A stretch of 64,000 nucleotides of DNA, taken from NCBI RefSeq assembly GCF_003473485.1, contig NC_053043.1:40090576-40154575 (forward strand), read 5' to 3'. The notes below the pieces were generated by a model. It made no database searches. It was not told where the DNA came from and saw only the letters and a program-made list of their open reading frames with translations. This document shows, piece by piece, positions 1 to 64,000 of the stretch (position 1 is its first letter; each line of letters starts with the position of its first letter). The stretch comes from Medicago truncatula (taxonomy: Eukaryota; Streptophyta; Magnoliopsida; Fabales; Fabaceae). Made by a program: the position numbers and the translations under genes.

Positions 1-115
1 TGATTGTTCTTCTGATATGCTAGTTGTATATAGTAATATCTTTCCTCTGGATTATGATTTATTATCCAGAATTTTTCCTTTGTTATGGATCCAATTATAG
101 AATTGTAGGAAAGTA

Positions 116-397
116 CTTCCTCCATCCCTATTTATAAGACCCTTTTGGAAGTTTTGTTTGTCCCTAAATGTAAGACCCTTTGCAATTCACTTGATGCATT
201 TATTGGCTTTTTTGTCGATATATATCCCTTATTAATACTACAATCTGTCTTAGAAGATGAAAAGTCAAATTGAATACATCTATAAACAAGGGGGACAATT
301 TAGTAGTAATTACACACAAAATAGACATATTAATTATATTACCAACTTTTCTGAATATGTGTAAATGTGTCAAAGTTATAAATAGGGACGGAGGGAG
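116..397. mobile_element. Stowaway-like MITE in a NOL10 intron
   Basis: A 282-bp element whose ends are inverted repeats (CTTCCTCCATCCCTATTTATA at the left, CTCCCTCCGTCCCTATTTATA read from the right). It is flanked by TA dinucleotides at 114-115 and 398-399, the target duplication of Tc1/mariner elements. The rest of 1-547 is intron sequence in which I see no exon. Confidence 0.8.
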
Positions 398-547
398 TAG
401 AAAGTTGTGGATTGAATCTTATGAGTAGCCGCAACTGGTTGTTTGGTTAAGAATACACATTACTTCACCCAACCATGATATAATCAGTTTTCTTTGGTGT
501 CAACTTTTACAAGTGCCGTAACACGACTTGATGTTCTCTTATGACAG

Positions 548-3500
548 GATGGGAAGGGATATTACTTATGACGACTGGTCTTGTGACTTGCTTTGTGCTG
601 CCTCTTCCCCGGATCTTTACAGAATTAACTTAGAGCAGGTGTTTAGCTTTTAACTTGCTATTGATATTTTTTCATAAAAAAAAAAGCTTGCTATTATTAT
701 TACAGCATCATCAGTTGCATTCAAATGTCTTTCCAGATTGATTGAATTTTGGTGAAGAAGTAATTTATTATTAAATATGGAACACTGTTTGTATTTTTAT
801 ATCCTTCAAATGGAACCCCTTTAAATTATTTTTTAATTAATTTTATTGATAATTTGGAATAGACCTTTACGAAGCTTTTTTCATTGGCTCTTGGTATCCC
901 ATATCTGCTATATACATGACTAGTTATGTTCTGTCTTGTGGTTTACATCTCTTTTATAAAAGGAAACATATTTGATTTTTCATGTCAATGATTGCCTTCT
1001 TTTCTTACTTGTCAGGGACGATTTCTCTCCTCCCTTACCACACAATCCCCCGCATTGAATGTGGTTTGTCGAAGGTAAGTAGTGTAACTTAGATCCCAAT
1101 TTACCCTGCATTATTTTTTTCGTTTATAAAAGCTTTTTTCATACTTTTTTACGAACCCTTCATTGAATTAGTGGAACTTGAATCTTACCTGAATTTTAGC
1201 AAGGTTCATGGGTTAGTTGCCTGTGGTGGTGAAGATGGTGCTGTGGAATGCTTTGACCCACGTGTGAGATCTTCAGTTGGTAGAATTGATGCTGTCGGAC
1301 CTAGTGGTGATGTTGACCAGGTAGCATTTATTCTATATCACAGTAGACTATTTTGAGCTCTGTTATCGATCCCAGCTAGCGGTGCAGAGCAGCCGGCACC
1401 AATACTAGGATAACAGTTTTGGCATGTAGTAGGATGACTGCTATTATAATAATTTTATATTCACAATAAAATAATTTGTAATTTATACACTAAAATGGTA
1501 TGTTCAATTATTTCATTTAATTTATATTCAATGTAGAGAAGATATGATAATATGATTTTTTACACGGGAAGTGCTGAAACCGTTATAAGGTAAATGTGAT
1601 GGATCAAAATCTTGTGCACGTAGTCACTAGCCATTTATGTGCTTTTATAAGTTCCATGTGGTCTGAAAACATCTTTCTCATGTTTACACGTCATAATTGA
1701 ATCTGTGGTTTTAAATTTCTTCGTAAATTTTGTTTTGAATTGACATATTTTTTGTTTAACTTTCAATATCTGTAGGAGGTCACAGCATTGGAGTTTGACG
1801 GTGATGGGGACTTCTTAATGGCTGTTGGAAGTAGTGCAGGAAAGGTATGGTGCTATTTTTGTTGCAGTATATTATGTTCAATAGCCAAGTTTTGTATGAG
1901 ATGATTAAAGAGAGAGAAATTAAGATAAAGTGATAGAAGGTGAAGGAAAGTTCTGTTAGTTCAGTTCATAGTTCTAACAAAGCAAGTGATCCGTAGAGCC
2001 CTTCTCCGTGAAAATCAAGGTGGGAAAATAAAAGAGAATCATAAATAACTGAGTTTGTCATACATGTCACCAAATCCGTCTAAGATTGTTTTGGTCAGAG
2101 TGCGAGCTTACCAAATTTGAGCTGGGATGTGACCTTTCCTTTTCTCTGTTGAAATTTGGGGCCTAACTCATCCTTACAAAACCGGCTTGTAAGGTGAGGA
2201 TTGCCTCCTCTTTATACTCTTCTCAAGAGTCTTATCTATCCGATGTGGGACTTGGGTTTTTGCCAATACACCCCTTCACGCCCAACACTCTTTGGGCTTG
2301 GTGCGTGAATAGGTTTAGGCGGCCCTTGAATTCGACAAGCTCTGATACCATGTTGAAATCTGGGGCCCAACTCTTCCTTACAAAACCGGCTTGTAAGGTG
2401 AGGATTGCCTCCTCTTTATATACTCTTCTCAAGAGTCTTATCTATCCGATGTGGGAGTTGGGTTTTTCCCAATATTCTCTAACAAGGAAAAGGTCTAGTT
2501 CCATATACTTAGTTCAGGAATGTGGCACCAGGGTATGTGATAGGGATGCTGGGGTATGTAATGGTAAAGTTTTCTGTATTTTTTCTAATTGCTATTTGTA
2601 TATGTCGTGGGATCACATATTCACATTGTCACTAGCTAAACTACATACCCATGGTTATATTTTTTCCCCTTCAACATTGGATATTATTTACATTCAATAT
2701 GGCATATGCAGGTTCTCATCTATGACCTGCGCTCGTCACGTCCTGTACGAATACAAGATCACATGTAAGTTGGCATTCTCATTTTAGATATCTGTTTGTG
2801 ATTTATTGCTATCACTTATATATCTATATTAATGGTTTGTTGGTTAAAAATTGTCATACAGGTATGGCAGTTCCATATTGGACATAAAGTGGCATCGTAC
2901 TCTTAACTTCGAAGGACCAAAGTTGATAACTAGCGATAAACATGTCGTTAGGATATGGGATCCTGACACGGTTGGTGAATTGATCCGTGCTCTCATGTTT
3001 TCCTATTAACAGTTTAACATCTTCAAATTTATCTCTACCCCTCGACAATGATTGTTTTCATTCATTATGTTTGCATGTTCTAGTGTCTGTTTCTACTATC
3101 ATATGAACAACATTCTGTTAGGCGAAAAAGTATCAATAATGTTGAATGATATGATAATTTTCAAGCATTCCATATATAAATATAATAATTTGTAGAATTT
3201 AAAACATAACATACTTCTATTAAAAGAATGAATATATATTTGATGATTTTTTTTTCAAAACATAGTGGTAGTAGGAGATTGGCTGCAGTAGGTTAGAAAA
3301 TAGATGATGGGAATCTGAAGAGAAAATGGAAATTGGGAGAAGATATTCAGCTAGGATAAGAACAAAAAGAAAAACAATTAAATGAACTAAAAATTAAAAG
3401 TCAGTACTAATAAAGAAGAAAATTTTCAGAAATAGATAATAAGTTGAGTTATAGTGTTATGTTTAATGCTATGGAGCCGATTCAGGGTCCGTTTGTTACG

Positions 3501-6500
3501 AATTATAAAATTAAAGTGATTTTGGTGGTCAAGAATTTAGAGATTATTTTTAGATATTTTTAAAAAAAGCAGAAGCCGTGTGTTTACAATAATGAAAGTC
3601 AATTTTTATGTAAAAAAAAAATCATTTGTCAAAATTGATTTACCGGAGAGGCTACTCAAAAGTCAAAACAACTTCTCATTTGAAGCAGTTTTTATATTTT
3701 TTCAGTTCTCAGTTTTTTGAAAATCTCTAACAAACAGATGGAAACTTCTAGAAGTGATTATTTTGTTTAAAACAAAGTGATTGTTTCAGGAAAAAAGCTG
3801 TAACAAACAAACAGCTCTCATATTCTTGACAAAATTTGAAGTTACTCTAACCATGATAAGTTAAATTTGACTGCTGAGCATGTGCTACTAGGTGCTAGTC
3901 TAGTATGCTATTAATTGTAAAGTTATACGAAAATCCTTTTTGGAAGATTAAAATAGTTATACTCAAGTCAGCACCTTCATACTGTGGTTTGCTGGTCACT
4001 TGTCACTTGCAATATATTTTTATAAATAATGTCTACACTAAATTGTAAGTTCATGCATGCTTTGTTTAGATGGGTTTGGAATGTCAAGTATCTAAACACT
4101 TGGTGAATCCTCCCTTAAAAGTTAGCTATCAAGGGGGGAAGACCAAGCCACTTAAACACTCCACCGAGCATCCGATACTACTCGATATGGGACTTGGGCA
4201 CCCAAAAACACCCAGTTCCCTATAGAGTGCCTTTTTAAACGTAATTGCAGCATTTATATTGTGCTTTCATCAAAATTGGTTGCCATATGACAGATTGTAC
4301 TCTGTTTTCAGGGAGAAAGTTTAACCAGCATTGAGCCGACAACAGGAGAAATAAATGACGTGTGTACATTTCCTGGTAGTGGTTTGATCCTGTTGGCCTT
4401 GGACTGTAGCCAAATACCATCTTACATAATACCATCCCTCGGACCTGTTCCCAAATGGTGTTCTTCTCTAGAAAATTTCACGGTATGATCGTAATTACTT
4501 CGGTATTGCTATTACATTACGTAGTCTTTCTTTTTGCTTATTGACATCGGAACTATTTTTACAGGAGGAACTAGAGATGGGTGGACAAACAACTATTTAT
4601 GATCATTACAAATTTTTGACAAAGGAGGAGCTTGACAAGTTAAATTTGACCCACCTGATTGGCACCAATGTACTTAGAGCCTACATGCACGGTTTCTTTA
4701 TTAATTATAAATTATACAAAAAGGTAAGTTGTCTTTGACATATTCCTTATTCATTTAGATGTATTTCACGAGTTATTGAAATGCTGAGAACTTTTTTTGT
4801 TTTTCTATATAGAGTAGCCTTTGCTACTCTATAATAGTAGGAAATAAGATTTAACTACCTTTTAAGTTAGTTAGGTGGTTATATATTTTCTGTTTTTAGT
4901 TAGGTTAGTTAATCCCTATCTCTGTTGTTAGGGGAGTGGGGTACTTGTAAATAAAGGTTTCCTTTCCTTAGAAGGGATTTTTAGGTTTTGTTTAGTTTTG
5001 ATTGGAACATTTTCAAATGTAGGGAAGTATCTTCCTCGGTGTATCTTTTGTAGTCTTGCAAAAAAGAACCATAACAGATATATTCAGTTGACATCCGCGA
5101 GTTCATGTAGTCATGTATGCTACTGCGGTTAATGAATTTTACCGTTTAATAACAATGAGGAAAGTTCCTTGCAAAAAAAAAAAAACATCAAGGAAAGTTG
5201 CAAGTTTGAAAAGAAAACGGACTAGGTGCTATCAATCATGCAATGGTGGAGTATTGCCCACTAGGCTCCTTTGTGCAATATTCACGATTGAATTTTCCTC
5301 ATTTTCAATAATTATTTTTTAGAATTTATACGAATGACACTGGAAACCTGCCAAGACCTCCTGAAATCCTATAGGAATTACTGTTAATTTACCTTGACAG
5401 TTGGTAGCATCCCCGGTTTAAACGAGTTTGGGCAACGAGAGTAAGAGTTTTTAAAAGAAAAGTGTTCAGGAAAGGTTGAACTGTTTGACTGTTTTCTCTA
5501 TTTTCTTAAAAAATATTTGATCTCAGTAGGTTTATGGCTTCGTGCAAGTAAACTTCTAAAGTTGAATTCAACAACCTATTATAGGATGAAAGATTTGTAC
5601 TTTTCCCTCAGCATCGTTGAGTAATATATGAAATTGGTCTGGATGCCTAGATTGCATCCCGAGTGTTGATCACGTCACAACAGCAGTTCTTAACAGAGTT
5701 TGCTATCCATTTTTTAGCGTAGGACCAGTTAGTTTAATTTGTTAGTTTATTTTATTTTATTTCAGTCTGCTTTATTTAGACTTTAAAGTGTTCTACTATA
5801 TATCAAATGACTTCTGAACGATGTTTAGACTTTCATTTGGAAGAAGACTAGATAGTTTTTTTTTTCTTCCTTCTTGTCTTCATTGTGTTTTTTATGTTTT
5901 GGAGGATATCAGATGGATCCGCTGCTTTGTTATGCTCTCCCTCCTGTCACTTTAATAATCTTTATTTTTATGAACAATCTATCATATCTTTCTTGATTAC
6001 AATAATGCCATAATGGTTGTTTTTTAGATGTTGCCAGACCTAGATTCTGCTTTTGTTCTCTTATATGACGTATTAATTCTTGCAGGCAGAAGATTTGGCG
6101 GGTACTTCCAACGCTGAAAATTATATTGAACAGCGCAAGCGAGAAAAATTAGAAGCTGAACGGGCCTCAAGAATTACGGTTGACTGCTTTACTAAGCATT
6201 TAAATTTTCTTTGCATATTTTACATTGTTAAGGTTGATTAAGTGATTCATATTAATCCATGGCAATGCATCAATCACTTTCCTTGCAGATCAAGAGAAAA
6301 TTACCCAAAGTTAATCGGCTCCTTGCAGCTCGCCTCCTTGAAAGTGAAGATGTTGAAAATGAGAAGAGAGATGCTGTTGAAGATGTTGAAACTAAAAAGG
6401 CATCCAAGAAAAAGAAAGGGCTTAGCATGCAAGATCTTGAAGATGATAGATTTAAAGCTATATTTACAAATAAGGTACTGTGATCTGAAATGTGTCAGTT

Positions 6501-7641
6501 TTTTTTAGCCTTTTTAATGTCTTATGCTCTCCCCTCTGCCCTTTTCTCTCCTGAAATGTGAAGTTTCAAATTACTCCTAACTGCCAACATTTAAACATTG
6601 TAACTTCCCACTTCTCCAATGGTGATCTATTGAAATTTTTGCATTAAAAAATATCATGCTTTGCTCTGATTGATTTTTCCTGTTTCATTTTTTGTTTTGT
6701 ACGGATGCTTAAAGTAAACTTATGCTTCCAATAAGTTTTGTTCCGAAAAATTCAGATTTCACTGCAGCATTAATATATTTGAATGCAATGATGAAATTTT
6801 GGTGTGTTGCCATGACTGCATTGTCTTTAAATTGACATGTTTCTCTCTAACAATTATTACTTCTAATTTGGCTTCAGGAATTTGAGATTAAGGAGGACTC
6901 TGAAGAATATTTGGCTTTGCATCCCATGGGTGCTAAAAAGCAAACATCCTTGTTAAAGGAACATTTCGAACCTGTCATGTCTGATGACGATCTAAGTCTA
7001 GGTGAAGATGATGCATCTGAAGATGAACCTGCAAATAAAACAAACGAGAAAACTCGTGTTCCAAGGTGAGAATCTGTTACCAATTTGTATGGTTTCTTTT
7101 CCTTTTATGGGAGATAAAGTGTTGATTCATCATATTAATAGGTGCATTTTATAAGAATTTCTGTAACTATTCACACCGGTTTTCTTATCCAGGAGATTTT
7201 GTAGATTATTCTCTGCATGCTAATAATGAAATAAAATGGAGTATCTTATTTTGTTTTTTATAGTGTTCATTTCTGAAACATTGTCACATATAATGTAGGA
7301 TGTATGAAATTAAGGATGAGCAGCATGCAGAGGCATTTTGGAGCCGAAAATCAATTGCAGACGAGGAATCACTTCCTATGGGAGATAGAGTGGAAGCTCT
7401 TAAAAATGAACAACAATCCTCTCATATTCCACGTGGTGTTAAGCGGGGACCTGGGGGATCACGGGAAATAACCTTCACTTCGAGAAACAGGGCAACCTAC
7501 AATGAAGATGATATAGATAAAAAAGTGGAACCCCGGAAAAAGAGGGGAGTTCAGTCGTTGGGGCTCAAGTCGCAGGGACCAGTATTTAATGGCCGTGGTC
7601 GTGGCCGTGGGAGAGGTGGCCGTGGGAGAGGACGTCGATAG
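548..7641 (+). CDS. NOL10: NOL10/ENP2-type nucleolar WD40 protein, 5' end outside window
   Basis: Homologue of human NOL10, yeast Enp2 and Arabidopsis EDA7, a nucleolar beta-propeller protein of the small-subunit processome (18S pre-rRNA maturation). Twelve exons join in phase: 548-638, 1016-1074, 1200-1320, 1776-1844, 2712-2764, 2862-2970, 4312-4482, 4565-4723, 6086-6178, 6289-6474, 6878-7065, 7299-7641, giving about 546 residues. The first exon begins in phase with MGRDITYDDWSCDLL; earlier exons (about 160 residues by family length) lie left of the window. Recognisable family blocks are HGLVACGGEDGAVE (WD repeat), VRIWDPDT, LGPVPKWCSSLENFT, LTHLIGTNVLRAYMHGF and DEESLPMGDRV. The C-terminus is lysine/acid rich and ends in an arginine-glycine tail, typical of nucleolar proteins. 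Introns carry a TRIM and MITEs. Identity is very likely; exon edges are inferred from splice sites and phase. Confidence 0.93.
2147..2474 (-). mobile_element. TRIM (miniature LTR retrotransposon) fossil in a NOL10 intron
   Basis: Two direct repeats of about 122-124 bp (2147-2268 and 2351-2474) flank a short non-coding interior. Next to the right-hand repeat, 2339-2350 read on the minus strand is TGGTATCAGAGC, the primer-binding site complementary to initiator-Met tRNA, so the element points left. A 5-bp target duplication TTCTC lies at 2142-2146 and 2475-2479. It has no coding capacity, as is usual for TRIMs. The repeats are clearly similar but not identical, so the insertion is not recent. 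Confidence 0.85.
3485..3817. mobile_element. Putative MITE (hAT-like ends) in a NOL10 intron
   Basis: A 330-bp AT-rich block with imperfect inverted ends: GGGTCCGTTTGTTAC at the left and GAGCTGTTTGTTTGTTAC read from the right, followed on both sides by an inverted AAGTGATT-type motif. I found no clear target duplication, so the class is uncertain. Confidence 0.5.
4100..4215. repeat. Possible LTR/TRIM-like relic
   Basis: A segment in a NOL10 intron with the phrase GATATGGGACTTGGGCACCC, resembling the end of the TRIM repeat at 2147-2268 (GATGTGGGACTTGGG). Only one partial end is visible; no partner repeat or target duplication was found. Confidence 0.3.
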
Positions 7642-8957
7642 TGACCATATACATAAATGTAAATGGCATTTAATTTCCCAGATCTTGCTTGATCTTTATG
7701 GTGTGGGGTATGGGTTGCATAACTGCATTACCTCTAATGTATCATTTATACCCTATCATCCTAACAGTTTACTTTTTTGTTTTTTCCTCCCCTTTATTTT
7801 GAATTCTCTTTCAAGATAAATTTTGTTTCCCTTGTTAAGGGGAAAGGGGAAGAGGTTTGAGTTATCACGTGACATGCTAAACATATACGGAGCATGTAAT
7901 CTGAGTTTTGTGTTTATGTATTCTTTACCCATTTCGGATGAATTTTCTCCCTTAAATTGTTTGATTCATAAAAGAAAAGCTCCAATAACTTCTACTTATT
8001 ATCAGTTTAGATCGAGAAAGAAAGGCCAATAGATGTTGGTTCATGTTTTCTGATGGTTTGTCTGTTTTGTTTATATATGCTCTACCGTGGCTGCTAGGAT
8101 GCGATATTGACCAAAAGTTCCTCATCATGTACCACATTGAAAAACCATTAGATTAAATGAGCTCATGAATTTCATCACAACTCCCCACCACATTGGATTC
8201 CTTCTTCTATCTTCTCACTCTTGTATGTGAGTCTAACGACACTTCTCCACTACCACCACCAGGTCATCGCTACCACTATCATTCACTGTGTCCTCGAAGA
8301 CATGACATGTTTGAAAAGGGACGCCAAACCCAATAGCCATAAGCAAAAACATCTTACCCCATAGAAGATGAAAGAGATTCTGAGTTTCATAAGCAAAAAC
8401 CTAGAACCCCATGCATACTCCAAACTCCTCACCACTAGAACAATCCTAGTGGCTTTGCATATACTCTGCATTGCACATTCAAATGAAGTTTTCGTAATTG
8501 TCATAACACCCAACAGTAAAGTAGCTCGATTATATTTTGATAAAAAAATCAATAAAAGATGAAACTATTGATATCCATTTAGTCAACATTGCTCTAATAT
8601 TTGTCTGACAAAACTTGAGAGCAGTTCTTTGTGTGCTGTTATAGGGTTCTTCGATCACAATTCAAATCAATAACAAGCACAAATAGTATTTATACAACGG
8701 TACTTTAAGTTTTTTTTTCCTCTTCATATTTATATGGCTTCCTTGTTAGTTGGTTTAAACAAATTGCATTAACATTAATTCTTTTTTAGTTTGAACAAAA
8801 CATATCAACGTGAGATCTTCCAGCTTTAAAATGAACATTAGTCCTTAAGAACCAAAAACAGATACACTAATCCAATAATAATTAAGATCATAATTTACAC
8901 ATAAATGCCATGTCTGATCATCATCCACACAAAGGCAATCATAGATAACATTGATGT
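7642..8957. other. Intergenic region between NOL10 and LHCB3
   Basis: Convergent 3' ends of two genes. It contains the NOL10 3' untranslated region and, to the right, the LHCB3 3' untranslated region. Short open frames at 7589-8562 show no family motif or codon pattern of a gene. Nothing else recognised. Confidence 0.6.
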
Positions 8958-10075
<1,118 letters not shown>

Positions 10076-10289
10076 GGTTTGTTCCAAGTTGAAACCTTAG
10101 TTCACTCAAATAACTGATACTAGAAATGTGTGGAAAGAGAGGCTGAGAATAACAGTTTATGTAGGGAAAGAAAATCAAAGGGATGTGTGGTTGGAAAAAT
10201 ATGTGGAAATTGGTGGTTGAAATCATGTGGTTTCAAGCAACCAATGAGAAGGCTTTAAAGGATTTTATGTATATCTTACTCATATCTTT

Positions 10290-10320
10290 CTATCCATATT
10301 TTATCCTTGTTATCTAATTA
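10290..10320 (-). promoter_or_regulatory. Possible I-box-like light-response sites of LHCB3
   Basis: About 220-240 bp upstream of the LHCB3 start codon the minus strand reads GATAACAAGGATAA, two GATAA cores close together. I-boxes (GATAAG-like) are common in LHC promoters. Short motifs like this occur by chance in AT-rich DNA. Confidence 0.3.
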
Positions 10321-10993
10321 TATAGATTTTTTTTAATTAAAATTAATTAGTTGTTATACACTTTCTTTCTAAATTAGTTTTTTAATAGAATTATTTTATT
10401 TTTGCATGTCATATTATTAATTTTGAAATACAAATATGTGCTTGTCATACAAAAAATAGTTTTTCAAAGATATATAATTAAAACTCATCATATATATTAA
10501 ATCTAAACTCACTTTAAATTAAATTTTAAAATGCTAAATTTTTATGGACACTGTATAAAACTTATTTACACTCACTGCATTTTATTAAGACAAATAATTT
10601 ATTGTATATATTATTTTTTGTAGCAATTATTTTGCCTATATGTATCCTACTATTCTCTTGTCAAAAAAATGTATCATACTATTCTTCCATTTTTTTTTGG
10701 TCTCGTGGGTTAATTAGAAGTCCAAATATTCTTTTCTATGACTGAAAGTCTAATATTCTTCTATCATACAGTATAGTACTTCAATTAAATATGTTTCCAT
10801 TATTTAATTTTTTCCTTAAAAGTTAAATCATGCATAAATATTCAGAAATAAATACATGAGCTGAATCATTAATGTTAGGGTAATGTTATTAATATTTATT
10901 TATGTTTTTCTCAATATCTCCTTGCTTGTCTCACTATGCAGTACATTAAATAAATATTCCCTTGAAGATTTAAAACTGAAAAAAAAATTTAAG

Positions 10994-11002
10994 AAAAAAA
11001 AA
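10994..11002 (-). terminator. RNA polymerase III terminator of tRNA-Phe
   Basis: A run of nine A on the plus strand, i.e. nine T on the transcribed sense of the tRNA gene, begins six bases past the tRNA 3' end. Confidence 0.85.
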
Positions 11003-11008
11003 TGAAAT

Positions 11009-11033
11009 TGCGGTGAGCGTGGATCGAACACGC

Positions 11034-11076
<43 letters not shown>

Positions 11077-11081
11077 CCCGC
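11009..11081 (-). tRNA. tRNA-Phe (GAA)
   Basis: The minus strand reads a complete 73-nt tRNA beginning GCGGGGATAGCTCAGTTGGG, with anticodon loop CTGAAGA (anticodon GAA), T-loop GTTCGATCC and an acceptor end CACCGCA pairing with GCGGGGA. It has no intron, like other plant nuclear tRNA-Phe genes. A box (TAGCTCAGTTGG) and B box (GTTCGATCC) are intact. Upstream on the minus strand are CAA motifs typical of plant tRNA start regions. This looks functional. Confidence 0.97.
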
Positions 11082-13169
11082 AACGTTGTTATTGTTGAAT
11101 ATGTATCGTATTTAAATAGGATTTCATTATGTATTTTGTTTTTTGTGTTAAATTCTTCTATGTCATGGTTTTGGCTTTGGTAAAGTCTACTATTATCACA
11201 TGATACATTATGTAATCTAATTGTTCTCTTAATTTCAGAAATTTCTTTGGCAATGCTAGATGTTTTTTAATGTTGATTTATTATTTTCATTATGTAACGT
11301 GTATCAAATGTTGCAGATAATAATACAACAAGAAAATAGATTTCATGAACAATACAACAAGAAGCCCAATGACACATGAAACTACTCCATAATAAGATTA
11401 ATATATAGAATTATTCATTTTTTTTTTGAAGGAATATAGAATTATTCATGTCACCAGAAAATGGATTTTAGCTCATTAAAGTGGAATTCTAAGAAAGAAC
11501 TATATTGCACGAAAACATCAACTTGATAATATAAAACAAATGAGGGGTTGTGAAACTTTTTAGGCACAGTAGCTGAGATCCCAATCCCCTAAAATTTCAA
11601 AAAATTATCTGTACTCTTAAAAAATTCGAATCATGGAGGGTAAAATTATAAGTGTTGATAAAACTAGATCAATGTAGTTCTGTTGATGCATTACAAGCTA
11701 GATGAAATGGATTAATCATATTATCTATTATAAGAATCAAATGTTATTTTTTAGAGCTATTAAGACTCCTCCAATGGTAAAAAAAAAATCCTTTGTTAAA
11801 AATATGTGATGATAAAAGTGTGGTCAGTAGATTTTCAACTTAGAATGGTAAACTAATTTTTCAAATGATTGGTGAATTTTATGGTATCCGACTCTTCTAA
11901 AATGAGTAATCTCAACATCAATTAACATATCATGAGTTTGTTAAAATAACAACTCTTGTTTTTTTTTTTCTTACTTTATTATACTTTACTCATTTTAGAG
12001 GATCTAAATCCAATTTATCGGATGAAGTCACATACATAAATTTTGTTTTAAGATTTCAAAAATTGTAACCAAAGAGAATCCCAATAGGAGGTGCTTTACA
12101 TATTAAGTAATACCACCAAATAGCATTCTCGTTGGAGGGTAAAAGGGCATGGTACTTAACATGTTGTAATGCTTACAGAACTAAGCTTTTCTCATCATTT
12201 ATTTAGATATATAGTAGTAAATAATCGAATATATATAGTAAATAAATTGTCGAAATATAAGGTGTAGAGCTAAAGGTGGACCAATTCAATAAAAGTTGGC
12301 AAATGTTGGATTATAAGGATGATATATTTTTGACTTAATAGGTCATTTGGTCCCTTAATTAATTTTAAGTTTTCATTTTTGTCCATAACTAATAAAACTC
12401 ATGTTTTAGTCCCTTAATTTTCCCTCCGTCGGTCAAATAAATCCCTTCTGTCAAAAAAATTGGCTTCCGTTAGTTTATACCATCTTCATCTCGTTCCTTC
12501 ATCTTCATACCATCTTAGACACGTTTGTTTTCAATTAATTGTTATGTATATTAGACATACTGAGAATTAGTTTTTATCTTGACAGTAAATCAGTAATAGA
12601 AGCACTTTTTTTATCACATTTCTGTTGACTGTTTTAAACATTAAGCTTGAGTCGACATAAATGTAAAAAAAAAATCTGTGAACCATACCCATAGGTTAAT
12701 TTTCTAGATTTCTTTGGCCACAACATAAGCACTTGGGTAATCATGCTTTGCTGCAGTACACACATTTGTGTTAATATAGTGAAGAATGAAAGCAATCACA
12801 AGCTTCCAGTACACTCACTTTTACACATCAGTCACTGCAAATTGAATGGCTTCATGACCCCAAACCCCATAACAAGTTTATAAAAAAAAAAATATTCAGA
12901 ACAAGAAAAACAAGGTGGCTGGTGGGCTGAAGGACCCATTCTTGAGTAACAAACAGGTTTCTGTTTTGTCGTCACGTTCCGGAGTTCCTGTCTACCATTG
13001 TTTCTTGCACTATGATAAACTAGTTTATCTATGAATCCTAGGCAAAACGTCTAACTAGTTAACAGACTCTTCAGATGTTTTTGCACAAAGTAATGGAGTT
13101 AAATTCATCATATGACAGTAGTTATCTTGTCAGCAAGGCCTGTTGAAAACGTCAAATAGAACCGAGTTT
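11082..13169. other. Intergenic spacer between tRNA-Phe and MRE11 3' end
   Basis: About 2 kb of AT-rich sequence. Around 12330-12480 a one-sided fragment (GGTCATTTGGTCCCTTAA...) resembles the terminal part of Mutator-type MITEs, but no second end was found. No gene-like open frame. Confidence 0.5.
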
Positions 13170-16100
13170 TCATCTTCTTAGAGCTCCATAGTTTCTTGTC
13201 ACCTAAAAACAAGAAAAAGGGCTTAGTTCCATGAAACCACACAACTACAAAGAAGTTATGAATCAAAAGGTTCCACTATCAACCAGTGTTATCAATATCG
13301 GATGACAGATTATGACGGTGAGCCAAAAATCTGCCATATAAACAGGGTGTTGCGGCCTATGGCAGAGACATGGCCAATCCAAATACAAAAGGTGTTGCAG
13401 CTGGCACAAAATCCGCCATGTCATAGCACCATGCCACGACTTGACAAAACGGACCACAACTGCATTTTATATTTTCTAAAACTATAGCAGGGATGAACAT
13501 ATCCTGGCAACATGGTGATAAGAGGCATAGGCAAAATTATAAAAGATCAAAAAGTCAGCAATCAATAATTCCCTCAGTTAATCTTAACATTGTTTAGTTC
13601 GACTGAATGAGTAATTTTATTTAAGCGACACCAACAAAAATTTATTTGCAAGTGCCAAATACAGAAATTAAGAGAATCATGCGGATTTCAAGGTGATCTA
13701 TCAAAAGTATCCCGAGAACATTTTTGTGACATTTAATTTGGGATATCTCGAGATCTTTGCCAACCAAGCATAAATAAAATTCTCCTGTTCTGCTGGCTAT
13801 AATTACTATGGGTAGCATAAAGGGTAATGAGTAGTAAATGTATAAGAACACAAGATGGACCATCATTTGTTCAAATAAGCATTTTGCAATAGTAATATAG
13901 ATCCTATAAGAAACAGGTGAAGAATTGAAAGGGAACACAAACCCGAGGTTGAGACGTATTTAATCTCTTTTGAGGATTGTCATCATCATCGTCGTCATCG
14001 TCGTCATTGTTCATGAGCATTCTATGGATTGAAGAGTTTTCTGATTTCCTCCCCCGTTTAGAAGACTGTGTGGCACCTCTACCTCTTCCCCTTGGAGCAG
14101 CCCTTTTCCGTGCCGGTAGATTGGATTCATTGTCCTATGTAAATATAAGATGCAGCAGGTTACTTAATAATTGAGAATGTCAAGGATATTTCATGACAAA
14201 TTACAGTTCAATGCACACAAAATTGTCAGGCTGTAGAAATCAAACTATAGCTGAACCAAAGATCTTAATATATTTCATATTTGAAGGAACTTGCATTAAT
14301 CCATACCGAACTGTCATCAATCTCTTCCACTGCATTTCCTTTGGCATCGTCACTTGAAGCCATATTATCCCCATCATCAGCACCACTTTGGATGGAAGTT
14401 GCTGCAGACCTGCATCAGGTCAATGAAATCATGTTGGATGCATATTCACAGTCAAGGCACTGTCAAGGGAAAATCAGAATGACTTTATCTAAACCCTAAA
14501 ATGGAAAAAATAATCCAACATTAGATTCTTTTCATGATCTAAAAAGTGTTTTGTCCCCACTGGCTAAAGCAATAGGGATGCATGAAGCAGCTAAGTTGGG
14601 TATCAGAATCATGACTCTAAAAATAATATGAATATATACTGAAATGGGATAAATATATTCTCACTGTAAAGACATGTTTGTTCAATTGGATAGTGTTGGA
14701 CATTAAATAAAAATGAACTCATTCTTTGAGGAGGGGGGTAAGGGAGGAGCTCATTTTTTAGTCATCATCACTTTCGTATCCCCTCTGGATTTACTTTGTT
14801 GCATAGAAATGAAAAAAGTAACTAAAATGATTTATTTCTTAGCAAATGCAACCTTTGAGAAGGGCGAAACCCTAAAGATCCATCAAGGGTTGTCTGCTTC
14901 AAGGTGCTGGAATCCTTGCCTCTGCCCCTACCCCTGCCCCTTCCTCTTCCTCTGGTTGTAGTTTGAGATGAAACAGATCCTTTCCGACCTCTGGTGCTTG
15001 GTTTCGAGCTTGATGTTGGCATGGCATCTTCATCATCGCTGAAGGAAACCGCACTATCAGCTCCAGCTGCACTTCTGCCTTGAAAACCCTGTACGAAATA
15101 AAGAGATAAGCTAAGAATGAAGGTCATGAATAATATCACCTTCCCAAAACCCTGCTTTTTCCATAATTTTCAAATTGCAATAGCAAGTATCAATTTATAA
15201 TATCATTTGTTGGATTTACCTCAAAGGACTGAGCACCAGGAGTGAACTGTGAAGAGTCCTTGGAGTGTGTGGATCGTTCCTTAACACGTTCCTAGAACAA
15301 AAAGGAGAGCGATACCAGTCACTGATCACACTTATGTGTATGTTCTGTCCACTAAATAATTCTGATCACAATGACCTAATCAAAGAATCACGAAGGCCCA
15401 GTAGTTGCAAATATTGCAAAAAGAAAAGGAGATTGATGAAGATCGAGAGGACATAGGCAACTGTAGTAGTACCTAGATTATCTGCAACCACTATAATACT
15501 ATTTTATGCAAGCCCTAGTAATAAAGGCCTTCCAATAGGCGAAGTGAACTTTTAACTTAAAGCTAAATTTAATGGAGAATAATCGATTCCTAAACTAATG
15601 AAAAACAGTGATGAAACTTCTAACCTCAAAGCACTCTCCAACTTTAACAACTAAATCTTCCACATCAAGCTTCGGTTCATTTGAATCCTTAGCAATTTTG
15701 TTCTGCGCAAGCATAAAAGTTAGTCATCACGGGAAGAGGAGGGTTATGACATTAGCATAACACAAACAAAACAAAAAATGAAGAAACAATGTACTCATTC
15801 TTAATAAATAGGGTGTCGAATACAATATGCAGTAGATGTTCCAGCATGAGTATCACAGACAAAAGCATAAAGTGGATGAATATCATAAAGAATCTCACCC
15901 GTGTTTCATCAATATTGTACTGTACACAAGTGTAAAATGCCATTTTATCATCCTTGTTCACAAAATTGTGTAAAGCAATATCCAAATCATTGACTGGAAG
16001 TATCTCCATTTTCTGCAAAACCATCAAGAGTTACATACATCAGAGATAAAACAAAATTATACTAGCAACAACAACAACAGCAACAACCAAGAAGTATACT

Positions 16101-19100
16101 AGCATTTCTTTAAATTTATATTTCTTCCTTCAACAAAAGTAAAGTCAATCTAGAATTCCAGATACTAATGAAGTTGTCCAGTAAAGGTGGGCATCCCTAA
16201 GGTTGAGTTTGGCCCAACCCAGATTCTGAGAGTTCCCAAGAAAATTAAATTGTGAATTTAAAAATATACACTACTACTTATATAGGCACATAGCACCAGA
16301 GGAACAAGAAGACAACAGCTTAAATCTTGAATTACTGATTCATTAGGATTATTTTATCTTTTTAAACTTCTGTTAATTAGGAATTGTTGATTAGGATTAT
16401 TTGTCTCTGATAAATAATGCTTTTGAAGTCTTTTATCTTGATAAGATTCTGCATAACAGAACCTTTATCATCAGCAGTAGTTTTATTTCTTTATCGTGAA
16501 GATTCTGAATAGCAGAATCCTTCCTTATCAGTAGTAGTTTGATTAGAATCACTTAATTATTTGTAGCCTTTTGAAACAGGCAGACTGGTATTGCAAACAT
16601 GAAAGAAATCATTTTTCTAGGAAAATCTGTGTTTGTATAGGAGGGGTTCTGTCAAGGACTAGTCTGCTTCTTGTTTTAACCATAGATCGAAAGAAAGATT
16701 CTACCGGATGCCACATGAAGGTTCATAACAAATGCACAGTCAGTGAGTCACATAAACCTATGTGGTTGTTCATTGTTGAAATAGGAATATATAGAAAGAC
16801 TAAAGAATTAAAGTACAAAATGAATAGAATACCAGATTATTTTCAGCAACCAAAGCCTCTATGTTCTGTTGATTTAATTCTTCTGGACGAAGTCGTTCTG
16901 AATCATCAATTTTGCCTACAAATGAAAAGTGTAGGGGTAAACAACCAAATTCCCAGATACAACTTAACCAACATGGTATTTCAGTTGCTTCAACAGAGAT
17001 TGCATATGCCTTATAAAAAAATATTAATATGTCGAATAATATTCCTTAAACATTACCATAATGTTGATTCTAAATTTCTAATCATAACAAAAAAACAAAA
17101 AGGATGTGTAACTCAGGGAAATAAACACAAGTTTAAATGTGTATAGCATCCAATAATTATAAATATCCTATTTAAGTGGTTTTGTGCTCACTGCATTGCT
17201 TTTTGAATTAAAGGATGTGAATCTTGTGAATTATAATTTGGGTCACTAATATGGATGTGTAATATTCTATACAGATATTGCAAGGAGCTAAGGCAGGGCA
17301 AACTGGTGCTTAAAATAAATCACAATGGGACCCGTCATACTCAAAGTAACTGCGTCAAAGGTTGGAGTGAACAAGATTAAACTGAACTTCAAAATAAATG
17401 GATAAACCTGCACAAAAAATGTACTTTGCAACCTAAAAAGTGAAATAAAGATATACTATATCCAGATTCAGGAAGATAACTAATAAAAGATGTGTTGGAT
17501 ATTTTAATTGGCAAATACTGCGTTGGTAATGTCAAATGAACCGGTAAAGAAAGTTAAACAAATATTTAGATTACCTACACCCTTCTCCAATTTGGATGCC
17601 TTTGAAAATATAAGAATGTCTTGCGGGTTTGCAACCTAATATAAGGATGACCAATCAACAATAGAAAAAACTTCCAAGTAAAATCGGCATTAGCACAGTT
17701 ATTTAGGAAGAATGAAATCACCTTTCCAACATATTTCTGCCCAAATCTTTGAGGATTTATAGTCATAAATCCAGAGTAATCTACCTGTAAATTAAGATTT
17801 ATTAGTTGGAGACTTGGAGTCATGCCAGAAAACATTATGTAATATCTTATAAAACTAGATGTCATTAAAGTCAATACACTGAACATAAGTTCAAATAAAT
17901 ATTAATAACAAACTCTGTCTTTTGAGGGATTTGTAAATCCTACTCCATGCACGACGGATGGAGTTTAATTGGTTTGGTATCATGAAAATTACTACCCTTT
18001 CTAGAATACAAGTGTCATATCAAAACCAGTGAGATTATAGAATCATGAATTGCAGATCAAACTTCCTGCAAATTGAAATGCTAAACAGGAGGAAGTGCCC
18101 TCGAATATAGAAGTGATTTTCAAAAGTTATGCTCCAGTTTATAAAAATTACCTTGATACGTACTAGTGGAAGCTTAAGTTCTGCTCTTTGAACTACCTTC
18201 TTACTAGATTTTTCTATAAGCTTCTCAACCTGCAAATCATCTATTATCAAAATAATGTTGATACACAAATGATCGCATATCTCAACATAAATATACAAAA
18301 AAAACCAAGTTTTAACCCACTAGGTAATGTCAGCTACATGGGTCAAACAGTGCATTAATTTCTATCACAAATCATGTCTATAGCCAAACCATTAGCCCCT
18401 ACAACTTTTGAGAAAAGAAACCTAGGTGGTCCTTTCCCCAAAACTAATTAACAACAAAAAGGGCACCACAAATTATACAGCATAAAAAAAAAAGAACTTT
18501 CATTCAATATCAAGAAACCCACACATACCACTTTGTCGAGATGTTCAAGAATAGAATTCTGATCATTGGAATCAATATCAGGCATATCTTTTAGTACTAC
18601 CTGCATTATAAAGATTTAAATGGTTATTGAAAAACTGTAAGATGGATGTAAATGTCATGAACTTGAGGAGCGAATTTTGTTGGACTTGATTGATATATTC
18701 CCTCCATACCTTTATAAAGTTAATATAAGCCTATTTTCAGAAATTATTTGCCCCTTTTTTATTAGACACCCTCCAATTGTCCTTTGCATTAATTGTTTTT
18801 TTGGCTTAAATGCACTTTTGGTTGCCTTATTTTCTTTTTAAAAAAAAAATGAAGTTTTGGTCCCTCCATTTTAAAAACTAATTTTTTGGTACCCCAATTT
18901 TACTCTCTTTTTTTCCTGAATTTTCCACCCCATCCCATTTTGGGGTCATTTATGTTGGTCTGGTCTATTCATTAACAACGTGACAAGGCTTATATGGCCA
19001 AATTGAGTATCTGTGTCAACAAAAAAATGTCTAACAAGTGTTACCAGTTGCCACATCATTAATAAATAGGCCACATCGGGAAAATGACCAAAAAATGAGA

Positions 19101-22100
19101 TATGCGATGAAAGTTCGGAAAAATGTGAAATTGGGGAACCAATAAAACGGTTTTTGAAATGGACAAAACCTACATGCAGTTTTATATGTGCTGTTTTTGT
19201 TGCTCCTCTCACAAAGAGACAGTTTTTGTATTTTTTTATTTAAAAAAAGAGCAAAAAAAACTGTATTTAAAAAAAACTACCTTTTTGTGGGAGGAACGAC
19301 AAAAACAGCACACATAGAACTGCATCTATGTTTTGTCCTTTTAAAATAGGAGGACCAAAAGTGTATTTAAGCTCTTTTTTTTTTTTTTTTACCAAAGTAC
19401 CTCTCTTGAGGATTGGAAAAAGATGTGGAGTGATGAGTCCCAATACAAATTAATTAAGTGGAAAGAGTGAGATGATAAGTCCCGACAATTTTAAGTGTAA
19501 TTTTGGAAAAGTAATACAAATCATTAACAAATTTGATGCTACAAACTAAATTAACCAACTTTCTTAATTCTTGTGTATTAGTAGTTCAAAGAGCCATATT
19601 TAAAGAGACGGAGGGAGTAATTACAAATGAAAACAAAACAATATCACCTGACCTCCGTATACTCAAAAGGCCGGACAGATGTTAAAGGTATTTTAGTAGG
19701 GCGATACTGATTTCCCTGTTAAGAATAATTCAGTCAAGAACTTATATAGAATATATAGATATGACAATAGTTACTACTATGAAGAGTCATTAAGTTTCTC
19801 ATTATATACACAACCTTAATCTCTAAAAGAAGTACATGTTTTGGCTTTGATTCTCCATCAATAAGTGATGTTGCAACCGACGATCCTGGTTGTGAAATAT
19901 GAAATCCCATCCCTGGAACTTCCTGAAGAAAATTAAAATCCATATTAAGTTTGCAGAACACAACACATGTCTATCTGAGCCAACGTAAGAGATGTTGAAA
20001 CAGCACACCTGAGGGTCAACTAAACATTCGTGCTCATGCCCCCACACAATGAAGTCTAGAAAGCGTGGCAGGAAGTGCTCATTTATTGCATTTTTGGGAT
20101 TTGTTTTCACTCTGCATACCATTGTTCAAAACAACATCAATTATCACATTGATTAAAATCTTAAATCTCACACCGAACACCATTTACACGACAAATAATT
20201 TTTAAATGTGTAGATCTTGGGTTAATCAACACATTTTTGTGACATTAAACACAATCTCTCAAAAAAGTTAGACAAAGATAGAAAACCTGTTCTGATGAAG
20301 TACCAGAATGTTGAACCAATCAGAAACTTCACACCCTTCCTGAGATTCAGGTCGCATCCACTGCACAGCATGTGGCGTCTGAAAAAGAATATACCACATA
20401 CATATTTTAGAGCACTTAAATTTATGAATGAACTACTCGAGACTTGAGAGTAAAGTTTATAAATTGCGTACTTGAAACATCCTATTAAGTCTTTCATCTC
20501 TAATGTTCCCCAGGCCATATAGAGCTACAGCTGTTGAACCCTGCCATTGATAAAAATACATCTCAGGACAAAATGAGATTCATGACCATCCTGCTTTTCT
20601 CATATCCACCACCCCGTTTTAGTGTGTGGATCAGTGTAACAGTAGTCAGCAACAAACCTTCTTTATAAGAATAGGATTGATAGTGATCTGACCAACACCA
20701 GAACCCCCAAGAACCGTTTTTCCAAAGTAGTTGACTAGATTACATGCTGAGAGAATATCAACTACAGAAAGGTTGTCCTGTCATAATCATTCGACAACAG
20801 ATACAATTTTTTTAGTTTAGAATAGTTGTGAACAGAATAGAATTGCGTAGACAAAATATTAATGTGAGCAAGTATATATCTAGTTAAAATAGAGTGAAAT
20901 TAAATCAGTTCCCTTAGAATGTAAATGAACATTTTACCACACATCAGTGGGAAACTGATAGAAATGGATTGGAAACATTACAAAAAGCCAATCTTTATCT
21001 TAAAAAACCCACTTCAGAATCTAATCACCATTTGTTCGAGAGACCTGGCTCTCTCCCTCCTCTCAATTAATTGCACTCTCACAAGGTGTCCCACTCTATT
21101 CCCTTAATTACCTTATAACAACTACCCCTGTACAAATCCCACCAAAACTGAAAAGGAAGTTTATTCTGCTATTTTTATTATTAGTCCCTAAGGTTCTAAA
21201 TCCCTTGTTCCTCCTATTCTTCCTAGTATAAAGTATAAACCCACCTATTCGGAGGTCCTCTATCAGAAACCAAGAAGCAAAATAAATAAAGATCATCAAA
21301 CCTTCAGCATTAAATACAATCTAGGTATAATATTAAAAATCTTGTGAGTTTTAACTATGTAGTATAAACAACACATTTCTCAATGCTACTCTGAATTTTT
21401 CTTGCTACAATTCAAAATACAAGGCTAACAACTCTAGCCATAGTTAAAATTTGAAAACAAAATTCCCAAGCAAATATCCACTGGCAACATATTTTCATCC
21501 AACGCCATCTTGATATAAAATTCATTGGTGAAATAAATGAATAATTAAACAGATATAAATATTTATTGCCAGTGCAGTGTTGATAACCAGCCAAAATACA
21601 CTTCTAAGTCCATGGGAAATATCAACACCTTCAGTGATCTTTAGCACCCACCCAACCCTAAGTAAAGATAAAATATCACCCCCTTCACCTCTTCGACAAT
21701 CACTTTGAGTTCCTGGTTTTTAATCGACGCCCTTGTTCCAACTCCTAGCTATTTAACGTTACTAAAGTAATGAGACCAATATTGCAAGTAAAATGAATTT
21801 TAACAACCAAATATCACCACAGAACAAAGAACAGAAGTTAGAAAATGCCAACTTCCAAAAGGACCAATAATTTCCAACAAACACAGAATTTCCTGAAACG
21901 TTATTTCTTCAGATCATCTTTCTTCTTGATTGACCATGTTTAAATGAAGCAAAGAACAAACCAACTCAAGCTCATTGGATTTACTTCCATATACCCTGAA
22001 CAAGTTATAGTGATCTGTCTCCTCTAAAGTGAACTAAGTAGTGTACTACGAGGTGTAAATTTATAACCACTAATTGAATCATGACCAAATGCATACATGT

Positions 22101-23992
22101 GAATAACAAACTACGACATTGCTAAAACTTCAAATATAAAGCTTCAATTTTTGAATAAACTGGTTATAACTCCACAATTTACCCATCTAAAGTGAACCTC
22201 TCACCTTGCACTGATAACAGAGTTGATTAGCACCAACTATAAAAGGCCTTGTTTGGATAAACAACTTAATTAAGTGCTTAACTGTAAGTTATTTCTATAG
22301 AGCAATTCTTACTTAGTCACAACCCCAAATCAAAAAAATTTGGGCGCGCACACACACAAATGGAAAAAAATTAAACTAGTCACATCATTTTTTACTTTTA
22401 CCTTTAAATTTTTCTTATCTATGTGTTTGTGCCCAAGTATTTTTGGTTTGTGTTCGTTACCGACTAAGACTTACTCATTTCTATAACATAATATCAATTT
22501 TTTTTCATCAAGTTATATTCTGTTTCATTAAGTTATTCTGGAAAGCTTATGAAAATAAGCCATGAACATCACATAAGTCGTTTTTATAAGATCTATCAAA
22601 CAGCTAACAAATGCTTATGACAGTAAATAAGTCAATCCAAACAGGCCCTAAGTATGTTACACAAGTAAACTTGACAGTCATTTAGGAAAACCAAAAACAA
22701 GACCTATCAAACAATACAGATATAACAAACAACAATACCAAAGATGCACACATACCACTCCTGCAGGATCATCATGATTTCCATGAATAGTAAACACAGG
22801 CAAACCAACATTGAAATGAGGATCTTCATAATTTACATGACCAAACCTGTGGAAAAAAATCCACAACATAACATTCACTAACTAATCGCACATAAAAACC
22901 ACCAAAGTCATCATTATTTAGTAAACAATAGAATATCAAAAAGGTTTACATATGATTTTAGTCCCAGCAATTATAGTGTTTTTTGGTATTAATATCTGTA
23001 AGTTTTTTCGACTCGATATCCTACAAATTCAAAACGGTTTGCTTTTATTCCACAACGTCAACTTATTGGACCACATGGCATGATTTTATTGGGTCACATA
23101 TGATGTTAGGAGTTAGGACACGAAAAGCAACAATTTTTTAATTTGAAAAGACCTAAAAAAATGCTATAATTGCACGGACAATGGACACGGCACTGACATG
23201 TCCGGTGATAATTTTAGTAAATGATATAATTGAATATAATCACATGTGTCGGTGTTGGACACTAACACATGTCAGACCTGTCTTCAATCAAGTGTTTGTG
23301 CTACATTGCAACCTATGAAGCACGGACACTCCTTGAATTAGGTGTGTTCCGGTGTCAGACACGAATAGGTGTCCCACACCGACACCTATGATTACACTGA
23401 ATTATGTCAATTTCTCAAATTATTATCTATATCGTGTCAGTGTTTATGTCGTGTCCGGTGTTTGTGTTTGTGTTTCATAGGTTGCAACTTAACATTGATA
23501 TAACCCATAATAACTATCAAAATGATCATGCAGTAAACAACATAATAATTTAATAACTATACATACACTGACAGTGTAAAGTTATCCAGTGATTTGTTGC
23601 ATGTCAATTAATGAATATAACAACTAGTTAAATTCACAAGATAATATAAAGAAATTAAAAGAAAGAAAAAAATGAGAGTGTTTGGAAACGAACGTGTTCT
23701 GAAAATTGAGAGTCTGATCACTAACAACTTGAAAAGGAACAGGACGATCATTAAGACAGTATCTTCTTAGAATCTCAATAGCTTTGACTAAAGTTGACCT
23801 AGAAGGTTTATTTTCATGGAAAAGGTCACCACCCAGTAGCATGAAATCGACATGCTTCTTTTCCGCAATTGAGCAAATTTCTTCGAATGCTTGGAAGGAA
23901 TCGTGGCGTCGAACTTCGTCTTTCTCCATGTAACCTAGGTGACAATCGGTTGCTATTAGGATTCGAAGCGTGTTTTCTTCAGCGTCCGCCAT
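13170..23992 (-). CDS. MRE11: MRE11, double-strand-break repair nuclease
   Basis: Nuclease subunit of the MRE11-RAD50-NBS1 complex (end resection, telomere care, meiosis). Twenty minus-strand exons join in phase to 709 residues: 23992-23694, 22846-22756, 20777-20658, 20540-20472, 20378-20287, 20111-20009, 19922-19815, 19715-19653, 18600-18529, 18229-18152, 17784-17722, 17635-17575, 16915-16833, 16012-15899, 15702-15625, 15291-15220, 15088-14853, 14409-14307, 14134-13943, 13202-13170. Metallophosphoesterase motifs are complete: D16/H18 (IATDCHLG), D56 (GGDLFHE), N123/H124 (GNHDDP), H221 (VLHQN), H249 and H251 (WGHEHE). The capping domain follows to about residue 420, then an acidic/arginine-glycine tail with an RG run and an aspartate run near the end. 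Arabidopsis MRE11 is 720 residues from memory, so the gene looks whole. Confidence 0.97.
13266..13490. repeat. Probable hAT-like repeat fragment in MRE11 last intron
   Basis: Less AT-rich than its surroundings, starting CAGTGTTATCAATATCGG. CAGTGTT starts are common in hAT-type MITEs. No matching right end or target duplication was identified. Confidence 0.35.
18698..19617. mobile_element. Stowaway-like MITE in MRE11 intron, split by another MITE
   Basis: Outer ends are TTCCCTCCATACCTTTATAAA at left and CTCCCTCCGTCTCTTTAAATA read from right, with TA at 18696-18697 and 19618-19619. The outer element is interrupted by the element at 18803-19372. Confidence 0.7.
18803..19372. mobile_element. Non-autonomous DNA transposon nested in the Stowaway-like MITE
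   Basis: Inverted ends GGCTTAAATGCACTTTTGGT (left) and GCTTAAATACACTTTTGGTC (read from right). The right part contains a second inverted repeat (about 19163-19212 against 19280-19340, both with the phrase gacaaaa...tgctgtttttgt or its complement), so it can fold back on itself. Target duplication is masked by T-runs; Mutator-type ends are likely. Confidence 0.65.
22245..22648. mobile_element. MITE in MRE11 intron 2, host of a nested MITE
   Basis: Ends are GGCCTTGTTTGGAT at left and GGGCCTGTTTGGAT read from right, the GGCCTGTTTGGAT type seen in many plant MITEs. The interior has paired AAGTGCTTA/ATAAGC-like motifs. It is interrupted by the 177-bp element at 22300-22476. Superfamily uncertain. 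Confidence 0.6.
22300..22476. mobile_element. Mutator-like MITE with exact 9-bp target duplication
   Basis: A 177-bp element bounded by GAGCAATTCTTACTTAGTC (left) and GAGTAAGTCTTAGTCGGTAAC (read from right). The 9-bp direct repeat ATTTCTATA lies at 22291-22299 and 22477-22485, the target size of Mutator elements. It sits inside another MITE, so it is the younger insertion. Confidence 0.85.
23170..23487. repeat. Inverted pair of GTGTC-rich repeats, including a short TIR element
   Basis: 23306-23487 has ends TTGCAACCTATGAAGCACGG (left) and TTGCAACCTATGAAACACAA (read from right). The block 23170-23305 is a diverged copy of its interior in the opposite orientation (both contain TGTCGGTGT...GGACAC). 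A short piece of the same family (GATTACACTGAATTAT) recurs at 37490-37535. Confidence 0.6.
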
Positions 23993-24204
23993 TGATGAAG
24001 GTGGTGTTGCTGAGCTTGAGAGTGAGGGAATGTTACAAATTAGGGATACTTGGCTCTTCGTGAAGACGTGCCTCAGTGTTTTAATTTTTTTATTTCACTA
24101 GACTTTCCACCCGTGCTACGGGTAATATCCATTGTAGATGTAGTAGACAAAAACAAATCTCAATGCATATCAAAGAGAATGAAATATGTAGTCCCAAATA
24201 TATG

Positions 24205-24245
24205 CCGATGTTGGAATTCGAACCTCAGACACCACACTTATCCAC
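24205..24245 (+). repeat. Degenerate 3' part of a tRNA-derived SINE
   Basis: TGGAATTCGAACCTCAGACACCACACTTATCCACCTT aligns with the B-box and downstream part of the intact SINE at 50723-50859 (GTTCGAACCCCGGACACCCCACTTATTCACTTT). Confidence 0.5.
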
Positions 24246-24766
24246 CTTAAAAATATTAATTTTTATAAATCGTGTGTTACTTCATTCTTTTGTTAAAATT
24301 ATATGTCAATGTTATATTATTGATACGTTACTTCATTTTTATTTTTTTTATATTTGACAAAATGTTACTTCATTCTTTTGTAAAAATTATATGTTAATGT
24401 TATATTATGTACCTAAAAATAGTTCATTCTTAACCTCAACATGTAAAATGTTTTTATTTAAATAATTTTCCTTTTATCGAATATTTGACCTTTACCGTAA
24501 ATGATACCCTTTAACTGTTTGTTGAAATGTTTCTTCCACTTGTTTATATAGATTGCAAAATTCTGGTGCATTTTGTGGTAGATATTTAACAAAGAGAGTT
24601 CAGTTCTAATTTGGATGAAAAGTGTAATATTAACAAAAAAAAAATGTTGCTATAATCTTTCAAAACCCTTTTATTCCAATAGGGCGATTTGTTTTGTTGA
24701 AGAAATAGGGCGATTTGTTTTGAAGAAATAGGGGAAATAAAGCGATGCCGATTTGCTTTGTTCATG

Positions 24767-25727
24767 AAAATAGAAGATTAGGTGTGAGCATTAGGGTTGT
24801 TCATGAAAATATGAGATTAGATGTGAGCATTAGGATTAAAACAGTAAAATTATGCAATAGGGTTTAGGTTAAAATTAGGGCTTATGGGTTAACTTTAATA
24901 TATAAGAAGATAAGAAGATTAGGTGAGAGCATTATGGTTGTTCATGAAAATAGGAGATTAGGTGTGAGCATTAGGGTTAAAACAGTAAAATTATGCAACA
25001 GGGTTTAGGTTAAAATTAGGACTTGCGGGTTAACTTTAATATATAAGAAGATTAAGTGTGAGCATTAAAGTTGTTCATGAAAATAGAAGATTAGATGTGA
25101 GCATTAGGGTTAAAACAGTAAAATTATGCAAAAGGTTTAGATTAAAATTAGGGCTAATTTATGCTTCTGTATTAACTTTAATATATAAGAAGATGTATCG
25201 AGAAATTGAGAAGGGGGAAAATTCAATAAGGTTAAACAAAGGAATTTAGCATCAGGGTTAAAATAGTAAATTTATGCAATTGGTTTAGGTTAAAATTAGG
25301 GCTAAAATATGCTTCTGTTAACTTTAATATATAAGATGTATCGAGAAATTGAGAAGGGGAAAAATTCAATAAGGTTAAACAAAGGAATTTAGCATCAGGG
25401 TTAAAATAGTAAATTTATGCAATAGGTGTAGGTTAAAATTAGGGTAAAATATGCTTCTGTGTTAACTTTAATATATAAGAAGATGTATCGAGAAATTGAG
25501 AAAGGGGCAAATTCAATAAGGTTAAACAAAGGAATTTAGCATCAGGGTTAAAATAGTAAATTTATTCAATAGGTTTAGGTTAAAATTAGGGCTAAAATAT
25601 GCTTCTGTTTAACTTTAATATATAAGAAGATTTAGCATCAGGGTTAAAATAGTAAATTTATGCAATAGATTTAGGTTAAAATTAGGGCTAAAATATGCTT
25701 CTGTATTAACTTTAATATATAAAAAGA
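24767..25727. repeat. Seven-unit minisatellite, about 140-147 bp per unit
   Basis: Units begin near 24767, 24911, 25051, 25196, 25336, 25483 and 25630 (last one shortened). Each holds AAAATAGTAAATTTATGCAA-like, TAGGTTAAAATTAGGGCT and TTAACTTTAATATATAAGA blocks. Units 1-3 share a GTGAGCATTAGGGTT leader; units 4-6 share TGTATCGAGAAATTGAGAA instead, so two subtypes were amplified in turn. Confidence 0.9.
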
Positions 25728-27121
25728 TTTCTAGGATTAGCCATCTAGACTCTAATATTTGATATTTTTTTGAAGAAATTTGATAATTTGTCACTTAACA
25801 TTTTTTTTTAGCAAAGTCACTTAACATATTAAACTATACTTCTTATATAAGAAAATAATTTTTTTTTTAAAGTTTATTGAATAATTAATATATCAATTTT
25901 ACAATGTACATCAGATACATTAATTATTTAATAAATCTAAAAAAAATAAAAATTCTTATATATGAGATTAGAGGAAGTATGATCTTTCAAAAAAAAAATT
26001 AAACTATATGATATTGTAAAAAATAAAAATAAAATAACTATGTGATAGAACTTGGGAATGCATTAACCAGGCTCGACCCTTGTTAAACGCAAGGTGAGCT
26101 ACGACATCGGGTCTCACAATTTTAGAAGCCTCGTTTTTTTTAATATAGCATTCAAAAGTGTTAAGTATATATAATAAAATATAAAAAAACAATAGACATC
26201 TTCTAATGGTTTGGCGGTAAAATAGAATGTATTTGAGTATTTGGTCTTAGGTTAAATCCCGAGCATTAGTCTCATTTAAATACACAACTATTAGCTATTA
26301 CAATTTTTTTATTATCAAATTTACAATTTAATATGCATTTCGGAGTTATCTATGAATGTAAAAAACTACTATATACCTTGATTTTTTGTCATTTGTTTCC
26401 ATTAACAGCACAAATTAAATCTATTAAATAATGAGTATTTTTTTACTGTTTTAAGTTTAATCATGTATGCTAGTACTAATTGCTACTATTTTTTCCCGAT
26501 ATAAGTACTAGTTTATCACTATTTAGATAGCAAACACATTTTTTAAGCAATAAAAACAAATATACTTAAGATCTATTTGCACCAAACAAGTGATGATTCT
26601 TCTTAAATTTTTGGAGTTTCTTTTTCTTATAAACCCAATTTTTAATATTAAAACAATTAGTGGTTGGTGAAGTTAAACACAAGTTGGTTAGTTCCTCCCG
26701 TACAAACTTATTTTTACTTAATTTATAAGAAGAGCAGTGCTATTTATCAAGAAAGATTTTTATCAAAAAACTGTCTCGAAATTAATGTCAACCAATACAA
26801 TTACTGCTTGATCGAAAATCATGGGTGGTGGGTTATATGTATTTTTTATTATGAAACAGTAATCAAATAAGATTAAAATCTAAGCGATAGTATTGTGCCA
26901 TGTTATTCTGGAAGATGTCGTGATTTTCCATTCGCCATAGCATTACGTTTATAAGAATGACTATTTTTTATGTTATTTACAACTTAAGTAGATGATAACT
27001 ATTGCTTTAAAAAATATTTTTTTTTCATTAAGGGCCTGTTTTTAATATTTGAAAATGACCTCCAATTTTATAGAAACGGCTATGACATGAACAACAAACT
27101 TTCTTCGTTAAAAAAAACAAA

Positions 27122-27692
27122 AGTGCTATATGGTGCGAAGGCTTTTTCGCACATATAACACGAACGCGTGCAAACCCATTTGCTAAGGCTACTTCTTGTT
27201 TATAATAAATAAATTAAAATAGGCAAAGTACTCCAAACCGCCATTATCACCAACGCTCTTAGTTGTTGCAATATTTTTCATCTGTACGATTTTCCATCTG
27301 TACGGTGCAAAGATGATCAATACCTCAGCCATATTTAGTGTGACTATGCAGCAGTGTATTCAATGGCATGCAACTCTGCAGCATGGCTGCCACTCTACAA
27401 TGGTGTTTCCAATTAGGAGAGAGACGTCCGTCAGTCGACATCGACATGCCGAAACTACGAGACTAATAGTGATTGAGGAAGAGGTATATCAGACGCGTTG
27501 AGAAGGAGGGATCACCTTTTCTCCATGGTTGGTGGGCGGTGGCAACAACAGCAGAGGAGGAGGGTTAAATTTGTCATTTCGCTGAATTAAAGTGATCGTG
27601 AGAGAGGGATAGGAATATCAGACGGTCATCAATGATACAACTCATTCGCCTGAATAGTGCGAAAAATTATGTCGCACAATTAAGCATTTCTC
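27122..27692. mobile_element. Putative Mutator-like non-autonomous element
   Basis: Imperfect inverted ends of about 35 bp both contain TGTGCGA/GGTGCGA followed by TTTTTCGCAC. Direct repeats AAAAAAAACAAA flank it (27110-27121 and 27694-27705). The interior (27300-27600) is richer in G+C than the surroundings and might be captured sequence, but I do not recognise it. Confidence 0.5.
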
Positions 27693-28471
27693 TAAAAAAA
27701 ACAAATAAAGAAACTTCAGATTATGAATCGTGCACAACTTAAAAACGACAATTAATCTTAAGACGAAGGGAGTATAAACCATGCTCATTTAATTTAGTTG
27801 TCATTGAGCCGCACTAAGGTACTTGCGAATAAATTTTCCTAAGTTAAGGTGTTCTTTACCGAGCCTAATTATTTCAAACTGAACTCACTAAACACTGATT
27901 TGTTAGAGATATCTAAGATAAGGTATAGCAGGTCATTGGTTTATTACAAATTTACAACCAATCATAGCATGCTTTTAACAATACCAAAGATTATGAATTA
28001 ATCTGTAGTAGTGGGCTATATCAATAAATAGGATATCACGAGCAACATGAAATCGTGGTAATTTCATAGTAAAGGCACCTGCACAGCAGCTATCAACCAA
28101 AATACAAACAGATGAAATTGAACCAACAAATAGTGTGAGTTTGAGCTCCGACGACTTCTTCTTTGATCTAAAACTCATTCTTTTTCTTATTTCCTTAGTT
28201 TTATTACTTTTAATAGTTTTTAAACTCAAGAAAAAAAATACTTACTCAAGGTGAAAAGTGAAAAAATGAAACACTGAAACCCATAACTTAGTTCCAAATT
28301 AATGTACGTAAGTGGAGTGAGAGTAGAGGCATGGCAACGTCATTATACTCCAAAAGCTAGCTACCATCCATCAGTTTCCTTTCATGTTCTCTCTTCCCAC
28401 CTCACTCTTACCCTTTGCATGCATCTCATTTCCCTTAATATAACTAACTAACCACTCAATTTTTTCTTCAT

Positions 28472-28494
28472 TCTCTCTCTCTCTCTCTCTCTCT
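28472..28494 (+). repeat. CT microsatellite in the CNGC4 leader
   Basis: About eleven TC units 20 bp upstream of the CNGC4 start codon. CT-rich leaders are frequent in plant genes and may act on transcription. Confidence 0.85.
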
Positions 28495-28513
28495 GATCAT
28501 ATATCCTCCATCC

Positions 28514-31500
28514 ATGGCCCCCGATCAACATCACTCAAGTTTTAATTCAAACATGCAACACTATTACTACAACACCACTGATGATGACATCGACGATATC
28601 GTCAACAACGAGGTTGTTAACGATAGCGACGAGTACGAGGAGGACGAGTATCAGTATCACTACGAAGAAGATGATGAAAAAGAAGAAACCAAACAGCCAC
28701 AAAAACGTTGTTCATCTTCTTTTTCATTGAGTAAGGTATTACTTGATCCAAGAGGAAAATGGGCTGAAGAATGGAATAGAGTATTTCTTTTGGTGTGTGC
28801 AATGGGGTTATTTGTGGACCCACTTTTCTTCTATGCAATCTCTATAAGTGACACGTGTATGTGTCTATTTATAGATGGTTGGTTTCTAGTTACCGTCACC
28901 GTTATCCGTTGCATGACGGACATGTTACATCTCTGGAATATTTGGTTGCAGTTTTATATTCATAAACATAAACGCTCCTCTTTTGGCTTCATTCATCATG
29001 GAACTCTTTCTTCTAACTCCTTCAAAGTCAACAAAGCCTTTTTCTTTAACATCTTTATCCTCCTCCCTCTCCCTCAGGTAATTATTTATGGTAACTTACG
29101 TTTTAAGGGTACATACATGTTAGCCTTTGTTATTATTTATTACATCGTAATACCACTGTTGTTTTATTTTTCTTTTTCAAGTAGTCTAGTAGTTATAGTT
29201 CACCTTCGAATGTGAATAAGTAGGATGTCTAAGTTCCGTCAACTGAACTATGCTAACGTCACAAAACTACAATGTGTTTTTTTTACATGATACATACACC
29301 ATCCGGTCACTGTTATAAGGAAAAATCAACATTATCATAATACCAAATACTGAAACCCACAATATTATTCCACTTTTCAATTTTTTATATGTGTGAATTT
29401 TGTTACTATACTCAATAAAATAAAGTAAAAATATCACTACTAGTTGTTTAAATTTTTAAGTCAAATGTAATAAGATTTAATTTGGACTAACTACATTTCA
29501 CATACATTGTAACTAGTGAACTTTGTCATCGTAAAAGAGTCCATTCACCATAATTATCCCTTAATTTTATTTATTTTTACTTTTAAATAACCAACATATT
29601 TTATTTGTTTTATTTTTTAAAAATGTACTGCTCACCTACTTTGTCATGATCCTTAACAAAAAAAAAAACTACTTTGTCATGTTGCATAACACTGAGTTGG
29701 CAAATGAAGGAGACGACAAGCATGAAAACGTCTTGTTTTCATACATGCAGATTGTGATGCTTATGACCTGCATTACACTTTTAGCTTCATGATCATGTGC
29801 ATGTTAATTAATTTTCTTGTATGTATATGCTTAACTTTATGTGTTTTGGACATAAGATGTGTACGTTTTGGTTATATTATATATATTGAATACAGTTATT
29901 GAGATATAGCTTATGATTACACACTGCTGGAAAATTTGTTGGCCTCTAATCAGCAATCATTATATACAGGCATTGTCATATATTCTTGTTTTTCATTTAT
30001 AGGACTTCAGTGATGGTCCTGAAGATTGCCATAAAAATACTCAATTTTGTTTGTTATATTTGTTTAAAAAAAGATACATAAGTTAGTAGTTACTACTTTT
30101 TATAAAAAAACATTCTTGAAATTTTATTATCTAATTCATTTGACTAAAAAAATGAATACTGTGTAATTTTTTTTTTCTTCTAAAAATATGTGAAATTTTA
30201 AAATGTATTTGGTAAATGCAGATTGTGCTATGGGTGACAATTCCATCTTTGTTAGAGCAAGGATCGATTGCGCGGGTGATTACTGTATTGTTGATTATGT
30301 TCCTGTTTCAATACCTTCCTAAAATTTATCACTCAGTTTGCTTCGTGCGTCGAAACCTCACAAATGGTTTCATTTTTGGAACCGTTTGGTGGGGATTCGC
30401 TATCAATATGATCGCTTATTTTGTCGCTTCCCATGTAAGTACTAACGATTACTTGATATGCACTTACAATGTAAATAATTTTTAACCGTAAATGTTGTTG
30501 AACCTTGCAATTTTGTCTATGTACGTATTTGGATTGACGGTTAGTCAGAATCATGGTGAATCATCGTAATTTTGACAAAAATTTGCAATCACTTTTTATA
30601 CTCTATATGTATGGTGAAACAGGCAGCAGGGTCATGTTGGTATTTGTTGGGACTTCAAAGGGCAGCAAAGTGTCTAGAAGAGCAATGTGAGACAACACCT
30701 GGTTGTGGACTAAGAACACTGTGTTGCAAAGAACCAATATACTATGGAAACTATAACATGTTGAAGAAGTTAGACAGAACAAGGTTGGTATGGTCACAGA
30801 ACACAGAAGCAAGGTCTACATGTTTAGCTAGTGCTGATAACTATGAATTTGGAGTTTATGAATGGAGTGTTCAACTTGTTACAAATAATAGTCGAATTGA
30901 AAAGATACTCCTTCCTATCTTTTGGGGCCTAATGACTCTCAGGTATTTTCTCATCACATTGTACATTTCATGATTTTAAATTGTAGTTGCGATGATGACT
31001 AATGACTATGGTTACGCTGCAAACCTTTATATTATGGTAAAATGTGGACAATTCATGATGACATATTGAATTGAATAGTAACAAAATACCATGTACGTGA
31101 TTCATGCATTATTGGTACCGTTGTTGTAGTTAAGGATGCTTCATATGCACATTATATATCTCATTGTCACAAAAGTTTTTTGTTGATGTGGTCAGCACTT
31201 TTGGGAACCTCCAGAGTACAACGGAAAGGATGGAAGTCGTTTTCAACACTATTATATTAACCAGTGGCCTCCTTCTAGTCACTATGCTAATTGGAAACAT
31301 CAAGGTACGTAATAATTAATATGGACTTACTTAGGTCATATATTGAACAAAAATAATTCATCTATTTGATACAAGCCATTTTGTTTAGCAAGATTAATTC
31401 TATTTATAACCCTTCAATATGACAAGTGATTGTTGATTTGTTTATGCTAGAGATCGAATATAGGTATCCCCGATCGATTTGACCAGACAAAAATAAGTAG

Positions 31501-32653
31501 TATATTATTACATTGAGTTTTTTTTGGTAAATGGTAGGTATTTTTACATGCTACAACGTCAAAGAAGCAAGCAATGAAATTGAAGATGACAAACATGGAG
31601 TGGTGGATGAACAAAAGACGGTTGCCACAAGGACTTCGGCAGCGTGTGCGTAACTACGAGAGACAGTGTTGGGCTGCCATGCGCGGCGTTGATGAATGTC
31701 AGTTGATAAAAAATCTCCCGGAGGGTTTGAGAAGGGATATCAAGTACCATCTTTGTTTGGGTTTGGTGAGACAGGTAAGGTTGCCCAATTTATTTTATTT
31801 TTTACAAAAGAGGGCTTGAATGTTAATGCTTCAAAATCTTGTTCAGGTACCACTTTTTCAACATATGGATGAATTGGTCCTAGAGTACATTTGTGACCGT
31901 GTCAAGTCCCTTGTATTCACAAAGGGAGAAACAGTAAGCTCTAAATTGCATTATTATTTCTATGCATTATGCAAATTTATCAATTAACTTGATTAAATTA
32001 TGTTACATACAGTTAACAAGAGAAGGAGACCCAGTTCGTAGAATGCTATTTGTGGTAAGGGGTCACCTTCAAAGTAGCCAATTCCTAAGAGATGGAGTTA
32101 AAAGTTGTTGTATGTTAGGACCAGGAAACTTCAGTGGAGATGAGCTTCTATCATGGTGTTTAAGAAGGCCATTTATAGAACGTCTTCCAACATCATCGTC
32201 AACTTTGGTGACGCTTACAACAGTCGAAGTATTTGGACTTGAAGCAGAGGATGTCAAATATGTGACGCAAAATTTTAGGTACTTATTTTTTAATCATATT
32301 ATTAGTGCGAAGTATTACCAAGTGTCTGTTTACAACAATTTTTGTACGTGCGATGATAACTTTTTATAATTCGTAACAAACAAGTGTGCCCTAATTTTAG
32401 GTACACATTTGCAAAAGAAAATGTTAGAAGAAGTGTTAGATATTACTCACCTGGTTGGAGAACTTGGGCTGCTGTGGCAATTCAATTGGCTTGGAGAAGG
32501 TATAGGCATAGGTTGACTTTGAGTTCTTTGTCCTTTATTAGGCCTCGTAGGCCTTTGTCAAGGTCTACTTCTTTAGAAGAGGATAGACTTCGTCTCTATA
32601 CAGCTTTGCTAACCTCGCCAAAGCCTAATCAGGATGGTTTTGACTCTTCATAA
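28514..32653 (+). CDS. CNGC4: CNGC4-type cyclic-nucleotide-gated cation channel
   Basis: Plasma-membrane cation channel subunit of plant group IVb; Arabidopsis CNGC4 (HLM1/DND2) pairs with CNGC2 in calcium signalling and immunity. Eight exons join in phase to 682 residues: 28514-29077, 30222-30434, 30623-30942, 31196-31304, 31538-31774, 31847-31933, 32013-32278, 32401-32653. Visible parts: acidic N-terminus with D/E runs; first membrane segment (VFLLVCAMGLFVDPLFFYA); six-segment core with FQYLPKIYHS; pore region ending ILLPIFWGLMTLSTFGN; linker MEWWMNKRRLPQGLRQRVR; cyclic-nucleotide domain with GPGNFSGDELLSW; then the IQ calmodulin-binding stretch AVAIQLAWRRYRHR. The nearest homologue recalled is CNGC4 rather than CNGC2 through the C-terminal RPRRPLSRSTSLEEDRLRLY. 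No breaks seen. Confidence 0.96.
29180..29225 (-). repeat. Degenerate SINE fragment in CNGC4 intron 1
   Basis: AGTAGTCTAGTAGTTATAG followed by TTCACCTTCGAATGTGAATAAG matches, in reverse, the 3' part of the tRNA-derived SINE family at 34421-34508. Confidence 0.5.
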
Positions 32654-32779
32654 CATTGTGTTTGTGGAAAATGAATTGATGTAGTTATGTATGCTGTTTA
32701 GTATGTAGAGTTTTATTTACTTTTTGGATTAATTACAATTTTAATCTTTATTGTTGGCTATGTGCGATTTTGTCTTACA

Positions 32780-34030
32780 ATAATTTTTTTAATTGATCAT
32801 TAGTCTCCGCATAGTTAGTAATGGATAGACCTAAATTAGAAAGATTATCTGCGCAGTGATTTCCTTCTCTATATATGTGACTTATCATGAAATGCATAGA
32901 ACTCAGCTTAACCATACAGTTCTGCCACCTATTCTTAAGCTCCTACGGAACAATGTGGTGAGACTTGAAGGCCAAGGTAGGCAGTTTTGAATCACTTTCA
33001 ATCCATAAATAATTTCATTATAGTCAAAAGCTATTTCCACAGCTAGAATCACTCTCATTAATTCAGCAAAGAGATCAGATTGTCCAGGGTTGCGTAATGA
33101 AGCTCTATCCGTATTACATTTAAACCAATTAACAGTTAAGGACTGGAGGTTGCCAAAAAACTTCTAGAATTTTGGGCGCTTTAGGATGGTGTGTGTCAAT
33201 TTTGAATGTCTTTGATACCACAAAATCAGAGATAGCTGGACCGGTGACAGCTTTGGTAAGATTACATGAGAGCAAGACACTGGCAGTAATCATTGCCAAT
33301 GCAGAGTTGAAAGATGATATGATGTTATTGAATCTATTGTTGTTCCTGGTGAACCGTATTGTGTTAATGATGTTGATGATTGCTGCAAAAATAATTAACT
33401 TCACTTTAGGGCTCCATCTTCTATGACAAACATAAAAAATGGTAAAAATAAAAGTCAAGTTTATGTTATGATTAAGCATTTCTGCAGCCAGTTCCAACTT
33501 TTCAGGAAACTGTTGCTAGTTTTCTGTTGTTTAGGTCACCACTCCAGAGAAAATTCCTCATGCATTTTTCTAGTTCCTTGATATAACTGGCCAAGAATAT
33601 ATACTAATGGAGTATATGATCATACCATGTATCACATGTTGTAGAAGCTGCAATCTGCCTGCATAAGTAAGCGATGAAGCCTTTCAAGAAGCAAGCTTGA
33701 CTTTGATTTTGTCCACCACTGGTTGAAAATAGGCTGCTTTTGGTTTTCCTTTGAAAATAGGAACACCAAGACACAAAAATGGGAGGGAGCCAATATTAAA
33801 TCCAAGAGAGTTAGTTATGTGAGCTAATCTTGATTGAGATATGGAACCAACAAAAAATAGTAGATTTTATAGGGTTGATAACTTGACTTGTGATATGTGT
33901 ATATCTTGCAAAGAATTCTGATAGAATATGGATGTTGGATGATGTTCCTTTGCAGAATAACATTACATCATTAGCATAAAGAATATGCGAAAGGATTGTG
34001 CTAGTCTTGTTGCCTTTGATTAACATCATT
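32780..34030 (-). mobile_element. 5'-truncated LINE (reverse transcriptase plus RNase H), dead
   Basis: On the minus strand, 34029-33811 translates to the reverse-transcriptase catalytic stretch (LSHILYANDVMLFCKG, with YAND in place of YADD), 33800-33570 to the connection region (LGVPIFKGKPKAAYF, then SIYSWPV), and about 33060-32810 to an RNase H domain (ALRNPGQSDLFAELMRVIL and later VSYIERR-like). The frame is broken by several stops and shifts. Only the C-terminal half remains, as expected of incomplete LINE reverse transcription. It lies tail to tail with CNGC4. Confidence 0.8.
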
Positions 34031-34420
34031 GCATCATGTATACGACTTTTGCCTCAGGTTCACGTAAATCTGAAACAACTAGGGGTAGATCCAAAATAGA
34101 TGTTGACATCATTGATTTTCAATCTTGATTTCATCATCCCACACAAGTGGTAGTGGGGAAAAAACCAAAAGGGTGATTTTCAAGCTTGATTTATATATGG
34201 ATTAAGTTAAGGAAGTCGTTTTGTCCTTTCATCATCAAAGGAATTCGATCATCCATTTTCTGTAATATACTCTTTTTACTGAATCCTATTACAAGAGCAT
34301 GAATATCATTTTTAAGAGCTTAAACATGTTTTAAGATAAAACTTACCTATTAATATGTCAACATTATTCCTGTTCAAAAAAATATGTCAACTGTATTTGT
34401 AGATTATATATCAGCTATTT

Positions 34421-34508
34421 ATTTCTTTTGGTCAGGTAGCCTAGTGGTTAGAATTCACCTTATAAGGTGAATAAGTGGGGTGTCCGAGGTTCGAACCCCA
34501 GCCCCTGC
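34421..34508 (-). mobile_element. 5'-truncated tRNA-derived SINE
   Basis: In reverse orientation: T-rich tail, GGTAGCCTAGTGGTTAGAATT, then the B-box GGTTCGAACCCC. Flanked by near-identical direct repeats ATATCAGCTATTT (34408-34420) and ATATCAGTTATTT (34509-34521). Confidence 0.75.
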
Positions 34509-34926
34509 ATATCAGTTATTTTTCTAATCAGGAGTTTGGAAATACTTATTTTCCTCTCTAAAATAAACTGTTGACTTAAGAATAGCTAGATCCTATAAAA
34601 TTGGATTGAGTTTGAAGAAATTGATGTATGTGTTTGTTCATAACAAAAATACACGACAAAAAATGATATGGTCATGAATAATATGTTATTTTAGCATTAT
34701 TTCTCAAATATGGCAGGGAAGACTAGCATTTATTTTACAAACAACCAAACTCTACTATTTACATGTATGACTTTTCATCCAAAGAACAAGAACTTTGACA
34801 ATTATATCAACAGACTATGTTATATCTTGAATTGCATCCAAGGTTGATGGCGACAAATCAACACCAATAACATCTTGATTTATCATTCTCTGAAGAAAAA
34901 CACTAGCAAGAAAAACAAATTGTGCT

Positions 34927-37900
34927 TTACACTGTATCTACTGCTTGAACTTGCTGCCGAGCCAGGTACTTTTCCCTTCTTTCTTTCTATAAACATTTGG
35001 AGACAATTTAGGGCTCAAGTAATAAAACATATATTTAACTGAAAACGCTAAAGAGCACAAACTAACCCCTAAACATTTTACATACCCATTCATCAATGAC
35101 AAGACCTTCAGCAGCAACTCGAGGACCTGTCTCCGCAGCAGGCTTCTTCCGAGCTTCAACTGCGGCATCAGCTTCAGCCAACTGCCTTTTCAGTTTTTCC
35201 AAGGCCTAAAACGACCACATTTCTATTATTACACATCAAATATGTAAAGCTTAATTAAGACAATTTGCAAAAAATTTGACTCACGGGACTTGGCCGTTCT
35301 GGATCTAAAAATACAACTCCCAAGATTCGCTCCACTGTAACTAGATCCCTTTGTTCATCAAACTGCATGACAGAATGCCAAAGACCAAACTTATGTACTA
35401 TTAATTAATTGCTCACCACGAAAATATTGTCAATAGCATGAATAAATAAAACAAGCAATAATCAACACAGCAAAAGCTGATAAAACCCTAAAACATCCTG
35501 TCGCAATTATTTATGGACCAACAATTCTTATACAGAATTTCGAGTTCTGTTTTCCTAGCCTATATTCACAGGTTATGAAATGCACTGACTGGACTGTTGA
35601 TTTTTTTTTTCTTCTTCAGTTACGGTCATCATGGTTCATGATTACACAACATAAAAAAATCACAGCGAATTGTTCAAAAAAAAAAATCACAGCGAAAATT
35701 AAACATGTATACTTGCTTCAGGCATAAACAAGAAGAAAGTGAATAACCAACAGTATTCACAACCCTTACAATGGACTGCACATTATGACGCTGAAAATAC
35801 AATAATTAGCTTTTGGGCAAGGAACAATCTGTTGAAAACAGACAATAAATCTGAACTACTGAACTCGTAATGCCTGTGCATTACGAGTTCTCCAAATTTG
35901 CCAAAGAATGGTGGATGCCACTTATAAGAAGCATTCTGGTATTACTGTGCAGTCCCAAGGTATTACTGTGCAATCCCAAGTTTTGAATAGTTTGTTGCTA
36001 CCATAAAGAAAAATAATCCAAATCCAAGGTTCGAACATGGCCTCAAGGGAGAGAACTACATAATTTTAGCTTTTGGGCAGTTAAGTGTTAAGCAATCCAG
36101 GTTCAATGTCACAATATGGATATATCAGCTATTGCTCAATTTTCTTTTTAAAGCATAAGGTTCACATATTAACCAACAAATAATCAAAAGGCACAAATAA
36201 GCCAATTATCTCCCTCCCCCTGTCTCTCATCAATACAATATATATCAGAAGAACCAGACGTACCAGCTCGGGCACATAGTCCACCCCTAATTTCACTTTG
36301 AGACTCATGATTTTGAACTTGACCTTGTTCTTCTGATTTGACAGCTTTTCATTGTTTTCAGGTTGTTCCACAAATTTAAACACTGAACACCATATTCAAA
36401 AAGGAATAAATTAATATAATGCAAAAAAAAAAAAAAAAAAAATCTAACAAGACAGGCAAAGAACAAACTTTACAAAAAGCAATTTAATGAAAAAATTACC
36501 AGCTGCAATCACGCTTTCTCCAGGAGCAAGAATGCCACCAGGAGGCCGCATGTAACAACTCTTTGGCGCCGTAGTTTGAAACTGAAAACACAAAAGGGAG
36601 GTTATTAAAGAAGTCAACTAGACATATGTAAGGAAAATAGGAAATGGACATACACAAGTAATCAAACCAACCATGACAATGAGTGTATTCATTTTTCATC
36701 ATACTTTCACATCAAAAAAATATATAAAAGTGAAAAACAGAACCGCACTGTTATATTAACATTGTAAGACAAACCCCCAACGATGTTTCACCAACTTAGC
36801 ACATAAAGTATATAGAATCTCTCACTTTAGTCCCTACTGTTAAAGATACAACAAACTTAGGACAAATTTTCATATACTTTAGGGACTAAAATGACGGATT
36901 TCATATACTTTAAAGAATACTTTAATATCGTTAAGGACTTCAGTCATATAAACTATCAATGTAAGGATGCTCTAAACCAACAATTAATCATATTAGATCA
37001 TTAAATATTTTACTTTTATCGGAACCACTTCAAAAATGTCACACATGATTGATCTGATGGTACATTTTTTTTTTTTGAAAGAAGATCTGATGGTACATGA
37101 AAATTAAACTTTATTATTTAAATACCTTAATGACTAAAATGGCACATCATACATGGGGATAAACAAATCCTTCTATATTTAAATTACCCCACATTCTCCT
37201 GCTACTAAGTCGGTGTTCATGCTTCTTAAAATTGTAACTAACAAAATAAGAGACACATGAATACACAAAAACCAATATACCTTGAAAGCAACATGAGACT
37301 TGCTAGTGTTTTTTAATCGAACAGCACTCCTAACCTGCTTACCCGGTTCATCTAGAAGACAAACAAAACCCAAAAATTTAGAATGAATATGAATTAACCT
37401 TTAAATTAACAAACAGCACACAAACACACCCAAAGATTTTAGTTCTATTATCAAGCATGTGCTCTTCCCAATTTTTTTCACACAACAAATATGATTACAC
37501 TGAATTATATCATTTTTTTCAAAATATTATCGGCGATATTTGAGCTATTTTTTATCTTCCAATTATAATTTATTTACTCTTAAAAAAAATATATATACTT
37601 TTTTTAAGGACACTTTATTTAAAGTACAGTGATGATAACTATTGTATCTAAAATTGGGAACTTCCTAAAAAGAAGAGAAATCTTGTTTCTGTTTATGTCC
37701 TCTTAACCTATGCTACAAGGGTACTCTTCACCTTTTCCCTAAACTAAAAATTAAAACTTTCTCCTGCAAATAGTAAAATGAAATTTAAAAAAAAAAAAAA
37801 AGGTAAGAAATTGAGAAAGAACAGCTTAATTTAAAATCAGAAGAACAGAATTTGAATTCAGAGCACTTCAATTCATTAAAAAAAAAAAATGAGAAAAAAG

Positions 37901-38169
37901 CGAAAGCAAAATCAAGAGCAGAGAAATGCTGAAAATGGTGATGAGAAATAGAGAAAGTGATGATTACATGGAAAGTAGAGGTGATTGGAAGGATCAAGAC
38001 GGAGTCTACGCCGGGGAGGTAGCAACAATGACCTTGCTACAGAAGACACCGTTTTCGGTGATTTTTGAGCGTTTCCTTGGGTTTGATTCTGTACGTTACC
38101 GGAGCTCCAACAGAGGCGGAAGAGGCTGGCGTCGGAAGTAGGTTTCTGGTGACCGGCGGCGATGGCCAT
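34927..38169 (-). CDS. VAP4-2: VAP4-type vesicle-associated protein (MSP/PapD-like domain)
   Basis: Plant VAP-family protein of the VAP4 clade. VAPs tether the ER to other membranes through the MSP domain, which binds FFAT-type motifs. Seven minus-strand exons join in phase to 243 residues: 38169-37968, 37351-37281, 36581-36500, 36382-36264, 35362-35285, 35205-35086, 34986-34927. Order: variable N-terminus; SSVARSLLLPPRRRLRLDP; MSP domain at about residues 62-190 with LYFPYEPGKQVRSAVRLKN, TSKSHVAFKFQTTAPKSCYM, RPPGGILAPGESV and KFKIMSLKVK; coiled-coil-like ALEKLKRQLAEADAAVEARKK; C-terminus GLVIDEWKERREKYLARQQV. No C-terminal membrane anchor is seen, unlike VAP1-type proteins. The close match to Arabidopsis VAP4-2 is from memory. 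Confidence 0.93.
35861..35890. repeat. Perfect inverted repeat, 13-bp arms, 4-nt loop
   Basis: GAACTCGTAATGC (35861-35873), loop CTGT, GCATTACGAGTTC (35878-35890), in an intron of the VAP4-type gene. No flanking element ends were recognised. Confidence 0.9.
35938..35980. repeat. Tandem duplication of about 21 bp
   Basis: GGTATTACTGTGCAGTCCCAA is followed at once by GGTATTACTGTGCAATCCCAA, with one base different, 50 bp from the perfect inverted repeat. Confidence 0.85.
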
Positions 38170-38230
38170 GGCGTCGCCGGAGAGTGATTGAATGAAAGAA
38201 TGAAACGCAGCGTTTTGAATTTTGATTTGA

Positions 38231-38265
38231 AGAGAAGAAGAAGAAGAAGAAGAAGAAGAGAAGAG
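38231..38265 (-). repeat. GAA/CTT microsatellite in VAP4-type gene leader
   Basis: A run of AAG units 60-95 bp upstream of the start codon; on the transcribed strand it is CTT repeats, common in plant 5' untranslated regions. Confidence 0.8.
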
Positions 38266-40269
38266 AAACAGAGAGTATTTGTGTTTAACAACGACTTTGT
38301 GGGAACGTGTTTCATCCAGGTAGCGTTTTATTTAATGCACACGCTCCTACTCATTTATTACAAAATATTATTATTAATGGAATATATAACATAGGTCCCT
38401 TTTTTTTTTATCATCGGAATTTGAACTTTACACCTTACATATTTTATTATAAGTCTGTTTATTTTGTTTTGAATAAGTTATCTTTTGTGTAATTGGAGAG
38501 AAAAATCTCTCAAGGTGAATATCATCGTAGTCAATGACAAAATTCATCGATTTAACACTACTTTATTTTAGATTTAAAGTCTGATCGCTCGTTAAATGGA
38601 AAGAGATTCAATTTCATAACATTCAAATGTTGTTAGATTGAAGAATATTAGTTAAGAAATCTGAATTTTAACTAATTTGAATTTTAATCCACTTGAGTTG
38701 TTTTAGTGATATTGGCTTGCGTGGTGTGTTCATCTTTAAGATCTTATGTTTGATTCTTCTGATGTTAATTTTGGTAGACTAGTGTACCTTCTTCAACAAC
38801 AACAAAAAAATCTTAATTTTAAAATCGTTCTCTTTCAGGTGGATATCCATACAAAAAACCCAGACATAGATTTTGATCTTAATTAGTAGTATTTGTTAAT
38901 CTTATGTACTATAGAGAACCTTTCACGTGATTGATATATTTTATTTTCACTCGTTCAAAAAAAAAATGAATTTTAAAGGATAAACATTTTTATTCTTTTT
39001 TCTTACAAACATTTTTATTATTTTTGAAAAGTTCACGATTATTATCGATTAATGATATCAAATATAAACAACTATCGTGGTTAATTTTTATTCATTTTTA
39101 ATAAATTAACATTTTTTAACATGACAATTTCTATGATACAATGAGAAATTTGAGTGTACTTGATATTGATATGTGTGGTTTTTAAATTAATAGTTAAATG
39201 AATTATTTTTTAAAAATTATTTTCTATCATCTACAATTATAATAACTAATTTTTATTTACCTAAGTGTCAGCAAAATAAAATTTAATTTTTAAAATTCAT
39301 ATTACTCATAAAAATGAATATTCATTATTTTTTTTTATGAATGTAAAAAATTAATATGATTCTTACAAAAAATAAAATGATATTTTATAAAATATAAAAT
39401 CGATAAAAAACTCTTTATTTCAAAAAATGATTATTATTTTTTTAATTTACGAAATAAATATATCAATTCAATTTGTACAGTAGAATATATTTTTTTCTAT
39501 CAATATATAGATTCTACCAGAGTATATAATTTTGTTGTGTGAGTGAAACTATGCCTTTCAATTATTTTGATAAATATTGATTCAATATAATATTTTATAA
39601 ATTTATATATAAAAAATCATATATCATGATTATGATATTTTTTTTAAATTGCGAAAATATCTTTTTTCTTGTAGATAAGGAAGGAACATGAGTTAAGGGT
39701 TGGAGTTGGGATTGATTGAAGTGTAAGGCATTTAATGATGGGAGATTAAGTTAGGTGTTAGAGAGGCATTAACAAATGTGGGCTATGTTTGTTGGTGTAG
39801 GTATGTTGTTCGTTGGGAAATTGATTATGAGAATTATTATGATATTCCTTTGTTTTCATACAAACAAGGATCTTTTCCTCCTCTCTGGTACTAGTAGTAG
39901 TGTTCTTCAATGGTCCTTAACTCTCTTTCACCCTTTTTGTTTCCATTAAATGGACGGCGATGGTAGGGTTATTACTCTACTTACCATGAATTCAAGACTC
40001 ATTATTGTTAGTTTCAAATAGATGGACTAGTACCTAGTTCTAGTAGCCTTTTCATTGGAATAATCATTTTTAGCTCAATTAATCTAGAGTCTCTTTCTTT
40101 TTTCTCTTAGAAAAAATGGAAAATTTTATCCTATTATACTAGTCCTCGAATATGACATTCCCAAATATTTATCGGACCCAAATGCGATATTAAGATCAAG
40201 GATTGTCGCAACATCTTCTTTAACTAGATCTTAGAACATTTTTACTAGAAAAAAAAACTTCAGACTTTC

Positions 40270-41110
40270 AAAAGTTAATCAATTTTTCATACGCTTCACC
40301 ATAGTTTGTTTTGTTTGGATTTCTTTCATATTTTCATCTTCCACACAATTGGCCTTGCAAAAAGGAAAACATCCATTCACAACTAAAAGATGCGACATAA
40401 TAGGCTCATTTCGAAAAATTTGTACACCATGCATTCGGTCACCCCTATATGTTTGTCGCATTAACATCGATATACCTTTCATACAAAGGATGAAGAGGTA
40501 GAGTGATAGTGGATCACCTTTTCTCAATCCTCTTCCTAGATAAATAAGATTAGTCGTCTCATCATTTACTAGTACCGAATAAAAAATGGATCCCACACAC
40601 ATCATCACTCAACGAATCCATTTAGGATCAAAGTCCATCATTTGCATAAATCCATGAATATACGCCCTATCAACTCTATAATATACCTTGTTGAAGTCAA
40701 TTTTTAGTGCAATATCACTAGTTTTTCCTTTTGTCTTGCTCTTCATAGAATTTATAAATTCAGAAGCAGCTAAAGCATTATCAAGTATGGACCTGGACTT
40801 CAACACAAATTGATTGATTAATACTTGGACATAATTCTCTTCAATCAAATGTCCATCACTTTATCAAGAATTTTGTATACAGCATTACAGAGTGGTAGAT
40901 GTCTCCAATCTTTGATCGTGCTTTGAATCTCTCCCAATTGGTAACAACACAATATTGGTGTCATTAAAATTAGGAGACAAGGCTTCATTATCATGCAACC
41001 TTTTACATGTTTCAAACACATCCTTAGGACAATGAATGATTCCAAAAATTATGATAGAAAGTCAGATTTAGTCCATCCGGGTCGAGTACTTTATTGGGAT
41101 GCATCTGGTG
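40270..41110 (-). mobile_element. LINE reverse-transcriptase fragment, dead
   Basis: Minus-strand frames read the N-terminal part of an L1-type reverse transcriptase: MHPNKVLDPDGLN (family form MHPNKAPGPDG), KSRSILDNALAASEFINSMK, DIALKIDFNKVYYRVD (family KLDMSKAYDRV) and GLRKGDPLSLYLFILCM (family GLRQGDPLSPYLF). Stops and frame changes split it into at least three frames. Confidence 0.85.
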
Positions 41111-42019
41111 AATAACTTCAATAATATAAAATGAACCCATGAAAATATTTGTCTATTATGGACCAATATTTTCAATAGTTAGATTATATGAATCCCTAAA
41201 TCTTATCATGATCTATAAACACTAAATTTAACCCATCTTTTCTTATCATTTTATAAAAAAAATCATTTTTACCCTTTATAATTATTATAATTTAAAATAC
41301 TACATATTATTACTGTAATTTTTTTTTTCTTGACAAATTTGTGACAGTAATTATTGGACACCTGCATATTGTTATTTGATTTTATTTTTACGAAAGCATA
41401 CAAGTTTTTTTTTAAGGAGAAAAGGACATTTTTTTTTTTTTTTTTGGTAGATAGACGAAATGGCAAAGCCATTAAAAGGACATTTTTTTTACAAATGGGA
41501 GAAAAGGTACATGTTTTTTTTTTAAATAAGAAAGGATACATGTTATTGTTACTGAAGAGTATAATTCTGGTACCGTTATCAATTAGTTATTTATTTTCAT
41601 GGTTTTTTTAGAATAGTATTATACTTTCCAAAAGAATAGTAATAGCAGTAATAATAAATAATACATTCTTTGACTGTTCATTGCTATCTTTTATAAAAAA
41701 ATGCTTTTCATTGCTATGTTTAAGTAAATGAAAATAAATATAAAATAAATTTTTGTGAGTAAATATTAATTTAATATTATAATATAAACGATATGTTAAA
41801 TTATTAAACTCTAAATATTGATTGAAAACAATGGATTTTCATTAAAAACAATTGAAAATTGAATGCTGAAATTACAGAAAGAGAAAGAAGGCAAGGAAAT
41901 ATTTAGAAAGAGTAAAGAAAACGATGTATTGTGTTATTGTGCTTAGATATAATCCAATGACTATAAATATTGATCCATTATGGACCAATACTTACACAAG
42001 TCCAGACTAAATGGCACCC

Positions 42020-42265
42020 CTCCTCTATACTAAGCTCAACATGTTATCATCATCATTTACACATAGAGGGATAACTCGTAACACACGATCATACACACTT
42101 TGTTGACGGTTAAATAAAGAGGATAAATATTGGATGACCTCATCAACAAAACCTTGCTGATATTTAATTGTGCCAATCTCATCAATGAGCGTTTTAATAA
42201 TATTTTGTTGTTTCCTAGTCGTAGCGGTGGCATGAAAAAAGCAAGTACATATATCCGCAATCACA
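42020..42265 (-). mobile_element. LINE ORF2 fragment from upstream of the RT domain
   Basis: Minus-strand frame with FFHATATTRKQQNIIKTL and VDEVIQYLSSLFNRQQ, the linker of plant L1 elements between endonuclease and reverse transcriptase (family form YFHARASQRRRRNAI). It would precede the 40270-41110 fragment in the same element, with an intervening insertion. Confidence 0.75.
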
Positions 42266-42269
42266 TTGT

Positions 42270-42790
42270 TAAATCAAACAGCCTACTAAACCTTTTACAT
42301 AACGTCAACCCACCTTCCCAAGGATTCCTCCGGTAAAAAGTAATTGCACAATCACCTCCAACACCGTTTTCCTAATAAAGCATAACCAAACAAATGCAAG
42401 TTACGAACAAGCAACCCACCTAACTCCCTCATCTAACAAACCTTATCTCAATAAATCAAATGAATTTTTTGAGATCCCCTTACACCCTCCCCATAAAACA
42501 GATTTAAAAAGAGACTCAATTCTTAGATGGAGCCTTAAAGAAGGAAAGGAAGCACATTGGTAACGAAGATAAACGAATTTGAGAAGGAAGAGATTGCCTT
42601 GCATGGATAAATTGGGGCTCTTTCATCCCGACAATTTTGCTAGAATCTTATCAATCACTACATCTCCTTAGGACAATCTTTTCGGGTTATCACCGATGGG
42701 TAAACCCAAATATTTAAAATGGAGATGGCTCATTTTACAATTCAACATTCTCATTGCGTCCTCCACCCAATAGTGATTCAAGTTAACTAG
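42270..42790 (-). mobile_element. LINE ORF2 fragment from downstream of the RT domain, out of order
   Basis: Minus strand reads FKYLGLPIGDNPKRLS, NLSMQGNLFLLKFVYL and then LFKSVLWGG...RKT, the post-RT part of L1-type ORF2 (family YLGLPIGGDPRR and FLWGG). It lies upstream, in reading direction, of the pre-RT fragment at 42020-42265, so the two cannot belong to one collinear element. Confidence 0.75.
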
Positions 42791-43018
42791 ATCTCAATAC
42801 AAGGAATAATCAAAAACATAAAGTTGAAACAAACAATTGAATAAATTATGAAACTAGATCTCAAATCAAATCTCATTTTTCTTGATCACATAATCATTTC
42901 ATGAACAAAAAATTTTGGATAAATTAGATGCAAAAGCATAATGTTTGAGTAACGGATTATTACATCACATTACAATAACATTATTCATTGAAATATCATT
43001 ATTTAAAAGTGCACAATA

Positions 43019-43288
43019 TTAAAACCTTGAAGTACTAGGACCCCGACAATTCAAGTCAATGACTTTCCTCATAGATTCTTCCTTGCTTCTCTTCACCTTG
43101 TTGGAAACAGCAGCAGAAGAAGCAGATGACAATTTCTTGGCCTTAGTGTATGATCTGATATTGCTCTTAGCATGCTGATGAAAGGATCTAAAAGAATGGT
43201 TCCACCTGCATACACCAAGTTGGTCTTTTAAGGCCTCCACTCCTCCTGTGCTTAATGCTATCATCCAAGCTCTTACTGCTGCACTCAT
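43019..43288 (-). CDS. DUF3774 wound-responsive family protein, copy 1
   Basis: An 89-residue intronless gene of Pfam family DUF3774 (Arabidopsis At4g10265/At4g10270 type), plant-specific small proteins named for wound induction; molecular role unsettled. Begins MSAAVRAWMIALSTGGVEALKDQ, with the family core KDQLGVCRWN, a serine-rich middle and C-terminal SKEESMRKVIDLNC. It is the most diverged of four tandem copies. The N-terminal half differs from copies 2 and 3 at many positions, and the near-invariant CWGPST reads CRGPST. The C-terminal half is nearly identical to copy 3. The frame is intact, so it may still be expressed, but its altered residues suggest relaxed constraint. The start ATG aligns with the others. 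Confidence 0.9.
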   Translation of the reverse strand: MSAAVRAWMIALSTGGVEALKDQLGVCRWNHSFRSFHQHAKSNIRSYTKAKKLSSASSAAVSNKVKRSKEESMRKVIDLNCRGPSTSRF

Positions 43289-43327
43289 GTTGTACCTTTG
43301 TTGAATGGACTAGTGTTGATATTTTTT

Positions 43328-43470
43328 CAATATATATGGGGGTATGATTTAGAAGTGGGAGTTAAGAAGTAATTCAGGTGCTTGTTTGTTGGGGAAGTAA
43401 CAAAAACTGGAAAAATAACTAGGGGCAGTGTCAAATGTCTTGTTTCCCAAGACTAACTTTTTTCTTATTG
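43328..43470 (-). promoter_or_regulatory. Promoter of DUF3774 copy 1 with HRPE-like site
   Basis: TATATAT at 43331-43337, 43 bp from the start codon. TAACTAGGGGC at 43416-43426 differs at two positions from the hypoxia-responsive promoter element AAACCASSSGC. It is followed by the shared phrase GTGTCAAATGTCT. Confidence 0.4.
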
Positions 43471-43897
43471 GCTATTCATAGTTTAATTTAGGTAATAATA
43501 TTTTGGTTTTAACTTATTTTCCAAGTTAAGTTTGGCACCTTAACTCTAAAATGAGTAATTTTGGTCCCTAATTAACGTTGTGTTAATGCAATTAGGACTG
43601 ATAAGGAAACAAATCAGAAGGGAAAATACCAATAGACTCAACTGGAAGTTAGCAATTAAGGAAAAAAAGGAGTAGTTACAGAATTTTGATCAAAATAATT
43701 ACTTTCCTTTCACAACAAATATACGTTTATTTATACCAGTCTCATTAAAACCGTTAGATATATCTAACAAATTAGAGAGAAAACCATTAACAATGAAGGA
43801 ACCCGCTGCAGGGTGGCTTAAAGTTAAGGGGCTCATCGATGCATGCTTAAATTTTGAGGTATCAAATGCGTGCAAGTGCAAATACTAATCACTTAAA

Positions 43898-45399
43898 GGG
43901 GTGTATTTGATTAGGATTTTAAAAGATTATTTTTGTATGAAAAAATCTAGTGAATTTTAAAAGATTATGCAAGATTTTAATGACTTTTAGGATTTTAAAA
44001 GATTCTCAAGGATTTCAAGGGATTTATATCTTAAGATTTTAAAAGACTATCAAGATTTCAATGGATTATATCAAGAAGTTAATTGTGTTTTTCCTAGATG
44101 CTTATGGATGTTTTTATTTTTTTCAACACTGTACTGCACTATTATTATTTTTTTCCAACACTGTATTGGATTGAGATTTTAAAATATTATTTTGGCAAAC
44201 AAAATCTTGAAGATTTTAAAGGATTTTGTGAGATTATATTGACTTTGTTGGATTTTAAAAGACTTTTTTTAAATGACTTTTTACAATCAGGATTTTGAAC
44301 ACATAATTTTAATGGATTTATAATACAAATTTTTAAGATTTCAACGGACTTGACGAGATTTTAAGATTTGAAATTATTGTATCAATTTTTAAGAAAAATT
44401 CAAAATGACCGTAGATTAAAAAATATTATAAATCTATAATATCAAATTGACTAATAATAATAATAATAATAATGCCTCGTAAGTGTAGCTCAGTTAGTAG
44501 CTACCAGGGATAATTTTTGCAGGGGTCGGAGTTTGAACTCCGGATTCTCCACACATAATGTGTGTGAATCTAACCATTAAACTACTTGACGAAAAAATAA
44601 TAATAAAAATGCCTAAAAAGATAATGGTCATTTAACTGTAATCGTAAGGCATATAACAACAACAAAACAATCCGCTAAAAAAATAATAAATAATGATATT
44701 AGTAGAAAAAAAAAATGACTTGCACAAAACTTCATAACAATCTGTAAGACATTTTTACTGCTTGAACAAAACTGCTAAAGAAATTATACTAGTAAAAAAA
44801 ATGACTTGTGCAAGGCATTTTTATATTTTATATTTGAATGATAATGTTCATATTTTACTGCTTGCACAAAACTTTATAACTTCATAAAAATGATATTAGT
44901 AAAAAAAATGACTTGTACAAAACTGCTAAAGAACAGTAAAATCTGTAAAACTTTAAAGTGAAATGTGATAACTATGTAACGTGTGCAGGAAGATTTTTTT
45001 TTTCGAGACTCGAGAAGCAACTACCGTAAAAAAGAAAATAACGAAAAGCAACTAAAAAAAATCTCAAGACTATGTGTGGCAGACAAAAAAGTCTCAAGGC
45101 TAGGTGTGAGATTGTTAGTAGATGCATTTTACACTAAAAAGTCTCACAAAATCCATTACTCGTAACAATCCATTAAAATCCTTATAATTTTGAATACCAA
45201 TAGACAATTTTTAAGTTGTGCAAAATCTGAATTGAATACCACTGGATTTTATTTGGACTCATTAAAAAATCTTGAAAATCCTAATTGAATACCACAAGAA
45301 TGTTTTAGATTCCTTAAAAGTCTTGATTGAATACCTAAAGACTTTTTTAAAACAAAAAAGTCTTTTAAAATCCTTTGAAATATCAGTTGAATACACCCC
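43898..45399. mobile_element. 1.5-kb non-autonomous DNA transposon between DUF3774 copies 1 and 2
   Basis: Left end GGGGTGTATTTGATTAGGATTTTAAAAG; right end read inward GGGGTGTATTCAACTGATAT... then GGATTTTAAAAGACTTTTTT, so the inverted ends extend about 40 bp with gaps. The interior has many copies of GATTTTAAAAGATT-like subrepeats on both strands and no transposase frame. A SINE is inserted at 44478-44607. Target duplication not resolved. Confidence 0.7.
44478..44607 (+). mobile_element. tRNA-derived SINE inside the DNA transposon
   Basis: GTGTAGCTCAGTTAG (A-box), GGAGTTTGAACTCC (B-box), TCTAACCATTAAACTACTTGACG and an A-rich tail. AATGCCT flanks it at 44471-44477 and 44608-44614. Confidence 0.75.
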
Positions 45400-45945
45400 C
45401 CTAAGGTTTGTGGAATTCAGAAATTTATCTTAATAGTTTTAACGTTGATGTATGCTCAAACTAAAAACCTTAGTTAGCATAAAAAAGAGTTGTATCATCT
45501 CATCTAAACACTTTTAGACATTAATTATAAAAAATAATTAAAAAAAGTTATTTTTGCTGCAACAAAGATGCTCAAACTCAAAATCTTCTGCTATTTAGAT
45601 TTATAAAAAAAAAAAAAAAAAAAAAAAATTATTTCTTCATGAAAAGACTCAACTTGCAAGCCCAGTAGACAAATAAAATATGGAAACTATATCTCAATTC
45701 TCTTTTTTCTTGGTTACATAATATCTAACTTTCAGCTAAATGAAAGGAGCATGATTTTTAATTAAGTACTTTGCTACCGCTCTTTAAGTTTGAGGCATGC
45801 AATCACCTTGGTAATACTTCAGATCAACTCACCTAAATGCTTAATTATAAAAAAATAAAAAATAAACTTGCACCAAAATATTTAATTAATAAATTATTAC
45901 AATACAATAACATCATAAATTAGCATCAATTCAAAGTCCACAATA

Positions 45946-46215
45946 TTAAAACCTTGCAGTACTAGGACCCCAACAATTCAAGTCCATGACTTTCTTCATA
46001 GATTCTTCCTTGGTTCTTTTCACCTTGTTGGAAACAGCAGCAGAAGAAGCAGATGACAATTTCTTAGCCTGAGTGTATGATCTAATATTGTTCTTAGCAT
46101 GTTGATGAAGTGACCTAAAAGCATAGTTCCACCTGCATACACCAAGTTGGTCTTTTAAAGCTTCCACTGCTCCTATGCTTGATGCTACTACCCATGCTCT
46201 TGTTGCTGCACTCAT
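45946..46215 (-). CDS. DUF3774 wound-responsive family protein, copy 2
   Basis: An 89-residue intronless member of DUF3774 in the tandem array. N-terminus MSAATRAWVVASSIGAVEAL is a hydrophobic/amphipathic stretch, followed by KDQLGVCRWNYAFRSLHQHA, a basic-serine middle (AKKLSSASSAAVSNKVKR) and KKVMDLNCWGPSTARF. It differs from copy 3 at only five residues (positions 6, 48, 68, 74, 77), all conservative, so both are under constraint or recently duplicated. No signal-peptide cleavage pattern or membrane segment is convincing. Upstream it has two HRPE-like sites and a TATA box. Arabidopsis relatives are recalled as wound-induced and, for some, hypoxia-induced. Confidence 0.93.
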   Translation of the reverse strand: MSAATRAWVVASSIGAVEALKDQLGVCRWNYAFRSLHQHAKNNIRSYTQAKKLSSASSAAVSNKVKRTKEESMKKVMDLNCWGPSTARF

Positions 46216-46323
46216 TTTATAGTATTTAAGTACCTTTGTTGAGTCTGAATTTTTTTGAATATATGATATAGTAAAAGTGTATGAAATTGTTGTGATTTGT
46301 GTTGATGGGTTAGTGTTGATTCA

Positions 46324-46515
46324 TATATATATATGGGAAAGTTAAGTGGTGATTTAAAATTAGGAGTTAAGAACTAAACAAGGGGCTTATGTAAATTGTA
46401 AATACAAGCAGAGCAAAACAAGGGGCGGTTTCACCTATTGTTCATTTGTTTGGAACCAAATTACGCTTTCCTCAAAATCTACGCGGTGTCAAATGTCTAG
46501 TCTCCTATGACTGTT
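46324..46515 (-). promoter_or_regulatory. Promoter of DUF3774 copy 2 with two HRPE-like sites
   Basis: TATATATATATA at 46324-46335. AAACAAGGGGC occurs twice (46376-46386 and 46416-46426), 161-211 bp upstream of the start codon, each one mismatch from AAACCASSSGC. Shared with copy 3: GGGGCGGTTTCACCTATTGT and GTCAAATGTCTAGTC. Confidence 0.5.
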
Positions 46516-46609
46516 AGTTGTATTGTCTGTCTTTTTCATTAATTAATTTAATTTTTTTAAGAGGCGGAAAAACAATATGTAAAAGATCATTTTAAATATC
46601 TCATTTCTC

Positions 46610-46672
46610 CACGTTTAAAATGTGTGAGCTCTAACCACTAGACTCATATATCAAAAAAAAAAAAAACATCTT
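46610..46672 (+). repeat. Degenerate SINE 3' fragment
   Basis: CTCCACGTTTAAAATGTGTGAGCTCTAACCACTAGACTC followed by an A-run, matching the tail half of the SINE at 50723-50859. Confidence 0.5.
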
Positions 46673-47879
46673 TAAAGCACAAGGTATGTCTGAAATGGAG
46701 TAAAAAGAGTATAAATTACAAAGCAAGCTAGAATACTACCAAAACAAAACAAAAACTAAGGGAAACATTATGCGGGACTATAACCCATGCAAACGAGGGG
46801 ATTAGACCACCATAAGTAAAAGTCGAAGAAAACATTAAGTTTATGAGTCTTTAACCACCATAGAGAGTGAAACAAGCATCCTTTCTAAACATATGTGAAC
46901 CACATAATTGCATAGCCTTCTCCCCAATATCCGAGGGAATTGTAGTAGAAATTCCCAATCACGTAAGAACAAGATGTCAAATGCCACCGAAGATTGCACA
47001 TATTTTTTTTCAAAAAGACATCTTTCAAAAATATTTTTTTATCAAAATCTGTTCAAAATAGCGTCTCATTTATGCATTTTTTTTTTTTGAATTATTGTAT
47101 AAAAAAAAATGGTACTAAAAAGCTGAAATACTTAAAATAACTTTTTTTTAACAAACACTTAAAATAACTTTTTATGAGAATCTAGTCAAACTAATTTCAC
47201 ATTGGAAGATTTCTTTAAAAAGTTATATCAAAAAGATCAAACACTATAAAAATCATTTAAACAAAACTATAACAAACAGATCCATCCTTTAACTGAAAGT
47301 TGTATTTTGATTGAACATGACTCTTTTCATGTTATTGATATTATTTATAAGTTTTTGATATGATTTTCAATTTAAATAAACAATTTTTTTTTTTAGTTTT
47401 TGATGCTTCTTTTTATTAGAGTCCAATTTTTAAGATTACATGTTCAAATTGTTTAATTCATCAGCTTGTACCTTCATCCATCACATCTTAGAGCTTTTGG
47501 AATCCATTCTTGGAGATTAAAGCCCAGGAGAGTTGGAACTTAGTGTGAATTGATGAAGGAAAAAAAAAAGTCATTAATTAGACTTGTATTTTTTTGGCTT
47601 AGAAGCTATTCTTTAATTCTTACATAGTCACAAGATTAAATCTATAGTGTTTAGAGATTTAATACAGGGACTAATAGGGGTTATAAAGTGGACACAAACA
47701 ACATCTCAATTTTCAGTTTTCTTGATTCATAAGCATTAACGAACAAAATTTTGGATGAATTTGATACATAAGATGAGATGGGATGGATAAAAAGTAGTAA
47801 CTAGTATCTAACCTGCATCATAATGGATTTATTACATTACAATACATTATAAATCAGCATTAATTAAATGTCCACAATA

Positions 47880-48149
47880 TTAAAACCTTGCAGTACTAGG
47901 ACCCCAGCAATTCAAGTCAATGACTTTCCTCATAGATTCTTCCTTGCTTCTCTTCACCTTATTCGAAACAGCAGCAGATGAAGCAGAGGACAATTTCTTG
48001 GCTTGAGAGTATGATCTAATATTGTTCTTAGCATGTTGATGAAGTGATCTAAAAGCATAGTTCCACCTGCATACACCAAGTTGGTCTTTTAATGCTTCCA
48101 CTGCTCCTATGCTTGATGCTACTACCCAAGCTTTTGTTGCTGCACTCAT
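47880..48149 (-). CDS. DUF3774 wound-responsive family protein, copy 3
   Basis: An 89-residue intronless DUF3774 protein (MSAATKAWVVASSIGAVEAL..., KDQLGVCRWNYAFRSLHQHA, ..., DLNCWGPSTARF). Protein almost identical to copy 2; the stretch SKEESMRKVIDLNC is shared instead with copy 1. The upstream 300 bp is also closely similar to that of copy 2, so gene and promoter were duplicated together. Intact, same strand as the other copies, about 1.7 kb from copy 2. A role in wound or low-oxygen response is inferred from family and promoter motifs only. Confidence 0.93.
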   Translation of the reverse strand: MSAATKAWVVASSIGAVEALKDQLGVCRWNYAFRSLHQHAKNNIRSYSQAKKLSSASSAAVSNKVKRSKEESMRKVIDLNCWGPSTARF

Positions 48150-48239
48150 GTTGTTTGTTGTAACTTGTACCTTTGTTGAATATTATGATGAAGTTGTTTT
48201 GTTTTGATGTGTGATGATGAATTAGTGTTGATAAATTCT

Positions 48240-48425
48240 TATATATATATGTATGAGGGTAAGTTGAGTGAATTAGAAGTGGGAGTTAAGAACTAAACAA
48301 GGGGCATAAGCAAAAATACAAGCAGAACAAAACTAGGGGCGGTTTCACCTATTGTTTGGAACGGATACACAATTTTCTCAAAAGCTACGCGGGTGTGACT
48401 CAAATGTCTAGTCTTTTATGACCAA
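48240..48425 (-). promoter_or_regulatory. Promoter of DUF3774 copy 3 with two HRPE-like sites
   Basis: TATATATATAT at 48240-48251. AAACAAGGGGC at 48295-48305 and AAACTAGGGGC at 48330-48340, 146-191 bp upstream of the start codon, each one mismatch from AAACCASSSGC. Confidence 0.5.
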
Positions 48426-48921
48426 CTTTATTCATTCTATTAATTAAATTAATAACTCTCAAAAATCAATTCCCTCAAAATAAATAAATAAATACTCTAA
48501 AAAAAATTATTAAATTAATAATTTAACTATACTTGGAGGGACTAAATGGATCACCCATATTTACTCAATATCTGATTCGGTAACCATCTAATATGGGTGA
48601 ACCATTTCACTATCAACTTGCAGGGACTCTATTTAAAGTCGGAGCAAAATTTTGTATGAATTATCCCATAAAAATTGACACTGTGAGAATTAGAACACAA
48701 GGCTTTAAGAAAAACATACTCCATAGTCTCAAACTTATACCATCAAACAACTTTTAGTTTAAATACCTTATTACTTTAATAAACTTAATATTTGCATTAT
48801 TCTTAATATTGGCAACAAAAAACATTGTTTGAAATTGTAGGGCACTAGGCGCTCTTCTGACTCTTAATAAGGCAACTAAGAAAATAACTTTTTTTGTCAC
48901 TTTGCCATAGTTTTAATAGAG

Positions 48922-49735
48922 CTTGATCCAACTTTAAATTTGCGTGAAAGAATCCTCGTTGAAAGGAAGGATTTTGATTTCTATGCGGATGTTGAGTATG
49001 AGAAACTTCCGCCTTTATGTAACTCATGTCAGATTGTTGGACATTCTCTTAAGTACTGCAAGTATCAGATTCCTCCAAAAGTGCAACATAGTATACCCAA
49101 TGGTTCAAATATTGATAAGGCGGATGTAGAGATCACACCTCCTGTAAGTACTTTTCCAAAAAATGTTACTTGTTGCAGTAAAACTGTTGTAGAAATAGTC
49201 CTCTTATTGATGATATACTAAGGTTTAAGGAAATAGCAACTTGTGTGTTTGTGGAAGATGTCTTAAACCATGAGGAAGAGATTTCTAATATTTTTGTTGG
49301 AGCAGATCATGATTTTGTACTGCCTGAGAAATAGAGGGAGGCTCATCAGAGCAACCAATATTCAAATATGTGTATAGTTGATCTTTAGAGTGATACAATC
49401 ACTGATCTCGACTATATTCATAATACTCATTCTTGGAATTACATGGGTTCTTGTGATGAAATAGTAGCAGACTATGTTCCTTTGGGAGACCATGTCATAC
49501 AAACTTCAACTCATGAGCCTTTTGGTAGTGCCATGATAGCGACATACTCTAACTTGTCAAACTTCAGTGCAAATGTTATTCGCGACATCAAGTTTTAGGG
49601 TTAGTTTTTACTGAGGCCCAACAAGCTAGGGTGTTTCTAAGCAAATCATGGGATAACATGACTCAAAATGAAGAGCAATTTCAATTGGTGGTCCTAAGAA
49701 AATCGAAGAACAAGTTAAAATAACAGCAGAGTTAA
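48922..49735 (+). mobile_element. LINE ORF1 fossil with CCHC zinc knuckle
   Basis: Reads VLIELDPTLNLRERILVER, then YEKLPPLCNSCQIVGHSLKYC, a Cx2Cx4Hx4C knuckle as in DUF4283/zf-CCHC_4 ORF1 proteins of plant L1 elements. Further frames carry YVPLGDHVIQTSTHEPFGS and TEAQQARVFLSKSWDNM, ending in a lysine-rich tail. At least three stops or shifts. The ORF2 part is missing. It separates DUF3774 copies 3 and 4. Confidence 0.75.
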
Positions 49736-50722
49736 AATAACAGCAATTCCACTCGCTCGACTCGCTAGTCCTTTAATGTGTTTTTTTTTTGTCTTTCTTT
49801 GTTTGCTTTTTTTTTCTCGAGGCTTTTGGCATTAGTCCTCTCTCTTTTTATGTACTCTTTTTCTTTAAATTAATATATGGTCAGGGTTATGCAGTAGGTA
49901 ACCCCTCTGCACTTGATATTTTGCATAAAAAAGACTACAATGGTTGACAACACTCTCCCTTAAGAGATTTAACAATATTGTTGTATTTTTAAGATTGGAT
50001 TCAAATTACGACTCTAGTTAAGATGAAAGAGATCCATTATCATATCATTCAAGTGATCTTGGATTATTCTTAAGTTAAATTAGAAATAAAACAAAGTATT
50101 AAATAAATATTTAGTCCCTGTAAATACTTCAAACTTTTTATAAGGATTTAAGTATGTGTGTGAAACTCATTCAAAATTTAAAAAGTTTAAGGATAATAAA
50201 ACAAAGCAAATTTAAAATTAAGAAGGACTAAGACTTCATACTAAAATGTTTATAAGGACATACACATACCACTTTTTTTAATGAGGATTAAAAGCATAAC
50301 TTAATATGAACAAAACTTATTTAACCTAAAAAAAAAATCATATATGTATATTTTTTTTTAGAAATGATATTCGTACTATTATTTTATGAGAGTTTTTGGA
50401 ATAACTCTATCTCTCATACTTTAATTGTGTTCTTGCTCTTTTATTGTGTTAATATTTGTATTTTGTGTATATTTTTAGTTGTCTCATATATTGTTCAAAA
50501 AATTGTTGTTTAAATAACATTCCTCTTTTCCTTTTTGTAACACCTTAATTTGTATTGTTACCATGAAAAATACTAGGAATAATCGGTTTCTAAATGAAAA
50601 ATAATACTGATCTTGTTACCATATATAATTAATTCTATCTTGTTTTGTTAATATATAAAAATAAAGGAAAAAATATTTAAAAAAAAAAAAAAAAAAACAT
50701 AAACTCTAAATAAAGAGGAGCT

Positions 50723-50859
50723 GTCCCCGTGAGCATAGCTCAGTTGGCAGGGACAATACATTATTATATGCAGGACCGGGGTTCGAACCCCGGACACCCC
50801 ACTTATTCACTTTAAAAGTGAATTTCTAGCCACTAGACTACCTGACAAAAAAAAAAAAA
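50723..50859 (+). mobile_element. Full-length tRNA-derived SINE
   Basis: tRNA-like head with GCATAGCTCAGTTGGC (A-box) and GGGGTTCGAACCCC (B-box), body ending CTAGCCACTAGACTACCTGAC and an A-tail. Exact 11-bp target duplication AAAGAGGAGCT at 50712-50722 and 50860-50870. The clean duplication suggests a fairly young insertion. Confidence 0.9.
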
Positions 50860-51034
50860 AAAGAGGAGCTTAAGTTTGTTTGTTTTTTTGCGCTAAGAAA
50901 CTTGAAGCAGCTGTTTAACCTTACAAAACCACGATCTCAAGCACTTCACCAGGTACCATAATGACATATTCCTTACAAAATTGAACGAATAAACCATGTT
51001 ATACACTACTCCACCTAACCACTAAAATATTTAA

Positions 51035-51298
51035 TTAAAATCTTATAGTAGGTGGACCCCAACAATTCAGGTCCATGACTTTCTTCATAGATTCTTCCTT
51101 GTTTCTCTTCCCCTTGTTGGAAGCATTAGCAGAATTTGACAAATTCTTGGCTTGAGTGTAAGGTGATCTGGTATTAACATGTTGTTGCATTGACCTAAAA
51201 GCATAGTTCCATCTACAAATCCCTAATTGATCTTTTAAGGCCTCCACAGCTCCAATGCTTGATGCAACTACTATCCAAGCTTTAGTTGTTGCACTCAT
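51035..51298 (-). CDS. DUF3774 wound-responsive family protein, copy 4
   Basis: An 87-residue DUF3774 protein, MSATTKAWIVVASSIGAVEAL..., KDQLGICRWNYAFRSMQQHV, SKG-like basic middle and ESMKKVMDLNCWGPPTIRF. The open frame extends 33 codons further upstream, but homology to the other copies begins at MSATTKAW and the extra part lies across the TATA region, so the start is set at 51298. It is the second most diverged copy (shortened serine-rich middle). Intronless and intact. It stands 2.9 kb from copy 3, separated by LINE and SINE insertions. Confidence 0.9.
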   Translation of the reverse strand: MSATTKAWIVVASSIGAVEALKDQLGICRWNYAFRSMQQHVNTRSPYTQAKNLSNSANASNKGKRNKEESMKKVMDLNCWGPPTIRF

Positions 51299-51376
51299 AT
51301 TTGTGAATAGGACCAGTAATAGGTTATTGATTTTATGAAGAAATCGATTTATGAGTAGTATATGAATTTTATTGAT

Positions 51377-51500
51377 ATTTATATATGTGGGTTGCATGAG
51401 ACATTGGGTGATTTTAAAGTTGGATTAAGAAACCACGTGTTTTATTTTCCAGGTGAAAGAGGGTGAGAAAAGCAAAACTAGGTGCGGTCGAAATTTTTGC
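51377..51500 (-). promoter_or_regulatory. Promoter of DUF3774 copy 4 with G-box and HRPE-like site
   Basis: TATA-like TTATATATG near 51380-51386, a palindromic G-box CACGTG at 51434-51439, and AAACTAGGTGC at 51475-51485 (two mismatches from AAACCASSSGC). The G-box is not present in the other three copies' corresponding blocks. Confidence 0.4.
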
Positions 51501-52477
51501 ACCAATTGTTTGGAATGAAGACATGACATGTGTCTCGAAATGACCATGAGGTGTCAAAGAGATTCCCTTTTCTACGTGCATTTTTACTTTAGAAGGTCCT
51601 GCATTACTCTCCATATAAAAATTCTCATTTGAATTTTGTATAGTTAGTTGTATTAATATTTGTTTAAGAAGGTAAATTAACCCACTTAAATTGGCGGGAA
51701 AATCGAACATGAGACTCTCAAATTAATTGTATTATTATTAATGATAAAATGAATATAATTTATCAAATAAATATTGCAAATGACACATGAAGAACATTTT
51801 ATTTTATTTTCTTTTTAAGGTGGAAATGGAATTAACTCAGAATTGTTAAATGCACAAATCAATACACAGAAAGTGTGTGAGACTCTAACGTGGTCTAGTT
51901 GGTCGTAGGCACATAATACATGACTGCGCCGGCCAATTGTTTTCTGATAAACCAGCTATATTGCCGTTACGTTATCGGTGTGTAACTCAGAGTTTTTCGA
52001 ATTTTTTGTGCAAAACGACAATGTATATGAAGCAAATAATAAAACCAACTACTTTTTCGTTTAAAAATGAGTGTCGTTTAAGGTTGTTACACGTATATTA
52101 AAAAATGCAATAATGTTGACATTACACTTTTATTAAATATTGGTGCATTTGCCATCATTATAAATTAAAGTAAAATGTGGTACTTTGGTAGTAGTATGCA
52201 TAGTAATAAATTAAGAGTACTATTGAGAAAAAGTAATTAATAGTGCATTGAAAACTGAAAGTGACATTCATTTTAAAATAATTTTTTTGGCTAAAACGAC
52301 TCTCATTTTAAAATAAAGTGAGTAGCAATCAAACTGTCCTAGCATTCAATCAAGAACCAATCTAACAACCTTGGAGTGTAGCAAATTCAAACAAGCAACC
52401 AAAGCACAAGAGAGAGGAGCAGACACAAAAATTGTTTACCTAGTTAGATCAAAATCGACAAGTCTTTATAAAAGATA

Positions 52478-52759
52478 CTCCCTCCGTCCTAAATTGTATG
52501 TCACTTTAAAAAAAAATATTTGTCCCAAATTGTATGTCGCTTTACAATACCAATGAAAAATTAATGTTACTTTTCCTATTATATCCTTAACTATTTATTA
52601 CTCTCTCTTCTTTCAATTTCTTCATTTATCTTTTCCATATCATTTATTGAGGACAATTTTGTAAAACAACTCATAATATCTCTTTCCCACACAATATTAA
52701 CTACATTTCTTAATATGTGTGAAATGCCCAAAACGTCATATAATTTGGGACGGAGGGAG
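52478..52759. mobile_element. Stowaway-like MITE
   Basis: 282 bp, ends CTCCCTCCGTCCTAAATTGT and CTCCCTCCGTCCCAAATTAT (read from right), TA at 52476-52477 and 52760-52761. Confidence 0.85.
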
Positions 52760-53194
52760 TATAAAAGTTTCAAAAACTTAGTTATAACAACCCTAATTTC
52801 CACCTCTTTGTGTTCATTCTCTCAATCCTCGAGAAGATTTTTCGAGAAGACATGAGAGAAAGCTTGAATCATTCCTCCCTCTATCCGACGTATTTAGAAT
52901 GTGTTTTTTGACCTAGTTTTTCGCCCCAAAAGCTCTCAATCCTTAACCCTTAGTTTTCCCTAATGGTTTTCTGTTATGGTGACATTGTCTCTCATTCAAC
53001 AACCACACAAGAAACACTCATTATAAGAGTCATGATCTTCTATTTGTGTTTCCTCTTGTTGCATCTTGTTCTTGAACCCTAGCCAAATTATCAAACGGCG
53101 CCAACTCCTAGCCATTTAAGTTTCTCAAGGATCTCATCTTTTGATGGTTAAATTAACACTATCACTGTTTTGAAGTCAATGTGAAGAATTATGG

Positions 53195-53470
53195 AAAAAT
53201 AACATTAAAAATAGGGCTATTTTAGTCTTTTAAAATACACTTAATTATTAGTTTAAAGTGTCATGTACCTCATCTAAAAAATAACATTAAAATGGGGCTA
53301 TTTTAGTCTTTTACAATACACTAATTATTATTTTAAGGTCAAATAGGTCATTTAAGTTGTTAATTTAATGCATTGTTAAAAATTTCGTATAGGTGGATTA
53401 TATTTTTTCAAACTTAAAGGACCAAATAATGTATTTAGCTTTATTTTAAAGTGACTTGGACCTCATCTAA
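53195..53470. repeat. Local tandem duplication
   Basis: AATAACATTAAAAATAGGGCTATTTTAGTC recurs about 87 bp on, each followed by AATACACT(T)AATTATTA. A third, shorter match (AAGTGACTTGGACCTCATCT) begins near 53450. Confidence 0.7.
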
Positions 53471-53765
53471 AAACAAATTCAAATGATAAGAGAGAGTGTC
53501 AAAACACATTTCTACTCCTAACAATCCAAAAACCTAAGCTATGTGAAACTTCAATGCAACTTTAATATCCACGCTCACGCATAACAAGGATGTTGGGGTC
53601 CAATTCTCACATTGCAAATCCATAACCCGGCGATAATAACTTGTTAAATGGACTTAGATCTCATCCCTAAAGTGAGCTCAAAATATAAGGGTGTCTAACC
53701 GCATTTATACACCCAACAACAAGCCAGGAACTTTAGCAATGTGGAACTTTCATATAAATTTGATG
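53455..53765. repeat. Pair of diverged direct repeats of about 115 bp, unclassified
   Basis: 53455-53570 and 53650-53765 align throughout (GACTTGGACCTCATC/GACTTAGATCTCATC; later CTATGTGAAACTTCA/GCAATGTGGAACTTTCA). Spacing would fit a TRIM-like element, but no primer site or target duplication was found. Confidence 0.5.
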
Positions 53766-53965
53766 TGTTCAATTTAGGGTTACTTTGTGTCACTTTAATA
53801 TTTGACGTGTTCCAAATTTTTCTTTATGGATTTGTTTCATTTTGAATGAAAATTTCAAGAGAAAGTTTGCTTGATTGCTATCACTTGTCTCACCATGTCT
53901 GTCAAGAAAAGGAATGAAGCTGTCAATTTGAGGATATTGATTTTTGGTTCAGGAATCAAAGTGAC
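53765..53965 (+). pseudogene. Cyclin-like pseudogene fragment A
   Basis: 53868-53905 (agagaaagtttgcttgattg, then ctatcacttgtctcaccatg) matches exon 3 of the intact D-type cyclin at 59500-59540. The 100 bp before it resemble 56695-56805, the intron before the larger pseudogene copy. No other exons are evident here, so this is a remnant of one more cyclin copy. Confidence 0.6.
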
Positions 53966-54186
53966 TATTTTCTACTGTCACTTTAGTCTGTGTGACACCT
54001 CATACTCCTTGTCAGCATAAAACATGTGTCACATCATCACTTAACATAATTTTTTAACGGCGGGAACTAAAGTGATAACAGAAGTGCAGAGTCATAGACT
54101 TATTTGTATTTAATCCTGAGTTATGGACCTTTATGACAGCAAGGTGCAGAGTCAAGGACTAAAGTGACTATTGTATAAAAAATAAA

Positions 54187-54721
54187 GGGTTAAATACGTT
54201 TTTGGTCTCTATATTTTGCGCGATTTTGAGAATAGTCCCTACATTTCAATGAATGTTTTTAAAATCCCTACATTTTTTCTCCGTTAGTGCAATTGGTCCC
54301 TGCCATCAGTGCCATGTTGGTGAAACGTAAGCCATCATAACAAGTTCAACCCCACCCCACCAAATCTCCACCACAACACCTTCCACACCCGCAACAACAA
54401 GCGCTTTCAACGATAACATCATCGCTTTCGGCCTCCAAATCTTCCCCTCTAAACCAACATATTTCACCGGAAGTGCGACGAACACCGGTGATCCGCATCT
54501 ACGACGCTGCGGAGAAAGATCGCGGTGAAGTTCATAGGGAAGTTCTCCGCCGTTTTCCGGCGAGATTGAACCGCCAACATTGGCATCACGTTAGAAATTT
54601 GACAACAGGGACTATTTACACTAACTGAGGAAAAATGTAGGAATTTTAAAAATATTTATTGAAATGTAAAAACTATTCTCAAAATCGTGCAAAACGTAGG
54701 GACCAAATACGTATTTAACCC
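54187..54721. mobile_element. Pack-MULE: Mutator-like element carrying a beta-amylase fragment
   Basis: 535 bp with long inverted ends (GGGTTAAATACGTTTTTGGT at left; GGGTTAAATACGTATTTGGT read from right, and further similarity GATTTTGAGAATAGT). Exact 9-bp target duplication AAAAATAAA at 54178-54186 and 54722-54730. The interior (54330-54600) is markedly G+C richer than its surroundings and holds the beta-amylase-like reading frame listed separately. Confidence 0.88.
54330..54595 (-). pseudogene. Captured beta-amylase coding fragment
   Basis: The minus strand reads one open frame: ANVGGSISPENGGELPYELH, then LSPQRRRCGSPVFVALPVKY, VGLEGKIWRPKAMMLSLKAL and VVAGVEGVVVEIWWGGVE. This matches the start of the glycosyl-hydrolase 14 domain of plant beta-amylases (family pattern PVFV.LP....R.KAM..SL.AL..AGVEGV...WWG.VE). 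The catalytic glutamates lie further on in the family and are absent. No start codon or continuation exists, so it is a fragment, not a gene. Which beta-amylase it came from (BAM3, BAM4 or BAM9 like) I cannot tell. Confidence 0.8.
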
Positions 54722-55291
54722 AAAAATAAACATACTTTTCTTTGGAACCTAGATGCATCAGTTGCACCATTTGGAGATTCACTAAAATAGAAGAAATAAA
54801 TAAAATACTTTAGTTACTATTTCCCAACAATGAGCAAAAACAATCCATATTTAAAACATATAAACTATGAGTATATATTAAAGAGCTTCTTTACAACTTA
54901 TTTGGCATTAACTATAAGTGATTGGGAGAACCTAATAAAATTGCTTATGAATTGATGTGCATTAGCTATGTTTAACTTATTTCAATAACAATAAGCTCTT
55001 CATTATTGATTATGAAAATAGCATATTCCTTTTTTGATTATAGAAATAGCTTACATAAATAAGGTAGCAATACTTTCGCTCAACAGTACAAAGTGTAAGT
55101 TAACAGACAAATGTATTAAATTTGATGAAAAAAAATCAACGCCTTGAAGAAGATTTGGGACTTTCAAGTTTTTTAATGCAATTTGAGCAAAAAGAATGAA
55201 GTTTTTTTAAAACAAAATATGATTTTATTTATTTTAAAAGGTAAAAAAGTTAGTACTTTACATGAATGAAGAAAAACTATAATTCAGTTGA

Positions 55292-55470
55292 ATTGGAGTA
55301 TCAAGAAGAAGTGGTGGTTGCTAACTTTAGAGGAGTTTTGTCCCAACCAATTGATGACTTCCTTTTTTTTAAAAAACTTATCAATGACCGAACTTTATCC
55401 TATTAGATGAGATCATGCTGTATAAATCAAATCATGTCATAATATAAGAAGATAAAAAAGAGGATATATC
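55292..55470. repeat. Diverged copy of the sequence at 63062-63300
   Basis: Shares GGAGTATCAAG, CCCAACCAATTGRTGAC and TAGATGAGRTC followed by TATAAAYCAAAYCA with the region downstream of the intact cyclin. Contains a local insertion. Confidence 0.5.
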
Positions 55471-56694
55471 GTTGCTGGATTAGAAGCATGTCAACTGAGC
55501 AAACTCCACTTGTGAAATGCTAGAGAACCGACATATGAAAAATGCTACCATATGCTACGAAATATAATTCGATCATATATAAAATATTTTGGGTACATTA
55601 TTTATAATCAATATCTATACAATATATTAAAAAAATGGCTTAATATATCATTTAGTTTCTTAACTTATTTTTTATTTCCATTTTGCTTCTCTAACTATAA
55701 AGTATCTTAATTTGGTCTCATAATTCTTCGGTCGCTTGCTATTTTGGTCTTCTCCATTAGTATTTTGCAAAATCTATTAACTCCTTTCCACGTGTTCTTG
55801 ATCAACGGTTGGATTTAAAAAACACACATGACATACCGTAGACTCACAACATACGATAATTTTTATTGTCATCTTCTTCCAACTTCATACCCAAAACAAA
55901 AAACAATAGTTCAACAACGTCTTTCTTTATGAATCTAGTTCCATAAACAGAACAACAACAATTTCTTCATCCCCATCAACAATTTATTCATCACCATCAA
56001 CAACAATTTCTTCATTACCATCAACAACAACAACAACCTTTTCAACAACCACAAATATTCCAATCCCAATTTCAACAACAATAAATTTTACAAACAGCAA
56101 TAATAATCATGAAAAACTAGAAATAAAAACCCAGAAATAAAAAAAATACAAAACTCCATCTTCATCTTCTTCTCATATATTTTCTTCTCATTCTTGTTCT
56201 TCTATGGTTTAATAATTCCCTTTCTTGTTCTTCCAACGCAATACTGAAACCAATTAGTAATACAAACAACTTACGCAAACTGCAAAAAAATATCACACAA
56301 TTACTACTCATTAAATCAAGTAGCTTTAGCAGTGTGAATGAATAAAGCAATGTTCAAGATCCAAATCATAAAAATAATTACAAAGAAGTGGCTTCCTGCT
56401 ATCAGATGCACAGGTTCTCACAAAATAAATGAGAATGGCAAAATGAAAACTACTCCCCTAACAATTTAAGTGATTGTCTCATTGAACATCCCCTAACAAT
56501 TTCTACAGCACTGTGTTGTGTTGCGTAGATGATTTCCGGCGCGGTTGCAGCACTGTGTTGTTTTTCCATGGTTCATAAATTTTTGCAGAAATTAAGCGGA
56601 GGTTGCCGGCGGGGTCGCAATAGTTTCCGACGTTTTTTGAGTTTGATCGTTTTTTGAGAAATTCGTTTGTTTTGTTATTAGTTACTTTCTTTCT

Positions 56695-57543
56695 TGCTCT
56701 ATATCAGTTTGATGTGTTCAATTTCAAGTTTAATGTTTTGTTGTTAACTTTCCAAACTTTCCATTTTGGATTTATGTCACTTTGAATGAAAACTTTTTGC
56801 AATTGAAAATTAGTAAATGTGTTGCTTTTGTTTTTTGAATCTTGTTGCTATAGTGATACAAACTGCTCTAGAAGACTGCTCAACCTGATGCATTTATTAT
56901 GTATCTTGCTATGAACTTTTTTGATCGATACATATCCAAGCACAAAAATTTCTTGGAGGCAACGTATGTTTCTTTTCACTTCCATAGATTTTTCAAGTTT
57001 CTTTTTCTTTGAACTATTATGTATTATAACTGAAAATTCTTTGGTTTCTACAAGGATGTGGAAGTTCGTACTTAAAGACTTCGTTTGATTGTTATCACTT
57101 GTTTCACTTTATCTACCAAGTTGATGAATAAACACTTCTCAGATGATCCATTTTGGGTAAACTTCTTTTCTGTGTCAATTTACTCATCATTAAAAGATAC
57201 ATGAGTTAAATAAGTTGTAGTTACTATAAAATTATCTCAAAACTTTCCAAGTTTACTTTCAATTTTCTAGCATCTTTGTTTTTAAATTCACTAATTTGCT
57301 CTTATGGAAGTTGAGCTTCTCATTCTCCGTGAACTTAATGGGAACTCCAACCTTTGACTGCCTTCACCTTTATGAATTACTATTACTCTTACTTCAAACA
57401 ATTTGGTCGTTTTTATCGTCGTAGCATATATGAGATCTTAAGTCAAGCTCAAGGAGGTAAACAGAAGAAGAAACTCACTTAACATATAACGATATAATTT
57501 ATTAGTTCAACGTTTTCTCCAACAGTGATGCTTGGAGAATATA
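56695..57543 (+). pseudogene. D-type cyclin pseudogene (tandem copy of the intact gene)
   Basis: Matches the intact cyclin in order: exon 2 at about 56885-56965 (DAFIMYLAMNFFDRYISKHKNFLEA; split here as YLAMNFFDRYISKHK), exon 3 at 57052-57170 (RLRLIVITCFTLSTK), exon 4 at about 57300-57460 (LMEVELLILRELN, then frames with tyrosine-rich and RRSI-like sequence) and the following intron with CAACAGTGATGCTTGGAGAATATAT. Exon 1 is missing or unrecognisable, exon 3 has an in-frame stop, exon 4 has several frame changes. Homology stops where a transposon begins near 57543. Clearly dead; a host gene duplicate. Confidence 0.8.
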
Positions 57544-58342
57544 TGTCTGGTTCAAAAGAGGGGAGGGGACGAATTTTAATTAAAAATGTGTTTGGTTCAA
57601 AAGGGGAGTGGAGGGATTCTAAAATTAATTTACGGTTTACCCTTAAACTTAATTAAATATACAAAAATGCATGTTTTTACAATTTCACATACCGATGAAA
57701 CAATAACGATGTAATCAATAACAACACGGTGTAGACGATCAGATAATGGATTACTCACAGTTCACGTTGGAGGAGATCTGAAGTAGTGGTTGGCGACACC
57801 AAAGTAGTAGTAGGGTTGGAAGAGTGGGTTTTACATATAACAAATAAGAGTGATAGATAACATAATAATAAAAAGTTGCTACAAGGATAATATAACCTAA
57901 TAATAATAAAATAAAATAAAAAAATTTGAAGAAGCTAAACTAACCCCCTCAAATTGGCACCAGAGGGAATCAAACCTGAGACCTTGAGGAGGAGCACACT
58001 CTCAGATCCTAAGTCAATACCACTAGGCCAACCCAAGTGGGTTTAATAATAATAAAAGTTGTTACAAGGATAATATATCATAATAATAGTAACAGTTGTT
58101 ACAAGGTTAATATTGAGATTTAAAAATAATTTAAGGATAATTTTGACAATGCAATAAAATTTTAAAGAGATCCCCTCACCTCCCCTCTAAAAAACTCCGA
58201 TTTTGGGGGAAGCAAAAAGTCGATCTTGAAGGGATTTTGCTCCCCTCCTCTCCCCTCCCCTCCCCTTCTAAAAATTGAACCAAACACATCAAATTTAAAA
58301 TATTCTCTCCCCTCTCCTCCAAACCTCTTGAACCTGACCAAC
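57544..58342. mobile_element. G-rich-ended MITE with doubled termini upstream of cyclin
   Basis: Left: GGTTCAAAAGAGGGGAGGGG then, 45 bp on, GTGTTTGGTTCAAAAGGGGAG. Right, read inward: GGTTCAAGAGGTTTGGAGGAGAGG then GTGTTTGGTTCAATTTTTAGAAGGGGAG. Each end thus carries two copies of the terminal motif. A SINE lies inside (57940-58045). Target duplication not resolved. Confidence 0.6.
57940..58045 (-). mobile_element. tRNA-like SINE, second family
   Basis: Minus strand: TTGGCCTAGTGGTATTGACT (A-box like), GGTCTCAGGTTTGATTCCC (B-box), then an AT-rich end. Flanked on both sides by TAATAATAATAAAAGTTG(C/T)TACAAGGATAATATA-type repeats of about 45 bp, at 57860-57900 and 58045-58075, with a third copy to 58120. 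Confidence 0.6.
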
Positions 58343-58433
58343 CCTTAATTATTTTTTTTCAAAATTTGCAAGTTAACCCCATTTTTATTGTCAAATTGAT
58401 CCCTTAAAATTTGCATTTATTTAGAATTATATA

Positions 58434-58577
58434 CTCCCTCCGTCCCTATATCTAAGCACCCATTTGACTTTATTTTTGGTAATATTAACATACAAAATAG
58501 ACACATTAATTGAACTAACAATTTTTTTAAAAAAATGTGAAAATTGCAAAGGGGCTTAGATATAGGGCTGGAGGGAG
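58434..58577. mobile_element. Short Stowaway-like MITE in cyclin 5' flank
   Basis: 144 bp, ends CTCCCTCCGTCCCTATATCTAAGC and CTCCCTCCAGCCCTATATCTAAGC (read from right), TA at 58432-58433 and 58578-58579. It lies about 300 bp upstream of the cyclin start codon. Confidence 0.85.
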
Positions 58578-58876
58578 TATATGCCAATTGTGCCACATTA
58601 TTATGTATGTAAACACATTGTCTTAGGTCTTAAAACATGTGAAAAACTAATATGTAATTTGCAATTATTCTCCTTTCAATTATATCACATCATTACAATA
58701 TAAAAACAATTTAGTTCGCAATTCACAAAGTTCAAAAGCTTTCCCTCCAATTCCGTTAACAGGAAATAACAGACTAGAGAGAGAAACTCGGTAACTAACT
58801 AGAGAGAGAGAAAGAGAAACCCAAAAACACTGTGCAGATTTTCCCTCTCTTTCTATTCTAATTTTCTCTTTCAACA

Positions 58877-61538
58877 ATGGATGATTCCGAACCTGAATTT
58901 CCAATTCCTACTAGGAAAGAACTTGAAATCATAAAGAACTACTTCAATGTCGAATCCGAATTCATCGCCGCAACAGACACCTTCACAACCCCTCATGACA
59001 TTCTTTTTCGCAATCTTGCTGTTTCTATAATCGCCAAGGTCAGTCATCATTTCGAGCTTCGTTTTCTTGAATTTCATCATCGATTCATTGAGAAAATTCA
59101 TGCCATTTGCATGCTCGATTCATGATTTGAAGCTTTGTTTTCGTTGATTTTGCTGAGTTGAATCTGTTCCGTTGTGTTAGATTCTTCTCCCGCTTTGTGT
59201 TTCATGAGAAATTTCTTTTATTCTGTTATTAATTTGTTGTTGATTTCATTTCCGAATCATATCGTTGTTGTGCTGATTTTTTGTTACATTCAGCTCTCGA
59301 GGAGTGATGATCCTGATTCTTTTATTCCGTACCTTGCGATGAACTATTTCGATCGCTTCTTATCGCAGCACAAATTGAATCTGGAGGTAATATTGTTCGT
59401 ATATGTATCTCTTTCTTTGAATTATTTCTCTGTTGAAACTGAAAACTCTCTTTCGTTTTCATAAGGACGTGGAAGGTCGTACTGAGACTGAAAGAGTTCG
59501 TTTGATCGCTGTCTCTTGTCTCACCATATCTTCCAAGATGAGGACAAATTCCTTCTCAGTTGATCGGTTTTTGGAAAACCTATATGTAGGTGTCAATTTA
59601 CTCCGAATTTTAAGTTATGGTTAAATATGTTTGTTATCGCTATTAAATCGTTGCAGAATTTTCAAATTTATTGATCTCAAACATTTATTTGTTTTTAGAC
59701 TCTCATGGAAGACTAAAAATCGATAAAATTGTATATAACTACTCAACAATAACACCAATTTTCTAAACTCTAATTTATGGTTGTATAGCAATTTATGAAA
59801 GAACGGTGAATTGGTACTCGTACAATACTTAGTTTTTACAGACTGAGCCAATTGTTAAATCTTTAGTTGTTTTCGAAATTAGGAGATTCGGTTTTGTTAG
59901 GTCTGATATAAAATTTTGCTTGAATTGTTAAATTCTGAAGTAATGGCTGCACTGTTAAGCTCTTTTTCTTTAGAATGTGGAAATGCTTTCATTCCACATA
60001 CTACTGCATTGAAGTATTAGCCTATTAGGTACAATTTTTTTTTATTGAATTGTTAAATTTACATAGTAAAGTAGTAATATTACTGAGTTAATGTTAGTTA
60101 TAGGATCAATCCTTGCTGTCTATGCATATATGTGACTATAGTTATACTAATTATTGAAGCTGTGGTTGGTTTTTCCCTAAGAGACGATGGAAAAGAAACA
60201 TTTGGGTTCCTAAAACTAAATAAATTTGTTTCCAATGACTATGTTATAGAGCATTGTTTTTAAATTCACTAAATGAACTCACTGGTTGCACAGAGGGACA
60301 TGAATGTGAGGATAACTCCTCCGATGGTAATGAGAATGGAGCTTCTCATTCTCCAAGAACTTCAATGGGCAATGAGATCGGTGACTGCCTTCTGCTTTCT
60401 GAACCACTATTACCCTTATTTCAAAAAATTCTGTGGTTTTAAACGCCGTAGCATTAATGAGATCATAGTTCAAGCTCAAGGAGGTAAACAGAATTTTCTA
60501 TGCATTAATGATTTCATACTTCAAGCTCATTATAATTTGCTATTTCTATGTTTTGTCCAACAGTCTTGCTTGGAGAATATATACTAATATTCATTGGAAT
60601 TTTTCTCTTCTTATTCTGCAGAGCACACCTTTGCTCACTACATGCCTTCTCATATTGCAATCTCCGCTTTTCTGGCTGCTGCCCAAACCAAATATCCCTC
60701 AAAGTATAGCGAAATTGCAGAAGACATTAAGAGCAAAATTGGACTTCAAGTATGTTGATTGAAAACTTAAGTGCATGGCATGTTATGTCTAATAGTATCT
60801 CTATATTTCTCAAAAGACATTAAGAGCAAAACTGTTTTGAGTTTAGGTGTATGAAACAGATATTTCCAGAATCAGTGACATAATTAGGCCATTATACCAT
60901 AAAAATTATAGTAATGACACGTACGAATTACGCTAAAGTTTTTTAAAATGTTCTTCCAGGGGCAGGTGAAAGAATGTGTGAAGAAAATGGTTGATCTTTG
61001 CAATAGATTGAACATCCAGATTGAGAGCACTGAACCAGGAACTCGCTCCACTACAAGTAAAGTTGCGGCAGTACCCCAAGAGGAAATTAAAGAAGCTGGA
61101 ACATCCAAAGAAAATGAAGACGAAGAGTGGACTGGGTTGATCAAGCAAGTACAGGACATGAGAAAGGGGAAGGCGCGGGTGCAGGTGTTGGTGCAGGCGG
61201 AGGAGTTGCCTGATGATGAAGTAACGGTTGCAAGTGGCAACGAGGTAATGGTAGCCGATACATCTGATAAAAAAGATGTAGAAGAAACAAGTCTGCCCAA
61301 GGGCAAGGGCAAGGCAGTGGATGTTGATGATGATAAAGCCAGGGTTGAGGATATAATCCAAAGAGCATTGGTAAAGGAGCCACGGATGGAGAGATCAATT
61401 TCAGAGATTGCAGAGGTTGTAGTACCAAAGAAGCTGATGAACTTTGAGCTGAAATGGCCCACTGATGTTCCATCGCTTGAAGGAGACGAAATACAATACG
61501 CTCGGCCACGACAGTCATTTGGCTGCATAATCAGTTAG
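58877..61538 (+). CDS. D-type cyclin (CYCD6-like) with long charged tail and C-terminal CaaX
   Basis: Regulatory subunit for cyclin-dependent kinases at G1/S or formative divisions. Six exons join in phase to 423 residues: 58877-59038, 59294-59386, 59466-59585, 60294-60483, 60622-60749, 60960-61538. N-terminal cyclin box: YLAMNYFDRFLSQHKLNLE, RVRLIAVSCLTISSKMR, TPPMVMRMELLILQELQW, then the second fold with RSVTAFCFLNHYYPYF, HIAISAFLAAA and ECVKKMVDLC. No LxCxE retinoblastoma-binding motif is seen in the N-terminus, as also recalled for CYCD6;1. The last exon (193 codons with stop) adds about 170 residues rich in E, D, K and V, ending FGCIIS, a CaaX prenylation motif. The tail is longer than in CYCD6;1 (about 300 residues total). 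Start follows a GA-rich leader. Dead tandem copies lie upstream. Confidence 0.88.
60721..60831 (+). repeat. 18-bp copy of cyclin exon 5 sequence inside the next intron
   Basis: AAGACATTAAGAGCAAAA at 60721-60738 (exon 5) recurs exactly at 60814-60831 in intron 5, 93 bp apart. A small local duplication. Confidence 0.8.
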
Positions 61539-63476
61539 TTCTGCTTCAGCAAATTTTACAGATACGACTTTTTCTGGCTCAAGTACTTTTCATTTGGGTT
61601 TGGCTTTGGCTTTGGATCGTGCCCGGTATAAAATGCTCTGGTAGTTTCTTTAGCAGTTCAAACTATCGCTATTATTACCATTGAAAATTGACTTTTTATA
61701 CTTTTCTAATTGAATTCTCACAAATCTTTCAAACGTTCTAAAGCTCTTTTTAGCTAGTTATCTCATTGTGTACTAGTTACTAGTTAGTTATCCATAAATT
61801 TCACAAGGGTACCAGCCATTTCATCAATTGACTCATTGTCTTGTATGAGCACAAGAAACATCATATATTATAAACTTAAGGGTACGATTGGGAGTTAGTT
61901 TTTGGCTAGACATATATAAGATTTTGAAAATTTGAAGGGATGACATGATAATTATATGATATTTCAATCACTATTTTAATTTATTTTAGAAACATTATAT
62001 AATTTTTGTTAATTTAGAAATAAAAAATAAGTCTTCCCCCTCTCTAAAACTGAACTCCTAAACATGGTTTAATAGTCTATATGTTAACAAATTAATTTAA
62101 GGGAAAACAAATTACTTTCCAAGAAATGTAATTCGGTACAAAATTAGACTAATCATGTACTAATAGTTTATTACAGTAAAAAAAAAAGTACTAATAGTGT
62201 AATAGATATACAGTTAATTATATCTCACTGATATGTTGTGTTATTAAGTTATTTTTTATCCCTTCAAAAAAATTAATTTTTTTATGATATTTGTTCAAAT
62301 ATCTATATCTATATGATGAATACAATCAGATATGTACATAAATTTTAATTCATATTGCCTGTGGGAAGTAGGGTTTTTTTTTTTTGACAGGACCTGTGGG
62401 AAGTATTCTCTTTTTTACGATAACCTTTGGGAAGTAGTTAAATCCATAAAATTAGACCTCTATTATCTTAACTACAATTTCAGTTTGCCTCTGCTTTCTA
62501 CAAGCAATCATATCCGTCTTTTGTTTTCGTTGGTTTGAATTTAAATGTTATACCCCACGCCAAATACTGTAGCCAGATGATTATATATGTGAATGTGTGT
62601 ATTTTTCGTTATAGTTGTATAACAAAATGATAATTTTATTGTTAGAAATAAACACTACTACGTAATCAAATCTAAACAAGCATAGATCAGTTTTTACTTC
62701 TAAAAAATTAATAAATAATTAAACATGACAGAGGCGTGACAATGAAAGAATTAGAATTTCCTTCGAAAAAAAAATGAAAGAATTAGAATTGTTATCTCAT
62801 TCTCCATTTCAAATTTGTGTCAACTTAACGAGTAAAGTAATTTACTAAATTGTGCACTAAACATCGAGTATTAGCCATTGTTATAAATACACAAGTTTGA
62901 TGAATTTATAAAGTCGCAATCCATTTAAAGTGAGGTAGAATAAAAAAAGACAACATTGAATACTTCGAATAGTTAAATTTAATTTATTCTAAAAAAAAAA
63001 AAAAACAAATTGAATCTTTAACTAGTAAATAGTTTTTTTTAACTAGTAAATAGTTAGTAAAGTGGAGTATCAAGAGTTGATATTTTAACCAACTTATGTA
63101 TGTGCATGTAATATTGATCATTGATTTATTTATCAACAATGATATTACTCACTTTTCTCTCTTTAAGTGAATTGCTATCTTTAGTGCCTTCTCCCAACCA
63201 ATTGGTGACATCGTTTTATAGATGAGGTCGCGCCATATAAACCAAACCAAACCAAGTCACAATGTTCTATCATAAAAAAGACCTATTAATACCGGAATTG
63301 CAATTTCATATTGTTTGTATAAAGATCACATTCTCAATTCCTAAAATGGTGTATTACTGGCGAACCCAAAAAAATGTTGAGACAGCCAATGAGGGCCTGT
63401 TTTAGAACACAGTGTGCCTCTTTACAAAGTTGAAATGTTCAGAGTTCAATTCTTGACACCCACTCTAATTCAAGAG
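61539..63476. other. Intergenic region between cyclin and UBP14
   Basis: Cyclin 3' flank, then AT-rich DNA. Around 63062-63300 is the better-preserved copy of the repeat at 55292-55470. No gene-like frame. Confidence 0.55.
63062..63300. repeat. Spacer duplicate of 55292-55470
   Basis: See the matching block left of the cyclin pseudogene; shared phrases GGAGTATCAAG, CCCAACCAATTGGTGAC and TAGATGAGGTC...TATAAACCAAACCA in the same order and orientation. Confidence 0.5.
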
Positions 63477-64000
63477 TCAAAGCCTCTCGAAAAAGTAAAG
63501 ATAGCCCATGTCCTTGGGAGGATTAATGGAAGCCCCTACCTTGTTGTCGTTAAAAATAACCCATCTACCATCTTTCAAGATGTGTGCAACATAGTGACCG
63601 CAGTGTGTTGAGGTTCCAATGTGGCTAACAATTCCCATAAGTCGATATCCTGTGGGAAACCAAGAGAGAAATTCAGTACAACCATTTGTCGAAGTTATAA
63701 AGTTGAAATGAAAACTTGTCCATTCTTCGGGAATAACCATTAACAACCCTATAAGTTCAAATAAAATATCATAACATTAACGAAGACAGGTATCATCATA
63801 TTTTTGAATTATTAATATAGATAATCATCAATAACAGAAGTAATTAGAAATCTAAGATGTGAAAGCAACTCACTTCCTCCTCCATCGGGTAAGTCAGCAT
63901 CATTTGGACCAGATGTAGTGTTTGATGCAGTAGCATCCATGTTGGAAACGGATGCATCGGGATTGCTGAAGATCCAGTCTGTTGCTTTCTCAATGTCACC
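63477..64000 (-). CDS. UBP14: UBP14 ubiquitin-specific protease, C-terminal end (partial)
   Basis: C-terminus of a deubiquitinase of the USP5/isopeptidase-T type that disassembles free ubiquitin chains (Arabidopsis UBP14/TITAN6). Two exons: 64000-63874 (runs off the window) and 63649-63477, joined in phase through an arginine codon ([15 protein letters not shown]). The first contains the end of a UBA domain ([14 protein letters not shown]) and an acidic linker ending DLPDGGG. The second holds the catalytic histidine box [16 protein letters not shown] with GRWVIFND and ends [11 protein letters not shown]. Histidine of HCGHYVAH and the aspartate of FND are in place. Catalytic cysteine, zinc finger and first UBA domain lie beyond the right edge. 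Confidence 0.93.

Follow-up and report, generated by a model that had tools for sequence, protein, structure and literature searches.

A D-type cyclin gene of Medicago truncatula with a CaaX end that is shared with an old intact paralogue

The window, that is, the whole stretch of 64,000 nucleotides analysed here, corresponds to C2:40090576-40154575 of the Medicago truncatula genome (430 Mb; C1, C2, C3, C7 and C8 denote contigs of this genome). On its plus strand, at 58877-61538, it carries a gene of a D-type cyclin, which consists of six exons and encodes a product of 423 amino acids, with no stop in the spliced frame and with GT-AG borders in five of five introns. Exon 1 (58877-59038, plus strand, as are all the other exons) begins with the start ATG at 58877 and was placed by its open frame, a GT donor, a protein match to a copy on C8 and an alignment to a paralogue on C1. 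The four internal exons are each delimited by AG/GT sites. Exon 2 (59294-59386), with the sequence LAMNYFDRFLS, is conserved in the paralogues and begins the core of the cyclin box; exon 3 (59466-59585), also within the cyclin box, encodes a lysine in an SKM motif; exon 4 (60294-60483) encodes the stretch MELLILQELQW and the end of the cyclin box, the alignment with human cyclin D1 covering exons 3 and 4; and exon 5 (60622-60749) encodes a part of the Pfam domain Cyclin_C. Exon 6 (60960-61538), recognised by its open frame up to 61538 and by the composition of its product, encodes the end of Cyclin_C and a tail of about 169 residues rich in Glu, Val, Lys and Asp, closed by a TAG stop. The C-terminal stretch of this tail (61437-61535) comprises a conserved motif, MNFELKW, of a form (MNFxLKW) common to the C1 paralogue, then a drifting linker and a CaaX box, Cys-Ile-Ile-Ser, which together with the TAG occupies 61524-61538 and has its counterpart in the CIIL that precedes the stop of the C1 paralogue.

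Upstream of this gene, at 56872-57455 of the plus strand, a degenerate tandem copy of exons 2-4 was detected by tblastn of the cyclin against the window; it is interrupted by stop codons, and no exon 6 is recognisable in it. A weak fragment at 53859-53912, also upstream of the intact cyclin, is perhaps a decayed copy of exon 3 alone (E=0.19). On the minus strand, an antisense open frame of 216 codons (60884-61534) overlaps most of exon 6 and is likely a by-product of the composition of the tail. Another minus-strand open frame (63477-63776) presumably resembles the end of a ubiquitin-specific protease.

The product was assigned to the cyclins by two Pfam domains, Cyclin_N (E=2e-14, 53.7 bits) and Cyclin_C (E=2e-6, 28 bits), both above the cut-off. 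Its best solved relatives, found with this one query, were the human cyclins D1 (1.9e-8) and D3 (1.5e-6), followed by A2 (3.3e-3) and E1 (0.61). In an alignment with 6p8e and 2w9z, the SKM lysine and the MELL stretch, including its glutamate, are kept as in human cyclin D1, and we take the lysine to be the equivalent of K112 of cyclin D1. The K112E allele of cyclin D1 is inactive (PMC5053626, in excerpt). The LxCxE motif was absent from the whole protein, as read directly, and none of its cysteines has a Leu two residues before it, which bars the protein from the Rb-binding class of D-type cyclins, not from CYCD as a whole. This motif is missing from some plant CYCDs. The nearest plant subgroup is, we assume, CYCD6-like. 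A genome-wide survey of the cyclins of M. truncatula lists CycD6;2 for pods and CycD6;4 for leaves; the words 'prenyl' and 'membrane' are absent from its main text.

The frame of exon 6 had been described as ending in RPRQSFGCIIS followed by TAG, and this is correct: the exon is open from 60960 to the TAG at 61536-61538, and its last 11 codons occupy 61503-61535. It is confirmed that this D-type cyclin gene really ends in a CaaX box, with Cys at position -4, an aliphatic residue at a2 and a permitted residue at X. The preference for farnesyltransferase, which the preliminary description deduced from the Ser at X, agrees with the properties of the Arabidopsis enzyme (PFT), which accepts Ser at this position and farnesylates such ends in vitro (PMC3017772, in excerpt). 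The Cys at -4 is the sole cysteine among the last 178 residues of the protein. The linker preceding it, QYARPRQSFG, is largely hydrophilic with Gly in the last position, as compared by eye only with the refined CaaX motif, which wants a flexible and mostly hydrophilic linker before the Cys (PMC1175975, in excerpt). The net charge over the last 20 residues is -1, and a polybasic second signal is absent.

It had also been cautioned that a match of four residues may arise by chance, and the calculations bear this out. For the strict pattern C[ILVA][ILV][SMQACL] at the protein end, residue usage gives a chance P of ~3e-4, and the strict box was found in 11 of 9803 tetrapeptides preceding stops (six frames, window and five loci), so that a strict CaaX end is expected at ~3e-4 to 1e-3 per C-terminus. 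Two of these 11 boxes are those of the window gene and of the paralogue on C1; in the remaining nine, the open frame leading up to the box is no longer than 72 codons. In Arabidopsis, Cys at -4 occurs in 1342 of 48,265 protein sequences (PMC12609287, section 3.1). As a control, frames of the same genome were read onward from Cyclin_C matches (30 loci of 59 matches); the strict box occurred in none of the 30 and Cys at -4 in one (CYGH), many of these frames running into introns and hence not representing true protein ends. Given these rates, a single match in one gene is not decisive; as a lone match is hardly beyond chance, it is the sharing of the box with an old paralogue that provides real evidence.

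This paralogue (C1:19763733-19765539) is intact and has six exons in the same layout, canonical splice sites and a product of 371 amino acids with Cyclin_N (2e-7) and Cyclin_C (1.4e-4) domains. It ends at its own stop with SIGCSSCIIL, that is, with the CaaX box CIIL and a second Cys at -7, and the stop is located at a similar distance past MNFxLKW as in the window gene. For the C2-C1 pair, a Nei-Gojobori script gave Ks of 1.52 and Ka of 0.51 over 348 codons; as this Ks is near synonymous saturation, the split is old. The tail alone has Ka of 0.68 (0.675) and Ks of 1.64 (1.641), with Ka/Ks of ~0.4; judged from these sequences, the pair is under overall purifying selection, and the tail is looser. 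Identity between the two proteins amounts to 112 of 242 columns over the cyclin part, 23 of 80 over the portion of the tail that precedes MNF, 7 of 15 over the linker and 3 of 4 over the CaaX box, in an alignment that pairs the Cys of the window protein with the Cys at -7 of the C1 protein; an alternative alignment that pairs the two Cys at -4 also gives 3 of 4. The linkers between MNFxLKW and the box differ both in sequence and in length, and the end is Cys-Ile-Ile-X in both proteins. The preliminary description had suggested looking in legume orthologues for last four residues that are kept while the tail drifts, and this is what the old intact C1 paralogue displays, standing in for the orthologues as one pair in one genome. 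The interpretation offered there is supported in part.

The homology of exon 6 between C2 and C1 was supported by shuffling, since none of 5000 shuffles reached the local score for the whole exon. For the last 60 residues minus the last 8, the score was reached by 7 of 5000 shuffles, and it was carried by the stretch ending in MNFxLKW. The significant local alignment of the tails stops at this motif, so the CaaX box is matched by its position before the stop. In the genome of M. truncatula, the MNFxLKW pattern has nine exact matches, two of which lie in long open frames, those of the window gene and of the C1 paralogue. The remaining seven lie in short frames, three of them encoding Phe for Leu, which the pattern permits; the reversed control pattern has four matches.

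Exon-wise searches combined with the reading of loci revealed six places of this family in the genome, of which two are intact and four are damaged. The CaaX box is present in both intact copies, and a cyclin-derived box is present in none of the four damaged ones, two of which have no recognisable exon 6 (one genome). As only two intact members were found, the conservation of the box rests on one pair. The C8 copy (C8:3944692 downward) is young: its four main aligned blocks with the window gene, introns included, reach 84 to 94 percent, and the C2-C8 comparison gives Ks of 0.11 (0.106), Ka of 0.056 and Ka/Ks of ~0.5. Exon 6 of this copy is interrupted behind KWPTD by an insertion of ~850 bases, which derive from an RNase T2 gene and apparently include an intron of that gene; past the insertion, the 3' flank of the window resumes as a 152-column block at 73 percent. 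The loss of the terminal Cys of the cyclin in the C8 copy is due to this insertion of an RNase T2 gene, and not to drift.

A CaaX end of the C8 cyclin itself (...GRVVGCIAA-stop) was considered and rejected: a relative of the inserted RNase T2 on C7 reads LPIPWRSRTSKGRIVGCIV at the same place. The terminal CIAA on C8 therefore belongs to the RNase, and KWPTD is where the cyclin tail ends. The RNase T2 segment (C8 ~3942641 down to 3941793) has a Pfam E=1e-32 on two joined exons and, by eye, a start like that of a signal peptide. The frame is open from the cyclin into the RNase T2, and the locus may possibly be a cyclin-RNase chimera or a dying gene.

Two further degenerate copies are located at C1:19.741 and 19.744 Mb (C1:19741340-19744964). 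The former showed no exon 6. In the latter, the tail encoded by exon 6 is present but contains in-frame stops and lacks the box; it is built of a repeated unit, SDEKDVAKE...VAKGKGEAVDI...VEEVEELSD, broken by the stop codons. A search of the genome for further members with exon 6 of C2 returned only itself and the C8 copy, and that with exon 6 of C1 returned only itself (both at E<=10). Neither C1 nor C2 was recovered with the exon of the other, so members at a comparable divergence may have escaped these searches as well. Among bacterial genome contigs, there were 87 pattern stretches, and none was confirmed as stray plant DNA. Four other cyclin matches of M. truncatula (C3:27124706, 27143146, 27161578 and 27179998) have identical scores and lie ~18.4 kb apart; a large block with a single-frame cyclin has probably been amplified here in tandem in recent times.

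The shared box bears on the explanation that the CaaX-like end was inherited from an ancestor that had it by chance and is unused, the C-terminus being buried, the gene not expressed, or the protein nuclear before prenylation could take place. We consider this unlikely, although it deserves serious attention. The motif is short, the Ka/Ks of the tail is only ~0.4, and with the chance rate given above, a set of tens of thousands of proteins should contain tens of strict ends. In the simplest count, the fraction of identical tail columns (30/95) cubed gives P of ~0.03 that three residues are kept without special constraint. Against this, the box is found in both intact genes at Ks 1.5 despite the change in linker length, and X varies only between residues accepted by prenyltransferases, Ser and Leu. 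A neutral simulation, in which substitutions only were modelled, was run from the C2 end to Ks 1.52: the CaaX box together with the stop survived with a frequency of 0.00016, and the box with the stop given with 0.002, whereas at the tail's own rate these values were 0.004 and 0.018. Neutral survival thus ranges from 0.00016 to 0.018 across the two rates, with the stop either required or given. These results are good evidence, if not final, that the CaaX box is likely under selection.

On balance, we are inclined to think that the product of the window gene is a D-type cyclin that bears, at its own C-terminus, a working CaaX prenylation signal. The gene itself, its box, the box in the old paralogue, the affiliation with the cyclin family and the retention of the CDK-contact lysine can all be read from the DNA. 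The cyclin would be made in the cytosol, where farnesyltransferase, given Ser at X, would put a farnesyl group on the Cys at -4; the last three residues would then be cut off and the Cys methylated at the ER. As a result, the cyclin would be partly held at membranes, bringing a CDK there or keeping it from the nucleus. We infer this lipidation, the hold at the membrane, the recruitment of the CDK and the difference between weak and strong anchoring described below. As there is neither a polybasic stretch nor a second Cys near the box, the anchoring of the window protein would be weak or reversible.

A different lipid is predicted for the sister on C1. Geranylgeranyltransferase I (PGGT1) strongly prefers Leu at X (PMC6866125, in excerpt), and from the preferences of PFT and PGGT1 a farnesyl group is predicted for CIIS and a geranylgeranyl group for CIIL. 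In the C1 protein, with its end GCSSCIIL, geranylgeranylation might be accompanied by S-acylation of the upstream Cys, which would make a firmer anchor. Its cyclin part has also changed: the alignment places Asn at the position of the SKM lysine and shows an altered MELL region, and the protein had no match among solved D-type cyclins at E<=1. At least the C1 member may therefore not be a normal CDK activator. A wider proposal, to which we would give somewhat less than even chances, is that legumes have a lineage of D-type cyclins in which C-terminal prenylation is native and conserved, with two anchor strengths; the CIIS member would be farnesylated, the old sister would carry geranylgeranyl and possibly a second lipid, and the cyclin box of the sister may no longer activate a CDK.

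In the C1 protein, the box has been kept although hallmarks of the cyclin have been lost, which suggests an independent role of the box and would also be compatible with a function that does not involve a CDK. The protein could be prenylated with the lipid serving turnover, protein contacts or a non-CDK scaffold rather than carrying a CDK to the membrane. The sister, with its CaaX box, its Asn in place of K112, its altered MELL and its lack of a solved D-type match, points this way, but the window protein agrees with human cyclin D1 in both SKM and MELL, and we find this explanation rather improbable. Finally, a different 3' end, produced by splicing inside exon 6, or a silent or dying gene seems very improbable: there are four broken copies of the family, and the C2-C8 Ka/Ks of ~0.5 (0.056/0.106), in which one partner, C8, is a damaged copy, points to weak constraint, but the window copy is intact across its six exons, the C1 gene shares the exon layout and has its stop at a similar distance past MNFxLKW, and the 3' flank of the window follows the C8 RNase as expected if exon 6 of the window has the ancestral form.

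The preliminary description knew of no prenylated D-type cyclin, and neither a natural prenylated cyclin nor a D-type cyclin with a native CaaX box was found in the literature searched, outside of which most subscription journals lie. The word cyclin is absent from a 2025 review of plant prenylation (PMC12609287), and no cyclin is among the prenylated plant proteins in PMC6866125, where both text matches are 'cycling'. A D-type cyclin with a real CaaX end shared with an old intact paralogue would, if lipidated, be a novel form of a familiar kind of protein. D-type cyclins are mostly viewed as soluble nuclear regulators of G1. For the cyclin D1 of animals, functions other than proliferation are known from a pool at the membrane, and they have been studied by artificial CAAX fusions (PMC5053626 and PMC13187114, both in excerpt). 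If the proposed prenylation is true, M. truncatula would allow the role of a CDK at the membrane to be studied in a natural setting. The cyclin might then tie the supply of farnesyl to cell division, and it would be a candidate target to explain the meristem effects of plant prenylation mutants.

The window protein resembles plant CYCDs in having Cyclin_N and Cyclin_C, in its closest solved relatives (D1 and D3) and in keeping the lysine of the CDK interface and MELL; it is unlike them in its tail of ~170 amino acids with the terminal CaaX and in the absence of LxCxE. To our knowledge, the nearest natural lipid-anchored cyclin is cyclin Y. Together with PFTK1/CDK14, cyclin Y (CCNY) recruits its kinase to the membrane, but it is an animal protein of another cyclin family and is myristoylated at the N-terminus (PMC8250429, in excerpt). 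The Gly-2 for myristoylation of this type is absent from the window protein, which starts with MDDSEPEF. Among plant CaaX proteins, HSP40 J proteins and the farnesylated metallochaperones AtFP have an end like that of the window cyclin but are not cyclins; when HSP40 lacks the CaaX Cys, the organisation of the meristem and the sensitivity to ABA are changed (PMC6866125, in excerpt). The engineered cyclin D1-CAAX shares with the window protein the combination of a D-type cyclin and a farnesylation box at the C-terminus (PMC5053626 and PMC13187114, both in excerpt). With the CAAX tail of K-Ras, human cyclin D1 (Ccnd1) and Cdk4 are enriched at membranes, and the fusion alters invasion, not proliferation (PMC5053626, in excerpt). 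The enrichment of Cdk4 makes the consequence proposed here physically possible and does not mean that it happens in M. truncatula. Cyclin D1-CAAX is a man-made fusion with a polybasic stretch, whereas the box of the window cyclin is native, old and without such a stretch; if the proposal is right, evolution has made a membrane-tethered cyclin D of the sort that laboratories build artificially.
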